Assembly (NCBI RefSeq): GCF_028331445.1
Contig: NZ_JAQMHX010000009.1
Location: forward strand, 1-64,000
DNA length: 64,000 nucleotides
Direction: 5' to 3'
Source: Candidatus Phyllobacterium onerii
GTDB lineage: Bacteria > Pseudomonadota > Alphaproteobacteria > Rhizobiales > Rhizobiaceae
This document shows, piece after piece, positions 1-64,000 of the stretch (positions are counted from its first letter, which is position 1; the number at the start of each line of letters is the position of its first letter). The notes below the pieces were generated by a model. It was not told the DNA's origin and did no database searches. It worked only from the letters and a program-made list of their open reading frames with translations. The translations under genes and the position numbers were made by a program.

Positions 1-445
1 CTTTTTTTCAATAAATTTATCCCACATCACACCTTTTTTTTTTTCGGGTGGGCCCACAAACCCCCGGGTCTGGGGGGCGGGCCTTTGTTAACCCCAGCGC
101 CCCCGCCAAACCCCTCGACCTTGAAACAAATTCTCTCCGGCAGAACGATTCTATCTGGTTATCCTTTGCTCTAAGGTTAACTAAGATTGTAAACAGCCGC
201 GGTCATCCGCTCGGCGCTGCCATGCGCTTTGGCCGCTCGATCCTCAAAGGGAACTGATGCGTATCGCCAAAATTTACGGTCCCCAGACGTACGCCCCCGG
301 CGTCGCATCGAATACGGAGAATTGCATTGCTGGGAGACATGTCACCCGGCAGCGCTTCTATGTCAACATAATTGTAACGAAATCATGACCGACTGAAACA
401 ATCCGTTACAAAAATGTTGCATGACTGCATCAAATCATCGTCCGG
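1..445. other. Contig-end-like region without a convincing gene
   Basis: No supported gene was found here. The first ~120 bases are rich in homopolymer runs (T, C and G runs of five or more) and do not read like the rest of the window, which suggests a low-quality sequence end. A short open frame at 48-257 has no recognisable product. From about 120 to 445 the composition becomes normal, but no RNA gene, promoter or terminator is clear. Confidence 0.5.
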
Positions 446-583
446 GACTGAGCCGAAAGTTCGTCATGGGGCGACGAAATGGTGATTTTCGAGCACCGAA
501 GCGCAGCGTACATTTGGGTACATGAGCATCGGAGCACAGAAAAGCACCATTTGCAGCCCGCCATGGCGAATTCACGGTCAGTC
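446..583. repeat. Palindromic repeat element, copy A (diverged)
   Basis: An imperfect long palindrome of 138 bp. The outer arms begin GACTGA (446-451) and end TCAGTC (578-583), and pairing continues inward. An inner hairpin runs from ATGGTG (479-484) to CACCAT (545-550) around a GCGCAGCGTAC core. The core is shared with the copies at 41774-41915 and 53221-53362, but many positions differ. It lies directly after the stop codon of the cation efflux gene and could act as its transcript end. The Brucella Bru-RS palindromes (about 105 bp) are a known group of similar character; identity with them is not established. Confidence 0.7.
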
Positions 584-585
584 TC

Positions 586-1494
586 TCAGGCGAAAGGAAC
601 GGCCACCGTCCCGATAGGCAATTTTGCCTCGTCTTCGGGTTCGACATGGATGACCACACTGGCGTCCGGAATCTCTGCCATCAATGCGTTTTCGATACGG
701 TCGCAAATGATGTGTGCATCGCCGACGCTCATGTTCGCCTCAACCACCAGATGAAATTCAATAAAGGTTACTCGCCCGGCGATGCGTGTCTTCAGATCAT
801 GAACCTCTAGCGCGCCGCCGGCATTGGAAGAAATGACATCGCGGATGCGCATCGTCTCTTCCGTCGCCACGCCGACATCCATCAGGCCTTGCACGGAATT
901 TCCGATCACGCTCCATCCCTGCCAAAGGATATTGAGCGCAACGATCACCGCGAGTATCGGGTCAAGGATCGTCCAACCCGTCAGGATGGCGCCGACCAAA
1001 CCAGCAAATACGCCAACAGAGGTCACCACATCGGTCATGATGTGCTTTCCGTCCGCCTGCAATGCGGGGGATTTGTGTTTGCGCCCGCGGTTGATAAGCA
1101 AAGAAGCCCAGAACGCGTTGATGATCGATGCACCGCCGTTGATCGCAAGGCCAAGCCATGGCTGCTCCAATGTCCGGGGCGTCGCCCAAGCCACCCAAAC
1201 TTCGCGCAGGATCAGCAAGGCAGCGACCACAATCAGCACCCCCTCAAGCACCGCCGAGAAATACTCGGCCTTATGGTGCCCGAAGGGATGATTCTGGTCG
1301 GCGGGCTTGTAGCTGACACGGATTGCCCACCAGGCGGCGATCGCTGCCACTACATTGACGATCGATTCCAGCGCGTCCGAATAAAGTGCGACAGAACCGG
1401 TCACGTAATAGGCAGCGTATTTCAGTGCAAGCACCGTAATACCGATTAAAATCGACCAGCCTGCGATGCGCTGAACTGTGGTGTCTTCTGTCAT
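586..1494 (-). CDS. Cation diffusion facilitator family transporter
   Basis: A 302-residue inner-membrane antiporter expected to export divalent metal cations (Zn, Co, Fe or Mn) in exchange for protons. The family features are visible: a membrane segment with the SDALES motif near residues 39-44, the [13 protein letters not shown] signature near 68-81, the HxxxD metal site in HIMTD near 150, and a cytoplasmic ferredoxin-like C-terminal domain (about 215-290) rich in His and acidic residues. The start codon overlaps the trpE(G) stop in an ATGA arrangement, so the gene is probably translated from the trp transcript. The metal specificity cannot be read from sequence. A palindromic repeat follows the stop codon. 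Confidence 0.88.
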
Positions 1495-3677
1495 GCTGCT
1501 CGTATCTTTGCCCGGCGCGGCAGATGCGCCACGACATTCTCGATCATCCGCATACCAGCGTTGTGACCGAGTGTCATGATCGATTCCGGATGAAATTGCA
1601 CCGCCGCAATCGGTTCGCTTTTATGCTCGAACGCCATGATGACACCGTCCTCCGTTTCTGCAGTAACGATGAACTCGTCTGGCAGGCGAACCGGGTCGGC
1701 GAAGATCGAGTGATAGCGACCCACAGTGACTTCCTTGGGCAAGCCCGAGAAAATCTTACCTTGCTTGGTAATACGAATGCGCGAGGGTTTGCCGTGCATC
1801 GGAACATGCAGCTGTCGCAGCGATCCGCCATAGGCCTCGGCAAGCGCCTGCAAACCGAGGCAAACACCGAAGATAGGAAGTCCACGCTTGCGGGCTTTCT
1901 TGATCGTCGCCTTGCAATCAAAATCTTCCGGCGTCCCGGGTCCAGGTGACAGAACCACCAGATCCGGCTTGATCCTGTCAAATATCTCCTCTGCAACCGG
2001 CGTGCGCACGGTTGTCACGCTTGCACCGGTCTGTCGAAAATAATTTGCCAAGGTGTGGACGAAAGAATCCTCATGATCCACGAGAAGAACCGACAGCCCC
2101 TCTCCTACGCGAGCGACAGCGCGTTCCTCAGGCAAGACATTGCTCTTGTGCGCGTCCCGCACCGCCGCAATCATCGCCGAAGCCTTGAGTTCGGTCTCCG
2201 CCTCCTCCTCCTCAGGAACTGAATCATAGAGCAGGGTTGCGCCTGCACGAACCTGCGCGATGCCATCCTTGATGCGGATCGTGCGCAAAGTCAGGCCCGT
2301 GTTCATATCGCCATTGAAATTGACCATGCCGATGGCACCACCATACCAAGCGCGCGGGCTGCGCTCATTTTCTTCGATGAAACGCATAGCCCAGAGCTTC
2401 GGCGCTCCAGTTACCGTCACAGCCCAGGCGTGCGACAGGAATCCGTCAAATGCGTCCATGTCTTCACGCAAGCGGCCCTCGATGTGATCGACGGTGTGGA
2501 TTAGCCGCGAATACATTTCGATCTGGCGACGCCCGATGACACGGACCGAACCCGGCTCACACACGCGACTTTTGTCGTTGCGATCGACATCCGAGCACAT
2601 GGTGAGCTCGGACTCATCTTTTTTTGAGTTCAGTAGCTTGATGATCTGCTCACTGTCGGCGATTGCGTCTTCGCCGCGCTTGATCGTTCCTGAAATCGGG
2701 CAAGTCTCGATGCGCCGACCAACCACGCGCACGAACATTTCCGGCGAAGCACCGACCAGATATTCGTTATCGCCCAGGTTGATATAAAACGAATAGGGCG
2801 ATGGGTTGATGGCTTTCAGCCGGCGCGAAATAACCGACGGTCTGGTTTCGCAGCGCTCATAGAATGTCTGCCCCGGTACGACTTCGAAGAGATCGCCACG
2901 CATGAAGCTTTCCTTGGCCTTCTTGACCAGTTCAGCATATTCCCCAGGATTGTAATCGCCGCGTCCGGGTATCTTGTCTGTCGGCTTGAATGGCTTTGCC
3001 GCCGTATCCCGCGGAAGACCCTCGGTTGAAGCGCCAGCGAACGCATAGTCATAGCGGTCGAGCCAAGCCTTGGCAGCATGATGGTCGACCACTAGGATCT
3101 CATCCGGCAGATACAGGACGATATCACGCTGGTCATCCGGACGTTTCAACTTGTACTGGACTGTATCGAACTGGAACGCCAGATCGTAACCGAACGCGCC
3201 ATAAAGACCGAGATTGGCATCGTCTTCGGTAAAGAACAGACCAACAATGCCGCGCAGGACCGTGAACACGGAAGGTATGCGTGAACGCTCTTCTTCGGTG
3301 AATTGGCGGCTGGGCAGCGCAATCTCGAGTTCAAGCCTGGTCGCACTTGTACCTGTAACGGACACTTCCATAAGCGCCTCGATAGCTTGCTTGATTGGAG
3401 CCAAAAGAACTTCGCCGCGCTTGTTCAACGCCTCAACGGTCATATGGCGGCCATTGGAAGTTATCACGACGGGCGGATCGACGATCGCCGTATCCCAGCG
3501 CGTATAGCGGCCAGGATATTCGTAGTTAGATGAGAAGACGGCGCCGCGCCGCTCGTCGAGAGCATCGACATAGCTGTCGATGGCGCTGGCATAGGCCGTT
3601 GCTATGCGGGACCGCGTGATCGTGACACCGCCTTTGGTATCGAATATTTCCACATCGCCTTCAATTCTGTGCATCAT
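1491..3677 (-). CDS. trpE(G): Fused anthranilate synthase TrpE(G)
   Basis: A 728-residue fusion of anthranilate synthase component I (chorismate-binding, about residues 1-510) and the glutamine amidotransferase component II (about 530-728). It makes anthranilate from chorismate and glutamine, the first step of tryptophan synthesis. The TrpE part shows PISGTIKRG and the [17 protein letters not shown] stretch; the GATase part shows SPGPGTP, the nucleophile Cys in GVCLGLQ and HPES. This fusion is typical of rhizobia and Brucella. AAGGGAA lies just before the first of two adjacent ATG codons. The upstream trpL leader and terminator indicate attenuation by tryptophan supply. The downstream cation efflux gene overlaps by 4 bp. 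Confidence 0.97.
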
Positions 3678-3721
3678 GAATTCCCTTGTTGCATCTGGCG
3701 TTGCGGGCTTCCGCGGTCAAA

Positions 3722-3753
3722 CAAAAAGGCCGCCCGGAAAACCCGTCGCGGCC
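3722..3753 (-). terminator. trp attenuator terminator
   Basis: On the minus strand, GGCCGC (3753-3748) pairs with GCGGCC (3733-3728) and is followed by a T run. This is an intrinsic terminator between trpL and trpE(G). The same GCGGCC hexamer occurs just after the trpL stop (3795-3790), so it can pair with 3753-3748 instead and form the antiterminator. These are the alternative pairings expected of a classical attenuator. Confidence 0.88.
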
Positions 3754-3797
3754 CTGTTCCCTTTTCACAAACATGCAAAAGGCTTTAGTGGCCGCTA

Positions 3798-3842
3798 TCA
3801 GCGAGCCCACCACCAGCCATTTGAAAGAATGCGCGTGTTCAT
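3798..3842 (-). CDS. trpL: trp operon leader peptide TrpL
   Basis: A 14-residue leader peptide, MNTRILSNGWWWAR, with three consecutive Trp codons placed 120 bp before trpE(G). Ribosome stalling at the UGG codons under tryptophan shortage would favour the antiterminator (3795-3790 with 3753-3748) over the terminator (3753-3748 with 3733-3728). The WWWAR ending resembles the Sinorhizobium meliloti TrpL peptide. There, both the liberated leader RNA and the peptide have reported trans-acting roles. No Shine-Dalgarno sequence is present, because the predicted transcript begins at the A of the ATG. Confidence 0.92.
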   Translation of the reverse strand: MNTRILSNGWWWAR

Positions 3843-3878
3843 GCGGTGATTGTTAGCGTTACATTGCAACGCTTGCAA
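3842..3878 (-). promoter_or_regulatory. Predicted leaderless trpL promoter
   Basis: On the minus strand, TTGCAA (3878-3873) and TAACAA (3855-3850) are separated by 17 bp, matching -35 and -10 spacing. Seven bases separate the -10 box from the A of the trpL ATG at 3842, so transcription is predicted to start at the start codon itself. A leaderless trpL transcript is known from S. meliloti. Confidence 0.7.
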
Positions 3879-3906
3879 CAGCAAAAGTATGAGCTTCCAC
3901 CAACGT

Positions 3907-5586
3907 CTAAAAAAGCCCCTCGATCAAACCATCACCATTCAGATGAATCCGCTCGGCCGAGGGAGACTTCGGCAAGCCCGGCATGGTCATGATTTCTCCG
4001 CAGATGGCCACAACGAAACCGGCTCCGGCAGAAAGACGAACTTCCCGTACGTGCACGACATGGTTTACCGGCGCCCCGCGCAGATGCGGATTCGTCGAGA
4101 ATGAATATTGGGTCTTCGCCATGCAAACCGGAAGATTGCCGTAACCAGCCTCTTCCCACTGCCGCAATTGTTCGCGCACACTCGTATCCGCATCCGCTTC
4201 TGCACCGCGATAGATGCGCTTGACGATAGTTTCGATCTTGTCGAACAGCGAAAGCTCATCCTCGTAAAGCGGCGAAAACTGCGCTGAGCCACTTTCAGCC
4301 AACGCAACGACCCTGTGCGCAAGTTCTTCGATCCCGGCAGAGCCTTGGGCCCAATGCCTGCATAGAACCGCCTCTGCGCCATGCGCCGCGACAAAAGCCT
4401 TCATGGCTGCAATCTCCGCATCCGTGTCGGCAGTAAAATGATTGATCGCAACCACGACCGGCACACCAAACTGGCGGACATTTTCCATATGACGTCCGAG
4501 ATTCGCGCAACCAGATTTGACGGCAGCGACGTTCTCTTGACCCAGATCTTCCTTTGCCACACCGCCATGCATCTTCATGGCGCGCACTGTCGCGACAATC
4601 ACCGCCGCCGCCGGTTTCAAACCAGCCTTTCGGCATTTGATGTCGAAGAATTTCTCTGCGCCAAGATCCGCACCGAAACCTGCTTCGGTGACCACATAAT
4701 CTGCAAGTTTCAGCGCGGTCGTCGTCGCAACGACTGAATTGCAGCCGTGCGCAATATTTGCGAACGGCCCGCCGTGCACGAAGGCTGGATTGTTCTCGAG
4801 AGTCTGCACCAGATTGGGCTGCATCGCATCCTTGAGAAGCACGGCCATCGCCTTGTCGGCCTTCAGATCGCGGGCATAAACAGGGGTCTTATTGAAGCGG
4901 TAGCCGATGATGATTTCGCCGAGCCGCTGTTCCAGATCCTTCAGATCATTGGCAAGGCAAAGAATAGCCATCACCTCCGAGGCAACCGTGATATCGAAGC
5001 CCGATTCCCGCGGAAAGCCGTTCGCCACGCCGCCAAGTGATGACGCGATATCGCGCAAGGCCCGGTCGTTCATGTCCATAACCCGCCGCCAGGTGATACG
5101 GCGCGTATCGAGATTTAGCTCATTGCCCCAATACACATGATTGTCGATCATCGCCGCCAGCAAATTGTGAGCGGAGGTGATGGCATGAAAATCGCCTGTA
5201 AAGTGCAGGTTGATGTCCTCCATAGGAATGACCTGCGCATAGCCGCCACCCGCAGCACCACCTTTGGTGCCGAAACAGGGACCGAGTGATGCTTCACGAA
5301 TGCAGACGATAGCCTTTTTCCCGATCCGATTGAGTCCGTCGCCAAGACCGACTGTCGTCGTCGTCTTGCCCTCGCCCGCCGGCGTCGGGCTGACGGCAGT
5401 TACGAGAATGAGCTTGCCATCCTTGGCACCACGTTTGGACCGGATGAACTGCGCCGAAAGTTTGGCCTTGTCATGGCCATAGGGAGCAAGATGCTCCGGC
5501 GGAATACCGATCTTGGCGCCGATCTCCAGCACCGGCTTTTTCACCGCGGAGCGCGCAATCTCAATATCGGATTTGACGATAGCCAT
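3907..5586 (-). CDS. fhs: Formate--tetrahydrofolate ligase
   Basis: A cytosolic 559-residue enzyme that uses ATP to join formate to tetrahydrofolate, giving 10-formyl-THF for one-carbon metabolism. Length and sequence match the family throughout. The ATP-binding P-loop [18 protein letters not shown] lies near residues 65-83, and the family stretches [35 protein letters not shown] and [16 protein letters not shown] are intact (given here as family landmarks around residues 98-132 and 260-285). AGGAGACGTCG precedes the ATG. It is transcribed toward trpL, with a possible terminator behind putA just upstream, so it is probably a single-gene unit. Confidence 0.96.
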
Positions 5587-5638
5587 CGACGTCTCCTCAA
5601 TGCTTCAAGAACGTCAAATAGCATCGTGTAAGCGAAAT

Positions 5639-5664
5639 GGGGATAGCCAGAAGGGACTATCCCC
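5639..5664 (-). terminator. Hairpin between putA and fhs
   Basis: GGGGATAG (5639-5646) and CTATCCCC (5657-5664) form an 8-bp stem with a short loop, 22 bases after the putA stop on the minus strand. Only a weak T run (ATTT) follows on the minus strand, so termination may be partial. Confidence 0.55.
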
Positions 5665-5685
5665 AGTTGCTGAGGATAAGAGTCT

Positions 5686-8600
5686 CTATTCGCCCATGGC
5701 AATAAGACTTGCATTGCCACCTGCCGCCGCCGTGTTAACGGAAACAACCTGCTCGAGTGCAAATCGTGCCAGGTAGGCCGGCCCGCCCGCCTTTGGTCCA
5801 GTACCGGAAAGACCAGAGCCGCCGAAAGGTTGCGTACCCACAACAGCGCCGATCGTATTGCGGTTGACGTAAATATTACCAATATCGAGCCGGTCGATGA
5901 TCTTGGTTACTGTCGCTTCGATGCGGGTGTGCAAACCAAACGTCAGGCCGTAGCCAGTCGACGCAATCTGGTCGAGCACCTTGTCGAGGTCCTTGGCTTT
6001 CCAGCGAACAACATGCAAGACCGGGCCAAATACCTCGCGCTCCAGCGCTTCCGGCCGGTTGAGCTCCACGATATGCGGCGCGAAAAACAGGCCATCTTTC
6101 GGTGCCTCGCCCGCAAAGCGCACTTTTTGTGACTTCCGCATCGCCGCGATATGATCTGTCAGCATATCGCGCTGTGCCTGATCGATGATCGGGCCGACGT
6201 CCGTCGAAGGCAAAGAAGGATCGCCCAAGGTGAGTTCCTTTGCTGCACCCTCGATCATTTCAAGCATGTTGTCAGCGATATCTTCCTGCAGATAGAGAAT
6301 GCGCAGAGCAGAGCAACGCTGGCCGGCCGATCGGAAGGCCGACATGACAACGTCATCTGCGACCTGTTCGGAAAGGGCTGTCGCATCGACGATCATCGCG
6401 TTGAGGCCTCCTGTCTCGGCGATCAGCGGAACAATCGGACCCTTCTTCGCTGCCAACGTCCGGTTGATCGCCCAGGCCGTGTCCGTCGAGCCGGTAAAGG
6501 CGACGCCTGCGATTTCCGGATGTGAGGTCAACGCTGCCCCAACGGATCCATCACCCGGCACATAGAGCACCGCATCTTTCGGAACACCTGCCTCGTGCAG
6601 GACGCCAATTGCCTCGTAGGCAATAAGTGGCGTCTGTTCTGCCGGTTTGGCCAAGACAGTATTGCCGGCGGCGAGCGCTGCCGTTACCTGACCCAGGAAA
6701 ATCGCCAAAGGGAAATTCCAGGGGCTGATACAGACGAAAGCACCACGGCCGCGATGCCGCAACTTGTTGTCCTCGCCGGTCGGCCCCGGCATGACTTTGT
6801 CCACGCCAAACTGTCTGCGAGCTTCGGCTGCGTAGTAGCGGCAGAAATCCACTGCTTCGCGGATTTCGGCGATGCCGTCATCGATGGTCTTGCCTGCCTC
6901 ACGCGAAAGAAGATCGAGAAGGCTGTCACGATTGGCTTCCAGGAGGTCTCCCGCCTTTTCCAGCGCCTTGGCCCGCGTCTCCACCGGGACACGCGACCAG
7001 GATGAGAAACCCTTGCGCGCTACATTGACGGCTTTAGCCGCCTCTTCAGCCGTTGCAAAAACCACGGTACCAACAGTCGAGCCATTTACTGGAGAGGCTA
7101 CATCCTGCGTCTTGCCGGATGGCTTCACGCCTTCGATCAACGGGACGGCTTTAACAGTCGTCGATGCTTTGGCAATTCCAGACAGCAGAGCTGCTAATTC
7201 CTTGCGATCGCCAAGCTCGACACCAGCCGAATTGGTGCGTTTGCCATAGAGCTTTAGCGGTAACGGGATGTTCGGATGACGATAGCCCTTGCCATCGTTC
7301 AGTTTCTCGGCCGGCCTTATCAACAACTCCGAAATCGGTATATTGTTGTCGCCAACCACGGAGACAAACGACGAGTTTGCACCGTTTTCAAGAAGACGGC
7401 GCACAAGATAGGCGAGAAGATCACGATAGCCGCCAACCGGCGCATAAATCCGGCAGGCGATCTTGTCGTTCTTCTCCGTGATCTGCTTGTAAAGACTCTC
7501 CCCCATACCATGCAGGCGCTGGAATTCGAAGCCAGTCTTGTCGGCGCCAGCCATTTCCAGAATCATGGCCACAGTCAACGCATTGTGCGTAGCAAATTGC
7601 GGGAAGATACGCGGTCGTGCATCGAGCATGCGCTTGGCACATGCGAGATAGGACGCATCGGTCGCTGGTTTGCGGGTAAACACTGGATAGTCGGCAAGAC
7701 CGCGTTCCTGCGCCCGCTTCACTTCGGTGTCCCAATAAGCCCCCTTGACCAGACGCACCATCATCTTACGGTTGTGCCGCGCCGCGAGCTTGTCGATGTG
7801 ATCGATTACATCAAGCGCCCGCTTCTGGTAGGCCTGAATGGCGAGGCCGAATCCGTCCCAGCCATCCAGTGACGGATCGGCAAACACCCGATCGATCACA
7901 TCCAGGGATAGCTCAAGTCTGTCAGCCTCTTCCGCGTCGACAGTGAAATTAAGATCGTAAGACTTCGCCTTTTGCGCAAGTGCCAGAAGGTCCGGTACCA
8001 GTTCGGCCATGACCTGATCATGATGTGTCGCCAGATACCGCGGATGCAACGCCGAGAGCTTGACCGAAATCCCCATGCGATCCGGTAGCTTCTTGTTACC
8101 GGTGGCGCGGCCGATCGCATCGATGGCGTCCGCATAGGATTTGAAATAGCCCTGCGCATCCTTCCGTGTACGAGCTCCCTCCCCCAGCATATCGAAGGAA
8201 TGGCGATAGCCCTTGGCCTCATTGGTGCTAGCGCGTTTCAGCGCATCCTTGATCGTTTCACCTAAGACGAAGTGGTGTCCGAGATAGCGCATGGCCTGCT
8301 TGGTAGCAGTACGGACAGTCGGCAGGCCAATCCGTTTGACCAGCGAGGAAAGCACGCCCTCCGGAGTTTCACCCGGTTTGATGACCTTCGCTGAGAGACC
8401 CAGCGCCCAAGCGGAAGCGGACACAAACCACGTATCGCCGCTTGGCTCATGCTCCGACCAATGACCTTGCTTCAGTTTATCCTCGATCAGCTTGTCCTGC
8501 GTTGCCGCATCCGGCACGCGCAGCAAGGCTTCCGCAAGCACCATCAGCGCCAGACCCTCGCGGGTCGACAAACCATATTCCCGCAGGAAATCCTCGACCC

Positions 8601-8778
8601 CACCGATACCGCTCGCTTCCTTGCGGATCGTCGTGATATATTTGCTGGCACGGGCATCGATGCGACGGCTGACATCTTCCGGCAATGTTATGGACTTAAG
8701 CAACGAGGCAACCAACGCCTGATCATCGACGGCATAAGGTGCAGAAAAATCATTGGTAGATGGCAATGGTGCGGTCAT
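5686..8778 (-). CDS. putA: Bifunctional proline dehydrogenase / P5C dehydrogenase PutA
   Basis: A 1030-residue peripheral membrane flavoenzyme that oxidises proline to glutamate through pyrroline-5-carboxylate. The proline dehydrogenase barrel spans about residues 100-470 (VRLVKGAYWDTEVKRAQ, RIYAPVGGYRDLLAYLVRRL motifs) and the aldehyde dehydrogenase domain about 540-1020 (catalytic Glu in IAETGG, catalytic Cys in SAGQRCSALR). It lacks the N-terminal ribbon-helix-helix repressor domain and the extra C-terminal region of E. coli PutA (about 1320 residues), so regulation probably falls to the divergent Lrp-type gene. GGGGAAG precedes the start. Confidence 0.97.
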   Translation of the reverse strand: MTAPLPSTNDFSAPYAVDDQALVASLLKSITLPEDVSRRIDARASKYITTIRKEASGIGGVEDFLREYGLSTREGLALMVLAEALLRVPDAATQDKLIEDKLKQGHWSEHEPSGDTWFVSASAWALGLSAKVIKPGETPEGVLSSLVKRIGLPTVRTATKQAMRYLGHHFVLGETIKDALKRASTNEAKGYRHSFDMLGEGARTRKDAQGYFKSYADAIDAIGRATGNKKLPDRMGISVKLSALHPRYLATHHDQVMAELVPDLLALAQKAKSYDLNFTVDAEEADRLELSLDVIDRVFADPSLDGWDGFGLAIQAYQKRALDVIDHIDKLAARHNRKMMVRLVKGAYWDTEVKRAQERGLADYPVFTRKPATDASYLACAKRMLDARPRIFPQFATHNALTVAMILEMAGADKTGFEFQRLHGMGESLYKQITEKNDKIACRIYAPVGGYRDLLAYLVRRLLENGANSSFVSVVGDNNIPISELLIRPAEKLNDGKGYRHPNIPLPLKLYGKRTNSAGVELGDRKELAALLSGIAKASTTVKAVPLIEGVKPSGKTQDVASPVNGSTVGTVVFATAEEAAKAVNVARKGFSSWSRVPVETRAKALEKAGDLLEANRDSLLDLLSREAGKTIDDGIAEIREAVDFCRYYAAEARRQFGVDKVMPGPTGEDNKLRHRGRGAFVCISPWNFPLAIFLGQVTAALAAGNTVLAKPAEQTPLIAYEAIGVLHEAGVPKDAVLYVPGDGSVGAALTSHPEIAGVAFTGSTDTAWAINRTLAAKKGPIVPLIAETGGLNAMIVDATALSEQVADDVVMSAFRSAGQRCSALRILYLQEDIADNMLEMIEGAAKELTLGDPSLPSTDVGPIIDQAQRDMLTDHIAAMRKSQKVRFAGEAPKDGLFFAPHIVELNRPEALEREVFGPVLHVVRWKAKDLDKVLDQIASTGYGLTFGLHTRIEATVTKIIDRLDIGNIYVNRNTIGAVVGTQPFGGSGLSGTGPKAGGPAYLARFALEQVVSVNTAAAGGNASLIAMGE

Positions 8779-8829
8779 CAGGCTTCCCCTTATTGATTTT
8801 TCCCATATAATCCAAATCTACTCAGTTAT

Positions 8830-8849
8830 TCTCACCAATGAATGTGAGA
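8830..8849. promoter_or_regulatory. Candidate PutR operator
   Basis: The inverted repeat TCTCAC (8830-8835) / GTGAGA (8844-8849), with an 8-bp centre, sits in the 111-bp gap between divergent putA and the Lrp-type regulator. Its position suits an operator controlling both genes. Assignment rests on symmetry and location only. Confidence 0.4.
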
Positions 8850-8889
8850 GATTACGTGTAAAAAACTACAAATGGGGAATATTTTAGCG

Positions 8890-9351
8890 ATGAAAAATTT
8901 GGACAGCCTCGATCGCAGAATATTGCGCGAGCTGCAAAAGGATGGACGCCTGACCAATACAGAATTGTCCGAGCGCATCAGCCTGTCGCAAACCGCTACG
9001 ACCGAACGGGTAAAGCGCCTGTCCCGCGACGGCTACATCCTTGGATACACGGCAAAATTGTCGCCCAAAAAGCTCGATCGCGCAATGCTTGTATTCGTCG
9101 AGATCAAACTTGATCGCACCACGCCGGACGTCTTCGCAACCTTTGCCGCAGCCACGCGCCGTAACCCGGACGTGATGGAATGCCATATGGTAGCCGGCGG
9201 CTTCGACTATCTGATCAAGGCCCGCGTTGCCGATATGGAGCATTACCGGCGCTTTCTCTCCGATATGCTGCTTTCTTTGCCAGGTGTCCGTGAAAGCCAC
9301 ACCTACGCCGTGATGGAAGAAGTCAAGGAAACGTCAAGCTTGCCGGTATGA
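8890..9351 (+). CDS. putR: Lrp/AsnC family regulator of proline catabolism
   Basis: A 153-residue DNA-binding regulator: N-terminal winged helix-turn-helix (about residues 5-60, LDRRILRELQKDGRLTNTEL) and C-terminal RAM/AsnC ligand-binding domain (about 65-145). It is divergent from putA, the arrangement seen for PutR in Agrobacterium, Rhizobium and Brucella, where it activates putA in response to proline. I chose the ATG at 8890 because GGGGA (8874-8878) lies 11 bases before it. The in-frame ATG at 8872 has no ribosome binding site. The name is by synteny and family. Confidence 0.85.
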   Translation: MKNLDSLDRRILRELQKDGRLTNTELSERISLSQTATTERVKRLSRDGYILGYTAKLSPKKLDRAMLVFVEIKLDRTTPDVFATFAAATRRNPDVMECHMVAGGFDYLIKARVADMEHYRRFLSDMLLSLPGVRESHTYAVMEEVKETSSLPV

Positions 9352-9696
9352 GTGTCGATAGCCCGCAACTCACCACATAAATTTTGCAACCGCACATTCG
9401 TTGTAGTGCGCAACCATTAACGGCATGTAGATGACGTTCAACGGCAAAAGCAGCAGTACCGGGCCAGCGGTGCATTGGAGGCGATAGGCTCCTCCAACTG
9501 CGGCAACAGCCTTGTCGTTCGAATTTGGAGGTGAAGTGATGTGGTTTAAACCGCTGAGCATCACCCTAGTTGTGAAAAGGATCCGGACTCGCTGGCAAGT
9601 GACCATCCGGATCCAATTCAATTAACTAGGAAAGGGGGCGGGCGAAAGCTCGTCCCTGCTCCAACGCCAATATAGCAGTTTACAAACCCAAGTCCA
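9352..9696. other. Intergenic region with two hairpins
   Basis: The 345 bp between convergent putR and the DUF2333 gene hold no credible gene. Two inverted repeats are visible: TTGGAGG/CCTCCAA (9475-9481 and 9491-9497), and a long hairpin at 9579-9614. One or both may end converging transcripts. An 83-codon open frame on the minus strand has no recognisable product. Confidence 0.5.
9579..9614. repeat. Strong inverted repeat
   Basis: GGATCCGGA (9579-9587) pairs with TCCGGATCC (9606-9614). Inside it TCGCT can pair with AGTGA around a GGCA loop, giving one extended hairpin. No T run follows on either strand, so it is not a standard intrinsic terminator. Confidence 0.6.
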
Positions 9697-10830
9697 CTAC
9701 TGCTGCAGCACCTGTTTGATGTCGATCAGGTTAGAGCGCACGCGCAGGATATAAAAGCCCATCGTCGTCAGGTGGTTCGGCAACAGCCAGCCGCCTTCGC
9801 TGCCATTGGCGATGATCCAGGGCTTGATGTTCAAGGCCGAACGAAGTTGCCCGTCCATACCATCCCAAAGCGGCGTCAGGTGCTTTTCATCGAGCACCTG
9901 CTTGAAATCCAGCTGAGCTGCATTCATCAGACCGTAATAGGCATAGAGCTGACCGTAGGCGAACCAGAAACGGTCATCGGCACGCGTGTCGAACCAGCCA
10001 TAATTGTTGTTTTCCGAACGATCTTTCAAAATCGCCGAAGTCGCGCCGATATCGTTGGCGATACGGTCGATGAACTGGATGAGATTATCCGCACGCGCAT
10101 CAAAAATGGCATTGCAGGACTCCAGCTTCGTATTGAACGTACGCAGATCCTTGACCGCCGAACGATAATAACTCGGCGTCGGCGTCTTCGGACCAAAGGG
10201 ATTGAGGCCAAAATACCAGGCGTCTTCGGTAAATTGCAGGTTTCCGCGCGCCTTCTGCAAGTCGGCGTCGATCTGCGAGGTCCCGCGAACACGCCCAAGT
10301 GTATCGACGAGTTCAACCGCCGTGCGGCGTACAGCAGAATTGATGCCACGCTGAAAGGATGCCTTGTTATCGAGGAAAGGCGTATTGTCCCAATCGACGC
10401 CGAAGAACCCGAGCTTGTAGAGCAGCATGGAGGAAATCCACGCGTTCTGGTTGACGTTGAAATCCGTAAGGTCTGCGGTCACCTGCACGATGGCCGAGCG
10501 CGCGCAGGTCTTCGCTGCGCCTGTATCGGCGGCTTGCGTCGGCGAAGGAACCGGTTCGCCTACAGGAACGGTGAGGTTTTTGAAATTGTACGAGCTGATG
10601 TAGTCCGGGTTGAAATTCGTCCAGACCTGTGTGTTGTAGAAGAAGTATCCGTAGAGCCCGAGCCATACGAGCACTGCGAGACCCAGAACCGCCTTGAGGA
10701 TAATTCCGCGCTGACCATACCAGCTCCCGAGCCACATGAACGGCCACAGGATGATACCGACGACAAAGCCGATACCGCGCCCAATATAGTAGAAAATCCG
10801 GCTGAAAAAATTGATCACGGGCTCGAGCAT
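9697..10830 (-). CDS. DUF2333 family membrane protein
   Basis: A 377-residue protein with a hydrophobic N-terminus and a clear transmembrane helix at about residues 45-67 (ILKAVLGLAVLVWLGLYGYF). The rest is probably a large periplasmic domain rich in aromatic residues. I recognise it as DUF2333, a family of unknown function. It is the last gene of a five-gene minus-strand cluster with an AAA+ ATPase and would be the membrane anchor of any complex they form. GAGGAACAGG precedes the ATG. A 204-bp gap with a decayed gene end separates it from the preceding gene, so it may have its own promoter. Confidence 0.8.
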   Translation of the reverse strand: MLEPVINFFSRIFYYIGRGIGFVVGIILWPFMWLGSWYGQRGIILKAVLGLAVLVWLGLYGYFFYNTQVWTNFNPDYISSYNFKNLTVPVGEPVPSPTQAADTGAAKTCARSAIVQVTADLTDFNVNQNAWISSMLLYKLGFFGVDWDNTPFLDNKASFQRGINSAVRRTAVELVDTLGRVRGTSQIDADLQKARGNLQFTEDAWYFGLNPFGPKTPTPSYYRSAVKDLRTFNTKLESCNAIFDARADNLIQFIDRIANDIGATSAILKDRSENNNYGWFDTRADDRFWFAYGQLYAYYGLMNAAQLDFKQVLDEKHLTPLWDGMDGQLRSALNIKPWIIANGSEGGWLLPNHLTTMGFYILRVRSNLIDIKQVLQQ

Positions 10831-10865
10831 CCTGTTCCTCGTTACTGTTCAAGTCCATTAAGCCG

Positions 10866-10985
10866 CCTCCGCAGCCCTTATCTGTCAATCACATAGGTTG
10901 TTTCGAGAAAATCGACAACGTGTTCCTGCGAGATAGAGAGTCGACCTGTAGAATCGGTGCAAAAATTCCGCCTTCGCAGCCTGCA
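10866..10985 (-). pseudogene. Decayed duplicate of the adjacent gene's 3' end
   Basis: This gap sequence aligns with the end of the gene at 11035-12318. On the minus strand one frame reads QEHVVDFLETTYVIDR then stop, against QAHVVDILKTTYLKDKEG in the intact gene. The DNA matches extend on both sides (shared TCCGCAGCCCTT, ATAGGT-GTTT-GAGAA, CCGATT-CAG blocks). It looks like an old tandem duplication from which all but the last ~40 codons have gone. No start codon or ribosome binding site remains. Confidence 0.65.
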
Positions 10986-11034
10986 AAGAGCCCGGGCGAT
11001 TGACGAGTAGCGACAACTTTCGCCCCCCTCTACT

Positions 11035-12318
11035 TTACGCCAACCCATACAACCGTTTCCGCAGCCCTTCCTTGTCTTTCAGATAGGTCGTTTTGAGAAT
11101 ATCAACGACGTGTGCCTGATAGGGCGGGCTCCAGCTCTGATAATCGGCATAAAAGCCCGGCTTGTTGAAGACATAACGTGACAGGAAATCCCATGGCACG
11201 AAATCGCTGATCAGATGGTTGACCAGCCAGGCGTCCGGGTGACGCGGCAGGGCGCGTATGACAAGAAACCGGCGTTTCGGATCGATTTCCGCCATGTTGA
11301 GCTGCCCAGTCTGGCTGATCTCGCGCTTGACCCCATTAAGGAATGGCCACGTACCATCATGATTGATCAGGCTGGCATTGGCGTGAATCCAGGTCTGCAG
11401 CCAGATTCGGTCGATATTGGTCAGGTCCCGTTCCGGCTCCAGTGACTGGATCAGATGGCGGATAATCATCTCGCCGCGATTTTCGAGATAGCCCGATTGC
11501 TCGATCCATGAGGCGCGCGGCAGTTCGATGCGAGCGGTCGAAGCGAGAAACTGAAAGACCTGCTCGGCATCCTTGATGGAAATATAATTCACCTGCCACG
11601 GTCGCGAACGTCGGAATCCCGGTGCCGACGGATCGCCAATGACGGTCGTCGTATTGTCATCGACAAAGATGAAAACACCACCGAAATGGCTGGTCCAGAA
11701 GGCGCGGTGCCGGAATATCACCTTGTCCGGCACCAGCGAATTCTCCCGGATATCGCCGGTGACCTTGGCGAGTTCCACCATGCGGTTGATGAGCTCGTTG
11801 TTGCGCCAGGCGTCCGGTTCGTCCTCCAGCCGGTCGACCAAAAGCCGCAATTCCGCCGCCTGCCCCATGACATTCTCGGCGGAGAGAACCCGGAACTCCA
11901 CCTGGTTGATCGACAGAAGGTCTTCGATGTCATTGACGACCGAAACGCTATCCTCGATCTCGCCGTAGAGTACATCCTTGATCGTCAGCGCATTGATGGC
12001 GCGGGAATTGCTGGTGAAAAACTCGTACATCAGTTGCGATGTATTGGAGAATTGCGTGTGCACGACCGGCAAATCCACCTGCGCCGGTGTCAAAATGATG
12101 AACCGGCGGTTGACGCCATTTGGATCGAGATAAGACGGATCCTTCAGCTCCTTGGCGACTTCCGGCGAAAAGCCGGTCCTGTCGACGTTGAATTTCTTGA
12201 GTTTCGTCGCAGAAAAACCGAAGGATTTCAGCGCGCGATTATAACGCTCTATCAGGTGCGGCTGGTCGATCGTCAGCAAGCGTCCATAGATCAGCTCGTT
12301 TTCGTAGAGAAGGTCCAT
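11035..12318 (-). CDS. Uncharacterised protein of the AAA+ cluster (DUF6638-like)
   Basis: A soluble protein of about 427 residues with no signal peptide and no membrane segment. I see no known catalytic motif; I tentatively associate it with DUF6638, a family without known function. It contains a hydrophobic beta-rich centre (GGVFIFVDDNTTTVIGDPS near residue 215) and an aromatic C-terminus. The ATG at 12318 shares its A with the TGA stop of the ATPase (TGATG), implying translational coupling and near-equal output; an in-frame ATG at 12330 is possible. A degraded copy of its last ~40 codons lies immediately downstream. Confidence 0.7.
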   Translation of the reverse strand: MDLLYENELIYGRLLTIDQPHLIERYNRALKSFGFSATKLKKFNVDRTGFSPEVAKELKDPSYLDPNGVNRRFIILTPAQVDLPVVHTQFSNTSQLMYEFFTSNSRAINALTIKDVLYGEIEDSVSVVNDIEDLLSINQVEFRVLSAENVMGQAAELRLLVDRLEDEPDAWRNNELINRMVELAKVTGDIRENSLVPDKVIFRHRAFWTSHFGGVFIFVDDNTTTVIGDPSAPGFRRSRPWQVNYISIKDAEQVFQFLASTARIELPRASWIEQSGYLENRGEMIIRHLIQSLEPERDLTNIDRIWLQTWIHANASLINHDGTWPFLNGVKREISQTGQLNMAEIDPKRRFLVIRALPRHPDAWLVNHLISDFVPWDFLSRYVFNKPGFYADYQSWSPPYQAHVVDILKTTYLKDKEGLRKRLYGLA

Positions 12319-14225
12319 CAGACGTCCCATTGCCCTTTGGCCTTGAGCGCTTCAACTTCCCGCACTGCCCGCTCACGCAATCTCGCGTCTCGCACCATCT
12401 TGTCCACTGCCGCATCGTCGGACTTGTCGGAATAACGGAACTCCGAATCCGCGTATCGGTTGGTTTCCTGCAGCACCATCTCCATCGTGAAGGGTTTGCG
12501 CAACGTCTCGATCATCGCCTTCTTTTCATCATAGCCCTTGTGCATGAACGTTTCGGGCTTTTCGAACCATTCATCCGGAAGTTCCACATCCATCGCACGC
12601 ATCTTGATTGCGTCGGTGACGTTCTTGATGGCGCGGCCAGTGAAGCGTGGCTCGCGCTCCTTGATCATGTGTAGATAGGTGCCGATGTCGGACAGGGTTT
12701 TTGGCTCGCCATTGTCCTTGATGAAGCGATCAAAGACCACTTTCAGCCCCTCCTCCCGCGGCTCCGAAAGTTCGTCATAGGCCGTCTCCACCGCCCGTGC
12801 GATCTGTTGCGCTTCGTAGAGCTTGTGATCGCCCAGCGGTATCTTGTGGTTTTTGCCCGCCAGCAGCGCGAAGATATCGATGTAGTCGTCGCGTGTCTGT
12901 GGTCCGTCGACCAGCCATCGCGCCCCTGCCCGCTGCCTCAACGCGTCGTCGACGTTCTCCGGATAGTTGGAGAACATACCGAATGAGCAATTACCGCGCA
13001 CAACGGTGGAGGCGCCTGAAAAAGCTTCCATCAGCACGCCGGTGATCTCGTGCTGGCCCGAGGAGGCGCGGTCATCCGAACGCTTTGCCGCGACCTGATC
13101 GATGTCGTCGATCGTACCAAAGCCGATCACGCGCGGATTGAGCACATTCGTCACAAATTGTTTGCAGTTCTGTCCGGACTTGCCCTGATAGGACGATATC
13201 TGATCCACGCCGAAATTCTCATAGTGAAATGCGTAACCGGCGACCTGGCAATAATCATTGAGCATCCCGGCGATCATCTGGATCAGCGTGGTCTTGCCTG
13301 TGCCCGGCGCGCCGTCACCAATGAACGTGAACAGAAACCCGCCCAACTCGACAAACGGGTTGAGCTGCCGGTCGAAATCATAAGCCATCAGCATTTTGGA
13401 GAGCTTCAGAGCCTGAAACTTGGCGATGTGGTTGCCGACAACTTCGTTCGGTTTCTTGAATGTCATCACCAGCGGCGTGCGTTTCTTCGATGGCGCAACA
13501 TCGAACCCGTCCAGTGTGAAGTCATCGCTGTCGAGCCGCAGGTGCGTATCCTCGAAATTGCCAAGACCGTCAAATCGTCCCTTGCGTTGCAAAAGCCCTT
13601 CGATGGCAAGCGCGGAAAAGGCTTTGGCGCGCGCAAGCATCACCTGCTCATCGCTCGCGCCGGAAATTGCGCGATCGAGTCCGGCAATCACCGATTTCAA
13701 CGCGTCTTGCGCCGTATCGAAGACGAAATCCGGCTCGCTCATATCGTTGGCTGGTTCTGAATCAGCCTCGATCAGTTGCGCGAGATAGGCGGCAAAGGCG
13801 AAAGCGGCAACGTAAGCTGCAGCTGACAGAAGCCGTTTGAAATGACTGGCCTCTTCACCCTGTAACGGAGCGGAAGCATTGCGCGCCATCAAACTTTCAA
13901 GATCACTTTGCCGGCCGAAAACATCGGCGACGGCTAGTGCAATCGCGACACCACGACGAGCCCGAAACAGCAGCGTGTGTTGGGCAATCGAAAGCATCTG
14001 ATCGTCGGCACGCACAGACTGGATCGTCTTTGCAAGCTCCACCTCACGCGTCTTCCGCAAGCCGCCGGTTGAAACGGTCGAAACAAAACGTCTGCCAGTG
14101 CCGGCAATTTCGGTACCTGACTTCTCGCCGCTGTCCAGCGATACGAATCGCGTCACCATTGCCTGTGCGACGGCAAGATGCTTGGCGATGTCCTTCTCAA
14201 CAAGCGTGGTCAGACCGACATCCAT
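12318..14225 (-). CDS. AAA+ family ATPase
   Basis: A 635-residue protein. The N-terminal half (1-290) is unlike families I know and contains a short hydrophobic alanine-rich stretch (AAAYVAAFAFAAYLAQLI, about 150-167) that could touch a membrane. The AAA+ domain follows: Walker A GDGAPGTGKTT near 308-318, Walker B ending FGTIDDID near 372, and an arginine-rich segment DDALRQRAGARW near 430 that could supply an arginine finger. GAGGAGGAAAC is a strong ribosome binding site. It sits between two soluble partner genes and probably acts as a remodelling motor; substrate unknown. Confidence 0.85.
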   Translation of the reverse strand: MDVGLTTLVEKDIAKHLAVAQAMVTRFVSLDSGEKSGTEIAGTGRRFVSTVSTGGLRKTREVELAKTIQSVRADDQMLSIAQHTLLFRARRGVAIALAVADVFGRQSDLESLMARNASAPLQGEEASHFKRLLSAAAYVAAFAFAAYLAQLIEADSEPANDMSEPDFVFDTAQDALKSVIAGLDRAISGASDEQVMLARAKAFSALAIEGLLQRKGRFDGLGNFEDTHLRLDSDDFTLDGFDVAPSKKRTPLVMTFKKPNEVVGNHIAKFQALKLSKMLMAYDFDRQLNPFVELGGFLFTFIGDGAPGTGKTTLIQMIAGMLNDYCQVAGYAFHYENFGVDQISSYQGKSGQNCKQFVTNVLNPRVIGFGTIDDIDQVAAKRSDDRASSGQHEITGVLMEAFSGASTVVRGNCSFGMFSNYPENVDDALRQRAGARWLVDGPQTRDDYIDIFALLAGKNHKIPLGDHKLYEAQQIARAVETAYDELSEPREEGLKVVFDRFIKDNGEPKTLSDIGTYLHMIKEREPRFTGRAIKNVTDAIKMRAMDVELPDEWFEKPETFMHKGYDEKKAMIETLRKPFTMEMVLQETNRYADSEFRYSDKSDDAAVDKMVRDARLRERAVREVEALKAKGQWDV

Positions 14226-14238
14226 GATCGTTTCCTCC

Positions 14239-15393
14239 TCAAATGCCGCTGATCACTTGGCCATTGGACAGGATATGCGTCTGAAACCCCTTGAAGATTC
14301 CTGCCGCTTCCCCTGATGCGTACAACGCCTGATAGGCTTCATGCGGCACCAGAGCGTGCTGCTCATAGTGACTGACGCCCTGCCTTGCCGCTTCAAGGTC
14401 ATCAGTATTGATGTGAAACTCTTCACGCGACGGCTCCGACGACCAAAGTCCACGTTTGCCGGGTTTCTCCGCCTTGGAAAAAACTTCCTGCAAGGTCCAG
14501 GTCAGGAGCCAGGCGTCCTCCGGCTTGCGCACGCGCTCAAGGACGTCGGCAACCTTCTGATTATGCTCGGTAATTCCGGCCGTGTAGAATGGCCCAAGAA
14601 CGAGCCGGCGTAGCTGCTTGGGGTGCAGTTCCGGAAAATCCTGATCGAGTGCTGTAGCGATGGTAACTGGCGACAGCGAATAGGCCGAGTTCTTCGCGGC
14701 AAAATCGTCAAAGCGGCGTGCGATATCCGGATTGAGAAGACCGCCGACCGGCAGGGGAATCCTGACCTTGTTGTTGAGCTTGCCCTCAGCCACCAACGTC
14801 TCCACCATATCTTCGGATGAGTCCTCGATGATCGCCATGTAGATCAATGGCAAGTTCGAGGCTCCGTCGAATGCGCCCCAATGCACCACGTAGAAGGGGC
14901 GCATGGTTTTCGGGTTAACAGAAACCCGGATGGTGGTCGGGAGCAGGAAGGGGGAGAATATCTCGCCTTTGTCCACGACTTCCAGATATACCCGTTCCGC
15001 CATGGACCTTTGCAGGTCGCGCGGAAACTCGCGATTGCGCAGAATGAAATCCGCCATCTCGCCCCGAAGCGCATCCGCCGGCGGAATGGCAGCAAGCCGC
15101 ACCGATGCGTCCTTCTTGTCATTTTCAAGCTCCAGAACATTCTGGAAGACAGGAAAGCCGCTCTCGGCCTTGGATATGCGAAAGCGCTCGGCAAAACCGA
15201 GCCTGTTGCGCCAGCATTCGAACGAAGAATCAAGGCGCTGCAGATATTCAGATACAGTCTGTGCAACCAGATCATGCTTGTAGAGTGGCGAGTCCTGGTT
15301 GTTCAGAAAGACTTCGAGCCCATCCAGCGCCGCACGGATAGCGCCAAAATAGCGCTCAGCCGCCGCAAGATCCGCATTGGCATTGTCGGTCAT
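14239..15393 (-). CDS. Uncharacterised protein of the AAA+ cluster
   Basis: A 384-residue soluble protein that I do not recognise. It has no signal peptide and no membrane helix. The N-terminal third is helical and charged; the middle (about 150-230) looks like mixed alpha/beta with TTIRVSVNPKTMRPFYVVHW. Only 3 bp separate it from the coiled-coil gene upstream and 13 bp from the ATPase downstream, so all three are surely co-transcribed. Being always between a coiled-coil protein and an ATPase, it may be an adaptor; this is inference from position only. Confidence 0.65.
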   Translation of the reverse strand: MTDNANADLAAAERYFGAIRAALDGLEVFLNNQDSPLYKHDLVAQTVSEYLQRLDSSFECWRNRLGFAERFRISKAESGFPVFQNVLELENDKKDASVRLAAIPPADALRGEMADFILRNREFPRDLQRSMAERVYLEVVDKGEIFSPFLLPTTIRVSVNPKTMRPFYVVHWGAFDGASNLPLIYMAIIEDSSEDMVETLVAEGKLNNKVRIPLPVGGLLNPDIARRFDDFAAKNSAYSLSPVTIATALDQDFPELHPKQLRRLVLGPFYTAGITEHNQKVADVLERVRKPEDAWLLTWTLQEVFSKAEKPGKRGLWSSEPSREEFHINTDDLEAARQGVSHYEQHALVPHEAYQALYASGEAAGIFKGFQTHILSNGQVISGI

Positions 15394-15396
15394 TGA

Positions 15397-16485
15397 CTAG
15401 CTCTGCACGTAGTCGGCGGAATTGTGCTTCTTCAGGACCTCTGAGAACCGCCGCGAGAAAGCATCGTCAGCCAGCTTCTTGCGACGCTGGATATCCTGCG
15501 AACTGACCATGTTCCTCTCGTGCATTTCGAGAAGATCGCCGATGTGCTTCTGTGCCGCTGCACCGACACCGGCCATGGTCTCTTCTGCTGCCGTATCCAC
15601 CTTGCTGCCGAGCGTATTGATCTTGTGCGCCACGTCCTGTTGCGCGGCCGTTTTCAAAGAATCTTCCAGCGCCTTGTAAAGAACGATGCGCTGCTCGGTG
15701 TCGATCGACAGTTTGTTGATCAGCGTGCTCTGCGCCGCGATCTGGTTATTGAGCGAATCGACAAAAGTCTGGAACATGGACGTGTAACGTTCCAGCGTCT
15801 GGCTTTCCGCAAGAAGCTCCTGCTCCTTGGCCTGGCGCTCATTATATTCTGTTGCAAGTTTCGACCGCTGACCTTCAAGCTCGGTGCGTGCGCCCTGATC
15901 TGTCGACGCGGCAATCCTGTTTTCAATATCCAGCAAGAGCGGATTTAGTTCTTCGATTCGCTTTTGCGTCGCTTCAAGGTTGGCGATGGTGGACTTGCGC
16001 CGTTCTATGACAGTCGCAAGGCTCGTTTCGGAGGTCTTGTAGCGTTCGTCCAGAACGCCTTTCTGCTCTTTCAGAATACCGACAATCCGGTCGGACTTGG
16101 AAAGGAGTTCCTGGAGATTTCCCGCAAGTGACATATTGCGGACGCGGTCTGAACGCAGGCGCTGCATCTTCTGCTTGGAGAAGACACCGATAAACTTTTC
16201 CCAGCCGGAATAGCCTTTCATGCTTTCGAATTCAGAACCGAAAACATTGGTGGCATCCTCCAGCCCGATGATCAGCTCGGCAATATTGCCTTCCATCACC
16301 TTCTGTTGACGCAAGACATCATCAATGCGCGCATTTTCGATATCGAAATCGGAAGCGCCGATCTTCTCATCAGCTTTAGCGAATTTGTCGAGGACTATTG
16401 TGGACTGATCGATTTTGGCCCGCATATCATTGACCATTGTTCTGGTCTTCTCGATCTCGGAATCGAAGTTCTGCAAACTCGCCAT
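15397..16485 (-). CDS. Coiled-coil protein of the AAA+ cluster
   Basis: A 362-residue cytoplasmic protein dominated by coiled coil (about residues 1-60 and 135-270, with regular Leu/Ile and many Glu/Lys/Gln). A conserved-looking C-terminus (KHIGDLLEMHERNMVSSQDI and the basic stretch after it) ends in a helical charged segment. There is no signal peptide. The overall plan, long helical hairpins followed by an amphipathic C-terminal block, is reminiscent of TelA-type tellurite resistance proteins, but I cannot establish homology. It is the first gene of the cluster; GGGGAAG lies before the ATG and the 127-bp gap to tdk probably holds the operon promoter. Confidence 0.7.
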   Translation of the reverse strand: MASLQNFDSEIEKTRTMVNDMRAKIDQSTIVLDKFAKADEKIGASDFDIENARIDDVLRQQKVMEGNIAELIIGLEDATNVFGSEFESMKGYSGWEKFIGVFSKQKMQRLRSDRVRNMSLAGNLQELLSKSDRIVGILKEQKGVLDERYKTSETSLATVIERRKSTIANLEATQKRIEELNPLLLDIENRIAASTDQGARTELEGQRSKLATEYNERQAKEQELLAESQTLERYTSMFQTFVDSLNNQIAAQSTLINKLSIDTEQRIVLYKALEDSLKTAAQQDVAHKINTLGSKVDTAAEETMAGVGAAAQKHIGDLLEMHERNMVSSQDIQRRKKLADDAFSRRFSEVLKKHNSADYVQS

Positions 16486-16612
16486 TTAAGTCTTCCCCTG
16501 ATTACCAAAATCGCTTCTCGCGACGATCGAATATAGACACGGTACATTGCGAAAAAAAGCCTACGGGAAAATGACAGGTCTCAAGGTAAACTTGCAAGCA
16601 GAGATTCGCTAT

Positions 16613-17215
16613 TTAAGGCTTATGGACGTCCCCGCTTGCAATCCGGCCGGTTTCCTCTTCCCAGTGTTTGCGGCAGAGCGAGACATAGACGGATTTCTCG
16701 ATCGCCACCTGATCGCCCTCAAGCAGCGCCTCCCCTTTCGGTCCGTGACGAACAACCATTGTCGCCTTGGCGCCGCAGTGACAGATGGTGCGGATTTCCC
16801 GAAGCGTGTCGGCAATGGCGAGCAATTCCGCAGAACCGGGAAAGAGTTTACCCTGAAAATCGGTGCGCAGACCAAAACACAAAACTGGCAGGTTAAGGCG
16901 GTCGACCACGCGCGCCAGCTGCCAGACCTGCTCCTTGGTCAGGAACTGCGCTTCGTCGACAAACACGCAACTCAGCGCGCTTTCACCGTGGGCCTTGGCG
17001 ATAATCGCAAAAAGATCATCTTGATCGCGATAAAGCAGTGCCTCGGCGCTGACACCCAGCCGTGAGGTAATCCTTCCGACACCGTCTTCGGCATAGTGCG
17101 CAGCCGTGAACAGCATCGTCCGCATGCCGCGTTCCTGATAGTTGTAGGAAGCCTGCAAAAGCAGCGTCGATTTTCCGGCATTCATCGCCGAGTAACTGAA
17201 ATAGAGTTTTGCCAT
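16613..17215 (-). CDS. tdk: Thymidine kinase
   Basis: A 200-residue type II thymidine kinase of the salvage pathway, phosphorylating thymidine to dTMP with ATP. The P-loop SAMNAGKST lies near residues 9-17, the Walker B-like FVDEAQF near 87-93 contains the catalytic Glu, and the zinc site is visible as CHCG near 146 with a second Cys/His pair (CRKHW) near 182. Length matches the family. GGGAG almost touches the ATG, an unusually short spacing. The gene stands alone between the AAA+ cluster and divergent choX. Confidence 0.95.
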   Translation of the reverse strand: MAKLYFSYSAMNAGKSTLLLQASYNYQERGMRTMLFTAAHYAEDGVGRITSRLGVSAEALLYRDQDDLFAIIAKAHGESALSCVFVDEAQFLTKEQVWQLARVVDRLNLPVLCFGLRTDFQGKLFPGSAELLAIADTLREIRTICHCGAKATMVVRHGPKGEALLEGDQVAIEKSVYVSLCRKHWEEETGRIASGDVHKP

Positions 17216-17405
17216 CTCCCGCTTTAATCAGAGTTGGGTCTCCGCATGAACCCTTGCAATCCACTCCTTCGCAACTTTTGTCGGAATATCAACAACTGTC
17301 GCTATTTGACCGGATTTATGCGCGCCTATGCTTGAATGCGTTTCCGTTTGGTGCTTGGTTCATGACATTGAAAATCCGGTAAAAACCGGAAGGGGAGAAC
17401 TATCT

Positions 17406-18347
17406 ATGAAAGTACTATCCAAACTCACCATTTCCTTGGTTTTGGTTCTTTCCGCAGGTACGGCATTCGCTGCGGAACCCGAATCTTGCAAGACAGTCCG
17501 ATTCGCCGATGTGGGCTGGACTGATATCACAGCCACCACAGCCGCAACGAGTGAAGTGCTGAAGGCCTTGGGTTATTCGACCGACACGAAGGTTCTCTCT
17601 GTGCCGGTGACTTATGCTTCGCTTGGCAAGAAGGACATTGACGTGTTTCTCGGCAACTGGATGCCGACTATGGCAGCCGACGTAAAGCCATATCTTGAGA
17701 ACAAGACTGTCGAAGACCTCGGCCCTAATCTCACAGGTGCGAAATACACCCTCGCGGTGCCGCAATACCTCTATGATAAGGGTCTGAAAGACTTCAAGGA
17801 CATAGCCAAGTTCAAGGATGATCTCGGCGGTAAGATCTACGGCATCGAGCCCGGCAATGATGGCAACCGCTTGATTCTCGACATGATTTCCAAGGACACT
17901 TTCGGTTTGAAGGGTTTTGAACTTGCGGAATCGTCCGAGCAGGGCATGCTCGCGCAGGTCGCCAAGCAGACAAAAAGCGAAAAACCAATCGTCTTCCTTG
18001 GTTGGGAACCGCACCCGATGAACTCGAATTTCAAGCTTGCCTATCTCTCTGGCGGCGATGATGTCTTCGGACCGGACTTTGGTGGCGCCATCATTCATAC
18101 CAACGTTCGTGCTGGGTACACCACCGAATGCCCGAACATCGGCAAGCTCCTGACCAATCTCAAATTCAATCTGCAGATGGAAAATGAGATCATGGGCAAG
18201 ATTCTTGATGATGGTGAAGACGGTGCCAAGGCTGCTACCGAATGGCTGAAGGCCAACCCGGCAATTCTGGATACATGGCTGGCAGGCGTTACAACCTTCG
18301 ATGGCAAGGAAGGTCTCCCCGCGGTCAAGGCATCGCTGGGCCTATAA
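17406..18347 (+). CDS. choX: Choline ABC transporter substrate-binding protein
   Basis: A 313-residue periplasmic binding protein with signal peptide MKVLSKLTISLVLVLSAGTAFA (cleavage near residue 22), related to S. meliloti ChoX. It binds choline (and weakly acetylcholine) for uptake and conversion to betaine. The binding fold shows VGWTDITATTA near the N-terminus and FLGNWMPTM, the aromatic region typical of choline/betaine cages. AGGGGAG before the ATG at 17406 supports this start; an upstream in-frame ATG would ruin the signal peptide. It starts a choXWV operon. Confidence 0.95.
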   Translation: MKVLSKLTISLVLVLSAGTAFAAEPESCKTVRFADVGWTDITATTAATSEVLKALGYSTDTKVLSVPVTYASLGKKDIDVFLGNWMPTMAADVKPYLENKTVEDLGPNLTGAKYTLAVPQYLYDKGLKDFKDIAKFKDDLGGKIYGIEPGNDGNRLILDMISKDTFGLKGFELAESSEQGMLAQVAKQTKSEKPIVFLGWEPHPMNSNFKLAYLSGGDDVFGPDFGGAIIHTNVRAGYTTECPNIGKLLTNLKFNLQMENEIMGKILDDGEDGAKAATEWLKANPAILDTWLAGVTTFDGKEGLPAVKASLGL

Positions 18348-18451
18348 CAATCGCTGTCCCTGACGGGATAAAGAGACCAAAGAAACATGAGCCGTCCGGT
18401 GCACCGGTCGGGCGGCTCCTTTCACTTACTCATTGTGGGGATGGTTTTGGT

Positions 18452-19294
18452 TTGGACTGGTTAACGCAAGACAAGATTCCGGTTGGCCGGACGGCGAAAG
18501 CGGCCGTCGATTGGCTCACCACCAATTTTGCCGGATTTTTCGATGGACTTGCCGCAGTCATGCAGGCCTTCATCGACGGCCTGATGTTTGTGCTGAAATA
18601 TCCACATCCCCTGATCATGGTCGTGATTTTCGCCGCCATCGCTTACGCCCTGCGCCGGTCCATAGCGGTCACGCTTCTCACCATTCTTGGCTTCCTGTTC
18701 ATCCTCAATCAGGGATACTGGCAAGAAACAATGGAGACACTGACCCTGGTGCTCTCCTCGTGCATCCTGTGCATGGGCATCGGCGTGCCCATCGGCATTG
18801 TCGCCGCGCACCGGCCGAAGTTCTATGCCGCGATACGTCCCGTACTCGACCTCATGCAGACCTTACCCACCTTCGTCTATCTCATCCCCGCCATCGTCTT
18901 TTTCGGCATAGGTATGGTGCCCGGCCTGATTGCAACCGCAATCTTTGTTCTGCCGGCACCCATCCGCCTCACCCATCTCGGCGTTTCCTCGACACCCCGG
19001 CACCTGATCGAAGCCGGCGAGGCATTCGGTGCATCTTCCCGCCAACTGCTATGGAAGATCGAACTGCCCTACGCCATGCCGCAAATACTGGCTGGACTTA
19101 CCCAGACGATCATGCTGTCGCTGTCCATGGTGGTCATCGCAGCACTGGTCGGAGCTGATGGGCTTGGCGTTCCAGTCGTTCGTGCCCTGAATTCGGTGAA
19201 CACGGCCTTGGGCTTCGAAGCGGGGCTCGTTATCGTAGTCGTCGCAATCATACTCGACCGTATCTTCCGTCCCGGCAAGGAGCCAGGTGAATGA
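18452..19294 (+). CDS. choW: Choline ABC transporter permease
   Basis: A 280-residue inner-membrane permease of the ProW/OpuAB type with six or so transmembrane segments between about residues 40 and 270. The EAA loop, which docks the ATPase, is visible as EAGEAFGASSRQLLWKIELP. No suitable ATG exists before the conserved start region. TTG at 18452 begins LDWLTQDKIPV, with GGGGATGG nine bases upstream, and gives the length of S. meliloti ChoW (281). It overlaps choV by 4 bp (ATGA), so the two are translationally coupled. Confidence 0.92.
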   Translation: MDWLTQDKIPVGRTAKAAVDWLTTNFAGFFDGLAAVMQAFIDGLMFVLKYPHPLIMVVIFAAIAYALRRSIAVTLLTILGFLFILNQGYWQETMETLTLVLSSCILCMGIGVPIGIVAAHRPKFYAAIRPVLDLMQTLPTFVYLIPAIVFFGIGMVPGLIATAIFVLPAPIRLTHLGVSSTPRHLIEAGEAFGASSRQLLWKIELPYAMPQILAGLTQTIMLSLSMVVIAALVGADGLGVPVVRALNSVNTALGFEAGLVIVVVAIILDRIFRPGKEPGE

Positions 19295-20334
19295 CCGCGA
19301 TCACACTGGATAATGTCTGTATTATTTTTGGCAAGAAGACTGACGGTTCGCTGTTTCTGGCCGACCAAGGCAAAAGCCGCTCGGATATCCAGGCCGAAAC
19401 AGGCCATGTGCTTGGTGTTCACAATTGCACTCTCACCATCGCCGAAGGAGAAATAGTCGTGTTGATGGGGCTCTCGGGCTCCGGAAAATCGACACTCCTG
19501 CGCGCCATCAATCGCCTTAACCCCATCTCACGCGGCTCCGTCGTCGTTCACAACAAAGGGCGGGCCATCGATGTCGGCAAGGCCGACAAGACAACCTTGC
19601 GGGATTTGCGCAAGCATCTTGTTTCGATGGTTTTCCAGCAGTTCGGTCTCCTGCCCTGGCGCACAGTCGAAGAGAATGTCGGGTTCGGACTTGAGCTCTC
19701 GGGTGTTCCGAAGGAAGAGCGCGCGAAAGCCGTGCAGCAGCAGCTGGAACTGGTCAACCTCAAGGACTGGGCCAAGCGCAAGGTCGGTGAGCTTTCCGGT
19801 GGCATGCAGCAGCGGGTCGGCCTTGCACGTGCTTTCGCGACAGGTGCACCGATCCTGCTGATGGATGAGCCCTTTTCAGCGCTTGACCCGCTTATTCGAA
19901 CCCGCCTGCAAGATGAGCTTCTAAGTCTACAGGAGCGCCTGAAGAAGACGATCGTTTTCGTCAGCCACGATCTTGACGAGGCCATGAAAATTGGCAATCG
20001 GATCGCCATTATGGAAGGCGGACGGATCATCCAGTGCGGTACGGCTCAAGACATCCTGCTTAACCCGGCGGATGAATATGTTGCGGATTTTGTCGCCAAC
20101 ATGAATCCACTTGGTGTCCTCACTGCCGCGGACATCATGGTTCCGCTTGATCGGACGCGTCCTGCGAGCAGGCCATTTGCGGCTACAGCCCGTCCGGAAA
20201 CGCCAGTGCGTGAAATCATGCAAGCGATCGCGAAAAACAGTGGCGATGTGGGCGTCCTGGAAAACGGCGCATTTCTCGGGATGATCTCTGCCGATGACAT
20301 CGTGCGTGGCTTGTTAAAGCACCAGAAGCATTAG
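19291..20334 (+). CDS. choV: Choline ABC transporter ATP-binding protein
   Basis: A 347-residue ATPase of the ProV/OpuAA type that energises choline uptake. Walker A GLSGSGKST lies near residues 55-63, the signature LSGGMQQRVGLARA near 169-182, Walker B LLMDEPFSALDP near 188-199 and the switch His in VSHDLDEA near 223-230. A C-terminal extension of about 100 residues includes one CBS-like segment (PVREIMQAIAKNSGDVGVLENGAFLGMISADDI, spread over about 300-335), as in glycine betaine ATPases, where it senses ionic strength. Confidence 0.95.
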   Translation: MTAITLDNVCIIFGKKTDGSLFLADQGKSRSDIQAETGHVLGVHNCTLTIAEGEIVVLMGLSGSGKSTLLRAINRLNPISRGSVVVHNKGRAIDVGKADKTTLRDLRKHLVSMVFQQFGLLPWRTVEENVGFGLELSGVPKEERAKAVQQQLELVNLKDWAKRKVGELSGGMQQRVGLARAFATGAPILLMDEPFSALDPLIRTRLQDELLSLQERLKKTIVFVSHDLDEAMKIGNRIAIMEGGRIIQCGTAQDILLNPADEYVADFVANMNPLGVLTAADIMVPLDRTRPASRPFAATARPETPVREIMQAIAKNSGDVGVLENGAFLGMISADDIVRGLLKHQKH

Positions 20335-20340
20335 CTTGAG

Positions 20341-20601
20341 CTATTCTTCTTCCGTATCCTCGTCGCCGGATTTCCCGGCTGGCTGCCATGAATGTGGCAC
20401 GACTTTTTTCTGCGTATTTGAATCCGTGAATATCCACCAGCCGGCATCCGTTTCGTCCCACTGACCACCCGTGGCCTTCAGGCGATCCAGTGAACGATAT
20501 TGCCCGATGGACTCGTTTTCCTGTCCATCCTCGTCAGTCCAGAACACCTGAACCTTGCTGCCATCCTTGGGTGCTGTGGAGATCGGCTGCTTTTTGGTCA
20601 T
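20341..20601 (-). CDS. Small tryptophan-rich protein (DUF551-like)
   Basis: An 86-residue acidic protein, MTKKQPISTAPKDGSKVQVF at the start, with a GWWIF turn and an SWQP end. This pattern (TAPKDG then W-rich C-terminus) recalls DUF551-type proteins of unknown function; the match is by eye. Its ATG lies one base after the dppF stop (TGA C ATG), so it is co-translated with the dipeptide transporter operon. It ends only 6 bp from convergent choV, with no terminator between them. Confidence 0.6.
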   Translation of the reverse strand: MTKKQPISTAPKDGSKVQVFWTDEDGQENESIGQYRSLDRLKATGGQWDETDAGWWIFTDSNTQKKVVPHSWQPAGKSGDEDTEEE

Positions 20602-20602
20602 G

Positions 20603-21433
20603 TCATGCAGCCTTCTTCTTGGCCAAGCGTGCTCTGATGCTTTCCACATCGGACTTCGGCGTCGCTGCAAACAGCGTCTTCGTATAGCTGTGCTGCGGGT
20701 TGGCAAACACTTCCTCCCGCGTACCGTATTCAACAACTTCGCCGTAGTACATCACCATCACCTCGTCGGCGATATAGCGCACCACAGAAAGATCGTGGCT
20801 GATGAAGACGTAGGTAAGGTTGAACTCGTCCTGCAGATCGGCCAACAGGTTAAGAACCTGTGCTTGTACCGAGAGATCCAACGCAGAGACCGGCTCATCC
20901 AGCACGAGCAGGCTGGGGCTAAGCATCAGCGCGCGGGCGATGGCGATACGCTGGCGCTGACCTCCGGAGAACATGTGCGGATAGCGATTGTAGTGTTCAG
21001 GTCCAAGTCCGACCTTCACCAGCATTTGCATCGCCAGATCGCGCCGCTCGGCGGCCGTCTTGTTGGTGTTCAACAACAAGGGTTCGCCGAGAACTTCACC
21101 GATCTTCTGGCGCGGATTGAGCGAACCATAGGGATTCTGGAAAATGATCTGAACCTTTCGGCGCATCTCCGCGGTGACGCGATCCTTGGCGATGTTGATA
21201 GGCTTCCCGTCGATCAAAAGTTCGCCGGAAGTTTGCGGATCGATCAGCGTCAGTATCCGACCCAGCGTTGACTTTCCGCAACCGCTCTCACCCACAATGG
21301 CAAGGGTTTTGCCCTTTTCCAAAGTAAAGCTGACGCCCTTGACCGCGTGCACGGTCTTCTGCTTGCCAAACAAGCCGCCGCCGACATAATAGTCACGGAC
21401 GATATTGCGGCCCTCGAGTACGACCTCGCTCAT
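20603..21433 (-). CDS. dppF: Dipeptide/oligopeptide ABC transporter ATP-binding protein DppF-type
   Basis: A 276-residue ATPase; Walker [13 protein letters not shown] near residues 43-54, signature [15 protein letters not shown] near 155-169, Walker [13 protein letters not shown] near 175-186, and switch His in [11 protein letters not shown]. With DppD it forms the heterodimeric motor of a peptide importer. Its start overlaps the dppD stop (ATGA). It is shorter than many DppF proteins (about 320-330) because the C-terminal oligopeptide-transporter tail is short. Confidence 0.92.
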
Positions 21434-22284
21434 GGCGCCACTCCTGCATTGGCGGCTTCATTCTTCATGAAATCTGCAACCGTTGACAGACGGTCGCCAG
21501 TCGCATTCTCCGGCAAGGCAGACAGAAGCGCGCGGGTGTAGGGGCTTTTGGGCGACTCGAACAGCGAGAGCACGTCGGCCTCCTCCATCTTGCGGCCCTT
21601 GTATTGAACAATCACGCGATCAGCCGTTTCCGCAACGACACCCATATCATGGGTAATCATGATCAGACCCATGCCGTGCTTCACCTGCAAGCTCACGAGA
21701 AGGTCGAGAATTTGCTTCTGGATCGTCACGTCGAGCGCCGTCGTCGGCTCATCAGCGATCAGCAGTTTCGGATTGCAGGCAATGGCAATGGCGATCATGA
21801 CGCGCTGACATTGGCCGCCGGACATCTGATGCGGGAAGGAGTTCAATCGCTCTTCCGGCGACGGGATGCCCACTTGCTTGAACAATTCGATCGCGCGCTT
21901 GCGACGTGTCGGACCATCCATCTTCATATGGAAGCGCAGCACCTCTTCGAGCTGGAAACCGACTGTAAAGCAGGGATTGAGGCTTGCCATCGGCTCCTGG
22001 AAGATCATGGCGACGTCGCGGCCGACGATTTCTCGCCTCTGCTTGCCGGTCATCGTCAACATGTTGTGGCCATCGAATGTCATACTGTCGGCGGTGACGG
22101 TTGCGGTCTTCGGCAAAAGGCCCATCACGGCCAGCATGGCAACAGACTTACCCGAACCGGATTCACCGACGATCGCCAGAACTTCACGATTGTCGACCGA
22201 AAGATCAATGCCCTGCACGGCCATGAACAAGCCGGCGTTGGTATCGAAGCCAACAGACAGGTTCTTGATTTCAAGCAGCGCCAT
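21430..22284 (-). CDS. dppD: Dipeptide/oligopeptide ABC transporter ATP-binding protein DppD-type
   Basis: A 284-residue ATPase. Walker [13 protein letters not shown] lies near residues 40-51, the signature [16 protein letters not shown] near 157-172 (Cys in place of the usual Arg or Leu after Gln), Walker [17 protein letters not shown] near 177-192 and switch His in [10 protein letters not shown]. It pairs with DppF. Three bases separate it from dppC and it overlaps dppF by 4, so dppBCDF is a tight operon. Confidence 0.92.
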
Positions 22285-22287
22285 ATC

Positions 22288-23205
22288 TCAGCTCCTTTTC
22301 AACTTAGGATCGAGAGCATCGCGCAGTCCATCTCCAACGAGATTGATCGCGAGGACGGTGATCAAGATTGCCAGACCAGGGAAAGTCACCACCCACCAGG
22401 CGCGCAGGATGAATTCGCGCGCTTCGGCCAGCATCGTTCCCCATTCCGGTGTTGGCGGTTGGGCACCCATGCCGAGGAACCCAAGTGCTGCAGCCTCGAG
22501 AATTGCATTCGAAAACGACAGTGTTCCCTGCACGATCAGCGGCGCGAGACAATTCGGCAGGATCGTCTTGAACATCAAGCGAAGGTGGCCAGCGCCTGCC
22601 AGCTTCGATGCGATGACGTATTCACGGTTCTTTTCGCTCATGACCGCCGCACGCGTAAGGCGCGCGAAGTGCGGTTGCAGAACGAGAGCAATTGCGATCA
22701 TCGCATTGAATAGGCCAGGCCCCAGAATAGCCACAAGCACGAGTGCGAGCAACAGGGGCGGAAACGCCAGGATGATGTCCATGATGCGCATGATCAGCGT
22801 ATCGACCCAACCACGGAAATAGCCAGCCAGCACACCGAGAATAACGCCGGTGATCATGGCGAACGTCACGACAATCAAGCCGATGAACAACGAATAGCGC
22901 GCGCCGTAGATCAGGCGGGAAAGCAGGTCCCGGCCCACGGCATCGGTGCCAAGCAAAAACTGCTCCTTGCCGCCGACCTGCCATGAGGGCGGCGTCAGCA
23001 ATGCATCGCGGTACTGTTGGTAGGGAGCGTGCGGCGCTATGAGCGGACCAAATATGGCGATCAGCACCAGAAGGACGAGGACGGCAAAACCTATCACCGC
23101 GCCCTTGTTGACGCTGAAATAAAACCAGAATTCCGAAAACCGCGCCATACGGCCCGAAGTCTGGGACGAGGCAAGCGGTACGGGCGGGGAAACTTCGTTG
23201 GTCAC
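22288..23205 (-). CDS. dppC: Dipeptide/oligopeptide ABC transporter permease DppC-type
   Basis: A 305-residue permease with six predicted transmembrane helices; the first (VIGFAVLVLLVLIAIFGPLI) follows a short cytoplasmic segment. The family motif GTDAVGRDLLSRLIYGAR is present near residues 85-105, and the EAA docking loop near the C-terminal part. The start is GTG at 23205, with GAGGA overlapping the dppB stop; no better ATG is nearby. It forms the channel with DppB. Confidence 0.92.
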   Translation of the reverse strand: MTNEVSPPVPLASSQTSGRMARFSEFWFYFSVNKGAVIGFAVLVLLVLIAIFGPLIAPHAPYQQYRDALLTPPSWQVGGKEQFLLGTDAVGRDLLSRLIYGARYSLFIGLIVVTFAMITGVILGVLAGYFRGWVDTLIMRIMDIILAFPPLLLALVLVAILGPGLFNAMIAIALVLQPHFARLTRAAVMSEKNREYVIASKLAGAGHLRLMFKTILPNCLAPLIVQGTLSFSNAILEAAALGFLGMGAQPPTPEWGTMLAEAREFILRAWWVVTFPGLAILITVLAINLVGDGLRDALDPKLKRS

Positions 23206-23212
23206 GGGTTCC

Positions 23213-24220
23213 TCACTTTACGCGAATACGCGGGTTGATAACCGCATAGAGCAGATCAACAATCAGATTGACGACCATGACGATCAGCGCCACGAGCATG
23301 AGGCCTCCCTGCACCACGACGTAATCCCGGCGGGAGATGGCATCGATCATCCACTTGCCGATGCCGGGCCAGGAAAAGATGGTCTCGGTCAGGATCGCGC
23401 CGGCCATGAGCAAGCCCATCTGCAAACCAATCGTCGTAATGACCGGGATCATCGCATTGCGCAGGGCATGCACGCCGATGACGCGTTTCGGTTCAAGGCC
23501 CTTTGCCCGGGCAGTACGCACATAGTCTTCACCGAGAACTTCCAGCATGGCGGATCTCGTTTGACGCGCGATAACCGCGAGCGGGATCGTTCCAAGCACG
23601 ATTGTCGGCAGAATCAGATGCGAAACAGCCGATTTGAATGCGCCTTTGCCACCTGAAATCAGGCTATCTATCAGCATGAAGCCTGTGGTTGGCTTGAAGA
23701 AATAGATGAGGTCCATGCGCCCTGACACCGGCGTCCAATGCAATATACCGGCGAAAAGGATGATCAGGAGAATACCCCACCAGAAGATCGGCATCGAATA
23801 GCCAACGAGTGCGATGCCCATGCTCAACTGATCGAATATCGAACCGCGCTTGACTGCAGCGAAGATACCCGCCGGGATGCCGATGATGACGGCAAAGAGC
23901 ATGGCGCAGATACTAAGCTCCAGTGTCGCCGGGAAAAGCGCCCGGAAATCTGCTAGAACCGGCCGTTTGCTGGCGATCGACGTGCCGAAATCTCCATGGA
24001 AAATACCCCATAGGAACGAAAAGTACTGTTCCCATATGGGCCTGTTGAAACCGAACTGGTCCATCAGCAATTGATGCCGTTCCGGCGTCATGCCACGTTC
24101 GCCCGCAAGTGCGATGACTGGGTCGCCGGGCAACAAACGAATGAAAATGAAGGCCACAAAACTGATACCGATAAACGTCGGAATCAGCAGCAGCACTCTG
24201 GACGCGATATAGCGAAACAT
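23213..24220 (-). CDS. dppB: Dipeptide/oligopeptide ABC transporter permease DppB-type
   Basis: A 335-residue permease beginning with a membrane helix (VLLLIPTFIGISFVAFIFI) and the family signature RLLPGDPVIALAGE. The EAA loop reads RTARAKGLEPKRVIGVHALRN. It is the first gene after an intrinsic terminator that follows dppA, so the permease and ATPase genes are probably read through from dppA at a lower level than the binding protein. Confidence 0.93.
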   Translation of the reverse strand: MFRYIASRVLLLIPTFIGISFVAFIFIRLLPGDPVIALAGERGMTPERHQLLMDQFGFNRPIWEQYFSFLWGIFHGDFGTSIASKRPVLADFRALFPATLELSICAMLFAVIIGIPAGIFAAVKRGSIFDQLSMGIALVGYSMPIFWWGILLIILFAGILHWTPVSGRMDLIYFFKPTTGFMLIDSLISGGKGAFKSAVSHLILPTIVLGTIPLAVIARQTRSAMLEVLGEDYVRTARAKGLEPKRVIGVHALRNAMIPVITTIGLQMGLLMAGAILTETIFSWPGIGKWMIDAISRRDYVVVQGGLMLVALIVMVVNLIVDLLYAVINPRIRVK

Positions 24221-24230
24221 GGTGACCTGA

Positions 24231-24263
24231 AAAAAACGCGGTACCGGCCGAAGCCGGTACCGC
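24231..24263 (-). terminator. Intrinsic terminator between dppA and dppB
   Basis: A perfect 11-bp stem, GCGGTACCGGC (minus-strand 24263-24253) with GCCGGTACCGC (24248-24238), closed by a TTCG tetraloop and followed by a T run on the minus strand. It sits just after the dppA stop and before dppB. Its likely role is to give much more binding protein than permease. Confidence 0.92.
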
Positions 24264-24273
24264 TGGAGTAAAT

Positions 24274-25878
24274 TTACTCTGCGACGTCGACGCTGGCGAA
24301 GTTATGAACACCGAGCGGGCTCGGCACATAGCCAGATACGTTCTTCGTCATAGCTGTCGTAACGAGCGAGTGAGCAAGCGTTGCCCATGGTGCTTCACGC
24401 TTGAATACAACCTGCGATTCTTCATAGAGCTTGGTCCGCTCTGCAGGATCGGAGACGACAGCCGCCTTGTTGATCAAATCCGTGAATTCCTGGTTGCACC
24501 ATGCAGCGCGGTTGGATGTACCCACAGCCTGGCAGGACAACAGGGTTGCAAGGAAGTTATCCGGATCGCCATTGTCACCGGTCCAGCCAATGATGACCGC
24601 ACCGTCGTGCTTTGGATCGGAAGCCTGCTTCAGGTATTCCTGCCAATCGAAGGTAACGATCTCGGCCTTAACACCAACCTTGGCAAAATCCGACTGGATC
24701 AGTTCGGCAGTACGGCGGCCATTCGGCATATAAGGACGTGCAACCGGCATAGCCCAGATCTTCATCGACAGATCTTTTACGCCAGCCTTCTCGAGTGCTG
24801 CCTTTGCCGCTTCAGGATTGTATTCGTCATCCTTGATCGACTTGTTGTAGGACCACATCGTTGGCGGGATCGGGTTGATCGCCGGTGTACCCTGACCGAG
24901 ATAAACGGCGTCAACGATGGCCTTCTTGTCGATTGCCTGGTTGAGTGCCTTGCGCACTTCCGGCTTGTCGAACGGTGCCTGTGTCGTGTTGTAGGCAAGC
25001 GTCGAAACGTTCAGGCCTTCTTCCTGAATGACATTCAGGTTTGTATCAGCCTTCAGGCCTTCCACATCTGCCGGATCCGGATAGATCGTCAGCTGGCATT
25101 CACCGGCCTTGAGCTTCTGCACGCGAACAGCCGCATCAGGCGTAACCGCGAAGATAAGGCTGTCGAGCTTGACCTTGCCTTTGTAGTAGTCAGGATTGGC
25201 TTCGTAGCGGATGGCAGTGTTGAGCTGATAGTCCACGAACTGGAATGGGCCCGTACCAACCGGCTGCTCGTTGAGCTTGCCCGGAGTTCCGTCAGCCATC
25301 AGCTTGTCGGCATATTCCTTGGAAACGATGGACGAGAAGTCCATGGCAAGGTTGGCAAGCATCGGCGCGTTCGGCTTGGTCAGCGTGACCTTTACAGTCA
25401 GGTCGTCGACTTTTTCCACTGACTTGATCAGCTTCGGGAAGTCCATGCCTTCAAAGTATTCGTAGGAAGCGCCGTCTACATACTTGGCCCAAGGGCTGCC
25501 TTCCTTCTGGCGTTCAAAGGAAAACACCACGTCGTCAGCATTTAGCTCACGCGATGGCGTGAAATAGCTTGTCGTCTGAAACTTGACGCCTGGATGAAGT
25601 TTGAACGTGTATTCCAGACCATCATCGGAGATCGTCCAGCTATCAGCGAGAGCTGGTTCAACTTCCGACGTTCCTGGCTTGAATTCCACCAGTTTGTTGA
25701 AGACGGCTTGTCCTGTCGCATCGAGTGTCTCACCACCCGTATAAAGCGCCGGATCAAAACCGCCTGGGGCAGCTTCCGAGCAAAAGACTAACGTCTTGGC
25801 TGCGGCTCCACCTGCCATCAGCCCACCTGTCAGCATTGCGAGCGCGGTCGCCGCAAGGAGTTTCTTGTAGGTATTCAT
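24274..25878 (-). CDS. dppA: Dipeptide ABC transporter substrate-binding protein DppA-type
   Basis: A 534-residue periplasmic binding protein (SBP family 5). The signal peptide MNTYKKLLAATALAMLTGG and following alanines end near residue 28 (AAAK). The mature part begins TLVFCSEAAPGGFDPALYTGGETLDATGQ, very like E. coli DppA, which binds dipeptides and heme; that ligand range is inferred. I chose the ATG at 25878 because GGTGGAAAAG precedes it and it gives a proper signal peptide; an upstream start would add 28 residues. A terminator follows the gene. Confidence 0.94.
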   Translation of the reverse strand: MNTYKKLLAATALAMLTGGLMAGGAAAKTLVFCSEAAPGGFDPALYTGGETLDATGQAVFNKLVEFKPGTSEVEPALADSWTISDDGLEYTFKLHPGVKFQTTSYFTPSRELNADDVVFSFERQKEGSPWAKYVDGASYEYFEGMDFPKLIKSVEKVDDLTVKVTLTKPNAPMLANLAMDFSSIVSKEYADKLMADGTPGKLNEQPVGTGPFQFVDYQLNTAIRYEANPDYYKGKVKLDSLIFAVTPDAAVRVQKLKAGECQLTIYPDPADVEGLKADTNLNVIQEEGLNVSTLAYNTTQAPFDKPEVRKALNQAIDKKAIVDAVYLGQGTPAINPIPPTMWSYNKSIKDDEYNPEAAKAALEKAGVKDLSMKIWAMPVARPYMPNGRRTAELIQSDFAKVGVKAEIVTFDWQEYLKQASDPKHDGAVIIGWTGDNGDPDNFLATLLSCQAVGTSNRAAWCNQEFTDLINKAAVVSDPAERTKLYEESQVVFKREAPWATLAHSLVTTAMTKNVSGYVPSPLGVHNFASVDVAE

Positions 25879-26211
25879 CTTTTCCACCTTCAGAGGTTTT
25901 TTTGTGTTGCAGGCCCCCATGCCTACAACGAAGGTTGCATGGAAGCCTTTGCCATGTCGCAATGCAAGCAGATTTATTCGCAGTCAACCCACCGAAACGC
26001 CGATAATACTGGATTCTGGAGAATCTCTGCCTTCATGCCAAAAAAAAAGTGAAAATCCCTAAAAATCCGTCCACTGGCTTTTACTATGACGCGTCGCTGG
26101 GGGCCTCATACTTGGGCGGCAGGGAACGATTTTGACGGCAGGAAACAGCGAAACGGCTGGATAACCGACCACACCCATGCGAGAAGGCAGGAACGAGCAT
26201 CGGAGACGATC
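25879..26211. other. Divergent promoter region dppA / SDR gene
   Basis: The 333 bp hold no convincing gene. The half next to dppA should contain its promoter and ribosome binding site. The other half, with GGAGACGATC just before the SDR start, should hold that of the dehydrogenase. I found no operator symmetry or riboswitch-like structure. Confidence 0.45.
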
Positions 26212-26973
26212 ATGGATACGAATGGACATGTGGCAATTGTAACAGGTGGTGGCTCGGGTTTGGGAGCAGCGACTGCCCGCAGGCTGGCGGCAAAAGGTGC
26301 GAAAATTGCCCTTTTCGACATCAATCTTGACGCCGCGCAGAGCGTCGCAAATGAGATCGGCGGATTGGCGCTCAGTTGCAATGTGTCCAGTGCAGGCGAC
26401 GCCGAGAAGGCCGTTGCGCATGTCATCGACGCACTCGGAACGCCGCGCATTCTGGTCAACTGCGCCGGTATAGCCAATGCGGGGCGCATCGTCGGTCGTG
26501 ATGGCCCACACGATCTCGACCTTTATCGACGTGTGATTGAGGTCAATCTCATCGGTTCGTTTAATATGCTTCGGCTTGTCAGCGATGCCGCGTCAAAGCT
26601 TGATCCGCTCGAATCGGGCGAACGCGGTGTTATCATCTCCACCGCATCCGTCGCCGCTTTTGACGGCCAGATCGGTCAGGCGGCCTATGCGTCTTCCAAA
26701 GCCGGTATAGCCGGCATGACCCTACCCGCAGCGCGCGAACTCGCGCGTTTCGGCATTCGCGTCATGGCTATTGCGCCCGGCATTTTCGGAACGCCTATGC
26801 TACTCGCCATGCCGCAAGAGGTTCAGGATTCCCTTGCTGCGTCCATTCCATTTCCATCGAGACTTGGCAAACCGGAGGAATATGCGGCTCTGGCCTTGCA
26901 TATCATTGAAAATCCGATGCTTAACGGCGAAACTATCCGTCTTGATGGCGCAATCCGGATGGCACCAAAATGA
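26212..26973 (+). CDS. SDR family dehydrogenase, 3-hydroxyacyl-CoA dehydrogenase type
   Basis: A 253-residue classical short-chain dehydrogenase. The cofactor motif TGGGSGLG lies near residues 11-18 (Asp in FDIN suggests NAD), NCAG near 84, catalytic Ser in STAS and the YASSK catalytic pair near 165-169. GIFGTPML near 190 and the overall length resemble type II 3-hydroxyacyl-CoA dehydrogenase (HSD17B10-like), which acts in branched-chain and fatty acid breakdown. GGAGACGATC precedes the ATG at 26212. It stands alone; the substrate is inferred from family resemblance. Confidence 0.88.
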
Positions 26974-27117
26974 AGAGGCAAGTTGACGCATAAATCGAAT
27001 TGTGGGTTGCAACTTTTTACGCGCCGGCGATGTTCTGTTAAGGTCGGTCATCTAGAATCCTTAGCAAGAGTCATAGGTCGCTGACACCGATTGAACCCGA
27101 CCGTGAAAAGGTTACAG

Positions 27118-28314
27118 ATGTCCGTTATCAATCGTCTGGTTGTACTGTTACCAGGCTTTGAGCATATGCCCGTAGAGGCCCATCATCGCCGCTTCACGCG
27201 CGAAGCGGCCAAGACAGCCCCCGTTTACGATATGTCCTTGACCCAGTCTGAACCGCTGCGCGTTTCCTCGACCGATGGCGGGATCGCAACCGGCGAGTTC
27301 AGTCTCCATGCTTCCGGCGATGGCTGGTCGGCCAATACGGATTTCATCCTCTACGGACTAGGCGACATCACCCTTTTTTACGCGTCCAGAAATCCCCTAA
27401 GGCGGTTGCTAAGTGGAATTATCGCCCTGCTTGATTTTATCCTCACCGGGACATTCTTCCGCTTTGTTGTGACGAGTTGGCGCTATGCCCTGTTTTTCGT
27501 TTATCCGTTGTTGATCTGCTTTGTCATACTGGGTGCATCCTACGGCACCGGGCGTCTTGCCGCGTTGTACAACCAAACCAGCGTACCGGTCGCGCCGGCG
27601 ATAGCTTTGACTACCGCCATCCTGTTGTTCTGGCTCGCTGCCTCAAAACTCCATTTCCTGCTCCTCATGGATGACTGGACGTTCGCCCGTGATATGGCGC
27701 GGGGCAAACGGCCGGATGTGATGCAGAAACTGGATCGCGTCATTGCCGATGCAGCCAACCGTATAAGCAATGCTCCACCCGGCACAGAAATCGTTGTTGC
27801 AGCTCACAGCCTTGGCGCGGTTTGCGCAATTCCGATTCTCGATGCCGCCCTTCGCCGCGAGGGTTCTCGCCGGTATGGCCTGCTCACTGTCGGGTCCAGT
27901 CTGTTGAAGGTAGCACTGCATCCTGCTGCTCACACGTTGCGCAAAAGTGTCGAGACCGTTGCAAATAGCAAAACGGTCTGGATCGATGTGCAATCGCTGA
28001 CAGACCCCATGAATTTCTACCAATCTGATCCCGTGCGGGACCTAAAAATAAAAGGTGAAAAATCGCCGATCCTGGTGAGAGTGCGTTTCCGCAACCAACT
28101 TTGCGATGAGGCATATAAATCTATTCGACGGGATTTCTTTCGCGTACATCGCCAGTTTGTTTTCGGTGTCGAAAAACGCACCCATTACTCATGGCATGCC
28201 ATCTTGTGTGGTCCGGAACAATTCGCCGATGTCGCCGCATTAGGTGGCCTGCGCTGTGATCAGAACACACCGTCGCCGGCAAAACTCAATATTGCTGGAA
28301 CTGCCACCACATGA
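27118..28314 (+). CDS. Membrane-embedded alpha/beta hydrolase-like protein
   Basis: A 398-residue protein with an N-terminal beta segment (RLVVLLPGFEHMP), three hydrophobic membrane segments at about 95-112, 120-145 and 160-180, then a soluble half. The lipase-type nucleophile elbow AHSLGA places the catalytic Ser at residue 231; a following Asp and His are plausible but not certain. It may be an esterase or lipase acting at the inner membrane face. I chose ATG 27118, with AAAAGG before it, over a TTG at 27091. Its stop overlaps the next gene's start (ATGA), so the two work together. Confidence 0.65.
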   Translation: MSVINRLVVLLPGFEHMPVEAHHRRFTREAAKTAPVYDMSLTQSEPLRVSSTDGGIATGEFSLHASGDGWSANTDFILYGLGDITLFYASRNPLRRLLSGIIALLDFILTGTFFRFVVTSWRYALFFVYPLLICFVILGASYGTGRLAALYNQTSVPVAPAIALTTAILLFWLAASKLHFLLLMDDWTFARDMARGKRPDVMQKLDRVIADAANRISNAPPGTEIVVAAHSLGAVCAIPILDAALRREGSRRYGLLTVGSSLLKVALHPAAHTLRKSVETVANSKTVWIDVQSLTDPMNFYQSDPVRDLKIKGEKSPILVRVRFRNQLCDEAYKSIRRDFFRVHRQFVFGVEKRTHYSWHAILCGPEQFADVAALGGLRCDQNTPSPAKLNIAGTATT

Positions 28315-28901
28315 TCTCTCTTGTTTCTGCCGGCAAGGTCCTGTGGGTCCTTCATGTCGCTGCCTGGTATGTGCTGCGCCGGCCATTCGATCGACGCGCG
28401 CGCAAGGTGAATCTCACTGTCGATCGGCGGAAGGGCGCCGATACGGCCAGACTTGCGGTTTCCCTCGCCGGCCTCGGTATCATTCCAGCAATCTACGTCG
28501 CGACCGGTCAGCCACATTTTGCGTCCTACCCGGCAAGCACCATACTTTTCCTGCTTGGTATTGCCTCCGGAATTCTCTCCTTGATCATGTTCCGTCTCAC
28601 GCACAAGGCGCTGGGAAAAATGTGGTCCGTATCGCTGCAGTTGAAGCAGGACCACAAGCTGATCACCACGGGCATCTACAAATATCTCCGTCACCCGATG
28701 TATACGGCGTTCTGGCTCATGGCATTGACCCAGGCGTTGCTCCTCCCGAACTATGTCGCCGGTCTGGCTGGCATTGTTGGCTTCGGCTATCTGTTTTTCT
28801 CTCGGATAGGCCCTGAAGAAGTGATGCTGCAGGAAGCATTTGGAGAGGAATATAGCCGATACCGCGCGCGCACGTGGCGTGTCCTGCCCTATGTTTACTG
28901 A
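28311..28901 (+). CDS. Isoprenylcysteine carboxyl methyltransferase-family protein
   Basis: A 196-residue integral membrane protein with about four hydrophobic segments. Its C-terminal part carries the family pattern: LITTGIYKYLRHPMYTAFWL (S-adenosylmethionine-binding RHPxY near residue 125) and a late Glu-rich EEVMLQEAFGEEYSRYRART helix. Bacterial members methylate small lipophilic acids or lipids rather than prenylated proteins. Coupling to the preceding hydrolase (4-bp overlap) suggests that both modify one membrane lipid or ester. Confidence 0.8.
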   Translation: MISLVSAGKVLWVLHVAAWYVLRRPFDRRARKVNLTVDRRKGADTARLAVSLAGLGIIPAIYVATGQPHFASYPASTILFLLGIASGILSLIMFRLTHKALGKMWSVSLQLKQDHKLITTGIYKYLRHPMYTAFWLMALTQALLLPNYVAGLAGIVGFGYLFFSRIGPEEVMLQEAFGEEYSRYRARTWRVLPYVY

Positions 28902-28922
28902 CACATCGAGAGAAGGTTAATC

Positions 28923-29783
28923 GTGCCTCCAGCATCTCTGAAATCAATCATCGCCAGCATCGCCGCAATTACCCTCACAGCCTGTCAGTCAGTCCCCCAA
29001 TCCACCAGCGCGATTACAGTATCGGCCTACGCGCCTGAAACGCCGCAACTCAGTTGCGCGGTACATGGCAATCCGAATGGCTCACCGGCGAAACTGACGG
29101 CCAATCGCACAAGAATTGGTGATCCCGCCTATATCGAGTTCCGCCAGCGTTTCTCACCCGGCATACCGAGCGGCCATCTCTACGTGGTTTTTGGGCGACT
29201 GGACGCCAAAGGCAATCCGGTGACCCGCCTCTATACGGGTCTCTTCCCCAAAGGCAGTCTTGCGGGACTGTATGCCGGCGCGATTGTCCCGATGCCCGCG
29301 GATCTGGTGCCGAGCTATGCCGACTGCCATCTCACGCCAAACGCGGCGTATCGCGTATCGCTGACCGAAAGCCAGTATCAGCAATTGCTCAGCAAAGTGC
29401 GGGCAGATATTGCCAAACCACCCACGTGGCGCATGTTTGGCTATAACTGCAACAACTACGCGGCGTCGCTCGGCAGCGTTGCAGGGCTGGTCGAGCCCGC
29501 CAATCGCGCACAGCCGTCGTTTTCCTACATATATGCCTATATCGATGCGAACGGCGATGGGAGAAAAAAAGCGGCCAGTAGACGGGGAACCACTGCCATT
29601 TTGTTCAGGTCAGTGGGCTTTCATAATTTAGTCCCAATCCGGTTGGTATCAATACCGCGCCGGGACCAGAACCAACGACTCGTCCTTCGCGTTCACACGA
29701 TGAAAGCCGCCTACGATGAGAATAATAAGCGCCATGCTCTTGGTGTCGATCGCCTTGGCAAGTCCGGCACGCGCTATGGATAA
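28923..29783 (+). CDS. Putative lipoprotein, C-terminus possibly frameshifted
   Basis: As read, 286 residues from a GTG start, with a lipoprotein signal (ASIAAITLTAC, lipobox LTAC, Cys near residue 20). The body up to about residue 215 (IYAYIDANGDGR) looks like a real exported domain. After an A7 run at 29564-29570 the protein becomes basic and overlaps the next gene by 68 bp. A one-base shift at that run would end the protein at 29631 instead. A frameshift or sequencing error is therefore possible. I do not recognise the domain. Confidence 0.6.
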   Translation: MPPASLKSIIASIAAITLTACQSVPQSTSAITVSAYAPETPQLSCAVHGNPNGSPAKLTANRTRIGDPAYIEFRQRFSPGIPSGHLYVVFGRLDAKGNPVTRLYTGLFPKGSLAGLYAGAIVPMPADLVPSYADCHLTPNAAYRVSLTESQYQQLLSKVRADIAKPPTWRMFGYNCNNYAASLGSVAGLVEPANRAQPSFSYIYAYIDANGDGRKKAASRRGTTAILFRSVGFHNLVPIRLVSIPRRDQNQRLVLRVHTMKAAYDENNKRHALGVDRLGKSGTRYG

Positions 29784-30108
29784 TGGTGCTGCGGAAGAGC
29801 TAAAGCGGCTGGACCCGCAGACGCGGCTCGAACAGCGCTGTGATCTCGAGGCAATGGAGCGCATCCACAAGGATCCCGCCAAACTGGTCGCCGACGAACT
29901 GGTCGCCTATGCTTTTGAAGAGCCGAAGATCAAAGGTGACAAGATCCGTTCAGGCGGCGCAGCTTTCCGCAGCAAGGGCGAATGGTACCATCTGTCCTAC
30001 ACCTGTGCCACGTCTCCGGACCACATGACGGTGTTGTCTTTCCAATACGCCATAGGACAAGTTATTCCCCATAGCGAATGGGCTCACCACTATTTGGTGT
30101 CCGAATAG
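29716..30108 (+). CDS. DUF930 domain secreted protein
   Basis: A 130-residue protein with signal peptide MRIISAMLLVSIALASPARA (cleavage near 20) and the DUF930 hallmark LDPQTRLEQRCDLEAMERI near residues 32-50. Two Cys (CDLEAM and YTCAT) could form a disulfide. The family is found in Rhizobiales envelopes, with no biochemical function known to me. Overlap with the preceding reading frame is probably due to that frame's doubtful tail. Confidence 0.85.
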   Translation: MRIISAMLLVSIALASPARAMDNGAAEELKRLDPQTRLEQRCDLEAMERIHKDPAKLVADELVAYAFEEPKIKGDKIRSGGAAFRSKGEWYHLSYTCATSPDHMTVLSFQYAIGQVIPHSEWAHHYLVSE

Positions 30109-30120
30109 TTGATGTGGAAA

Positions 30121-31062
30121 TCAGTTAAGGGTGTTGGGACGATCCTGCGCCAAGAGCATCTGACCTATCGCGTCTACCTTCTTTGCGGTCGGCGCTTCAT
30201 AGGCTAGTGCACTTGTCTGCAGAGTTCCCTCTGCCGTCGCGGCTGGCATCGTTACCGGTTGCGGAGCTGTGTACTCCATTGCCTGCGCCGGAGGATCGAC
30301 TGGCACTGCTACCTTGTCGCTCGCAAACGCCATTTGCGCCGGCAAGGGAAGGTCAGCCTGAGCGACAACGATCGGCTGTTGGCTGATATCCTTCACAACG
30401 CGACCTGAAGTCGCTGTGGACGTCGTCGTAGTAGCCGGCGCGGCGCTGGCCATCTGCACATTGCCCCCCGCCATTCTGGTGCTGGCAATATAGGCGTTGG
30501 CAATTGCACGGCTGGCATCATTCGAAGCTATATCTGCTGAATGATAACGGTCACGCTTTTCGTAGAACGCGTTGCCGCCCGCGACGACAGTATAATGCAT
30601 GTTCTTGTAAGGGAACCGAAGACCCGCCGTATGGAAATACATCGCGTTCTTCACTTTGGGGTTGCGCTCACCCTTGAGCACGGCGTCCGCTGCAGCTTGC
30701 ACGTCGGGCATTGCCACAGAACGCATGGGCCGCGATAGCACGCCCGGCGCGAACTGGTTTTTCTGACCAACCACGCCGCAAATGGAATTTCCCCATTTGC
30801 CTGAATCGAGACGGTTCATCACCACGGTGCCGACCGCGAGCAAGCCTTCCTTGCTCGAGCGATTGGACTCGAAGAACATCGCCCGTTCAAGGCATTCCTT
30901 GTCCTTCGGCGTATAGGCGTAAGAAGTAGTTTTGGTACCCGAATGCGTCGTCAGACCGGCGGATAATTTGCCCGAATTCTGGCTCGTCGTACAACCGGTG
31001 ACGAGACCGGCCGCCGCAACAATGCCTATAACAGAGTGGAGTTTTCCCCTACCGACGCCGTT
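30121..31062 (-). CDS. SleB/CwlJ-type cell wall hydrolase, lipoprotein
   Basis: A peptidoglycan hydrolase of about 313 residues. The catalytic domain (about 50-150) shows LERAMFFESNRSSKEGLLAVGTVVMNR, with the family Glu, and GNSICGVVGQKNQF; the C-terminal 130 residues are Ala/Thr/Pro-rich and probably a wall-spanning linker. I chose GTG at 31062 because it gives a normal lipoprotein signal (NGVGRGKLHSVIGIVAAAGLVTGC, lipobox VTGC, Cys 25). A TTG at 31143 would put ~50 residues before the hydrophobic core. It is convergent with the DUF930 gene. Confidence 0.85.
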   Translation of the reverse strand, partial: NGVGRGKLHSVIGIVAAAGLVTGCTTSQNSGKLSAGLTTHSGTKTTSYAYTPKDKECLERAMFFESNRSSKEGLLAVGTVVMNRLDSGKWGNSICGVVGQKNQFAPGVLSRPMRSVAMPDVQAAADAVLKGERNPKVKNAMYFHTAGLRFPYKNMHYTVVAGGNAFYEKRDRYHSADIASNDASRAIANAYIASTRMAGGNVQMASAAPATTTTSTATSGRVVKDISQQPIVVAQADLPLPAQMAFASDKVAVPVDPPAQAMEYTAPQPVTMPAATAEGTLQTSALAYEAPTAKKVDAIGQMLLAQDRPNTLN

Positions 31063-31303
31063 CACGAAGCATTTCTCATCGCTGTTAATCCTGCTGGTGA
31101 AGTTGCTGACAGATTGATGCGATTTAGGGCCAAACAATGGCAATGATGATTATTGTGATATACGACATTACCATCCATTTGAAAATATGCAGTTATTTTA
31201 TTCATTTCAACAGCAAAAAAATTTCAATAATGGCAAAATTAAGAACTTGTTTACCACATTTGCCCTAAACTTTGTGCATCTGCCCAAGCTCGTAAGGCAC
31301 GCT

Positions 31304-31495
31304 ATGCGCAATCATTCAGTCCGCTACGATACTCGCGAATCGCTTATGGCAGCGCTTGTCGAACTCATGGCGTTGCAAATTCCGCTTGAAGATGTTGCCC
31401 CGGTTTTGTGCACGATCGGACCGGTCGATCTCGATCTGCTGGCCGATTGCATGAACGATATCGGCCTTAACGACAATCGGGCTATCGCAGCCTGA
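31304..31495 (+). CDS. Small hypothetical protein
   Basis: A 63-residue acidic protein, MRNHSVRYDTRESLMAALVE at the start, predicted wholly helical. TAAGG precedes the ATG at 31304; an upstream extension to 31187 looks non-coding. I do not recognise it; short helical proteins of this kind are common in Rhizobiales and usually unassigned. Confidence 0.5.
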   Translation: MRNHSVRYDTRESLMAALVELMALQIPLEDVAPVLCTIGPVDLDLLADCMNDIGLNDNRAIAA

Positions 31496-31592
31496 CATTC
31501 CCGGCCCATCCTCGCTATTGTCCGCAAAGGGCTTGTTCCAATCCGTGTGACAAACTATCAATCGGCACGATGACCGGTTTGAAAGATGACAC

Positions 31593-32363
31593 GTGAGCGA
31601 AAAGAAAGACGTCCTCCGCGAGATTGACGACAATGCAATACGCCTTGCGCGCACGTTGATGCGTACCGCGCGCCATGCCGTGATTGCGACGCTCGATCCG
31701 CAGTCCGGCGCTCCGATTGCCACGCGCGTCGGAGTCTCGACGGATCATGATGGCGCACCAATCATCCTTGTGTCGGCCCTCGCCGCACACACACCGGCAC
31801 TGCTGGCCGATCCTCGGTGCTCGCTTTTGGTCGGTGAACCGGACAAAGGTGACCCACTCGCCCATCCGCGCATGACGATAACCGCCAAGGCACGCGAGAT
31901 TGCCCGCGATACGCCGGAACACACCCGCATTGCATGGCGCTACCTTTCCCACTTGCCCAAGGCCAAGCTCTATGTTGGCCTTGGTGATTTTCGCTTTTTC
32001 CGGCTGGAACCTGAAAGCGCCAAGCTGAATGGCGGCTTTGGCCAGGCCTATCAATTGTCAGCAAATGATTGGCTTAGTCTTAGTCCGGTCGGCGAGGAAC
32101 TCGCCGCCGCGGAACAAGGCGCCGTCGACCATATGAACGAAGACCATTCCGATGCGATCGCGCTTTATGCCCGCTTTTATGCCAGGGCACCCAATGGCAA
32201 GTGGCGCATGACAGGTATTGACGCCGATGGCTTCGATCTGGCCGAGGGTGACGGCGTCCTGCGTGTCTTTTTCCAGGAGCCCCTGACCTCTGCCAAGGAC
32301 ATGCACATGACACTCGTGCGGATGGCTGGCGAGGCTCGCGCCGGGCTCGCATCGCAGTCGTGA
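31593..32363 (+). CDS. HugZ-type flavin-fold / DUF2470 protein
   Basis: A 256-residue cytosolic protein: a split-barrel pyridoxamine-phosphate-oxidase-like domain (about 10-150; RHAVIATLDPQSGAPIATRVGV, then LVSALAAHTPALLADPRCSLLVGEP) followed by a DUF2470 domain (about 165-250; DHMNEDHSDAIALYARFY). This order is that of HugZ heme-degrading oxygenases and related heme-utilisation proteins. Which ligand it uses here is not determined. GTG start at 31593. The end overlaps the next gene by 4 bp (GTGA), so they are coupled. Confidence 0.8.
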   Translation: MSEKKDVLREIDDNAIRLARTLMRTARHAVIATLDPQSGAPIATRVGVSTDHDGAPIILVSALAAHTPALLADPRCSLLVGEPDKGDPLAHPRMTITAKAREIARDTPEHTRIAWRYLSHLPKAKLYVGLGDFRFFRLEPESAKLNGGFGQAYQLSANDWLSLSPVGEELAAAEQGAVDHMNEDHSDAIALYARFYARAPNGKWRMTGIDADGFDLAEGDGVLRVFFQEPLTSAKDMHMTLVRMAGEARAGLASQS

Positions 32364-33205
32364 AAACACTGGTCCCGGAAGAGCACAACTGGCTGCAACA
32401 TCGGGTAACCCGCGTCGCCGATGCCGAGGATGATCGGCTTGCGCCTTACCGGAATGTGCGTGAACGGGATCTCGTCGGGCGCGAGGGCCGATTCATCGCC
32501 GAGGGCAAGGTTGTCCTCAATGTCCTGCTGTCCAACCCGGCGTTCGCGGTGGAATCACTCCTCATACTGGAAAACCGGCTTGCGGGGCTGAGTCAGCAGC
32601 TCGAGCTTTGCCCGCCTGATGTACCGATCTATTGCGTGTCCCGCGAGGTCATGGATGCAATTGCCGGCTTTCCGATGCATCGCGGCATCCTCGCTGTTGG
32701 CCGCCGCAACACGCTGCGATCCATCGATGCGTTGATCGATATTATGCCGGACGAGGCATTAGCGGTCGTTTTGTGCGGCATTTCAAATCACGACAACATG
32801 GGATCGATCTTTCGCAACGCCGCCGCCTTCGAAGCGGATTGCATTTTGATGGACGAAACCAGTTGCGATCCCCTTTACCGCAAGGCCATCCGCGTATCGG
32901 TCGGCGCGGCATTGAAAGTCCCCTTTGCCAGGGAAGGATCAATCGAAGCCATCGTGGCCAAACTGCAAACTGCCGGATTCGACATTTTTGCCCTCAGCCC
33001 CGCCGGCATAACCGATATTTACGATGCCAAGCCCTCGCGGCGCGTTGCGCTGCTTCTGGGCACTGAAGGCGACGGCCTGCCAAAGCTACTCTTGGAAAAA
33101 CTGAAAACAGTGAAAATCCCTATGTCCGGGAGTTTCGACAGCCTGAACGTTGCGACAGCTTCGGGCATCGCGCTATCGCGGTTCAGCCGTTTTTCGGGTT
33201 TCTAA
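32360..33205 (+). CDS. TrmH-like (SpoU) RNA methyltransferase
   Basis: A 281-residue 2'-O-ribose methyltransferase of the SPOUT class. The three motifs are present: NHDNMGSIFRNAAAF near 150-164 (motif 1 Arg/Asn), LLLGTEGDGLP near 230-240 (motif 2) and SFDSLNVATASGIAL near 258-272 (motif 3). A substrate-binding N-terminal domain occupies about 30-110. The target (tRNA or 23S rRNA) cannot be told. The start is GTG in the GTGA overlap. Its 3' end overlaps the convergent coiled-coil gene by 33 bp. Confidence 0.9.
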   Translation: MKTLVPEEHNWLQHRVTRVADAEDDRLAPYRNVRERDLVGREGRFIAEGKVVLNVLLSNPAFAVESLLILENRLAGLSQQLELCPPDVPIYCVSREVMDAIAGFPMHRGILAVGRRNTLRSIDALIDIMPDEALAVVLCGISNHDNMGSIFRNAAAFEADCILMDETSCDPLYRKAIRVSVGAALKVPFAREGSIEAIVAKLQTAGFDIFALSPAGITDIYDAKPSRRVALLLGTEGDGLPKLLLEKLKTVKIPMSGSFDSLNVATASGIALSRFSRFSGF

Positions 33206-34225
33206 AGCCGCCGTCTGCAAAGCCCGAATGCGATCGGCCAAACTCACGATGATTTCGCCGTTTTCGTCATGCACCGGGGACATTTCGCTCTCGGCTTGCG
33301 CCAGGAGTTCGTTGACCTTCGAGTTTGGCCCCTCTAGCCGCGCGACCATGGCAACGACCTGCGCTGCAAGTCTATTCATCTCTTCGCGCAAACGCTCGGT
33401 TTCCTGCGCCTGAACCAGGACCTGCTTGCCGCGCGGCGTATCCAGAACAGAAGATCCCTGCTTGCGCCCATCGGCGAGCACCTTGCGCAAACGTTCGTTG
33501 ATCCGCTCGATTTCCTTCTCGCGCCTTGAAAGCTTGGCCTCGCTATCGGAAATTTGCCTGAGCAGGGCATTCGAACGTTTCTCAAGCTCACTGCTTCGCT
33601 TGGTTTCCTGGGCCAGCGAATGTTGCACTTCCTTGATCTCTGCTTCGGCCCGTTGTCTCAGGTTGTCGCTGTCGCGCTTGTCCTGCCGTGCCTCTTTCAG
33701 ATCATCCAAAAGATTGTCGATCCTGGCCGATTGCGCGGCGACTTCGATTTGAAAACTGTCTGCATTCATCGCGACACTGGACACCCGCCGATGCACGAGT
33801 TCGAGTTCAGCTGACTTTTGCTCGATCAATCGTTCATGCCCTGTGATCATGGCCGCGGCTTTCTCCAGTTCCTTGTCACGATCGGCAAATGACGATCGAG
33901 ACTCGGCTATCGCCGCATCGCGCGCCTCAAGTTCAGAGGTGAGATTGCGCATGAGACGCTCTTTCTCGCCGAGTTCGGCCAACTGCAGTGCAGCTTTTTC
34001 GCGGGAACTCTCCAGCATCAACTCAAGCTTGCGCTCGGCGATCGCATGTTCAGCGCGCAGGCCATCCCGCTGGGCTTGTATCTCGTTGAGCGTCAGCGGA
34101 GTCTCCGCCTCGACACGCTTGCGCGTGAGCAGTGTCGCCCGGCGCCAGATGGGCGGCGCAACCAAAAGCGCCACCAGCACGGCGCTCAGGAATCCGAAAG
34201 CAAAATATAGCGCAGACTGGATCAC
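33173..34225 (-). CDS. Membrane-anchored coiled-coil protein
   Basis: A 350-residue protein with one N-terminal membrane helix (LYFAFGFLSAVLVALLVAPPI, about 6-26) followed by almost continuous coiled coil from about 45 to 320, rich in Glu, Arg, Leu and Ser with few aromatics. The N-in, C-cytoplasmic topology is likely. No catalytic motif is visible. The start is GTG. Such proteins may be scaffolds or cell-pole factors; homology to a named family was not recognised. Confidence 0.7.
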   Translation of the reverse strand: MIQSALYFAFGFLSAVLVALLVAPPIWRRATLLTRKRVEAETPLTLNEIQAQRDGLRAEHAIAERKLELMLESSREKAALQLAELGEKERLMRNLTSELEARDAAIAESRSSFADRDKELEKAAAMITGHERLIEQKSAELELVHRRVSSVAMNADSFQIEVAAQSARIDNLLDDLKEARQDKRDSDNLRQRAEAEIKEVQHSLAQETKRSSELEKRSNALLRQISDSEAKLSRREKEIERINERLRKVLADGRKQGSSVLDTPRGKQVLVQAQETERLREEMNRLAAQVVAMVARLEGPNSKVNELLAQAESEMSPVHDENGEIIVSLADRIRALQTAALETRKTAEPR

Positions 34226-34287
34226 GATCAGGGTCCTGTTGGATATCTATCTTATAAGGTACTAACAGTCAGGCTCTGAAACGCAAA

Positions 34288-34311
34288 GACGCGAACTGAA
34301 GAGTTCGCGTC
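34288..34311 (-). terminator. Terminator after eipA
   Basis: GACGCGAAC (34288-34296) and GTTCGCGTC (34303-34311) form a perfect 9-bp stem with a 6-base loop. On the minus strand it is followed by TTTGCGTTT, 25 bases past the eipA stop. Confidence 0.75.
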
Positions 34312-34335
34312 CCAAATGCAATACGGTTTATTTTG

Positions 34336-34917
34336 TCAGAAAGGATTCCACGTCGCCGTCTGGGTAATCTTCAGGTAACCCACATTGACACCCAGACGTG
34401 CACCGACGCCCGTCCTGATCGGAACGAGCAGGACCTGATTCCGCTTGAGCACATTGAAACCGACGCCGGCGAAAAGATAGGCGGAACCGGCAACACCAAC
34501 GAAGCGGCCGTAGAGGTTCTGCACATCATCGAGATTGTAGACGAGCATCATGACGCGCGAACCCTGTCCGCCGAAATCCCAACCGATCGATGGTCCTTGC
34601 CAGAACGTTTTGTGATCCCCGGCATTCTTGGTGTAGAGCGAACCCTCACCGTAGGTCAGGCCGCCGATGAGAGCGCCGGATCCTTCCTCCCCGAGAACAT
34701 AGCCGTTGGGCAGGCCATAGCTCTGGAAGACTTTTTCGACAGCCGTGGCGAGCCCACCTGAAGTCGATCCGAAGAACCGCTGGCCGGAATTGACGATTTC
34801 TTCCATCGTATAGGTTTCTTGAGCACGCGCCGTCTGCGCCTGGGCGACAACGAGCGACACAAGTGTCAAAATGAGGAGAAAGCCGCGGTTCAAAGACAAG
34901 AGTAGAGACGCCATCAT
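34336..34917 (-). CDS. eipA: EipA-type periplasmic envelope integrity protein (DUF1134)
   Basis: A 193-residue DUF1134 protein with an N-terminal signal peptide (cleavage near residue 32, ARAQ). The mature part shows YTMEEIVNSGQRFFGSTSGGLA, the GPSIGWDFGGQGSRVMMLVYNL core, and a Gly-rich C-terminal sheet, as in Brucella EipA. In Brucella abortus, EipA supports envelope stress resistance and virulence and its promoter is bound by CtrA. It lies back to back with chpT, sharing a 316-bp intergenic region. GGAATT is before the ATG. Confidence 0.9.
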   Translation of the reverse strand: MMASLLLSLNRGFLLILTLVSLVVAQAQTARAQETYTMEEIVNSGQRFFGSTSGGLATAVEKVFQSYGLPNGYVLGEEGSGALIGGLTYGEGSLYTKNAGDHKTFWQGPSIGWDFGGQGSRVMMLVYNLDDVQNLYGRFVGVAGSAYLFAGVGFNVLKRNQVLLVPIRTGVGARLGVNVGYLKITQTATWNPF

Positions 34918-35233
34918 AATTCCTTTTGGCTGTTCGCTTCTTTGCCTGACGCCTGATGCAAGGATGAGCAGATCTTGCGCCTGCTTTTAAAATCGAATTC
35001 ATTTTAAGGCGCTAAACCTTGTATAAAAGTTTATGAATCGATCTTGGCATTTCAATGACTTGCAATGAGTGACAAAAACCTTGAAATTTCAACATTTACA
35101 AGCTCCGGCCACGACGTTCTTGCCGATCATGATCGAGCTATGTATCCAAATAGGCCAGAAATCGGAGTGATTCGCGTGTTACTGATTCGCGGCTGCCTCT
35201 GAACCACCAGCCAATCTTCAGGAGATTTTCCCC
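34918..35233. other. Divergent regulatory region eipA / chpT
   Basis: The 316 bp hold no gene. Three GANTC sites (35035-35039, 35169-35173, 35184-35188) are the target of the CcrM methylase in alphaproteobacteria, which suggests methylation-state control of chpT. I found no TTAA-N7-TTAA CtrA box with exact spacing. AGGAGATTTTCCCC precedes the chpT start. Confidence 0.5.
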
Positions 35234-35863
35234 ATGACATTGCCCGTTATTCTCTCGGCAACGGACCTCGGAGCGCTCCTGAGCAGCCGCATCTGCCACG
35301 ACATCATTTCACCCGTTGGCGCCATCAATAATGGATTGGAATTGCTCGAAGAAGGCGGTTCCGATGAAGACGCGATGAGCCTCATCAAATCCAGCGCACG
35401 CAGCGCGTCTGCTCGCCTGCAGTTCGCGCGCATTGCTTTCGGCGCCGCCGGCTCCGCCGGGGTTCAGATCGATACTGGCGACGCGCAGAATGTCGCCAAT
35501 GAATATATGAAGGGCGAAAAGGCCGAATTGAGTTGGGAAGGCACCCGGGTTCTGCTGCCTAAGAACAAGGTGAAGCTCTTGCTCAATCTGGTCCTGATCG
35601 CCAATGCGGCCCTGCCTCGCGGTGGCACATTGTCCGTCGCACTGCAAACCCCGGAAACACAGCCGCGTTTTGTCCTGACATCACGTGGTCCAATGCTGCG
35701 TGTCCCGCCGAAATTCCTGGAACTGCACAGCGGCAAGGTTCCTGACGAGCCGATCGACGCCCACGGCGTTCAGCCCTACTATACGTTGCTGCTGGCCCAG
35801 GAAGCCGGCATGACCATCTCGATCCATGCCAGCCCTGAAGAGATCGTCTTCACCGCCGCGTAG
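35234..35863 (+). CDS. chpT: Histidine phosphotransferase ChpT
   Basis: A 209-residue phosphotransferase that passes phosphate from the CckA receiver to CtrA and CpdR. It consists of a DHp-like helical hairpin with the phospho-acceptor His at residue 22 (SSRICHDIISPVGAINNGLEL) and a degenerate ATPase-like C-terminal domain (about 80-209). It sits 1.2 kb from ctrA. GANTC sites lie in its upstream region. AGGAG precedes the ATG. Confidence 0.95.
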   Translation: MTLPVILSATDLGALLSSRICHDIISPVGAINNGLELLEEGGSDEDAMSLIKSSARSASARLQFARIAFGAAGSAGVQIDTGDAQNVANEYMKGEKAELSWEGTRVLLPKNKVKLLLNLVLIANAALPRGGTLSVALQTPETQPRFVLTSRGPMLRVPPKFLELHSGKVPDEPIDAHGVQPYYTLLLAQEAGMTISIHASPEEIVFTAA

Positions 35864-35980
35864 CCTATCGCGCAAGTTGTCCTAAAAATTTACCATCAAC
35901 CTTGGGTATTTATTCACCCAACGGCTGGTAGTCTTGGTCATGGGGACAGACGCAACTTGCTTTTGCGGGGAGTTTTTCAA

Positions 35981-36349
35981 TTGCTACGCTGCATGATTGT
36001 GGATGGATCTCCTGTGGTCAGGAAGGTTGCCCGGAGGCTTATTGCCAACGAAACGACCGTCGTGACGACCGCCGATACCGGCTATCAGACGATTGCCGCC
36101 TGTAGTGTCGAAATGCCTGACATCATTATTCTCGACGATGCGCTATCCGACATGCCAGCGTCGGAGATCATCAGCCAGGTGCGTGCCTTGCCAGGCGGTG
36201 AGCACAGCAAGATCTATCTTTGCTTGCCCGAGGTTGACCTGAGCCGGATCATGCGTGCCAAGCGTGCTGGTGCAGCCGGATATCTGCTGAAACCGTTCAA
36301 TCGTGCTTCCATCGCCGAAATCCTGCCGCCGATGCCGGTTGAAGGCTGA
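35981..36349 (+). CDS. Degenerate single-domain response regulator
   Basis: A 122-residue receiver-only protein placed between chpT and ctrA. The fold is complete, with phospho-acceptor candidate Asp 52 (DIIILDDALSDMP) and Lys in YLLKPFN. The N-terminal acidic pair is MIVDG, where most receivers have DD or ED, so Gly 9 removes one metal ligand. The usual Thr/Ser after strand 4 is also missing (YLCLPEVD). Phosphorylation may be weak or lost. The TTG at 35981 has GGGGAG eight bases upstream; TTG at 35957 is less likely. Confidence 0.85.
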   Translation: MLRCMIVDGSPVVRKVARRLIANETTVVTTADTGYQTIAACSVEMPDIIILDDALSDMPASEIISQVRALPGGEHSKIYLCLPEVDLSRIMRAKRAGAAGYLLKPFNRASIAEILPPMPVEG

Positions 36350-36402
36350 GAGCAACATTGTGTATGGGACGGCTTAGCCGGGGCTTCAATGTCACAGCAA
36401 AC

Positions 36403-36432
36403 AAAAAAGCTCCGTTCACACGGAGCTTTTTT
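36403..36432. terminator. Bidirectional terminator between receiver gene and ctrA
   Basis: AAAAAAGCTCCG (36403-36414) and CGGAGCTTTTTT (36421-36432) form a stem with A run before and T run after. It can terminate on both strands: the plus-strand receiver gene and the minus-strand ctrA gene converge here. Confidence 0.9.
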
Positions 36433-36452
36433 GTTTCTCGATAGTATCTTGA

Positions 36453-37154
36453 TCAGGCGATTTCGCGCAGATCCGATGCATCCGGCTCACGCAGCACATA
36501 GCCGCGGCCCCAGACGGTTTCGATATAGTTGATACCGCCGGAAGCATTGTCGAGCTTCTTGCGCAGCTTGCAGATGAAAACGTCGATGATCTTGAGTTCC
36601 GGCTCGTCCATACCGCCGTAGAGGTGGTTGAGGAACATTTCCTTGGTAAGTGTCGTGCCCTTGCGGAGCGAAAGCAGCTCCAGCATCTGATATTCCTTGC
36701 CCGTCAAATGAACCCGCTGGCCGGTGACTTCCACCGTCTTGGCATCCAGATTGACGATGAGGTCGCCGGTGGTGATGACCGACTGGGCATGCCCCTTGGA
36801 ACGGCGCACGATCGCATGGATACGGGCAACAAGTTCGTCCTTATGGAAGGGCTTGGTCATATAGTCGTCGGCGCCGAAGCCGAGGCCACGAACCTTGTCC
36901 TCGATACCGGCCATACCGGAAAGGATCAGGATCGGTGTTTTCACCTTCGACAGACGCAGGGTCCTCAGGACTTCATAACCGGACATATCCGGCAGGTTGA
37001 GGTCGAGAAGAATGATATCGTAGTCGTAGAGCTTGCCGAGATCGACACCCTCCTCGCCCAGATCCGTCGTATAAACATTGAAGCTTTCCGACTTGAGCAT
37101 CAGTTCGATGCTCTGGGCCGTTGCACTATCGTCTTCGATTAAAAGAACCCGCAT
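36453..37154 (-). CDS. ctrA: Cell-cycle response regulator CtrA
   Basis: The 233-residue master regulator of alphaproteobacterial cell cycle and polarity: receiver domain (1-118, phospho-acceptor Asp 51 in [12 protein letters not shown]) and OmpR/PhoB-type winged-helix DNA-binding domain (about 130-229, [11 protein letters not shown] and [22 protein letters not shown]). It binds TTAA-N7-TTAA boxes at flagellar, division and DNA methylation genes. Phosphate comes from CckA through ChpT. I chose ATG 37154 (MRVLLIEDD), which matches known CtrA length. Four GANTC sites lie 150-265 bp upstream. Confidence 0.98.
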
Positions 37155-37306
37155 ATCATTCCCCTTTTCCCGCCGCTGAAATGGGTTGCCCAAGAAACCT
37201 CGATCAGGGCAATCCCGAAGTCAGGTCGCGAAACAAGCCGTTTCCATAACGTTAAGATTGCCACCGAATGGTTAACAAAATCTAATTCCGCTTTGCAAGT
37301 GCCTTT

Positions 37307-37417
37307 GACTCTTGATTTAAAAATCATTGGCACCGCATTGATTCATAAGGTCAACTTACCCGTCAAAAATCATAAGGCGCAGCATCAGGTTCTGGCCTTA
37401 AGCGATTCATTCGACTC
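37307..37417. promoter_or_regulatory. GANTC cluster upstream of ctrA
   Basis: Four GANTC sites occur at 37307-37311, 37340-37344, 37404-37408 and 37413-37417 (one per ~28 bp against one per ~256 bp expected at random). GANTC is methylated by CcrM in Caulobacter and Brucella, and hemimethylation times the ctrA P1 promoter in Caulobacter. Control of ctrA here by DNA methylation is therefore likely; this is inference from motif density. Confidence 0.65.
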
Positions 37418-37501
37418 GATAAAATCGCCGTCCAAAAACTTGCCGCACTGATTTACAGAGCTTTAAGTCTTAAGGCGTATGATTAATGCTGAACGTAAAG
37501 G

Positions 37502-37536
37502 AAAGGTTACCAGACAGGGCAACCTTTAAGTTTTTG
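37502..37536 (+). terminator. Terminator-like hairpin upstream of the FliJ-like gene
   Basis: AAAGGTT (37502-37508) pairs with AACCTTT (37521-37527), with CC/GG inside, and TTTTT follows. No gene ends on the plus strand here: ctrA is read away. It would end an unannotated short transcript or reduce reading from upstream into the FliJ-like gene. The region 37155-37646 otherwise holds only promoters. Confidence 0.5.
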
Positions 37537-37646
37537 TTTCATTTTTCCGAAGTGATTCGGGGTGAAACGGCGCCGGATGATCGATCGCCAGCGTTTTGGC
37601 AGGATCAGAGTACCGGCTTTTGGCAGGTGTTGAGGGGGTAGTGAGT

Positions 37647-38033
37647 ATGAAGTCGCATGAAGGTTTGGTTCGGCTGAAGCTCTTTCAGGTCAAGGAAAAG
37701 CGCCGTCAACTCGGCCAGCTTGATTTGATGATGGGCGAGTTCGAACGCATGGCTGCCGAATTGGACGCGCAGATACTGTCCGAGGAAAAAAAGGCCGGCA
37801 TCACCGACACCACGCATTTCGCCTATCCGACGTTTGCCAAAGCCGCCCGTCAGCGCCGCGACAACCTGTTTGATTCAATTCGCGACCTGAAGGCCCAGAA
37901 GGACGATGCCGAAGCGGCACTTACCGAATCCGAAGCGGAACTTGCCAAAGCCGAGGCACTTGAGCAACGCGATGGCAAGCCGCGGGATGTCGAAGAAATT
38001 CCTGTCACCGCCAAGCGGGCGATGATCGGATAG
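37647..38033 (+). CDS. FliJ-like coiled-coil flagellar protein
   Basis: A 128-residue, mostly helical protein with heptads from residue 5 to 50 and 60 to 105, like the FliJ component of the flagellar type III export apparatus, which escorts export chaperones to the ATPase ring. GGGGG lies eight bases before ATG 37647; the GTG at 37641 is also possible. The position beside ctrA, which controls flagellar genes in these bacteria, fits. The family assignment is by general pattern. Confidence 0.6.
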   Translation: MKSHEGLVRLKLFQVKEKRRQLGQLDLMMGEFERMAAELDAQILSEEKKAGITDTTHFAYPTFAKAARQRRDNLFDSIRDLKAQKDDAEAALTESEAELAKAEALEQRDGKPRDVEEIPVTAKRAMIG

Positions 38034-38087
38034 TCAGTAGACTTTTTGAGAAATCAGCTTCCGCGGGCATAGAGTTCCCAAAAGGCC

Positions 38088-38384
38088 TTATCTCTGCTGA
38101 ACGACGTCCGCCCATTCCTCGTGCCTCAGCGATTGAGCGCGCATGAATGGGCAAAGCGGAATGATCTTCCATCCGCCCGCCCGTGCATCTTCTACCGCAT
38201 GCAACGCCAGGGCCTGCCCCACACCCTGGCCACGTAACGCATCCGGCACCGCCGTATGATCGATGATGATCAGATGCGGGCTGGCGCGTGAAAACGCCAT
38301 CTCGGCCTCGTGCCCTGATACCACGGCCACGTAGCGTCCGCCGCTACCCGTTTCCTGTTTTTCGATACTGATCTGATCTGCCAT
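38088..38384 (-). CDS. GNAT-like N-acetyltransferase
   Basis: A small protein of about 98 residues (YidJ-like group) with the acetyl-CoA-binding motif RGQGVGQALALHAVEDARAGG and the C-terminal CPF(M)RAQ segment. Small GNATs of this type carry only the minimum core. The first Met in frame is at 38417; I prefer 38384 (MADQISIEK). It is convergent with the FliJ-like gene and lies 3' of prc in the same direction. Confidence 0.8.
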   Translation of the reverse strand: MADQISIEKQETGSGGRYVAVVSGHEAEMAFSRASPHLIIIDHTAVPDALRGQGVGQALALHAVEDARAGGWKIIPLCPFMRAQSLRHEEWADVVQQR

Positions 38385-38436
38385 CGCTGCACCATTCGCC
38401 ATGTGGAGTGCCAGCACTCAGCGCTGGCGCCAATAA

Positions 38437-40557
38437 TCAATTGTTTTTTGCCGATTTCAATTTGGTAAGGTCTGCGGCATCGCTGAGAATATGCACCGTC
38501 TCATCCAGGAGAACGTCCTTTGCGTCCTTCAGCGCCTTCTCGCTCGCTATATCTGCGCTCAAGCTGCGCTCGTTGGCCTGCAGTCCGTCTTCCTGAAACA
38601 CAAGATCTGCCTGTGACACGGAACCCTTGCCGTCTGCTGCCTCGCGCGCCTTCAGGCGGTTGACCTGACGTTCCCTCTCGGCACGCCTTTCGGTTTCGTT
38701 GAGTGAGATAACCCGCTTGTTGCGCAAATCGTCGAGCTCATTCACGTCTTCAACGAGATCCTTGAAATCCTTGTCCGTTTTGGCGCGGGCGTCGTGGCGG
38801 CTCTGTAGCTCCGGCAGAACCGCTTTGATATCACCAAGGGGTTTGTAGCTCGCAGGTTTGATCTGCAGCCATGGCAGCGCATTGTCATAGCTCGACTCCC
38901 CCAGTTTGTCCTCGTCCGAGAATCCTGGCAGGACGATATCCGGCGTCACCCCACGAAGCTGAGTGGTGCCGCCATTGATGCGGAAGAACTGCGCGACAGT
39001 CATTTTCAGCTCGCCGAATTCCGGCTTTGGATTGCGTGCTTCCTCGTCCAGATCGACCACTGTTTGCACAGTGCCCTTGCCGAAACTCGGTTCGCCAATA
39101 ATGACGCCGCGGCCATAGTCTTGTATTGCAGCGGCGAAAATCTCTGAGGCCGAGGCGGAACCACGATTGATGAGCACAGCAAGCGGCCCCGTCCACAGGG
39201 CCGTTGCGCGCTTGTTGCCATTTACCCTGATCTCACCATCGCCGTTGCGCTGCTGCAGAACTGGTCCCTTGCCCACGAAAAAGCCGGTCAGTTCGATCGC
39301 TTGCGGCAAAGAACCGCCGCCATTGTTGCGCAGATCGATAACGACGCCATCTACCTTTTCTTTTTCGAGTTCTGCCAACAGCTTGGCGACATCGCGGCTT
39401 GCGCTCCGGTAATCCTTGTCACCGCGCCGCCGCGCATCGAAATCTTCATAGAACGTGGGCAACGAGATCACGCCGATTTTCCGCGAGATATCGCCGTCCT
39501 TGACAATCTGAACGCTTTTTTTGGCCGCCTGCTTATCCAGACTGATGTTTTCTCGCACCAGGGTGACGAGGCGATGCTTGCCGTCAAGTCCCGCATCGGA
39601 TGGCAAGATATCCAGCCGTACGACGGTATCCTTCTCTCCGCGTATCAATTTCACGACGTCATTAACGCGGGTGCCGACAACGTCCACCAGCGTGCCGTCC
39701 TTGCCCTGGGCGACGCCGACAATTCTGTCGCCGACCGCCAGCTGGCCAGACAGCTGGGCCGGTCCACCCGGTACCAGCTCCCGTATGGTCGTATATTCGT
39801 CGCGCTCCTGCAGTACGGCGCCGATACCGACGAGCGAGAGTTTCATCGAAATGTCGAAATCCGATGCCGCAGCAACACCCAGATAGTCGGTATGGGGTTC
39901 GATCGAGTTCGTGTAAGCCGTCATGAATGTCTGAAAGACATCGTCACTCTTGTACTTGTAGGCCCGGGCCAGTGAGTTTCCATACCGCTTGCCAAGTGTT
40001 TCGCGTATCGTCGCTTCAGGCGTACCCGCCAGTTTCAGGCGCAGCCAATCGTTTTTCACGCGCTTGCGCCATAGGTCTTGGCTCTCCGCCATCGTTTTCG
40101 GCCAAGGCTCCTTGTCGCGGATGAGCGTGAACTCTTCGTTCTGGCTGAAATCGAAACCATTCTTGAGCAATTCACGCGCGTATGTAAGCCGCTCCACGTA
40201 ACGCTGCTCGAACACGTTGAAAATAGCGAACGGGATGCTCAGATCGTCGCTGAAGATAGCATCGTCGATTTTGTCCTTATTGGTCATGAATTGATCAATA
40301 TCGGACTGGAGGAAAAAGAAGCGCTCCGGGTCGAGTAATTCTATGTACCGGTTAATTATTTTTTCAGACAAGGCGTCGTCCAACGGCACCTTCTTGTAGT
40401 GGTAGTATGTCAGCACCTGCGCGCTCAAATGCGCAGCCTTGGCCTGCTCCTCCTCTGGAGCGAGCGGTGGCGGGGAGCCGGCCTCCAGCGCCTGGGCCGA
40501 GGAAACAAAGGCCAGGAAAACAAACAGCAGTCCGAATTTTGTACGCATAAGGTGCAT
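38437..40557 (-). CDS. prc: Tail-specific protease Prc (C-terminal processing peptidase)
   Basis: A periplasmic serine protease of about 706 residues with N-terminal signal (KFGLLFVFLAFVSSAQA), a PDZ domain near 235-320 (VGIGAVLQERDEYTTIRELVPGGPAQLSGQLAVGD) and the peptidase domain near 340-540: Ser in NRGSASASEIFA and Lys in SFGKGTVQTV form the catalytic dyad. A helical C-terminal domain follows. Alphaproteobacteria usually have a CtpA of ~440 residues; this resembles E. coli Prc in length and layout. I chose the ATG at 40557 (GGA before it). Confidence 0.9.
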   Translation of the reverse strand: MHLMRTKFGLLFVFLAFVSSAQALEAGSPPPLAPEEEQAKAAHLSAQVLTYYHYKKVPLDDALSEKIINRYIELLDPERFFFLQSDIDQFMTNKDKIDDAIFSDDLSIPFAIFNVFEQRYVERLTYARELLKNGFDFSQNEEFTLIRDKEPWPKTMAESQDLWRKRVKNDWLRLKLAGTPEATIRETLGKRYGNSLARAYKYKSDDVFQTFMTAYTNSIEPHTDYLGVAAASDFDISMKLSLVGIGAVLQERDEYTTIRELVPGGPAQLSGQLAVGDRIVGVAQGKDGTLVDVVGTRVNDVVKLIRGEKDTVVRLDILPSDAGLDGKHRLVTLVRENISLDKQAAKKSVQIVKDGDISRKIGVISLPTFYEDFDARRRGDKDYRSASRDVAKLLAELEKEKVDGVVIDLRNNGGGSLPQAIELTGFFVGKGPVLQQRNGDGEIRVNGNKRATALWTGPLAVLINRGSASASEIFAAAIQDYGRGVIIGEPSFGKGTVQTVVDLDEEARNPKPEFGELKMTVAQFFRINGGTTQLRGVTPDIVLPGFSDEDKLGESSYDNALPWLQIKPASYKPLGDIKAVLPELQSRHDARAKTDKDFKDLVEDVNELDDLRNKRVISLNETERRAERERQVNRLKAREAADGKGSVSQADLVFQEDGLQANERSLSADIASEKALKDAKDVLLDETVHILSDAADLTKLKSAKNN

Positions 40558-40772
40558 CAATCCAATGTTCGACCAAATCATCAAGAATTAAATACTCTTG
40601 GTTACCGCCGGCAGTCGTCGGTGCTATGTACCCTAACTATGGAGACCAGCCATGGGAAGCGTCAATCGGGTACAAGCGAATGTGATCCGGTGTGTCTTGT
40701 CGTCGCCTATGCTTGACGGGTGCCATGCATTTCCTTCATGCGTAACTGGGTTAGCCTTGGTTCGGGACCAGC

Positions 40773-41231
40773 ATGTCGACAAGATCGTTCATTCCCATCT
40801 TTCTCTTCATCGCCACGTTTTCGCTGGCACTGGGGATGACCATGCCGCTGATGAATGTCAGCAGGCTGTACTTTTTCGACGAGAACCCTTCGCTCCTGGG
40901 CATAATTCGATCGCTCTGGACGGGCGGCGATTGGTTGCTGGCGTCCATCGTCGGGCTCTTTTCGGTCATTCTTCCAGTCACAAAGCTCGCCGTCGCACAA
41001 TTGGCGGCAGCTCGAGTACCCGCTGCCGCCCATGTTCTGCACCGGTGGATCGGCTTCCTGTCGAAATGGTCGATGCTGGACGTATTGCTGGTCGCTCTGG
41101 TGATTTTCGGCGCAAAGACGAGCGGCCTTGCCACAGCGATCGCCCAGCCAGGACTCTGGTTTTTCACCGCATCGGCAATTCTGTCGGCACTGGCAACGCA
41201 CTTGATCGTGCGTGAAGAAACGATTGCATAA
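40773..41231 (+). CDS. Paraquat-inducible protein A family membrane protein
   Basis: A 152-residue protein with four hydrophobic segments and the PqiA/YebS core KWSMLDVLLVALVIFGAKTS near residues 92-112. E. coli PqiA is a double unit joined to MCE proteins; here only one PqiA unit is present, with no MCE gene nearby. It probably works in lipid traffic between membranes. A terminator follows. Confidence 0.8.
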   Translation: MSTRSFIPIFLFIATFSLALGMTMPLMNVSRLYFFDENPSLLGIIRSLWTGGDWLLASIVGLFSVILPVTKLAVAQLAAARVPAAAHVLHRWIGFLSKWSMLDVLLVALVIFGAKTSGLATAIAQPGLWFFTASAILSALATHLIVREETIA

Positions 41232-41234
41232 GCG

Positions 41235-41262
41235 AAGGGGCTGGCCTCGCGGCTAGCCCCTT
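41235..41262 (+). terminator. Terminator after the PqiA-like gene
   Basis: AAGGGGCT (41235-41242) pairs with AGCCCCTT (41255-41262) with GGCC/GGCC-like inner bases, just after the PqiA-like stop. T-rich bases follow. It lies between convergent PqiA-like gene and sciP and may work for both strands. Confidence 0.75.
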
Positions 41263-41280
41263 CTATTCATGCACCATCAT

Positions 41281-41556
41281 CTAATGACGATATTGCTGTA
41301 TCCGGGTCGTTCTGAGACCAGCCAGCCCATGATCGGAGATCGAGGACTGCCAGGACAGGAACTCTTCCACCGTCAACGTATAGCGATGGCAAGCCTCCTC
41401 AAGACTAAGAAGACCACCGCGCACAGCGGCAACCACCTCAGCCTTGCGGCGAATAACCCAACGCCGCGTATTCGCGGGTGGAAGATCGGCGATGGTCAGC
41501 GGGCTGCCATCCGGGCCGATTACGTATTTTACTCTCGGTCGAACAAGATCGGTCAT
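41281..41556 (-). CDS. sciP: CtrA inhibitor SciP (DUF1153)
   Basis: A 91-residue protein that in Caulobacter binds DNA and CtrA and blocks CtrA-dependent transcription in G1/early S phase. The family core is intact: VIGPDGSPLTIADLPP, RRWVIRRKAEVVAAVRGGLL and EEFLSWQSSISDHGLAGLR. Start ATG 41556 gives the Caulobacter length. It is the third CtrA-network gene in this window, with chpT and ctrA about 4-6 kb away. A possible CtrA box lies 57-71 bp upstream. Confidence 0.95.
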   Translation of the reverse strand: MTDLVRPRVKYVIGPDGSPLTIADLPPANTRRWVIRRKAEVVAAVRGGLLSLEEACHRYTLTVEEFLSWQSSISDHGLAGLRTTRIQQYRH

Positions 41557-41612
41557 TGTACTCTCTACACTAAACTTCAAGACCTATCGCACCTGACATT
41601 ACAGTCAGGGCT

Positions 41613-41627
41613 TTAATAATTGCCTAA
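41613..41627 (-). promoter_or_regulatory. Near-consensus CtrA box upstream of sciP
   Basis: TTAA (41613-41616), seven bases, then CTAA (41624-41627) match the TTAA-N7-TTAA CtrA site with one mismatch. The location 57-71 bp before the sciP start is suitable for control of sciP by CtrA, as in Caulobacter. A single near match in an AT-rich region is weak evidence. Confidence 0.4.
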
Positions 41628-41773
41628 ACCTCGAGTCATTCTCTGGTAACTTCGGTTAATGGATCGGCCATATTTTCGTTAAACTTTGGCCCAACTCGCA
41701 GAATTTTCGTGTTTTGAAGCGGGTGTCGCGCAAAAATCTTGTCTCGATAAAAATTTCTCCCACACCACTTCTT

Positions 41774-41915
41774 AGAGACGTTCGGAAAGTCGCTGCGGCG
41801 AGGCATATGATGCGGTTTTTCGATAACCGGAGCGCAGCGTACTATTGTACGTGAGCACCGGAAGCGCAGAAAATCGCGTTAGATGGCCGTCGCAGTAGAG
41901 TTTCAAACGGTCTCT
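41774..41915. repeat. Palindromic repeat element, copy B
   Basis: A 142-bp imperfect palindrome. The ends are AGAGAC (41774-41779) and GTCTCT (41910-41915), with inner pairing through GGAAA-TCGCTGCGGCGA against TGCGACGG and TTTC. A central hairpin runs 41812-41877 (GCGGTTTT with AAAATCGC, GTAC-GTAC core, GCGCAG on both arms). Copy C at 53221-53362 has the same 142 bp length and the same interior, but different outer bases that still pair. It lies between sciP and mnmA. Confidence 0.85.
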
Positions 41916-41996
41916 TATTGGCAAGTCCGGGTCGATGCCCTATATAGAGCCGACAAAGCGCTGCGCTTATATGCCGCGACGAAAACGGATCCGCTT

Positions 41997-43184
41997 ATGA
42001 CACTGAATAATCTCGATCTGCCGGGAAGACCGGAAGACACTCGTATCGTCGTTGCCATGTCTGGCGGCGTGGATTCTTCTGTTGTGGCCGGCATCCTCAA
42101 ACGCCAGGGCTATGATGTCGTCGGCGTCACCTTGCAGCTCTATGACCATGGTGCATCGACCCATCGTGCCGGTTCCTGCTGCGCTGGTCAGGATATCGAG
42201 GATGCGCGCCGCGTCTCCGAACGTCTCGGCATTCCGCATTATGTACTCGACTACGAAGCCCGTTTCCGCGAAGCCGTGATCGATCCTTTTGCCGCGAGCT
42301 ATGTCAGCGGCGAGACGCCAATCCCCTGCGTTTCCTGCAACCAGACCGTAAAATTCGCGGATCTACTGCAGACCGCCCGCGATCTTGGCGCGGACGCACT
42401 GGCGACTGGTCATTATATTCGCAGCCATGCCAATGGTGCGCATCGTGCCCTGTTCCGTCCTGTCGATACCGACAAGGACCAGAGTTATTTCCTTTTTGCC
42501 ACCACGCAGGAACAGATCGATTATCTGCGCTTCCCGCTCGGTGGTCTGACGAAGCCGGAAACCCGTGCAATCGCCGAGGAGCTTGGTCTCACTGTCGCAA
42601 ACAAGCAGGACAGCCAGGACATCTGCTTCGTACCGCAGGGTAAGTATTCGGACATTATTTCGAAACTGAAGCCGGAAGCGGCCAATCCGGGCGATATCGT
42701 CCACATCGACGGGCGCGTGCTCGGCCGCCACGAAGGCATTGTGCATTACACCATCGGCCAGCGTCGCGGCATTGGCGTCGCTACCGGCGATCCGCTCTAT
42801 GTCGTTCATCTCGATGCGGCCAATGCCCGCGTCATAGTCGGCCCGCGCGAAGCGCTTGAAACCCGCAAGGTTTTCTTGCGCAACGTCAATTGGCTTGGTG
42901 ACGACGCATTGGAAGATATTCCGGCAGGCGGCGTCGAGGTCTACGCCAAGGTTCGCTCCACCCGCCCGCCCCGCCCGGCCGTCCTGCACCATCAGGCAGG
43001 CGAGACATGGGTCGAGCTGGTCGACGGCGAAAGCGGGATCGCGCCCGGCCAGGCCTGCGTGCTTTATTCAGACGACAGCAATAATGCCCGCGTCTTCGGC
43101 GGCGGCTTCATTGGCCGCTCCGAACGTGCCCCGCAGGCGGAAGCCATGTTGAAGCGTCTCGCCCAGCAAGGCCAGCACGCCTGA
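41997..43184 (+). CDS. mnmA: tRNA-specific 2-thiouridylase
   Basis: A 395-residue enzyme that adds sulfur to U34 of tRNA-Lys, -Glu and -Gln. It has the PP-loop AMSGGVDSS at residues 20-28, the catalytic cysteine pair in IPCVSCN and QDICFVPQG, and the ATP/tRNA-binding TGHYIR. The conserved C-terminal barrel is complete. I chose ATG 41997; extension upstream to 41883 runs into the palindromic repeat. Its end converges with the DegT-type gene at a shared terminator. Confidence 0.95.
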
Positions 43185-43211
43185 TCAGATCAGTTCGATG
43201 TTAAAGGAAAT

Positions 43212-43232
43212 GGGGCCGTCAGGCCCCTTTTT
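43212..43232 (+). terminator. mnmA terminator holding the opposite gene's stop codon
   Basis: GGGGCC (43212-43217) and GGCCCC (43222-43227) flank GTCA, followed by TTTTT. It ends mnmA. The stop of the minus-strand aminotransferase (43219-43221) lies in the hairpin itself, so that gene's last bases are part of the terminator. Confidence 0.85.
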
Positions 43233-44346
43233 CGTGGAACTCGCGGATCGTGCCGATAATCCGGTCCTGGTCATCATTGCTCAGATATGGATGCATGGGG
43301 AGGCACAAGATGTTCTTCGGCAAGGTTTCAGAAACCGGCAAACCGCCCGGCGCGCGCATGTAATGAGCATAAGCCTCCTGCAGATGCAGCGGCTTTACAT
43401 AATAAATCACCGACGGGATACCGTTGGCCTGCAGGTGCGCCTTCAATTCATCGCGATTCTTCGTCTCGATCGCATATTGTGCCCAGGCCGAGCGTGATCC
43501 TTCCGGCATCAATGCCACTTTGACGACATCCTTGAGGCCATTGGCATAGCGCCTGGCAATCACCTGCCGCGCTTCCATCTCGTCTTCGAGAATGGTGAGC
43601 TTTTCAATAAGGATCGCTGCCTGGATCGTATCGAGACGGGAATTCAGGCCGACGCGCACATTGTCATATTGCGTCTCGCCCTTGCCGTGAAACAGCACGG
43701 AACGCAGCAAGTCAGCAAACGCGGCATCATTGGTGAACATGGCGCCGCCATCGCCGTAACAGCCGAGCGGCTTGGCAGGGTAAAAACTCGTCGCTCCCAC
43801 ATCGCCGAACGCGCCACACATGGCATTGTCGCGCTTGCCGCCGATTGACTGCGCAGCGTCTTCGATGACGAACAAGTTCTCGCGGGCCGCGACTGCAGAC
43901 AGCGACGTGTAATCGGCGGCAAGCCCGAACAGATCGACGGGAATGATCGCTTTCGGCTTCAGCCTGCCTTCCGCGCGTACAGCGGCAATGGCGGCTTCGA
44001 GTTGCTTCACATCGATATTGTAGGTGTCGGGATCGACGTCGACAAAGACCGGTTCGGCACCGACCAGCGCAACCACTTCCGCAGTCGCGGCAAATGTGAA
44101 GCTTGGCACAAACACCGCATCGCCAGGGCCTATGCCTTTGGCCATCAACGGGATCTGCAGAGCGTCGGTGCCATTGGCGCAGGCGACAACGTGCTCGACA
44201 CCGATATATTCAGCCAGACGTTTTTCAAACTCGGCAACATCCGGCCCCAGGATGTATTTACCCTCACGCACGACCTTGGCGATTGCCGCGTCGAGTTTGC
44301 CGCTAATCCGTTCACGCTGTGCGCCGAGATCGATGAACTGCATCAT
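43219..44346 (-). CDS. DegT/DnrJ/EryC1/StrS-type sugar aminotransferase
   Basis: A 375-residue PLP enzyme. The PLP lysine is in TSFYPAKPLGCYGDGGA near residue 185; IEDAAQSIGG near 155 holds the Asp that binds the PLP nitrogen. The family transaminates keto-sugar nucleotides for surface polysaccharides; similarity to WbpE/WlbC suggests the 3-amino step of UDP-GlcNAc3NAcA-type sugars. The Gfo/Idh/MocA gene upstream in the same direction would supply the keto-sugar, as WbpB/WlbA does. That pathway is inference from the pair. Confidence 0.9.
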   Translation of the reverse strand: MMQFIDLGAQRERISGKLDAAIAKVVREGKYILGPDVAEFEKRLAEYIGVEHVVACANGTDALQIPLMAKGIGPGDAVFVPSFTFAATAEVVALVGAEPVFVDVDPDTYNIDVKQLEAAIAAVRAEGRLKPKAIIPVDLFGLAADYTSLSAVAARENLFVIEDAAQSIGGKRDNAMCGAFGDVGATSFYPAKPLGCYGDGGAMFTNDAAFADLLRSVLFHGKGETQYDNVRVGLNSRLDTIQAAILIEKLTILEDEMEARQVIARRYANGLKDVVKVALMPEGSRSAWAQYAIETKNRDELKAHLQANGIPSVIYYVKPLHLQEAYAHYMRAPGGLPVSETLPKNILCLPMHPYLSNDDQDRIIGTIREFHEKGA

Positions 44347-44491
44347 TGCTCCAATATCAATGTCTCCGCGAATCTGCGCCGGGGAAACTGTTCGGCTACT
44401 CTATAGAAGGGCGGAGGGAGGTCCGCGAGAGTGCGCCATTTCAAAGATTGTGCGGCCTTGTAACAACGCTTTACGTCGAGAGCAATGCGAT

Positions 44492-44640
44492 TGCATATCG
44501 TTAATGCGTGGTTCGACAAGCTCACCATGAGGGGATGGGGTTGATTGCAGGGAGCCAAATTCTTCAACGCCGGCGATTGGCTTGCAATTCAACAATCTCC
44601 CTCATGGTGAGCTTGTCGAACCACGCACTATCGATATGCA
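44492..44640. repeat. 149-bp hairpin repeat, GTTCGACAAGCTCACCATGAG type
   Basis: Two 42-base arms (44492-44533 and 44599-44640) match as reverse complements at 39 positions. The loop also pairs inside (TTGATTGCA with TGCAATTCAA, AGCCAA with TTGGCT), so the whole could fold into one rod. The arm core GTTCGACAAGCTCACCATGA is a familiar intergenic repeat of many alphaproteobacteria. It abuts the stop of the Gfo/Idh/MocA gene and could terminate it or stabilise its 3' end. Confidence 0.85.
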
Positions 44641-44642
44641 GC

Positions 44643-45623
44643 TCACTCACTCTTGTTATGAGCAACCGTTCCCGCGGTCAAAATACGCAAGACGCGGATG
44701 GCTTCCTCGCCATCCGTTTTCGGTTGCCTGCGCGTCTGGATGCTCTCGATAAAACTCTGGCACTCGCGCGTCAGCGGCATGCCCTGTGCAACCTTGACAT
44801 ATGTCGGCTCTTCCGTCGTCGAGGCCCACTGGCCGTCATCCTGCCAGATCGAATGCTTGTAGACGGCGAGCTTCTTGTCCCATTGCTCCATGTCGTCGAA
44901 CACCGCCATCGCTTTGGTGCCGACCACGGTCAGGCGGCGTTCGCGATAAGGGTTGAGCCGCGAGGCAAACAGGTGACCGCGCACATTATCCGGAAAACGC
45001 AAATGCAGATGCGCGAAATCGCTCAAGTGGTCCAGCACGGCGGCACCCTCGCCGCGCACCTCCAGCGGCTCGGTTTCCGTGATCGCCAGGATCATCGACA
45101 GGTCATGCGGCGCGAGATCCCACAGCGCATCGTTCTCGGTATGGAACTTCCCGAGACCAAGCCGGTGCGAGTGGATATAGCGCACCTTGCCGAGATCGCC
45201 GGCCTTGATAAGATCGAGCAGCTTTTCAAACGCGGGATGAAACCGCAAAACGTGGCCGACCATGAAGATGCGGCCGTTGTCATGCGCCGCTTTCACGGCG
45301 GCTTCCGCGTCCGGTACCGTCAAGGCGATCGGCTTCTCGACCAGCACATCCTTGCCATTGGTGACCGCGCGAATAGCCGCTTCCGCATGGAACTGCGGCG
45401 GCAAGGCCATGACGATGGCGTCGACATCGGGATGGGTGAAAAGATCCTCGACCTCTATATGCAAAACGTCCTGCTCGGCGGCAAAGCCGGCAGCACGATC
45501 GCTGTTCTGGTCGGCGACGGCATAAAGAGCGCCAAGGCTCTTCAATGTACGGATATGGTTGCTCCCCCAGTAACCGCAACCCAGCACTGCAATCCGTGGA
45601 GCCATCTTTTCAGCCTTGTTCAT
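44643..45623 (-). CDS. Gfo/Idh/MocA-type sugar-nucleotide oxidoreductase
   Basis: A 326-residue NAD(P)-dependent dehydrogenase. The Rossmann start RIAVLGCGYWGSNH lies near residues 9-22 and the family EKPIAL segment near 95-100; the Lys is catalytic. The C-terminal sheet domain is normal. Paired with the aminotransferase, it probably oxidises a UDP-sugar acid at C3. Two starts are possible: ATG 45623 (used here, GGA before) and ATG 45605. A hairpin repeat follows directly. Confidence 0.88.
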   Translation of the reverse strand: MNKAEKMAPRIAVLGCGYWGSNHIRTLKSLGALYAVADQNSDRAAGFAAEQDVLHIEVEDLFTHPDVDAIVMALPPQFHAEAAIRAVTNGKDVLVEKPIALTVPDAEAAVKAAHDNGRIFMVGHVLRFHPAFEKLLDLIKAGDLGKVRYIHSHRLGLGKFHTENDALWDLAPHDLSMILAITETEPLEVRGEGAAVLDHLSDFAHLHLRFPDNVRGHLFASRLNPYRERRLTVVGTKAMAVFDDMEQWDKKLAVYKHSIWQDDGQWASTTEEPTYVKVAQGMPLTRECQSFIESIQTRRQPKTDGEEAIRVLRILTAGTVAHNKSE

Positions 45624-45707
45624 GTCGGCATCCAATATCCGTACGACGAAACTATGACAAGTCCCGCTTCCGGGCATTGCACTTGAATTGTGCGGAAAGG
45701 TTGGCCG

Positions 45708-45926
45708 TTATCTCCCCCCTTGTGGGGGGCCGAAGGCGGGCGAGACCCGTGGCTCGCCCCGGTCGGTGATTTCAGCATCTTAGCGTCAGCTAAGTGCCAG
45801 AAATCACAAGAGAGGGGATAAATTGGCGTGCTTCCGCGGAAAAATTCCCTCTCTTGGATTTTCCGAGGGTTTAGCGAAGGGGCTAAATTCAGGAAAATCC
45901 TTTCTCCCCCGCAAGGGGGGAGATAA
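45708..45926. repeat. 219-bp element with terminal inverted repeats and nested hairpins
   Basis: The ends are inverted repeats: TTATCTCCCCCCTTG (45708-45722) and CAAGGGGGGAGATAA (45912-45926). Between them lie at least four hairpins: GGCGGGCGAG/CTCGCCC, GGTGATTTC/GAAATCAC, GAGAGGG/CCCTCTC, and GGATTTTCC/GGAAAATCC with TTTAGC/GCTAAA inside. No open frame is present. It looks like a MITE-like or structured-RNA element between the Gfo/Idh/MocA gene and the tRNA. Confidence 0.75.
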
Positions 45927-45945
45927 AAAAGCGGCGTAACATTGC

Positions 45946-45974
45946 TTGACAGGCTGTTGCCACCCCCATATATC
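45946..45974 (+). promoter_or_regulatory. tRNA-Met promoter
   Basis: TTGACA (45946-45951) and TATATC (45969-45974) with a 17-bp spacer match the housekeeping consensus well. The tRNA starts 83 bp downstream. Confidence 0.8.
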
Positions 45975-46056
45975 CCGCCCCGTCCCTGTCGATTTGACAG
46001 CGCGGCCTCCCGGTTCCTTTTGCAGGCAAACCATCTATGGGTCGCGAGACATATGG

Positions 46057-46133
46057 GGCGAAGTAGCTCAGTAGGTTAGAGCAGAGGAATCATAATCCTT
46101 GTGTCGGGGGTTCGAATCCCTCCTTCGCTACCA
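46057..46133 (+). tRNA. tRNA-Met (CAT), elongator
   Basis: A 77-nt tRNA with GGCGAAG acceptor arm and CTTCGCT, discriminator A and encoded CCA (46131-46133). The D arm AGCTCAGTAGGTTAGAGC, anticodon CAT (46091-46093) in AATCATAATCC, and T arm GGGGGTTCGAATCCC are complete. Position 1 pairs with position 72 as G-U. It has no initiator features (three G-C pairs at the anticodon stem), so it is the elongator tRNA. The anticodon could be lysidine-modified in principle, but the body looks like tRNA-Met. Confidence 0.95.
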
Positions 46134-46225
46134 TTTTCTTCAAGATTACAAGTTGCCGAGACGCGCCGTTTGGCGGCATGTCACACGCGGTGAGCCGCGA
46201 GCCAGCAGATATGAGCTTTCGACCA

Positions 46226-46534
46226 TCAGATAAACCTCGGTATCGGGCCAAGCTGCTCGGTTTGGTCCGGTAATTCCACCATGACCTCATCGACGTAGCA
46301 CCAGCCCCAGCCCTCTGGGGGATCGTAACCTTCAATGATGGGGTGGCCGGTCGTTCGAAAATGCGCCGTCGCATGTCTTCCTTGCGAAGAGTCGCAGCAC
46401 CCGACGTGACCGCATGATCGGCAAAGCCTCAGATGCACCCAAGGTGTTCCCAGCGCCAGGCATTCCGCGCATCCAAGCGATCCTGGAATGACGTTGCGAA
46501 TTTGCCCGCTGTGGTTGCATGAACTCACACTCAT
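46226..46534 (-). CDS. UBP-type zinc finger protein
   Basis: A 102-residue protein with the UBP zinc finger pattern: CAECLALG, LRLCRSCGHVGCCDSSQGRHATAHFRTTGHPII, in which Cys and His positions bind zinc. Such domains bind free C-terminal glycines of ubiquitin in eukaryotes; in bacteria the partner is unknown. It is convergent with the tRNA gene and stands alone. Confidence 0.85.
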   Translation of the reverse strand: MSVSSCNHSGQIRNVIPGSLGCAECLALGTPWVHLRLCRSCGHVGCCDSSQGRHATAHFRTTGHPIIEGYDPPEGWGWCYVDEVMVELPDQTEQLGPIPRFI

Positions 46535-46860
46535 ACTCCGTCGTCAGAAAAAACGGCTGGGCCAATTCGGGCAGGCATCTAGTCTGTCCGTCTCGTACGC
46601 GCAAACACCAATGTCGCGGCAATCTAGCGCAGCGAACTCGTCTGAGCAAACGCAAACACGGATTGGTCGCCTCGTTGCCTCGCAACCGCATCAGCGAATT
46701 GCATCTCTGTTTAAGCGAAGATGTTTGGGCGGCGTATGCAACATTGTTTCGGTATGTTGGGCAATTACTGGAATTAGACTGATCAAAAGAGCTATACGGC
46801 TGTAAAAATCCAGCTAGACTTTGCCACTCGCTTGCTACAATACTATCGCAGCGAGGGACG
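46535..46860. other. Intergenic region, no supported gene
   Basis: 326 bp upstream of the small membrane protein and the UBP-type gene. One open frame (46519-46782, plus strand) ends in a plausible helix (SEDVWAAYATLFRYVGQLLELD) but has no ribosome binding site and odd amino acids before it. It may be the remnant of a small gene. No hairpin or repeat was noted. Confidence 0.4.
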
Positions 46861-47220
46861 ATGGCCAAAACTTCTGGGATCCTTAATGATGCTGGAGCCG
46901 CACTCATGGTGCTGGCATCGCTTGGCGGCCTCGTCGTTTCGATATTCAACTACTTCAATCCCGATAGCGGTATCGCCGGTGAGCCAGGAACGCTTCTGGT
47001 GATTGCGTCCACCATTCTGCTGGCACTATTCGGTATGGCGCTTGGGAAATTGAAGCCTGGCTTCCTCCGGTCGTTCTTCATTGTCTCTTCTATCCTCAAT
47101 ATCGCCGGCACATCCTTCGCCGGGTATCTCCTGCATAGTCAAACACTTGTGATCCTTATGCTCGTCAGCCTTCTGGGCTGGATTCTTCACGTGTTCAGAC
47201 GGCGTCGCGCGTTTGCCTGA
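46861..47220 (+). CDS. Small four-helix membrane protein
   Basis: A 119-residue protein with four hydrophobic segments at about 10-30, 45-62, 67-88 and 91-110 and a basic end (HVFRRRRAFA). I do not recognise the family. It is 29 bp from the PQQ dehydrogenase in the same direction and may be co-transcribed. It may be an accessory membrane protein of that enzyme; that is position-based inference. Confidence 0.6.
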   Translation: MAKTSGILNDAGAALMVLASLGGLVVSIFNYFNPDSGIAGEPGTLLVIASTILLALFGMALGKLKPGFLRSFFIVSSILNIAGTSFAGYLLHSQTLVILMLVSLLGWILHVFRRRRAFA

Positions 47221-47249
47221 ACCAAGCTTTTGCAATGGTGACCGACGTG

Positions 47250-49202
47250 ATGTGGACAAAGTATTTATTGTCGGCGCTGTCTGTTGTGGCGTTGACGGCA
47301 ACTTGCGGCGAACTCCAGGCCCAAAGCGTCGAATGGAGCACCTACAACGGTGACCTGGCGGCACAAAAATTCTCGCCCCTGAAGCAGATAACCCCGCAGA
47401 ATGTGGGGAATCTCGCGGTCGCATGGCGCACACATACTGGCGACGTTTCATCCGGTGGGCCGCCTCCAGCTGGAATGCACAATCGCCCGCCAGCCTCTGG
47501 TCCGCAGGCCGATCTTCCGCCAACAGTGTGGTCGGCGACGCCGCTTTTCGTTAATGACACAGTCTATCTTGGCACACCCTTCTACCGGATTTTCGCACTT
47601 GAACCCGATACGGGAAAAGTGAAGTGGAGCTATGACACCAATGCTGTTCTTGAAGCGCTGACGCAGCCTGACCTCAAGAACCGCGGCGTTGCTTACTGGC
47701 AGGCAGATGCCCCTGACACTTCGCAGGCATGCCAGAAACGCATCTATATTGGTACGATGGATGCGAAGTTGCATTCCGTTGACGCAGACACGGGCAAGCC
47801 CTGTGCCGATTTCGGCAAAGGCGGCGTCGTGGATATCAACCAGTGGAATGTTGAAAACGCCAAATGGCCGCTGTCCATTCTCCAGCCTCCGACCGTCTAC
47901 AAGGATTTCCTCTTCGTTGGCTGGGCCGGCAAGGACTGGGCCGACGCTGTCGATCCACCCGGCACTGTCTTCGCCTTAGATGCACGCACAGGCGCGTTGC
48001 GCTGGACGTTCCATGCCTTGAACCCAGCGGACGCTGCGAAGAGCGGCACGGCGAACGTCTGGGCAAGCATGGCTGTCGATCGTGACCGTAACCTCTTGTT
48101 TTTGCCGGTCAGTTCACCCAGTCCAAACTTTTTCGGCGGTAACAGGCTGGACGCGATCTCGCTCGGAACGTCTGTCACTGCGCTTGATGTGGACACGGGC
48201 AAAGTCGTCTGGTCCAGGCAACTCGTGCATCACGATATCTGGGATCTCGACACCAATTCGGCGCCGACACTGATCGATATACAGAAGGATGGAGCGACAA
48301 TTCCGGCGCTGGTGCAGACGTCCAAGCAGGGTTTCCTTTATGTCCTCAACCGCGAGACCGGAGAGCCGGTCTATCCGATCGAGGAACGCCCCTTCCCGGC
48401 TTCAACGGTACCCGGCGAGAAGGCCGCGCCGACGCAGCCCTACGTGCCGCTGCCGAAAGCTGTCGTGGGAGACAAGTGGCCGGGCGTCTTTGGCTTGGCG
48501 GACATCGTGAGCTTCGGTTATTGCAGCCGCACCGCCGCGACGTTGCGCGACGAGGGCAGGTTTACACCGCCCAGCCTTGAAGGCTCGCTTGTTTATCCGG
48601 GTACGATTGGAGGCATCGAATGGGGTGGCGGAGCGGTCGACCCGTCGACTGGCACCTTCGTTGTCAATTACTCGAGTGCAGTGCAGATTTACAAGCTGAT
48701 CCCGCGCGCTGATTATGACAAGGCAGCAACTGCCGGAGGCCTGGAAACCGGCGGTTTCTTTCCGATGACCGGCGCACCCTACGGAGTCCAGCTCACGACA
48801 TTCCTCAATCCTTTGGGGATGCCCTGCTGGAAGCCTCCCTATGGTTCAATTGCTGCCTATGATCTTAAAACCGGCAAGCAGCTTTGGGACGTGCCGTTCG
48901 GGCAGGTTCAGCAATACGGCTTCTATATGCCCGAGTCGTGGGGATCGATCACCCTGGGAGGCCCTGTCATTACCGCGAGCGGCTTGATCTTCATCGGCGC
49001 TTCCATGGACTCGATGGTGCGTGCACTTGATCTTGCAACCGGCAAGGTGTTGTGGAAGTCTCTTGTGGCAGCTCCGGCCGTCGCGCTTCCGGCGGTTTAT
49101 GAATATAAGGGCAAACAATATGTCGTGTTTGCAGCGGGGGGTAATTCGATCCTCACTCCAAAGGTCAGCGACGAAATTATCGCGTTCGCCCTGCCGAACT
49201 GA
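47250..49202 (+). CDS. PQQ-dependent dehydrogenase (quinoprotein glucose dehydrogenase type)
   Basis: A periplasmic enzyme of about 650 residues: signal peptide (MWTKYLLSALSVVALTATCG, cleavage near 24) and an eight-bladed PQQ propeller with many aromatic blade motifs. It lacks the five N-terminal membrane helices of E. coli Gcd (about 800 residues). The relation suggests glucose or quinate-type substrates; which is unknown. Electrons would go to ubiquinone and then to the Cyo oxidase encoded next. I chose ATG 47250 over 47235 because it starts the signal peptide. Confidence 0.9.
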   Translation: MWTKYLLSALSVVALTATCGELQAQSVEWSTYNGDLAAQKFSPLKQITPQNVGNLAVAWRTHTGDVSSGGPPPAGMHNRPPASGPQADLPPTVWSATPLFVNDTVYLGTPFYRIFALEPDTGKVKWSYDTNAVLEALTQPDLKNRGVAYWQADAPDTSQACQKRIYIGTMDAKLHSVDADTGKPCADFGKGGVVDINQWNVENAKWPLSILQPPTVYKDFLFVGWAGKDWADAVDPPGTVFALDARTGALRWTFHALNPADAAKSGTANVWASMAVDRDRNLLFLPVSSPSPNFFGGNRLDAISLGTSVTALDVDTGKVVWSRQLVHHDIWDLDTNSAPTLIDIQKDGATIPALVQTSKQGFLYVLNRETGEPVYPIEERPFPASTVPGEKAAPTQPYVPLPKAVVGDKWPGVFGLADIVSFGYCSRTAATLRDEGRFTPPSLEGSLVYPGTIGGIEWGGGAVDPSTGTFVVNYSSAVQIYKLIPRADYDKAATAGGLETGGFFPMTGAPYGVQLTTFLNPLGMPCWKPPYGSIAAYDLKTGKQLWDVPFGQVQQYGFYMPESWGSITLGGPVITASGLIFIGASMDSMVRALDLATGKVLWKSLVAAPAVALPAVYEYKGKQYVVFAAGGNSILTPKVSDEIIAFALPN

Positions 49203-49284
49203 CACGCCGTGCCATTGCAGCTTGGAACCGGGTTGGCAAAAGGGGCTTCGTTGATGAGACAATCCGGTTACTGGTCATTACGTC

Positions 49285-50139
49285 ATGTCTGACGTAGCGG
49301 GCTCTTACTGGCGCAGCGGCGTTCTTGACCCGCAGGGACCGGTTGGCGCCGCACAGAATACGATTTTGCTGAACGCGACAACGATCATGCTGGCAGTGGT
49401 CATTCCTGTCATTGTGCTCACTCTCGGGTTCGCCTGGTGGTTTCGGCACAGCAATGCGCGGGCGCGTTATATACCTGACTGGTCCTATTCGGGCCGCATC
49501 GAATTGATCGTCTGGTCGATACCCGCGATGGTGGTGCTTTTCCTCGGCGGAATCGCCTGGGTCGGCTCCCACGATCTCGATCCGGGCAAACAGATCGCTT
49601 CCAGCGCCGCGCCGGTCAATGTGCAGGTGGTCTCCCTCGATTGGAAATGGCTCTTCATTTATCCCGATCTGGGCGTCGCAAGCGTAAACAGCCTGGTGGT
49701 GCCGGCAGGTGTTCCGATACGCTTTCAGCTTACGTCGGCAACTGTGATGAACAGCTTTTTCGTGCCCCAGCTCGGCAGCCAGATTTATACGATGGAGGGC
49801 ATGACGACGCGGCTCAATCTGCTCGCAGACAAGCCGGGAAGGTACCCGGGACTTTCGGCGCAATTCAGCGGTGAAGGCTTTTCGGATATGCGCTTTGTGG
49901 TCGATGCAATGCCCCAGCAGGCCTTTGACCAGTGGGCCGCAAACACGCGGGCCGCTGGCGGGAATTTGGACGAGGCGAGCTATGCGCAACTGGCGCGTCC
50001 GAGCTCCGCGGTAGCGTCGTCCACCTTTGGTCAGGTGGAGCAAAACCTGTTCAATGATATCGTGAATTCTAACAACCCCGCACCCGGCACTTCCCCCACC
50101 GGGCACCATTCGACACCCTCAATTTCTGACGGAACCTGA
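49285..50139 (+). CDS. cyoA: Ubiquinol oxidase subunit II (CyoA type), without lipoprotein signal
   Basis: A 284-residue subunit with two membrane helices (about 28-50 and 74-95) and a cupredoxin-like periplasmic domain (about 110-220, [14 protein letters not shown]). The Cu(A) ligands are missing, as in quinol oxidases. Unlike most CyoA, no lipoprotein signal precedes the LDPQGPV start: the reading frame is stopped at 49255-49257. The N-terminus begins [12 protein letters not shown]. Subunit II is followed by cyoB after 1 bp. Confidence 0.9.
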
Positions 50140-50140
50140 C

Positions 50141-52093
50141 ATGCTTGGAAAGCTCAGCTGGGCCGCCATACCTTTCGACCAGCCCATTCCCATGATCGCA
50201 TCCCTGCTGGTCATGCTCACGATCTCCGCGATATTGCTGCTTTTCACGTGGAAAGGCTGGTGGCCGTACCTCTGGTCCGAATGGATCACCAGCGTCGATC
50301 ACAAGCGCATAGGCGTCATGTATATCCTGCTTGCCCTTGTCATGCTCGTCCGAGGCTTTACCGATGCGATCATGATGCGCTCGCAACTGGCACTGGCCGC
50401 GGGCGGCGCGCAGGGTTACCTGCCGCCGGAACACTACAACCAGATCTTCTCGGCTCATGGCACGATCATGATCTTTTTTGTGGCGATGACCTTCATGGTC
50501 GGCCTGATGAACTTCGTCGTGCCTCTCCAACTCGGTATCCGCGATGTGGCGTTTCCCGTGTTGAACTCGGTCAGCTTCTGGTTGACGGCGGCAGGTGTGC
50601 TGCTAGTGAACATGTCACTCGTCATTGGCGAGTTCGCACGGACAGGGTGGCTGGTCTACCCGCCTCTATCGGAATTGGCCTATTCGCCCGGAGTTGGCGT
50701 CGATTATTACCTCTGGGCGCTGCAGATATCCGGCGCGGGCACGCTTTTGTCGGGGATAAACTTGACAACAACCATCCTGAAGCTGCGAGCGCCCGGCATG
50801 GGCTATATGAGGATGCCGATCTTCTGCTGGACGGCGCTGGCTTCCAACCTTCTGATCGTCGCAGCTTTTCCGATCCTGACCGCGACATTCGCGATGCTCC
50901 TTCTTGATCGCTATCTCGGATTCCACTTCTTCACCAACGAGGCTGGCGGCAATGCCATGATGTATATCAACCTCATCTGGGCCTGGGGTCATCCGGAAGT
51001 GTACATACTGATCCTGCCCGCATTCGGCGTTTTCTCCGAGGTCATCGCCACCTTTTCCGGCAAAGCACTATTCGGTTATCGCTCCATGGTCATCGCCACC
51101 ATGGCAATATGTGTTTTGTCCTTCATGGTGTGGTTGCACCACTTCTTCACGATGGGCGCAGGAGCCGACATCAACGGCTTTTTCGGCATCATGACGATGA
51201 TCATAGCGGTGCCGACCGGCGTGAAAGTCTTCAACTGGTTGTTCACGCTTTATGGCGGGCGGCTGCGGTTCGATGCGCCGGTCTATTGGGCGCTGGGCTT
51301 CATGGTGACCTTTGTCGTTGGCGGCATGACAGGCGTTTTGCTTGCAATTCCGCCTGCGGATTTCGTCCTGCACAACAGTCTGTTTCTCGTTGCGCATTTT
51401 CACAACGTGATCATCGGAGGCGTGCTCTTTGGAGCTTTCGCAGGATATACGTTCTGGTTCCCGAAAGCGTTCGGCTTCAAGCTGGACGAGCGTATCGGCA
51501 AGGCAATTTTCTGGTGCTGGTTCATTGGTTTTTATCTGGCCTTCATGCCGCTCTACATACTGGGCCTGATGGGCGCGACACGGCGGATGCAACACTACGA
51601 TGTTGCCGGATGGCAGCCTCTGATGCTGGTAGCGCTGCTTGGCGCAATCGTCATCCTCGCTGGCATCGTCCTCACCGGCGTTCAACTCGTCGTCAGCATC
51701 CGCACACGCGACCAGCGGCGCGATCATACCGGCGATCCATGGAATGGGCGCACACTCGAATGGTCCACACCTTCTCCACCTCCGGCGTGGAACTTTGCGG
51801 TTTTGCCGGCGGTAAACGGCCTCGACCCTTACTGGGAAGCAAAGAAAAGTCCCAAATCTCACCGTCAAAACGGTCCCGATCTGGAAACAATCGCAGTTCC
51901 ACGCAACAGCCCCATCGGGTTCGTGCTGGCATTTTTTGCCGTCATGGCCGGCTTTGCGTTGATCTGGCATATCTGGTGGATGGCTATCGCCGGATTGATA
52001 GGCGCGCTCATGACCATTCTTGCTCACGCCTGGCGCGTTTCGGACGAGGTCGAGTACGTCGTCGCGAGCCAACGGCAGCGAGCCGCCATATGA
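50141..52093 (+). CDS. cyoB: Ubiquinol oxidase subunit I (CyoB type)
   Basis: The 650-residue catalytic subunit of a heme-copper bo3-type oxidase with about 15 membrane helices. It reduces oxygen and pumps protons. The CuB ligands are visible: HPEVYI (His and cross-linked Tyr) near residue 285 and the paired HH in WLHHFFTMG near 335; [10 protein letters not shown] near 423 holds the heme ligands. Overlaps cyoC by 4 bp. Confidence 0.96.
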
Positions 52094-52710
52094 GTGCAAG
52101 TTCATCGACTCACTCAGAGGTTCGCGAGATTCCAGTATCGGAACGCGGCCCCGCGCCGAGAAATGTGGTGGTTAGCTTCGGCTTCTGGCTGTTTCTCCTG
52201 AGCGACATCGTCATATTTGCGGCATTGTTTGCAGCATTTGCCGTGCTCTCGCACGAAACGGCGGGCGGACCGTCGGGGAATGATCTGTTTGATCGCAACC
52301 GCGTCCTTCTGGAGACAGCTATTCTTCTCGCGTCAAGCTTCACCTGTGGCCTGATGTCCTTGGCCGTCGAACAACGCAAACTGATCCCCGCCGCCGCCTG
52401 GGGCGCGGTCACGTTCTTGCTCGGCGCGACCTTTGTCGGCATGGAACTGTTTGAATTCCACGGCATGATCGAGAGCGGTGCCCGACCCGATCGCAGCGCC
52501 TTCCTTTCCGCCTTCTTCACGCTGGTAGGCACACATGGCCTGCACGTGTCGGCGGGATTGTTCTGGTTGCTTGTGATGTTCGCGCAGATCGCAACCCTCG
52601 GTTTCCGCCCGATGGTCCTGCGGCGGCTGCGCTGTTTCAGCCTGTTCTGGCACGCGCTCGATATCGTCTGGATTGGTGTTTTCACAATCGTTTATCTTGG
52701 AGCCCACTGA
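52090..52710 (+). CDS. cyoC: Ubiquinol oxidase subunit III (CyoC type)
   Basis: A 206-residue subunit with five membrane helices, typical of the bo3 family: [17 protein letters not shown] near 32-48 and [17 protein letters not shown] near 146-162. It begins at ATG 52090 inside the cyoB stop (ATGA). A longer upstream open frame in the same phase is only a shadow of cyoB. Its stop shares one base with the cyoD start (TGATG). Confidence 0.94.
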
Positions 52711-53087
52711 TGGCCGAACCCATTGAAACGACCGAGGATCAAGAGGCCGGTGCACCGCGCGTGGCCGGGGGAAGTTGGCAGGGCTACCTCACCGGAATGG
52801 TCTTTGCGATCATACTGACGCTGGCTTCATTCTGGGTTGCTGGAACCGATCTAGTCTGGGGACCGGGCGTGCCGATCCTGCTTGCCGTATTGGCGATTGC
52901 CCAGATGGGCGTTCACCTCGTCTTCTTTCTTCACATATCCAGCGCACCGGACAGCCTCAACAACATCCTTGCGCTGGCCTTTGGCGTCTTTGTCGTTGCC
53001 CTTGTTGTATTCGGTTCGATGATCATCATGGCCAATCTCAATGCAAACATGATGTCGATGCCGGAACTGATGAATATGCAGCGCTAG
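52710..53087 (+). CDS. cyoD: Ubiquinol oxidase subunit IV (CyoD type)
   Basis: A 125-residue protein with three membrane helices and the CyoD-type core AQMGVHLVFFLHISSAPDSLNNI near 65-87. It helps assembly of subunits I-III. The Cyo operon ends here; heme O synthase (CyoE) is not in the window. No terminator is obvious before the palindromic element at 53221. Confidence 0.93.
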   Translation: MAEPIETTEDQEAGAPRVAGGSWQGYLTGMVFAIILTLASFWVAGTDLVWGPGVPILLAVLAIAQMGVHLVFFLHISSAPDSLNNILALAFGVFVVALVVFGSMIIMANLNANMMSMPELMNMQR

Positions 53088-53220
53088 CCAAGGGTAGCGA
53101 TCTTGCGCGGCATAAGATACTAGGATCGCGGGCGCGACTGCCATTAGCTTTAGAATGGGGTCGGGCGGGCGATTGACGTCTACCTCGCTGCCACGAACGA
53201 ACGTGACCGCCCCTTTCTCA

Positions 53221-53362
53221 GAGCCCGTTTGGAAAGTCGCTGCGGCGAAGGCATATGGCGTGGTTTTTGGGGTCGCCCTTGCGACGAGCGCAGACCTGAG
53301 CACCGGAAGCGCAGAAAACCGCGTCAGATGACCGCCGCAGTAGAGTTTCAAAATGGGCTCTC
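53221..53362. repeat. Palindromic repeat element, copy C
   Basis: A 142-bp imperfect palindrome, same length as copy B. The ends are AGAGCCC (53221-53227) and GGGCTCT (53356-53362). GGAAAGTCGCTGCGGCGA and GAGCACCGGAAGCGCAGAAAA are shared with copy B, as is GCAGTAGAGTTTCAAA. The inner loop has diverged. The rest of 53088-53455 shows no gene. Confidence 0.85.
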
Positions 53363-53455
53363 AATCGAACGAGCTACTTTCCGGCACATGCGCAGCAAGT
53401 ATCTTCGGGGTGCTGCTCGTCCATGGGGTGATTCGAGCAGAGCATAGGGGGACGA

Positions 53456-53788
53456 ATGCTGACTGTTTCGTTGTTCTTGGGCGTATATCTGGCGGGAACC
53501 AGGGTTGAACAGGGTGATGCCGTCATGCAGGCCCAATTCGATCTGATGAAATTATCCTACGCCTGCAGTGACCCTCTCTACAGGACGAAGCGGGATTCCG
53601 TCAGACGCTGGGTGAGGAAGTTCGACACGGACACGACTTTCAAGGACGAGGACGTATCCAATCTGGACAGTGGCTTGAAAAATGGCACGACCCGGCTGAG
53701 CAAGCCCATCAACAAGGGCGATTGTATCACGCTGCTCACCGAGGCCCAGGCGAAGGTAGATCAGCTCTTCGAGGAATTCAGCCGCTAG
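53456..53788 (+). CDS. Hypothetical exported protein
   Basis: A 110-residue protein; the short hydrophobic N-terminus (LTVSLFLGVYLAG) could be a signal or anchor. The remainder is charged and helical with two Cys (YACSDP, GDCITLL) that could pair. GGGGGACGA lies before the ATG. I do not recognise it. It lies between the cyo operon and a small lipoprotein gene, with no coupling to either. Confidence 0.55.
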   Translation: MLTVSLFLGVYLAGTRVEQGDAVMQAQFDLMKLSYACSDPLYRTKRDSVRRWVRKFDTDTTFKDEDVSNLDSGLKNGTTRLSKPINKGDCITLLTEAQAKVDQLFEEFSR

Positions 53789-53936
53789 TCGTGCTATGCG
53801 CGTCTCTCAAACGCCTTTGTGAATTGACCGTGCGCGCCGCAGCGTGCAGTTTTTGGCATCGCCACTAGGGAAACCAAAACAACGCTCCCGGCCCCCTTAT
53901 ACGTCTGTTGAAAGGGCCGCGCTTTTGGAGGCAAAG

Positions 53937-54053
53937 ATGCGACTATTCTTGATGCTCGTTCTAATGGCCTTGAGCGGCTGCGTGTCCAATGGCTCTCCGC
54001 CGGACGATGATTATGGTATACCACGGCGGCCGTCCTGGGCCGGAAACAACTGA
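53937..54053 (+). CDS. Small lipoprotein
   Basis: A 38-residue precursor: MRLFLMLVLMALSGC with lipobox LSGC at Cys 15, then an acidic Pro-rich tail (VSNGSPPDDDYGIPRRPSWA). GGAGG with ideal spacing makes it a likely real gene despite its size. Function unknown; Asp is absent at +2, so outer-membrane sorting is expected by the E. coli rule. Confidence 0.65.
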   Translation: MRLFLMLVLMALSGCVSNGSPPDDDYGIPRRPSWAGNN

Positions 54054-54074
54054 CGGCAAAAGTCGGCGTAACCC

Positions 54075-55673
54075 TCAAACTCCAAGCATCATCGTAATGT
54101 GATCGGCAAGGCGCAAGGTCAGGGCGACGATCGTCAGCGTCGGCATATCATTGCCGCATGTCGGGAAGACCGAACTGCCGGCGACGTGCAAATTGTGCAT
54201 ACCATAGACTTTGCAATTCTGATCCACCACGCCAAGACGCGGGTCCACGTGCATGCGCGTCGTGCCCATATGATGATTGCAACCTATGATGGGATGCTGC
54301 TGTCCTTCGTCCTCCTGCTCCATATCGACACGCGCCATACCTGAACCTTCGAGCTGCTGCTTCATCAATCCCAGCATCCGCCGGTGCGTGCGTTTCTCGA
54401 GATCGCCCACCCGCCAGTTCAGTTCCGCCCGGTTCAGTCCGAGACTGTCGCGTTGCCGGGAGAGTGTGACACGGCTCTCGCGGTCCGGAACCGGTTCGAC
54501 AACACTCTCGATCTGGAAATGATCCGATTTCGCCGCAAGCTTCAGCCTGCGATAGATCAAGGACGCCATCAGGTTGGGACTGCCACGCGCTACAGTGGCG
54601 AAGGTTCGCAGCTTGATGTCCCGGTAGTTTCTCCGTTGAATTGCACTGTAGAGTTCATGAAAGCGTTCGGTCACGTCGCTGTTTTCGCCTGCCCGGCACG
54701 CGCGGAAATAAGTTCGGCACTGGACCAGCTTTTCCTCCCGCTGCACGTGCTCGGCAAGACCGAAATGGGCGCTGGCGCTGGTGCCATCCACGGCAAGCTC
54801 GGGATTGTGATACGTGTGACGCGCATCGTAAAAACGGAACGCCGCCGCGGTGCTGGACGGCATCACCTGCCCTTGGCGGATGCGCGGGTGTTCCATGAAA
54901 TAACGGCCCACCACATCGTGCTCGTTGCCAAGCCCAGCCGGCGCCACCTTGTTCGAAAGAAGCATGAGCCGGGCGTTCTCGACACCGCCTGCAGCCAGGA
55001 TAGTCCGCTTTGCCCGGACGAAAAACGGCTTCTGCGCTGACGACACAACGTGGACACCCGTCACAACGGAAGCATCATCATTGGTGGCGATCTCGGTTAC
55101 GTTGGCGTTGAGAAGCACCTTGGTCGTCCTGGCAGCGGCCAAAGAAGCGCGGTAGTCGCGTCCAAACCGCGTCGGAGGGCTGAACTTGCTGACGATCGTC
55201 TCGAGCGATCCATCGTTCAACTCCAGTAACTGAACCTGTTTGGGAGAAAGCTGCTCGCGCCAGAACTGCGGTTCAAAACTATGGTCATTGACCTTAACGA
55301 GATCGTTCGCACGGTGATAGTAGCGTTCCACTTCGGTGAGATCGATTGGCCAGCCGCTGTTTGGAACCCAATCCCTTCGCTCGAAATCGATGTCTATGAA
55401 GGGCCGTATCCATCCGCCCCAGCAATTGGAGCTGCCGCCCAGTTGCCGCGTCCTGGTGGCGTGAAGATCATAGTCAAGACCAACATTTTCGCTGCGATAG
55501 AGCGCTTGCGACTGAGCGTTGAACTTGAGTCCGCCGCCTTCAAGGACGCATGTTTCTATGCCGCGCCGCGCAAATTCCAAAGCAAGCGTTATACCTGCCA
55601 CCCCGCCGCCGATAATGCAGATTTCCGTATGGAGTACAGATCCGCATGGAAGTTCTCTCGCATCGATAAACAT
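54075..55673 (-). CDS. GMC family FAD-dependent oxidoreductase
   Basis: A 532-residue flavoenzyme. The FAD dinucleotide motif CIIGGGVAGITLALE lies near residues 19-33; NCWGG near 83 is family typical; the C-terminal CNHHMGTTRM (His active site) and PTCGNDMPTLTIVALTLRLADH close the FAD fold. No signal peptide is seen. GMC enzymes oxidise alcohols or sugars; the substrate is unknown. Convergent with the small lipoprotein gene and divergent from the heme sensor operon. Confidence 0.9.
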   Translation of the reverse strand: MFIDARELPCGSVLHTEICIIGGGVAGITLALEFARRGIETCVLEGGGLKFNAQSQALYRSENVGLDYDLHATRTRQLGGSSNCWGGWIRPFIDIDFERRDWVPNSGWPIDLTEVERYYHRANDLVKVNDHSFEPQFWREQLSPKQVQLLELNDGSLETIVSKFSPPTRFGRDYRASLAAARTTKVLLNANVTEIATNDDASVVTGVHVVSSAQKPFFVRAKRTILAAGGVENARLMLLSNKVAPAGLGNEHDVVGRYFMEHPRIRQGQVMPSSTAAAFRFYDARHTYHNPELAVDGTSASAHFGLAEHVQREEKLVQCRTYFRACRAGENSDVTERFHELYSAIQRRNYRDIKLRTFATVARGSPNLMASLIYRRLKLAAKSDHFQIESVVEPVPDRESRVTLSRQRDSLGLNRAELNWRVGDLEKRTHRRMLGLMKQQLEGSGMARVDMEQEDEGQQHPIIGCNHHMGTTRMHVDPRLGVVDQNCKVYGMHNLHVAGSSVFPTCGNDMPTLTIVALTLRLADHITMMLGV

Positions 55674-55979
55674 ACGCTTACAAGGCCCCCGTTACTCCTG
55701 GAGTACTCCTGTAATTATACCGTTAGAATTAGCCGGAGAAAAATGCACCACGGCGGGTGAAAGCCGTAGTCTCTTTGGTGGATACCCCCGTCCTTTGATT
55801 GCTTTTCTATGCTCCAAAGGTGGCGCAACCACGCACAGCCACGTCTGAACCACGTCACGGAATCGAGAACCGTTTGCCAGTTCGAATAGTGCTGCAAGGG
55901 ACACCCCAATGGGGCGCTTTTGAATCTTTCCAGCGTCTGTTACACTCTTCCCATAATCAATAAAATATGGGGAACCACC
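55674..55979. promoter_or_regulatory. Divergent region with palindrome GGAGTACTCC
   Basis: 306 bp between divergent GMC oxidoreductase and the DUF3365 gene; no gene is supported. A perfect palindrome GGAGTACTCC (55700-55709), with ACTCC repeated just before it, lies 27 bp upstream of the GMC start and is a candidate operator. Confidence 0.45.
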
Positions 55980-56723
55980 ATGCATCGCGGTCTGAGGTGC
56001 GGAGTTTTTCTAGCAGGGGTTGTATTTTGCGCTTTTGCAGGTGCGGTCGCCGCGGACGACAGCAATGACATCGCGACGGGAGAGAGGCTCGCGGCGTTCC
56101 TGCGTGCTGGTCGCACAGTGATTTCCGGCCACCAAAAACTGATCAACGACGCATCGATAGGCGACAAGCATCTGACGGGGCAACGTGTTGCTGACGAGAC
56201 GCTTGAAATCTTCGCCAAGGGAAAACCTGCGCCAGAAGACAGTTTCGATGCGGACGACAAAAAGCTTTTTGATGCCCAGGTCGCTGCCTTGCGCGAAGTC
56301 GTCGATGAGCATCAGAAGATGATCGATGTAGAGGGCGTGGGTTTCAAAGGCTTTATCCCCGCCACGTTTGCCCGCCTCGTCAATGAACGCTTCGGGGAAA
56401 AAGTCGGAGATCAGGCAAAGATGAAGGTGACGGCTCCAAAGGAACTGGTGCGCAATCGCAAGGCCCTGCCCGACCAGTGGGAGCAGCAGGTCATCGAACA
56501 GAAATTCATGTCCGCCGATTGGCCAAAAGGCAAACCCTTCGTCGAAGAGGTTCCCATGAACGGCCGTCCTGCGTTTCGCATGCTCATTCCCGAATATTAT
56601 TCCGCTTCGTGCCTCAGTTGCCACGGAACACCCAAGGGGGAGATGGATATCTCCGGCTATCCGAAAGAAGGCGGCGCAGAGGGCGATCTGGGCGGTGCAA
56701 TGAGCATCACACTGTTCAAATGA
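55980..56723 (+). CDS. Periplasmic c-heme DUF3365 (Tll0287-like) sensor protein
   Basis: A 247-residue protein with a signal peptide ([20 protein letters not shown], cleavage near 26). The domain resembles DUF3365/Tll0287, a PAS-like heme-binding fold. CLSCH at residues 211-215 is a c-type heme attachment motif. Family members are redox or gas sensors. It overlaps the hybrid kinase gene by 4 bp (ATGA), so it is probably that kinase's periplasmic input partner. GGGGA precedes the ATG. Confidence 0.85.
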
Positions 56724-59434
56724 GCGCTTTCAATGCCATTCGGTCCCGCATCGGCCGGCTCCTGGAACGGAAGATACCACTGCGCCTCGCCTGCCTTTCG
56801 GCGGCCCTGTTGGGCGCGCTTCTTCTCAGCGTCGCCTTCATGGCCCATGACCTTCTCGACAATCAACGGCGTGTGCAGGTGGCAAACGCGCGTTTTCACA
56901 TGTTCAGCGAGGCCGCCAAGGCACACAGGCATTTTGGTGAGATGCGCTATTGGCTGACCGATCTGTCCGTGAGCCTGCTGACGCTGTCGGAGCGTCGCGC
57001 CGAAACCGCAAGAACTGCCCTCGACGCGGATTTGGCACGTATCAGGGAGTTTGCTCCCGACGCCGCCGATATGATTCAGAAGGGGGCAAAGTCCTATTAC
57101 GATCAGGCAATGGAAGCTGTCGATGCCTACACCAACGACAACCGCGTCGTCGGCAATACCCGGCTGGCGGCAGCAAGAAATTATAGTGACGAAATAGACG
57201 GCGTCCTGACGGCGCTTGAAACACGCCTCGAAACTGAAGCCGATGGTGCGCGCGATATGGCCGTCACAACGATGCGCAACACATTTCACCGCGCAATGAT
57301 TGCAGTCAGCGCGATCACAATCCTTGGCGCGATCATGACGTGGCTGGTGCTTCGGTCCATCCTTGTACCACTGGGGCGCGTCGATAGAGCCATGGCGCAG
57401 CTCACCGAGGGACGCGAGGATGTCGAGCTGCCTCCCGAGGGTCGCGACGAATTTGGCCGGCTCGCGACGACATTGCGTCTGTTGCGCGACGGGCAGGCAG
57501 AGCGGCGTGTGCTTGAAGCCGCTGCAGAGCACCAGCGCAACACTGTCCGGACCGCAATCGAAACCATTCCCGATGGCTTTGCCTTGTTCGACGCCGATGA
57601 CAAGCTTGTCCTCGTGAACCAGCGCTATCTGGAGATTTTCCCCGAGACAGCGGACCTTATGACACCCGGAACCAGCTTCGAAGAAATCATGCGCGCGCAA
57701 GCGGAGCGTGGCCGGACCGAAATAGATCGTGCCGAGCGGGAGGCTTGGCTCAAGGAGGCAATGCGCCGCCAGCGGGACCCGCAGGGTACAATGGAACGAC
57801 AGTTTGCCAACGGCACCTGGATACGCGTTGCCAAGCGCAAGACGCCGGAAGGCGGTACGGTCGCGGTCTATACCGATATCACTGATCTGAAGCACCGTCA
57901 GACGGAGCTTGAGGAAGCAAGGCGCGGCGCGGAAGTCGCCAGCCAGGAAAAGAGCCGTTTCCTCGCCTCGATGAGCCACGAACTGCGCACGCCGCTCAAT
58001 GCGATCATTGGCTATAGCGAAATGTTGATGGAGGATGCCAGCGATTGGGATAAGCCCGGCTTTGTCGCCGATCTCGGCAAGATCATGGGATCGGGCCGTC
58101 ACCTTCTCGCATTGATCAATGATGTGCTCGATCTTTCGAAGATCGAGGCGGGCAAGATGGAGCTCTATATCGAGCCTGTCAGCCTGAAACAGCTCCTGGT
58201 CGATGTCGAAAGCACCGTTGCTCCGCTGATCGCCAAAAAAGGCAATCGCCTGACGGTAACCGTATCGGTCGAGCCCGACGAAATCGAAACAGACAAGACC
58301 AAGCTGCGTCAAAACCTTTTCAATCTGCTCTCGAATGCCGCCAAATTTACCGAGAACGATGAGATCCGGCTGTCGGTCCGGCGCTATCAGGACGACGACA
58401 GAGGCGATCTGGTGGAATTCGCTGTCAGCGACAATGGTATCGGTATGACAAAGGAGCAACAGGCAAAGCTCTTCCAGGCGTTCGTACAGGTCGACGCATC
58501 CACCACGCGCAATTATGGCGGAACCGGCCTTGGTCTGGCGATCACCCAGCACTTCATCAAGATGATGGGCGGTGCGATCGAGGTGGAAAGCAAATTCGGC
58601 GAGGGCTCGACCTTCCGGTTCACAATACCGGCAAACGGCACCCTGCCCCTCGCTGAGGAAACCGCTCCGCAGGCGGAGCTGCCTGATAACGCGCGGCGCG
58701 GAACTGTTCTCGTCATCGACGACGAAGCGCGGGCGCGCAAGTTCATTTCTGACACTGTTCGCAGCGCGGGCTTCAACGTCATCGAAGCCGCCGGCGGCGA
58801 AGAGGGCATGGCCAAGATGCGCAAATCGCGCCCGGACGCGATCATTCTGGATGTTATCATGCCCGGTCAGGACGGCTGGTCGGTGCTGCGCGAGATCAAG
58901 TCGGACAAGGCGCTGCGCGATATCCCTGTAATCCTTGCAACCGTCGTCGCGGATCGGGAGATGGGGTTGGCCTTCGGTGCTGCGGGCCATCTGGTCAAGC
59001 CCATCGATCCGCGTCAACTCGTTGAAATGTTGAACGCTGTCGCGGGCGCCGGGCAGCATGACGTGCTCATTGTAGACGATGACCCGGCAACGCGGGAACT
59101 TTTTCGGCGGGTCCTCGTTCGTGAAGGCTGGCGGGTTCGCGAGGCCATCGATGGCCAGCGTGGGCTTGCGGAGCTTGAGGCAGGACGCCCCACGGTCATG
59201 GTCCTCGATTTGATGATGCCCAACATGGACGGTTTCGCGCTGCTTCGGGCTATTCAGGACCGGTCTGACCTCGTCGATATTCCCGTCGTCGTCGTCACAT
59301 CGAAGGACCTTACTCGCGATGAACTGAATTGGCTCAATACGCGTGCGAGTGAAGTCGTCAGAAAGGGAACGAAAGGCCGCGCCGACCTGATCGCAGCCTT
59401 GAAGCGGCACGTGCCGCTCAGTGAAGATGCTTGA
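56720..59434 (+). CDS. Hybrid sensor histidine kinase with two receivers
   Basis: A 904-residue inner-membrane kinase. Segments: membrane helix about 22-44, periplasmic loop 45-192, second helix 193-214, HAMP 210-265, PAS 275-395, HisKA with phospho-acceptor His 420 ([10 protein letters not shown]), HATPase about 525-650 (NAAKFT, DNGIGM, GTGLGL), receiver 1 about 660-775 (Asp 711), receiver 2 about 780-900 (Asp 830). It can send phosphate to its own receivers and to later proteins. Start ATG 56720 overlaps the sensor gene. 11 bp separate it from the next gene. Confidence 0.95.
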
Positions 59435-59445
59435 GGAGCTGGAAT

Positions 59446-59811
59446 ATGGTCAAGATTCTTCTCGTCGAAGACAATGAGATGAACCGCGACATGCTTTCGC
59501 GCCGGTTGGAGCGGCGGGGATATGAGGTGATCATCGCAACCGATGGCCTTGCCGGCGTCGAAGCCGCGGTGAGCAACAAGCCTGATCTTGTTCTTATGGA
59601 CATGAGCCTGCCGGTCATCGACGGCTGGGAAGCTACGCGGCGGATCAAGGGAAATCCCGTCACGGCCGCCATTCCTGTTATCGCCCTCACCGCCCATGCC
59701 ATGGCCGGGGACCGGGAAAAGGCCATGGAAGCCGGATGCGATGACTACGATACCAAACCAATTGAACTACCGGCGCTCCTCGACAAGATCGCCCGTCTGA
59801 CCGGAGGTTGA
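59446..59811 (+). CDS. DivK-like single-domain response regulator
   Basis: A 121-residue receiver-only protein with full catalytic set: Glu 8/Asp 9 (LLVEDNEMNRDML), Asp 52 (DLVLMDMSLPVIDGWEA) and Lys in DTKPIELPALLDKI. It resembles DivK and the receivers in multi-step phosphorelays. It has no output domain, so it must act by protein contact, probably with the following cyclase. GGAGCTGGAAT precedes ATG 59446. It lies 6 bp before the cyclase gene. Confidence 0.9.
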   Translation: MVKILLVEDNEMNRDMLSRRLERRGYEVIIATDGLAGVEAAVSNKPDLVLMDMSLPVIDGWEATRRIKGNPVTAAIPVIALTAHAMAGDREKAMEAGCDDYDTKPIELPALLDKIARLTGG

Positions 59812-59817
59812 GCGCCG

Positions 59818-61368
59818 GTGTCCGTTCCCAATGACATCGGCCGCCGCGCCTATATTGCCCGCCTTGTGCAGAAGATCGCCGATCCCGCACAGGCTATCCT
59901 TGGTTATCAGGAACTGGTGATCGAAGCGGTATTGGAAAACGGGCCCGCCGAAGCACTGCCCGATCTCGAGAAGGTGCTTGGCGCTGCTCGCGACCTGAAC
60001 TTGCTTATCAAGCGGCTTTTGGAGATGGAAGCGTCGCAAACTGCCGGAATATTCACCGTCGATAGTGAATTGCGGCACGATTTGCGAACGCCGATGAACG
60101 CCATTCTCGGCTATTCGGAAATGGTCCTGGAGGATTTCTCGGATGTTCTCGCCGCAAGCATCGTTGATGATATTGCGAAGATCATCGAGGAAAGCCGGTT
60201 TTTGCTGGAGCAGATCGATGGAAGGCTCGATGTTTTCTCCGATGATCCCGATGAAAAGCCGACAGACCATATTGACGTCACCATAGCAGCCGATCTCGCG
60301 CGGACCATTGCCGCCCGCGTGGCTCCCTCGTCGGACGAAACGGGCCGTATCCTCGTCGTTGACGACACCGCCTCTAACCGCGATCTTCTGAACCGGCGCC
60401 TCACGCGCGACGGCCATCTCGTCACTGTCGCCAGTTCCGGCGAAGAAGCGCTGCGCATCCTGGAGACGCAGGAATTCGATTTGGCCCTGGCCGATATCCT
60501 GATGCCCGACATGAACGGCATTGAACTCCTCAGCCGGCTCAAATCGCACGAACGCCTGCGCGAGATACCCGTCATCATGATTTCGGGCCTGAAAGACGAT
60601 GACGCCATTATCCGTTGCATAGAGGCAGGAGCCGAGGATTATCTGCACAAGCCGATCGATCCGGTGCTGTTGCGCGCACGCATAACCGCCTGTCTTGAAC
60701 GCAGCCGTTGGCGCGAGCGCGAAAGGCGCTATCTGGCGCAGATCGAATTCGAGAAGGAGCGCGCCGATACGCTCCTTGACGCAATTTTGCCGAGACAGGT
60801 GGTGAAGCGGCTCGCCGACGGGGAAAAAGTGATCGCCGATCGCATCGATATGGCGACGATCGTCTTCGCAGATATCGTCAATTTCACGGAATTCGCGGCG
60901 CGCACCCCACCTATCACACTGGTTCAGAGACTTGGAGAGCTGTTTTCGCGCTTCGACGAATTGGCGGATCAGCACGGTATCGAGAAGATCAAGACCATCG
61001 GTGACGCCTATATGGCGGCGGCCGGGTTGCCCGACCCGCGTCCGGACCATGCCCAGGCAGCCGTGGCGTTTGCAAGGGCCATGCTGGCCGAGACGTACCA
61101 GATGACAGGTGAGCGTCGGCTCAGCCTGCGAATTGGAATAAACTCCGGCCCTGTAATCGCCGGTCTGATTGGTCGAAAACGCTTTGTCTACGATGTCTGG
61201 GGACACACGGTGAACGTTGCCAGCCGCATGGAATCCTGCGGGACGCCGGGACGTATCCAGATCTCTCAAAGCACTTTCGACGCGCTCGGCCCGGACTTCG
61301 GCGAGTGCCATCGGGAGATCCGGGATATTCATGGGATTGGCAAGTATCCGACGTACCTGCTTTTATGA
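59818..61368 (+). CDS. Response-regulator adenylate cyclase with tandem DHp-like segments
   Basis: A 516-residue protein. Two DHp-like helical pairs lie at about 14-70 (ADPAQAILGYQEL) and 83-140 (RHDLRTPMNAILGYSEM, His 87); no ATPase domain follows. A receiver (about 170-290, ADILMPDMNG) leads to a class III cyclase (about 320-500). Metal Asp are in FADIVNFT and GDAYM. Lys in KIKTIGDAYM and Asp in YDVWGHTVNVASRM fit ATP rather than GTP. It should make cAMP. GTG start with GGAGG upstream. Confidence 0.9.
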   Translation: MSVPNDIGRRAYIARLVQKIADPAQAILGYQELVIEAVLENGPAEALPDLEKVLGAARDLNLLIKRLLEMEASQTAGIFTVDSELRHDLRTPMNAILGYSEMVLEDFSDVLAASIVDDIAKIIEESRFLLEQIDGRLDVFSDDPDEKPTDHIDVTIAADLARTIAARVAPSSDETGRILVVDDTASNRDLLNRRLTRDGHLVTVASSGEEALRILETQEFDLALADILMPDMNGIELLSRLKSHERLREIPVIMISGLKDDDAIIRCIEAGAEDYLHKPIDPVLLRARITACLERSRWRERERRYLAQIEFEKERADTLLDAILPRQVVKRLADGEKVIADRIDMATIVFADIVNFTEFAARTPPITLVQRLGELFSRFDELADQHGIEKIKTIGDAYMAAAGLPDPRPDHAQAAVAFARAMLAETYQMTGERRLSLRIGINSGPVIAGLIGRKRFVYDVWGHTVNVASRMESCGTPGRIQISQSTFDALGPDFGECHREIRDIHGIGKYPTYLLL

Positions 61369-61392
61369 TCTGGCCATCGTCTTGCCCAACAT

Positions 61393-62289
61393 CTACTCCG
61401 CCAAGGCCACCCTCAGCCTAGGCACGGCGAAATCCATAAACGCCCGCAGTTTCAGCGGCATCAACCCCTGTCCTACGTAGATCAGGCTCACCGGCCACGG
61501 CTCCGGTTCGAAGGTCTCGAGCACGATCTGCAATTCGCCTGCCGCCAGAGCGCGGGTGGCCTGGTAGGACAGAAGTCGCGTCACGCCGAGACCCGCAACC
61601 GCCGCATCGATTGCCGCGTCGGCTGTGCTGACGCTCAGTCGGGAGTGGACCGGCACGGTGACCTCCTTCCTACCATCCATGAAAGTCCAGCTTCGTGGCG
61701 AATTCAGTCCCTCGAACGTGATGCACTCATGGCCAACAAGACCCTCGGGGCGCTCGGGCACACCACGTTGCGCAAGATAGGCCGGGCTCGCATAGGCCGC
61801 ACGGCGGATCCAGCCGACCCTGGTCGCGACAAGATTGCTGTCCGGCAGATTGCCAATGCGCAGTGCGAGATCGATATGGTCTTCCACCAGATTGACCTGA
61901 CGGTCGCTGAGACTGAGCCTCAAATTGATTTCCGGATAAATCTTGAGGAATTCGATCACGACGGGAAGCACGTGAAGCCGGCCAAATACCACCGGCGCGC
62001 TCATTGCCAGATCACCCCTCGGCGTTGTGTATTCGCCCGCTGCAGTGCGTTCCGCCTCATCGACCTGCTCCAGAATGGCCTTGCTCGCCTCGACATAGGC
62101 GCGGCCTGCATCGGTCAGCGAGACATGGCGGCTCGAACGGATAAGCAAACGCGTCTTCAGATGCGCCTCAAGGTCGGAGATTTTGCGACTGACCGTGGCA
62201 AGCGGAATCCCAAGGCGGCGCGAAGCGGCGGATAGGCTTTCTGCCTCTATAACAGCAAGAAGCACGGCCATTGCATCCAGACGATCCAT
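61393..62289 (-). CDS. LysR family transcriptional regulator
   Basis: A 298-residue regulator: winged helix-turn-helix at about 1-60 (MAVLLAVIEAESLSAASRRLGI) and a periplasmic-binding-type effector domain (about 90-290). It is divergent from the flavin-type gene at 62402, so it probably controls that gene. The effector is unknown. It is convergent with the cyclase gene (24 bp). Confidence 0.93.
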   Translation of the reverse strand: MDRLDAMAVLLAVIEAESLSAASRRLGIPLATVSRKISDLEAHLKTRLLIRSSRHVSLTDAGRAYVEASKAILEQVDEAERTAAGEYTTPRGDLAMSAPVVFGRLHVLPVVIEFLKIYPEINLRLSLSDRQVNLVEDHIDLALRIGNLPDSNLVATRVGWIRRAAYASPAYLAQRGVPERPEGLVGHECITFEGLNSPRSWTFMDGRKEVTVPVHSRLSVSTADAAIDAAVAGLGVTRLLSYQATRALAAGELQIVLETFEPEPWPVSLIYVGQGLMPLKLRAFMDFAVPRLRVALAE

Positions 62290-62401
62290 TCAAACCTTCC
62301 ACTTTTCGGAATGAAAACTCCAATAACCGATGTCTACAGCAATTTCATGGAAGAAACTATGTTACGCGTTCACGTATCTGAATCCCTCCGAGGAGTTGGT
62401 C

Positions 62402-63022
62402 ATGTCATCCGGACACGCCTTTTCCAGCGACGTCGCTTTCACGCCGACCGTCAAAGCGATCCAGACCCGCAAGGGGTCTCGCCATGGCTATGAGAGCATG
62501 GAGCAGCGTGGCTCGTGGCAAACGCGTATTACGCCAGACCTGGCGGATTTCATCCGCAACCAGACCAGTATTTTCTTCGGCACCGCGAATGACGAGGGTC
62601 AGCCTTATATTCAGCACCGCGGCGGCCCGCCCGGCTTTCTGCGCGTCATCGACGATACGACCATCGCGTTCGCGGATTTTGCCGGCAATCGGCAGTACAT
62701 AACCTCCGGTAATCTCGCGGATAACTCCAAGGCGTTCCTGTTTCTCATCGACTACCGCAATCGCCAGCGGGTGAAACTATGGGGCGAAGCGCGAACTGTC
62801 GAAGACGACCCAGATCTCATGCAAAAACTGATGCCGGAGGGCTATCGCGCACGGCCTGAGCAAACGATCTTGTTCACAGTTACTGCGTGGGACATGAACT
62901 GCCCGCAGCACATTCCCATGCGTTTCGAGGCCAGCGACGTGGCCGCATTGTTGGCCGAGCGCGACGAGCGTATCAAGGCGCTCGAAGCGGAACTCGCCCG
63001 CTTGCGGAACCCGGCGCTCTAA
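62402..63022 (+). CDS. Pyridoxamine 5'-phosphate oxidase-family flavoprotein
   Basis: A 206-residue protein with a split-barrel flavin fold; ADFIRNQTSIFFGTANDEGQP and PPGFLRVIDDTTIAFADFAGNRQYITSGNL are family typical, with a helical tail after 165. Such proteins bind FMN or F420 and act in stress or detoxification. GAGGAG is well placed before ATG 62402. Divergent to the LysR gene (112 bp gap). Confidence 0.85.
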   Translation: MSSGHAFSSDVAFTPTVKAIQTRKGSRHGYESMEQRGSWQTRITPDLADFIRNQTSIFFGTANDEGQPYIQHRGGPPGFLRVIDDTTIAFADFAGNRQYITSGNLADNSKAFLFLIDYRNRQRVKLWGEARTVEDDPDLMQKLMPEGYRARPEQTILFTVTAWDMNCPQHIPMRFEASDVAALLAERDERIKALEAELARLRNPAL

Positions 63023-63032
63023 GGTTTGGGTC

Positions 63033-63293
63033 CTAGTTGTAAGACGCCGGATTACCCGTCTTCAAGCACTCGATCCGGCTTGCCAGGAGTGACGAGAATT
63101 GCGAATTCCCGACCCTCGAACCAATCTCGGCGATTTCGTCGAAGTCGACGTCGAGCAACAAGCCGCGTGCACTCAGCAAGGACATCACGCCTGTGACGAG
63201 CGTGCGTTCTACCGCATAGTCCATATTGAGTTGTGCTATTTCGTCTGACTGTTCTTTGAGAATGCTAAAAAGCTGCCCCAGTTTTTCGTTCAT
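63033..63293 (-). CDS. Small hypothetical protein
   Basis: An 86-residue acidic helical protein, with a Leu/Gln/Glu coil at the start (KLGQLFSILKEQSDEIAQLN) and one Cys. I do not recognise it. It is convergent with the flavoprotein gene, 10 bp apart. A real gene is supported by normal composition, though only moderately. Confidence 0.55.
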   Translation of the reverse strand: MNEKLGQLFSILKEQSDEIAQLNMDYAVERTLVTGVMSLLSARGLLLDVDFDEIAEIGSRVGNSQFSSLLASRIECLKTGNPASYN

Positions 63294-63430
63294 TATTCGG
63301 TGCCCACCACGTAACCCCTGCCTGAATCATTCCAAGATTCTTGACGGAAACGTAATAGACCGTAAGAGCTATTTTATCGTCAGTTTGCTAACCAATGTGA
63401 TTTAGGGCCTCGGGCGACGGGCCATTTTGT

Positions 63431-63706
63431 TCACAGTCCCGGGATCATGGTGCTGGCAATGCTTCCTTCGACATAGATATCCGCTTCCTTGGCTGCCTCG
63501 ATGAACATGGACCGCGCCATGTCGCCGGTCGCACTTCCGTCCATGGCTTCAAGACACGCCAGTTGTGCGAGACCATGCAGTCGTCCGCGTTTGCCGGGCC
63601 ATTCGTTCAAGAGAAATTCTGCAGCCTCCGCGACGGAGGCTATCGTGCGAAGCCTATCGGGAAAAAGCGACTCTACTGTTACAGATCTGAAGTGAACGTT
63701 TTCCAT
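63431..63706 (-). CDS. DUF982 family protein
   Basis: A 91-residue protein with the DUF982 pattern: VTVESLFPDRLRTIASVAEAAEFLLNEWPGKRG near 8-40, then LAQLACLEAMDGSATGDMARSMFIEAAKEADIYVE. The family is confined mostly to Rhizobiales and often multicopy; its role is unknown. I chose ATG 63706 (MENVHFRSV) over a longer start at 63832. Confidence 0.85.
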   Translation of the reverse strand: MENVHFRSVTVESLFPDRLRTIASVAEAAEFLLNEWPGKRGRLHGLAQLACLEAMDGSATGDMARSMFIEAAKEADIYVEGSIASTMIPGL

Positions 63707-63902
63707 GGTGCTAGAACGCAAGGGCTCAAATTTAGGTTCCCGTTTCAAAACTTGCATCCTTGTAGCTAGTTGAACTTCGCCGTGCATTGCCTGTTTACTT
63801 CGGCGACCATGTGCTACGTTCGCTGAAATCAAATTGGATACATTCGCCTGGTTCGCGCGGCGAATAGGCGAAGACCTTCAAATCACGACCAAGGGAGAAA
63901 CG

Positions 63903-64000
63903 CGATGGGCCTTCGCATTAATGACACTGCACCGGATTTCACTGCTGAAACCACGCAGGGCGAAATCCATTTCCACGACTGGATCGGCGGTAGCTATGCC
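63903..64000 (+). CDS. Peroxiredoxin, 5' part only (cut by window end)
   Basis: The first 32 codons of a thiol peroxidase: MGLRINDTAPDFTAETTQG then IHFHDWIGGSYA. This start is typical of 1-Cys (Prx6-type) peroxiredoxins, which reduce hydrogen and organic peroxides. AAGGGAGAAACGCG precedes the ATG. The catalytic Cys would lie past the window end. Confidence 0.85.

Follow-up and report, generated by a model that had tools for sequence, protein, structure and literature searches.

The DNA analysed here, called the window, is a stretch of 64,000 nucleotides (contig NZ_JAQMHX010000009.1, positions 1 to 64,000) from the soil bacterium Candidatus Phyllobacterium onerii (GCF_028331445.1). Direct reading of the sequence identified four genes on one strand between positions 55980 and 61368, in the order heme protein, kinase, receiver-only protein and cyclase:

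55980..56723, + strand: heme-Cache protein (Tll0287-like / sCache_heme), P0001; ATG start, 247 aa, Pfam PF11845
56720..59434, + strand: membrane hybrid histidine kinase, P0002; ATG start, 904 aa, assigned with Pfam
59446..59811, + strand: single-domain receiver protein, P0003; 121 aa, Pfam Response_reg at 92.3 bits
59818..61368, + strand: adenylate cyclase, P0004; GTG start, 516 aa, Pfam HisKA, Response_reg and Guanylate_cyc

The heme and kinase genes overlap by 4 bp, the ATG of the kinase lying within ATGA, while gaps of 11 bp and 6 bp separate the kinase from the receiver-only gene and the latter from the cyclase. The operon with overlaps or gaps of 4-11 bp that was proposed in a first-pass annotation was thereby borne out. 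All four parts named in that annotation were likewise recognized with Pfam, but it had described the last gene product only as a receiver-cyclase, overlooking its HisKA region.

The heme protein matched PF11845 with 65.5 bits (cut-off 24.1) and was found to possess a hydrophobic N-terminal segment (residues 4-27, hydropathy) and, in its translation, the CXXCH heme motif CLSCH at residues 211-215. Residues C211, C214 and H215 were invariant across 11 aligned heme proteins, and past the N-terminal segment the CLSCH pair accounts for the only cysteines. It is thus predicted from its sequence to be a periplasmic c-heme Cache protein, with heme binding likewise a prediction. Among a named set of 80 loci retained out of 163 relatives, CXXCH was present in 79 heme proteins (L145 has CLACR), and in 78 the two CXXCH cysteines were the only ones in the counted part, the exceptions being L145 and the probably frameshifted L139. 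The axial cysteine of stand-alone, redox-type sCache_heme proteins (Cluster 1, PMC12889525) was therefore not found here, as judged by cysteine counts and not by superposition, because neither the heme protein (best E 1.5) nor its alignment (best E 0.84) gave more than chance-level matches among solved structures, with no Tll0287 structure found. By analogy with the NO-binding relative described in PMC12889525, this absence favours an open heme site.

The kinase was found to have the architecture TM, helical periplasmic domain, TM, HAMP, PAS_7, HisKA, HATPase_c, REC and REC, "helical" being a judgement from sequence. Its hydrophobic segments cover residues 18-47 and 191-219 (hydropathy), and HisKA, HATPase_c and two Response_reg stretches all exceed their Pfam cut-offs, as befits a hybrid histidine kinase. 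The following parts were delimited:

56855..57289 (approximate limits), + strand: periplasmic domain of the kinase, with the motif FGxxRYWLTDLxVS...SERRA
57950..58153, + strand: HisKA (DHp) domain with the phospho-accepting His (Pfam HisKA, residues 411-478)
58706..59032, + strand: first receiver (Pfam Response_reg, best stretch, residues 663-771)
about 59060-59410 (limits by eye), + strand: second receiver (second Response_reg stretch)

The acidic, Asp and Lys positions of the first receiver were conserved in 67 aligned relatives, and the possibility of degenerate receivers was rejected as such positions are kept. With an alignment of the kinase sensor, 18 matches were obtained up to E 1; the strongest (E 0.013) fell within the HAMP part and the preceding helix. 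The heme protein likely partners with the periplasmic domain, and since it is a polypeptide separate from the kinase, the receptor is probably split between the two.

In each of the 80 named loci a kinase with the cognate sensor domain begins 0 to 115 bases after the heme match, on the same strand. The complete set of four genes, with order and strand preserved, was found in 10 of 16 regions fetched from relatives (the cyclase being partly masked in L053 and L054); five of these regions (L052, L053, L054, L057 and L059) are identical in sequence to named loci, so that the two sets overlap. Of the remaining six, two (L058 and L066) are truncated at contig ends, one (L061) lacks a heme gene and carries another type of sensor, and three (L064, L065 and L067) contain other kinases. 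Recurrence of gene order and strand in 10 of the 16 regions indicates that the arrangement is more than chance, and supports the view that the four genes behave as a single unit in evolution, retained in distant relatives. Of 398 genomes sampled across the phylum, six have the heme gene, with the sensor domain adjoining it in five; in the sixth (G820) a weak copy of the heme gene is broken by a stop.

A class-wide search with sensor alignment A6, which included HAMP columns, picked up numerous other proteins (hits in 94 of 337 genomes at E <= 1e-8), and seven hits of at least 99.7 bits were kept, that of the window's own genome included, the next best scoring 61 bits. The heme gene adjoins five of the seven (among them L149, which is the named locus L101) and does not adjoin the other two. 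Beyond the named set, the heme match of G357 is followed by a chemoreceptor (Pfam MCPsignal) bearing the cognate sensor domain. In G238 a kinase with a dCache-like sensor (31.4 bits, cut-off 45) was identified, and no such heme gene was found in that genome.

Crude clustering of flanking genes was set aside, as antisense frames dominated it. Direct testing identified the GMC oxidoreductase, LysR and PNPOx neighbours with high identity only in L068, L069, L078 and L085, with weaker matches (29-38% identity) in a few other loci; they were not shared with the Phyllobacterium loci L070 and L072. The CyoA neighbour was matched in L078 and L085, and CyoB in these and in L102.

Across 70 loci the heme protein and the sensor domain of the kinase co-diverge beyond the kinase core. 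The partial correlation between heme protein and sensor domain given the kinase core was 0.636, that between heme protein and kinase core given the sensor 0.226, and both exceeded all 999 permutations. Where the full set is present (37 loci), the distance correlation of heme protein and cyclase (0.92) matches that of heme protein and sensor domain (0.90), a point against the proposed signalling chain.

These data bear on whether the heme protein might, in line with a proposal for stand-alone family members, act as a scavenger or redox carrier whose neighbour, the kinase, senses something else. A stand-alone member of the family showed redox-like properties (PMC12889525), Pfam detected no signalling domain fused to the heme protein of the window, and two divergent chemoreceptors (G385 and G306) have a similar sensor domain with no such heme gene found in either genome, an observation that also speaks against the receptor pairing. 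Against this role stand the adjacency to one sensor domain at all 80 named loci, whose outputs otherwise differ, and the co-divergence with that domain; the tested stand-alone member also differs in the axial cysteine that is absent here (PMC12889525), and the G357 chemoreceptor with the same sensor domain adjoins the heme gene. The carrier role is accordingly rated as quite improbable, and a split receptor is retained as the preferred reading.

The cyclase was found to consist of the following parts:

59860..60030, + strand: DHp-type hairpin 1, with Gln replacing the phospho-accepting His (hhalign)
60067..60249, + strand: DHp-type hairpin 2, with His87 (codon 60076-60078) in the motif RHDLRTP (Pfam HisKA, residues 85-134)
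60349..60684, + strand: receiver of the cyclase (Pfam Response_reg, residues 178-289)
60835..61362, + strand: class III cyclase catalytic domain (Pfam Guanylate_cyc, 186.8 bits)

Residues expected of a class III cyclase are present in the catalytic domain, namely the metal-binding, base-selecting (Lys and Asp) and Asn/Arg residues, and the catalytic motifs were intact in the cyclases of 40 of 41 relatives, the remaining one being partly masked. This domain scores highest of the 20 class III domains found in the genome. The acidic, Asp, Ser and Lys positions of the cyclase receiver were conserved in 43 aligned relatives.

In front of the receiver, HisKA was matched with 37 bits (cut-off 26.9), with no match in the cyclase up to E 1 for Pfam HATPase_c or for Pfam Hpt, so the module does not match the classical monomeric HPt type. 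Profile comparison with hhalign showed the tandem hairpins to be homologous to one another (98.1%, E 8.5e-14 for hairpin 1 against hairpin 2) and to the DHp of the kinase (98.7%, E 3e-16 for hairpin 1). When candidates from 13 genomes were scored against this front module, the best match other than the module itself was in every genome the kinase of the same operon. All 43 named relatives with the module have the His in hairpin 2 and lack it in hairpin 1, where the position is taken by Gln (38), Glu (4) or Arg (1). A conserved His on a DHp hairpin that lacks a working ATPase domain, as in phosphotransferases of the ChpT, Spo0B and PhyT kind, was thus found, which suggests that the tandem module is a built-in phosphotransfer domain of the cyclase. 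Such a domain could provide the histidine that a His-Asp-His-Asp relay would otherwise lack. Two further genomes run counter to the placement of the His in hairpin 2, as G224 has it in both hairpins and G120 in hairpin 1 only.

The outputs of the 80 named loci comprise 41 cyclases with the tandem module (and two more, cut or masked), 15 simpler receiver-cyclases, eight receiver-transporters (and one more, cut) and two receiver-phosphatases. Outputs of L129 and L144 were scanned with seven home-made profiles, which another kind of output could escape. The kinases of L088, L090 and L092 have no receivers, which weighs against the proposed chain. The use of a receiver-cyclase lacking the module at 15 of the 80 loci is a point against a relay through it. 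All 15 have the single receiver and 11 a kinase with two receivers, and hence neither feature is tied to the tandem module.

A different role for the module is conceivable, in which it would be a phosphatase or docking element that binds the receivers which the kinase DHp also binds, and dephosphorylates or holds the cyclase receiver, the latter being phosphorylated directly by the kinase. This would accord with the persistence of the receiver-cyclase and single receiver at the 15 loci without the module, and with the residues around the hairpin 2 His, where an acidic residue adjoins it and the fourth residue after it is Thr, Ser or Asn (each 43/43), as in the phosphatase motifs of kinases. 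It accounts less readily for the retention of the His itself in 43 of 43 relatives, though lost from the twin hairpin. PhyT, once thought to be a phosphatase, was moreover found to transfer phosphate (PMC5898713); it had no phosphatase activity on PhyR in vitro, dephosphorylation in vivo not being ruled out by its authors (PMC5898713). A phosphatase or docking role is therefore considered unlikely. The phosphotransfer role is carried forward here in a broader proposal, which we put forward tentatively and at somewhat less than even weight. In this proposal the duplicated DHp hairpin would be a new single-chain, asymmetric four-helix-bundle phosphotransfer module with one phospho-accepting His, fused to its target receiver and a swappable output (a cAMP cyclase, or a SpoIIE-type phosphatase in G120), completing the relay from a split periplasmic heme receptor; some stand-alone heme-Cache proteins would then be receptor subunits and not redox carriers.

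Taken as a whole, the operon appears somewhat more probably than otherwise to encode one signalling chain that leads from a periplasmic heme receptor through kinase and receivers to a predicted cAMP cyclase. A heme-to-cAMP chain had been proposed in the first-pass annotation and is still the natural reading, with unit and motifs conserved; what that proposal lacked was the tandem DHp-type module and, with it, a possible missing histidine step. The heme Cache protein would likely sense a small molecule or redox change at its open heme site and dock on the periplasmic domain of the kinase. The kinase, judging by its intact motifs, would then likely autophosphorylate its DHp His and pass the phosphate to its own receivers and/or to the single-domain receiver. 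Passage by way of His87 of the cyclase, in a single-chain bundle whose His is kept in one hairpin only, is about evenly balanced. Phosphorylation of the cyclase receiver would likely change the activity of the class III domain and alter cAMP.

As a refinement of this chain and not an alternative to it, the signal may be nitric oxide, the operon then being an NO-to-cAMP switch. The heme protein resembles the NO-binding member of PMC12889525 in having no axial cysteine; that member, however, is joined to transmembrane helices and HAMP and is not free. The NO source examined was copper nitrite reductase (NirK). It scored above its cut-off in 49 of the 249 genomes overall and in 3 of the 13 that are known heme gene carriers, the remainder having no heme-search score, and it was not found in the window's genome. 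No association with copper nitrite reductase or denitrification was thus observed, leaving nitric oxide a possible but rather doubtful signal.

A heme-Cache subfamily with a dedicated receptor kinase at 80 of 80 loci presents a receptor function that is directly testable. Should the tandem module move phosphate, it would illustrate how simply duplicating a kinase hairpin can create a phosphotransfer domain, and periplasmic signals would have a clear path to one cyclase in a genome with 20 class III domains. Neither the operon nor a tandem DHp module before a cyclase was recognized in open-licence literature, covered mostly as titles and the beginnings of abstracts.

The cyanobacterial CyaC, attributed to Kasahara and Ohmori (1999; cited in PMC1183210), is reportedly a class III adenylate cyclase controlled by phosphotransfer, with kinase and cyclase in one polypeptide. 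Here kinase and cyclase are distinct proteins and a heme protein precedes them, and a kinase ATPase domain of the CyaC type was not found in the cyclase polypeptide, HATPase_c being absent from P0004. In the H-NOX/HnoK and NosP/NahK systems, free cytoplasmic b-type heme proteins control hybrid kinases encoded by adjacent genes, mostly with c-di-GMP as output. The present operon similarly places a free-standing heme protein beside a hybrid kinase gene, but the protein is periplasmic and predicted to be c-type, and the predicted output is cAMP.

Heme-linked control of cAMP has a rhizobial precedent in Sinorhizobium meliloti CyaC, where it is redox control (PMC10463352). That cyclase is one membrane protein with two b-type hemes located in a six-helix anchor, and two-component parts, present here, go unmentioned in the relevant passages of PMC10463352. 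With the sCache_heme family (DUF3365 / Tll0287-like, PF11845; PMC12889525) the heme protein shares the Pfam match, CXXCH and predicted periplasmic targeting. Close to half of all heme-Cache domains stand alone, and redox roles were assigned to these (PMC12889525), whereas the stand-alone protein described here has a dedicated receptor kinase next to it at all 80 named loci, and it has no axial cysteine. Operons and genomic context come up in the main text of PMC12889525 only in one reference title, and no split receptor was seen in the sections covered.

The tandem module resembles ChpT and Spo0B in that the phosphotransfer His lies on DHp-type helical hairpins (PMC3433190). Those proteins assemble four helices by pairing one chain's hairpin with another's, and ChpT has retained a C-terminal domain that is ATPase-like (PMC3433190); here each chain has two hairpins, of which usually one has the His. 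A precedent for such a relay is the Pak-SdrG-PhyT-PhyR system of Sphingomonas melonis, in which the single-domain receiver feeds a phosphotransferase that resembles a kinase but has a degenerate ATPase domain (PMC5898713). Both have a kinase, a single-domain receiver, a His phosphotransfer element and an output receiver, but unlike PhyT the putative module is a duplicated HisKA-type hairpin in which an ATPase domain was not detected, and it is fused to an output predicted to be cAMP instead of a sigma-factor switch (PMC5898713).

The four genes described in the first-pass annotation, their order and their tight spacing were borne out by direct reading of the sequence and by Pfam comparison:

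55980-56723, plus strand: heme protein gene, read from the sequence
56720-59434, plus strand: hybrid kinase gene, read from the sequence, with a 4-bp overlap with the heme protein gene
59446-59811, plus strand: single receiver gene, after a gap of 11 bp from the kinase gene
59818-61368, plus strand: cyclase gene, after a gap of 6 bp from the single receiver gene

With Pfam, the heme protein scored 65.5 bits for Tll0287-like, where the cut-off is 24.1, while the kinase was found to possess HAMP, PAS_7, HisKA and HATPase_c domains with two receiver stretches, and the third protein to be a receiver. The cyclase matched HisKA, receiver and class III cyclase domains, with no ATPase domain and no Hpt-family match found by Pfam. 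By hydropathy, the heme protein has one hydrophobic segment, at its N-terminal end (residues 4-27), and the kinase has two (18-47 and 191-219). This pattern fits secretion of the former and membrane location of the latter, with approximately 145 residues of the kinase forming a periplasmic domain. A single Tll0287-like gene was found in the window's genome (6.0 Mb, 65 contigs), along with 20 class III cyclase domains, among which that of the operon scored highest. Copies of the heme protein in Phyllobacterium trifolii and Phyllobacterium sp. KW56 share 100% identity with it, which places the window in Phyllobacterium or a very close neighbour.

In an alignment of the window with four Phyllobacterium loci, judged by eye, the approximately 70 bases directly 5' of the heme gene (window 55910-55979) appeared to be more conserved than the remaining intergenic region; this block is likely to be the promoter. 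Further upstream (window 49285-53087) are genes for a cytochrome bo quinol oxidase, with CyoB above the cut-off. On comparing the flanks of relatives' loci, CyoA was common only to L078 and L085, with CyoB additionally present in L102.

When cyclase residues 1-175 were searched against 249 genomes of the order, the cyclase front was clearly matched (E of 2e-15 or lower) in 13, the window's own included. All four genes, in unchanged order, were found in 10 of the 16 genomes whose regions were compared, counting L053 and L054, in which the cyclase is partly masked. The remaining six consist of two regions cut by contig ends (L058 of genome G224 and L066 of genome G120, both genomes having a heme gene next to the sensor domain on a separate contig), one region without the heme gene (L061) and three belonging to other kinases (L064, L065 and L067). 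Named genomes were scanned with 11 aligned heme proteins, yielding 212 pattern matches and 163 confirmed relatives; the best 80 of the latter were kept. A sensor domain of the window's kinase type was located 3' of the heme match, on the same strand and 0 to 115 bases away, in all of the best 80 of these 163 relatives, a sample weighted towards the operon's own subfamily, since operon members were the source of the patterns used in the search. The two samples overlap, in that the sequences of five of the ten four-gene relatives recur among the named loci. In L159 of genome G820, a weak relative of the heme gene was observed to be broken by an in-frame stop.

We read this pairing as a receptor that is probably divided between the heme protein and the sensor domain of the kinase. 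Pairwise distances of the two were correlated at 0.84 across 70 loci; for the same loci, the correlation of heme protein and sensor domain given the kinase core was 0.636, compared with 0.226 between heme protein and core given the sensor domain, both values exceeding all 999 permutations and both still containing shared descent. This contrast was absent among the 37 loci with all parts, where the heme protein correlated at 0.92 with the cyclase and at 0.90 with the sensor domain. A kinase with a dCache-like sensor was present in genome G238, in which a matching heme gene was not found. The sensor domain can also occur alone, since genomes G385 and G306, in neither of which such a heme gene was found, have divergent chemoreceptors with a similar domain.

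Across the loci the sensor pair is constant and the output variable. The assignment of output classes was checked with Pfam on 15 downstream or kinase proteins and with a transporter comparison.

Outputs paired with the sensor at the best 80 of the 163 confirmed relatives (number of loci, class)
41: tandem-hairpin receiver-cyclase
2: tandem-hairpin receiver-cyclase, cut (L140) or masked (L084)
15: receiver-cyclase with no tandem module detected
8: receiver joined to a transporter of the EamA type (in L115 encoded on the opposite strand)
1: cut copy with a layout like that of the receiver-transporter (L132)
2: receiver-SpoIIE phosphatase, just downstream on the opposite strand (L130, L147)
2: kinase and receiver with no nearby output recognised (L129, L144)
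4: receiver-less kinase with no cyclase recognised (L117, L133, L135, L145)
5: cut by contig ends (L087, L118, L123, L124, L127)

Five of the transporter fusions were identified by Pfam (L106:7990-9558, L112:11945-13549, L143:11466-13055, L115:4146-5687 and L136:12022-13584) and adjoin the same heme protein and kinase, with three more identified by similarity (L114, L125, L126). Direct control of a transporter by a receiver would be unusual. In genome G357 (L153:5441-8069) a chemoreceptor, identified as such by Pfam and bearing the kinase's sensor domain, comes after the heme gene, and therefore the receptor pair may also feed chemotaxis.

A CXXCH motif was present in 79 of the 80 heme proteins (best 80 of 163), the exception being CLACR in L145; in 78 of the 80 the two cysteines of the motif were the only ones within the stretch counted, which starts 185 residues ahead of the motif and runs to the C-terminal end. 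The CLACR protein (L145:6675-7580) lies beside a kinase with the sensor domain and has perhaps lost heme binding. In PMC12889525, the tested stand-alone sCache_heme member has an axial cysteine and redox-like behaviour, while a member joined to transmembrane helices and HAMP has none and binds NO with slow release. The window's heme protein is stand-alone, yet lacks an axial cysteine and is tied to a kinase, and is therefore an apparent exception to the division as set out there. These features do not prove that NO is the signal. A copper nitrite reductase scored above the cut-off in 3 of the 13 genomes with a known heme gene, against 49 of 249 overall, and none was found in the genome of the window.

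The receiver and cyclase domains of the fourth protein had been recognised in the first-pass annotation, which missed the HisKA region in front of them, where residues 15-144 form two tandem hairpins. By profile comparison, hairpins 1 and 2 matched each other (98.1%, E 8.5e-14) and the DHp of the operon's kinase (98.7%, E 3e-16 and 99.7%, E 1.4e-26, respectively), and the best other match of the module among the candidates scored was the operon's own kinase in 13/13 genomes with a clear module. The histidine of hairpin 2 was kept in all 43 module-bearing loci among the best 80 named relatives, followed directly by Asp (41) or Glu (2) and at the fourth place by Thr (39), Ser (3) or Asn (1), while the equivalent position of hairpin 1 held Gln (38), Glu (4) or Arg (1). 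It was also invariant in 13 order-level sequences, a set partly overlapping the 43. Outside the named set, a cyclase of G224 (L058:880-1050) has histidine in both hairpins, and in G120 (L066:6279-7943), where Pfam identifies the output joined to the tandem hairpins and receiver as a SpoIIE-type phosphatase, it occurs in hairpin 1 only.

The simplest reading of these sequences would be that a duplicated kinase hairpin has become a single-chain phosphotransfer module of predicted fold. DHp-type hairpins need not pair between chains, since the kinase EL346 is a monomer in which the DHp-like domain is packed onto the protein's own sensor domain (PMC10359499). The main rival is that the tandem module is a phosphatase or docking element, and the 15 of the best 80 loci (of 163) whose receiver-cyclase has no tandem module count against a phosphotransfer step. 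All 15 retain the single receiver, which is therefore not solely for serving the module; its frame was found in 40 of the 43 module-bearing loci, lying inside a longer frame in the other three, and in none of the eight complete receiver-transporter loci.

With the tandem module as a phosphotransfer element, the heme protein would most likely alter its state and then bind or leave the kinase, which would load phosphate onto its own receivers and the single receiver; the module would accept phosphate and hand it to the cyclase receiver, with cAMP changing as the last step. In the sets aligned, conservation was 90% or higher at the receivers' acidic, Asp and Lys positions, bar one acidic position that was weaker in the second receiver of the kinase and in the single receiver. 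Cyclase motifs were intact in 40 of 41 relatives, the remaining one being partly masked.

No description of the operon, or of a tandem DHp module before a cyclase, was found in the open-licence literature searched. A figure legend in PMC12889525 lists Guanylate_cyc among the domains accompanying sCache_heme. Phosphotransfer control is already known for class III cyclases, as with cyanobacterial CyaC (cited in PMC1183210). The closest worked-out relay to the proposed chain is Pak-SdrG-PhyT-PhyR (PMC5898713), whose single-domain receiver feeds a phosphotransferase that resembles a kinase and has a degenerate ATPase domain.
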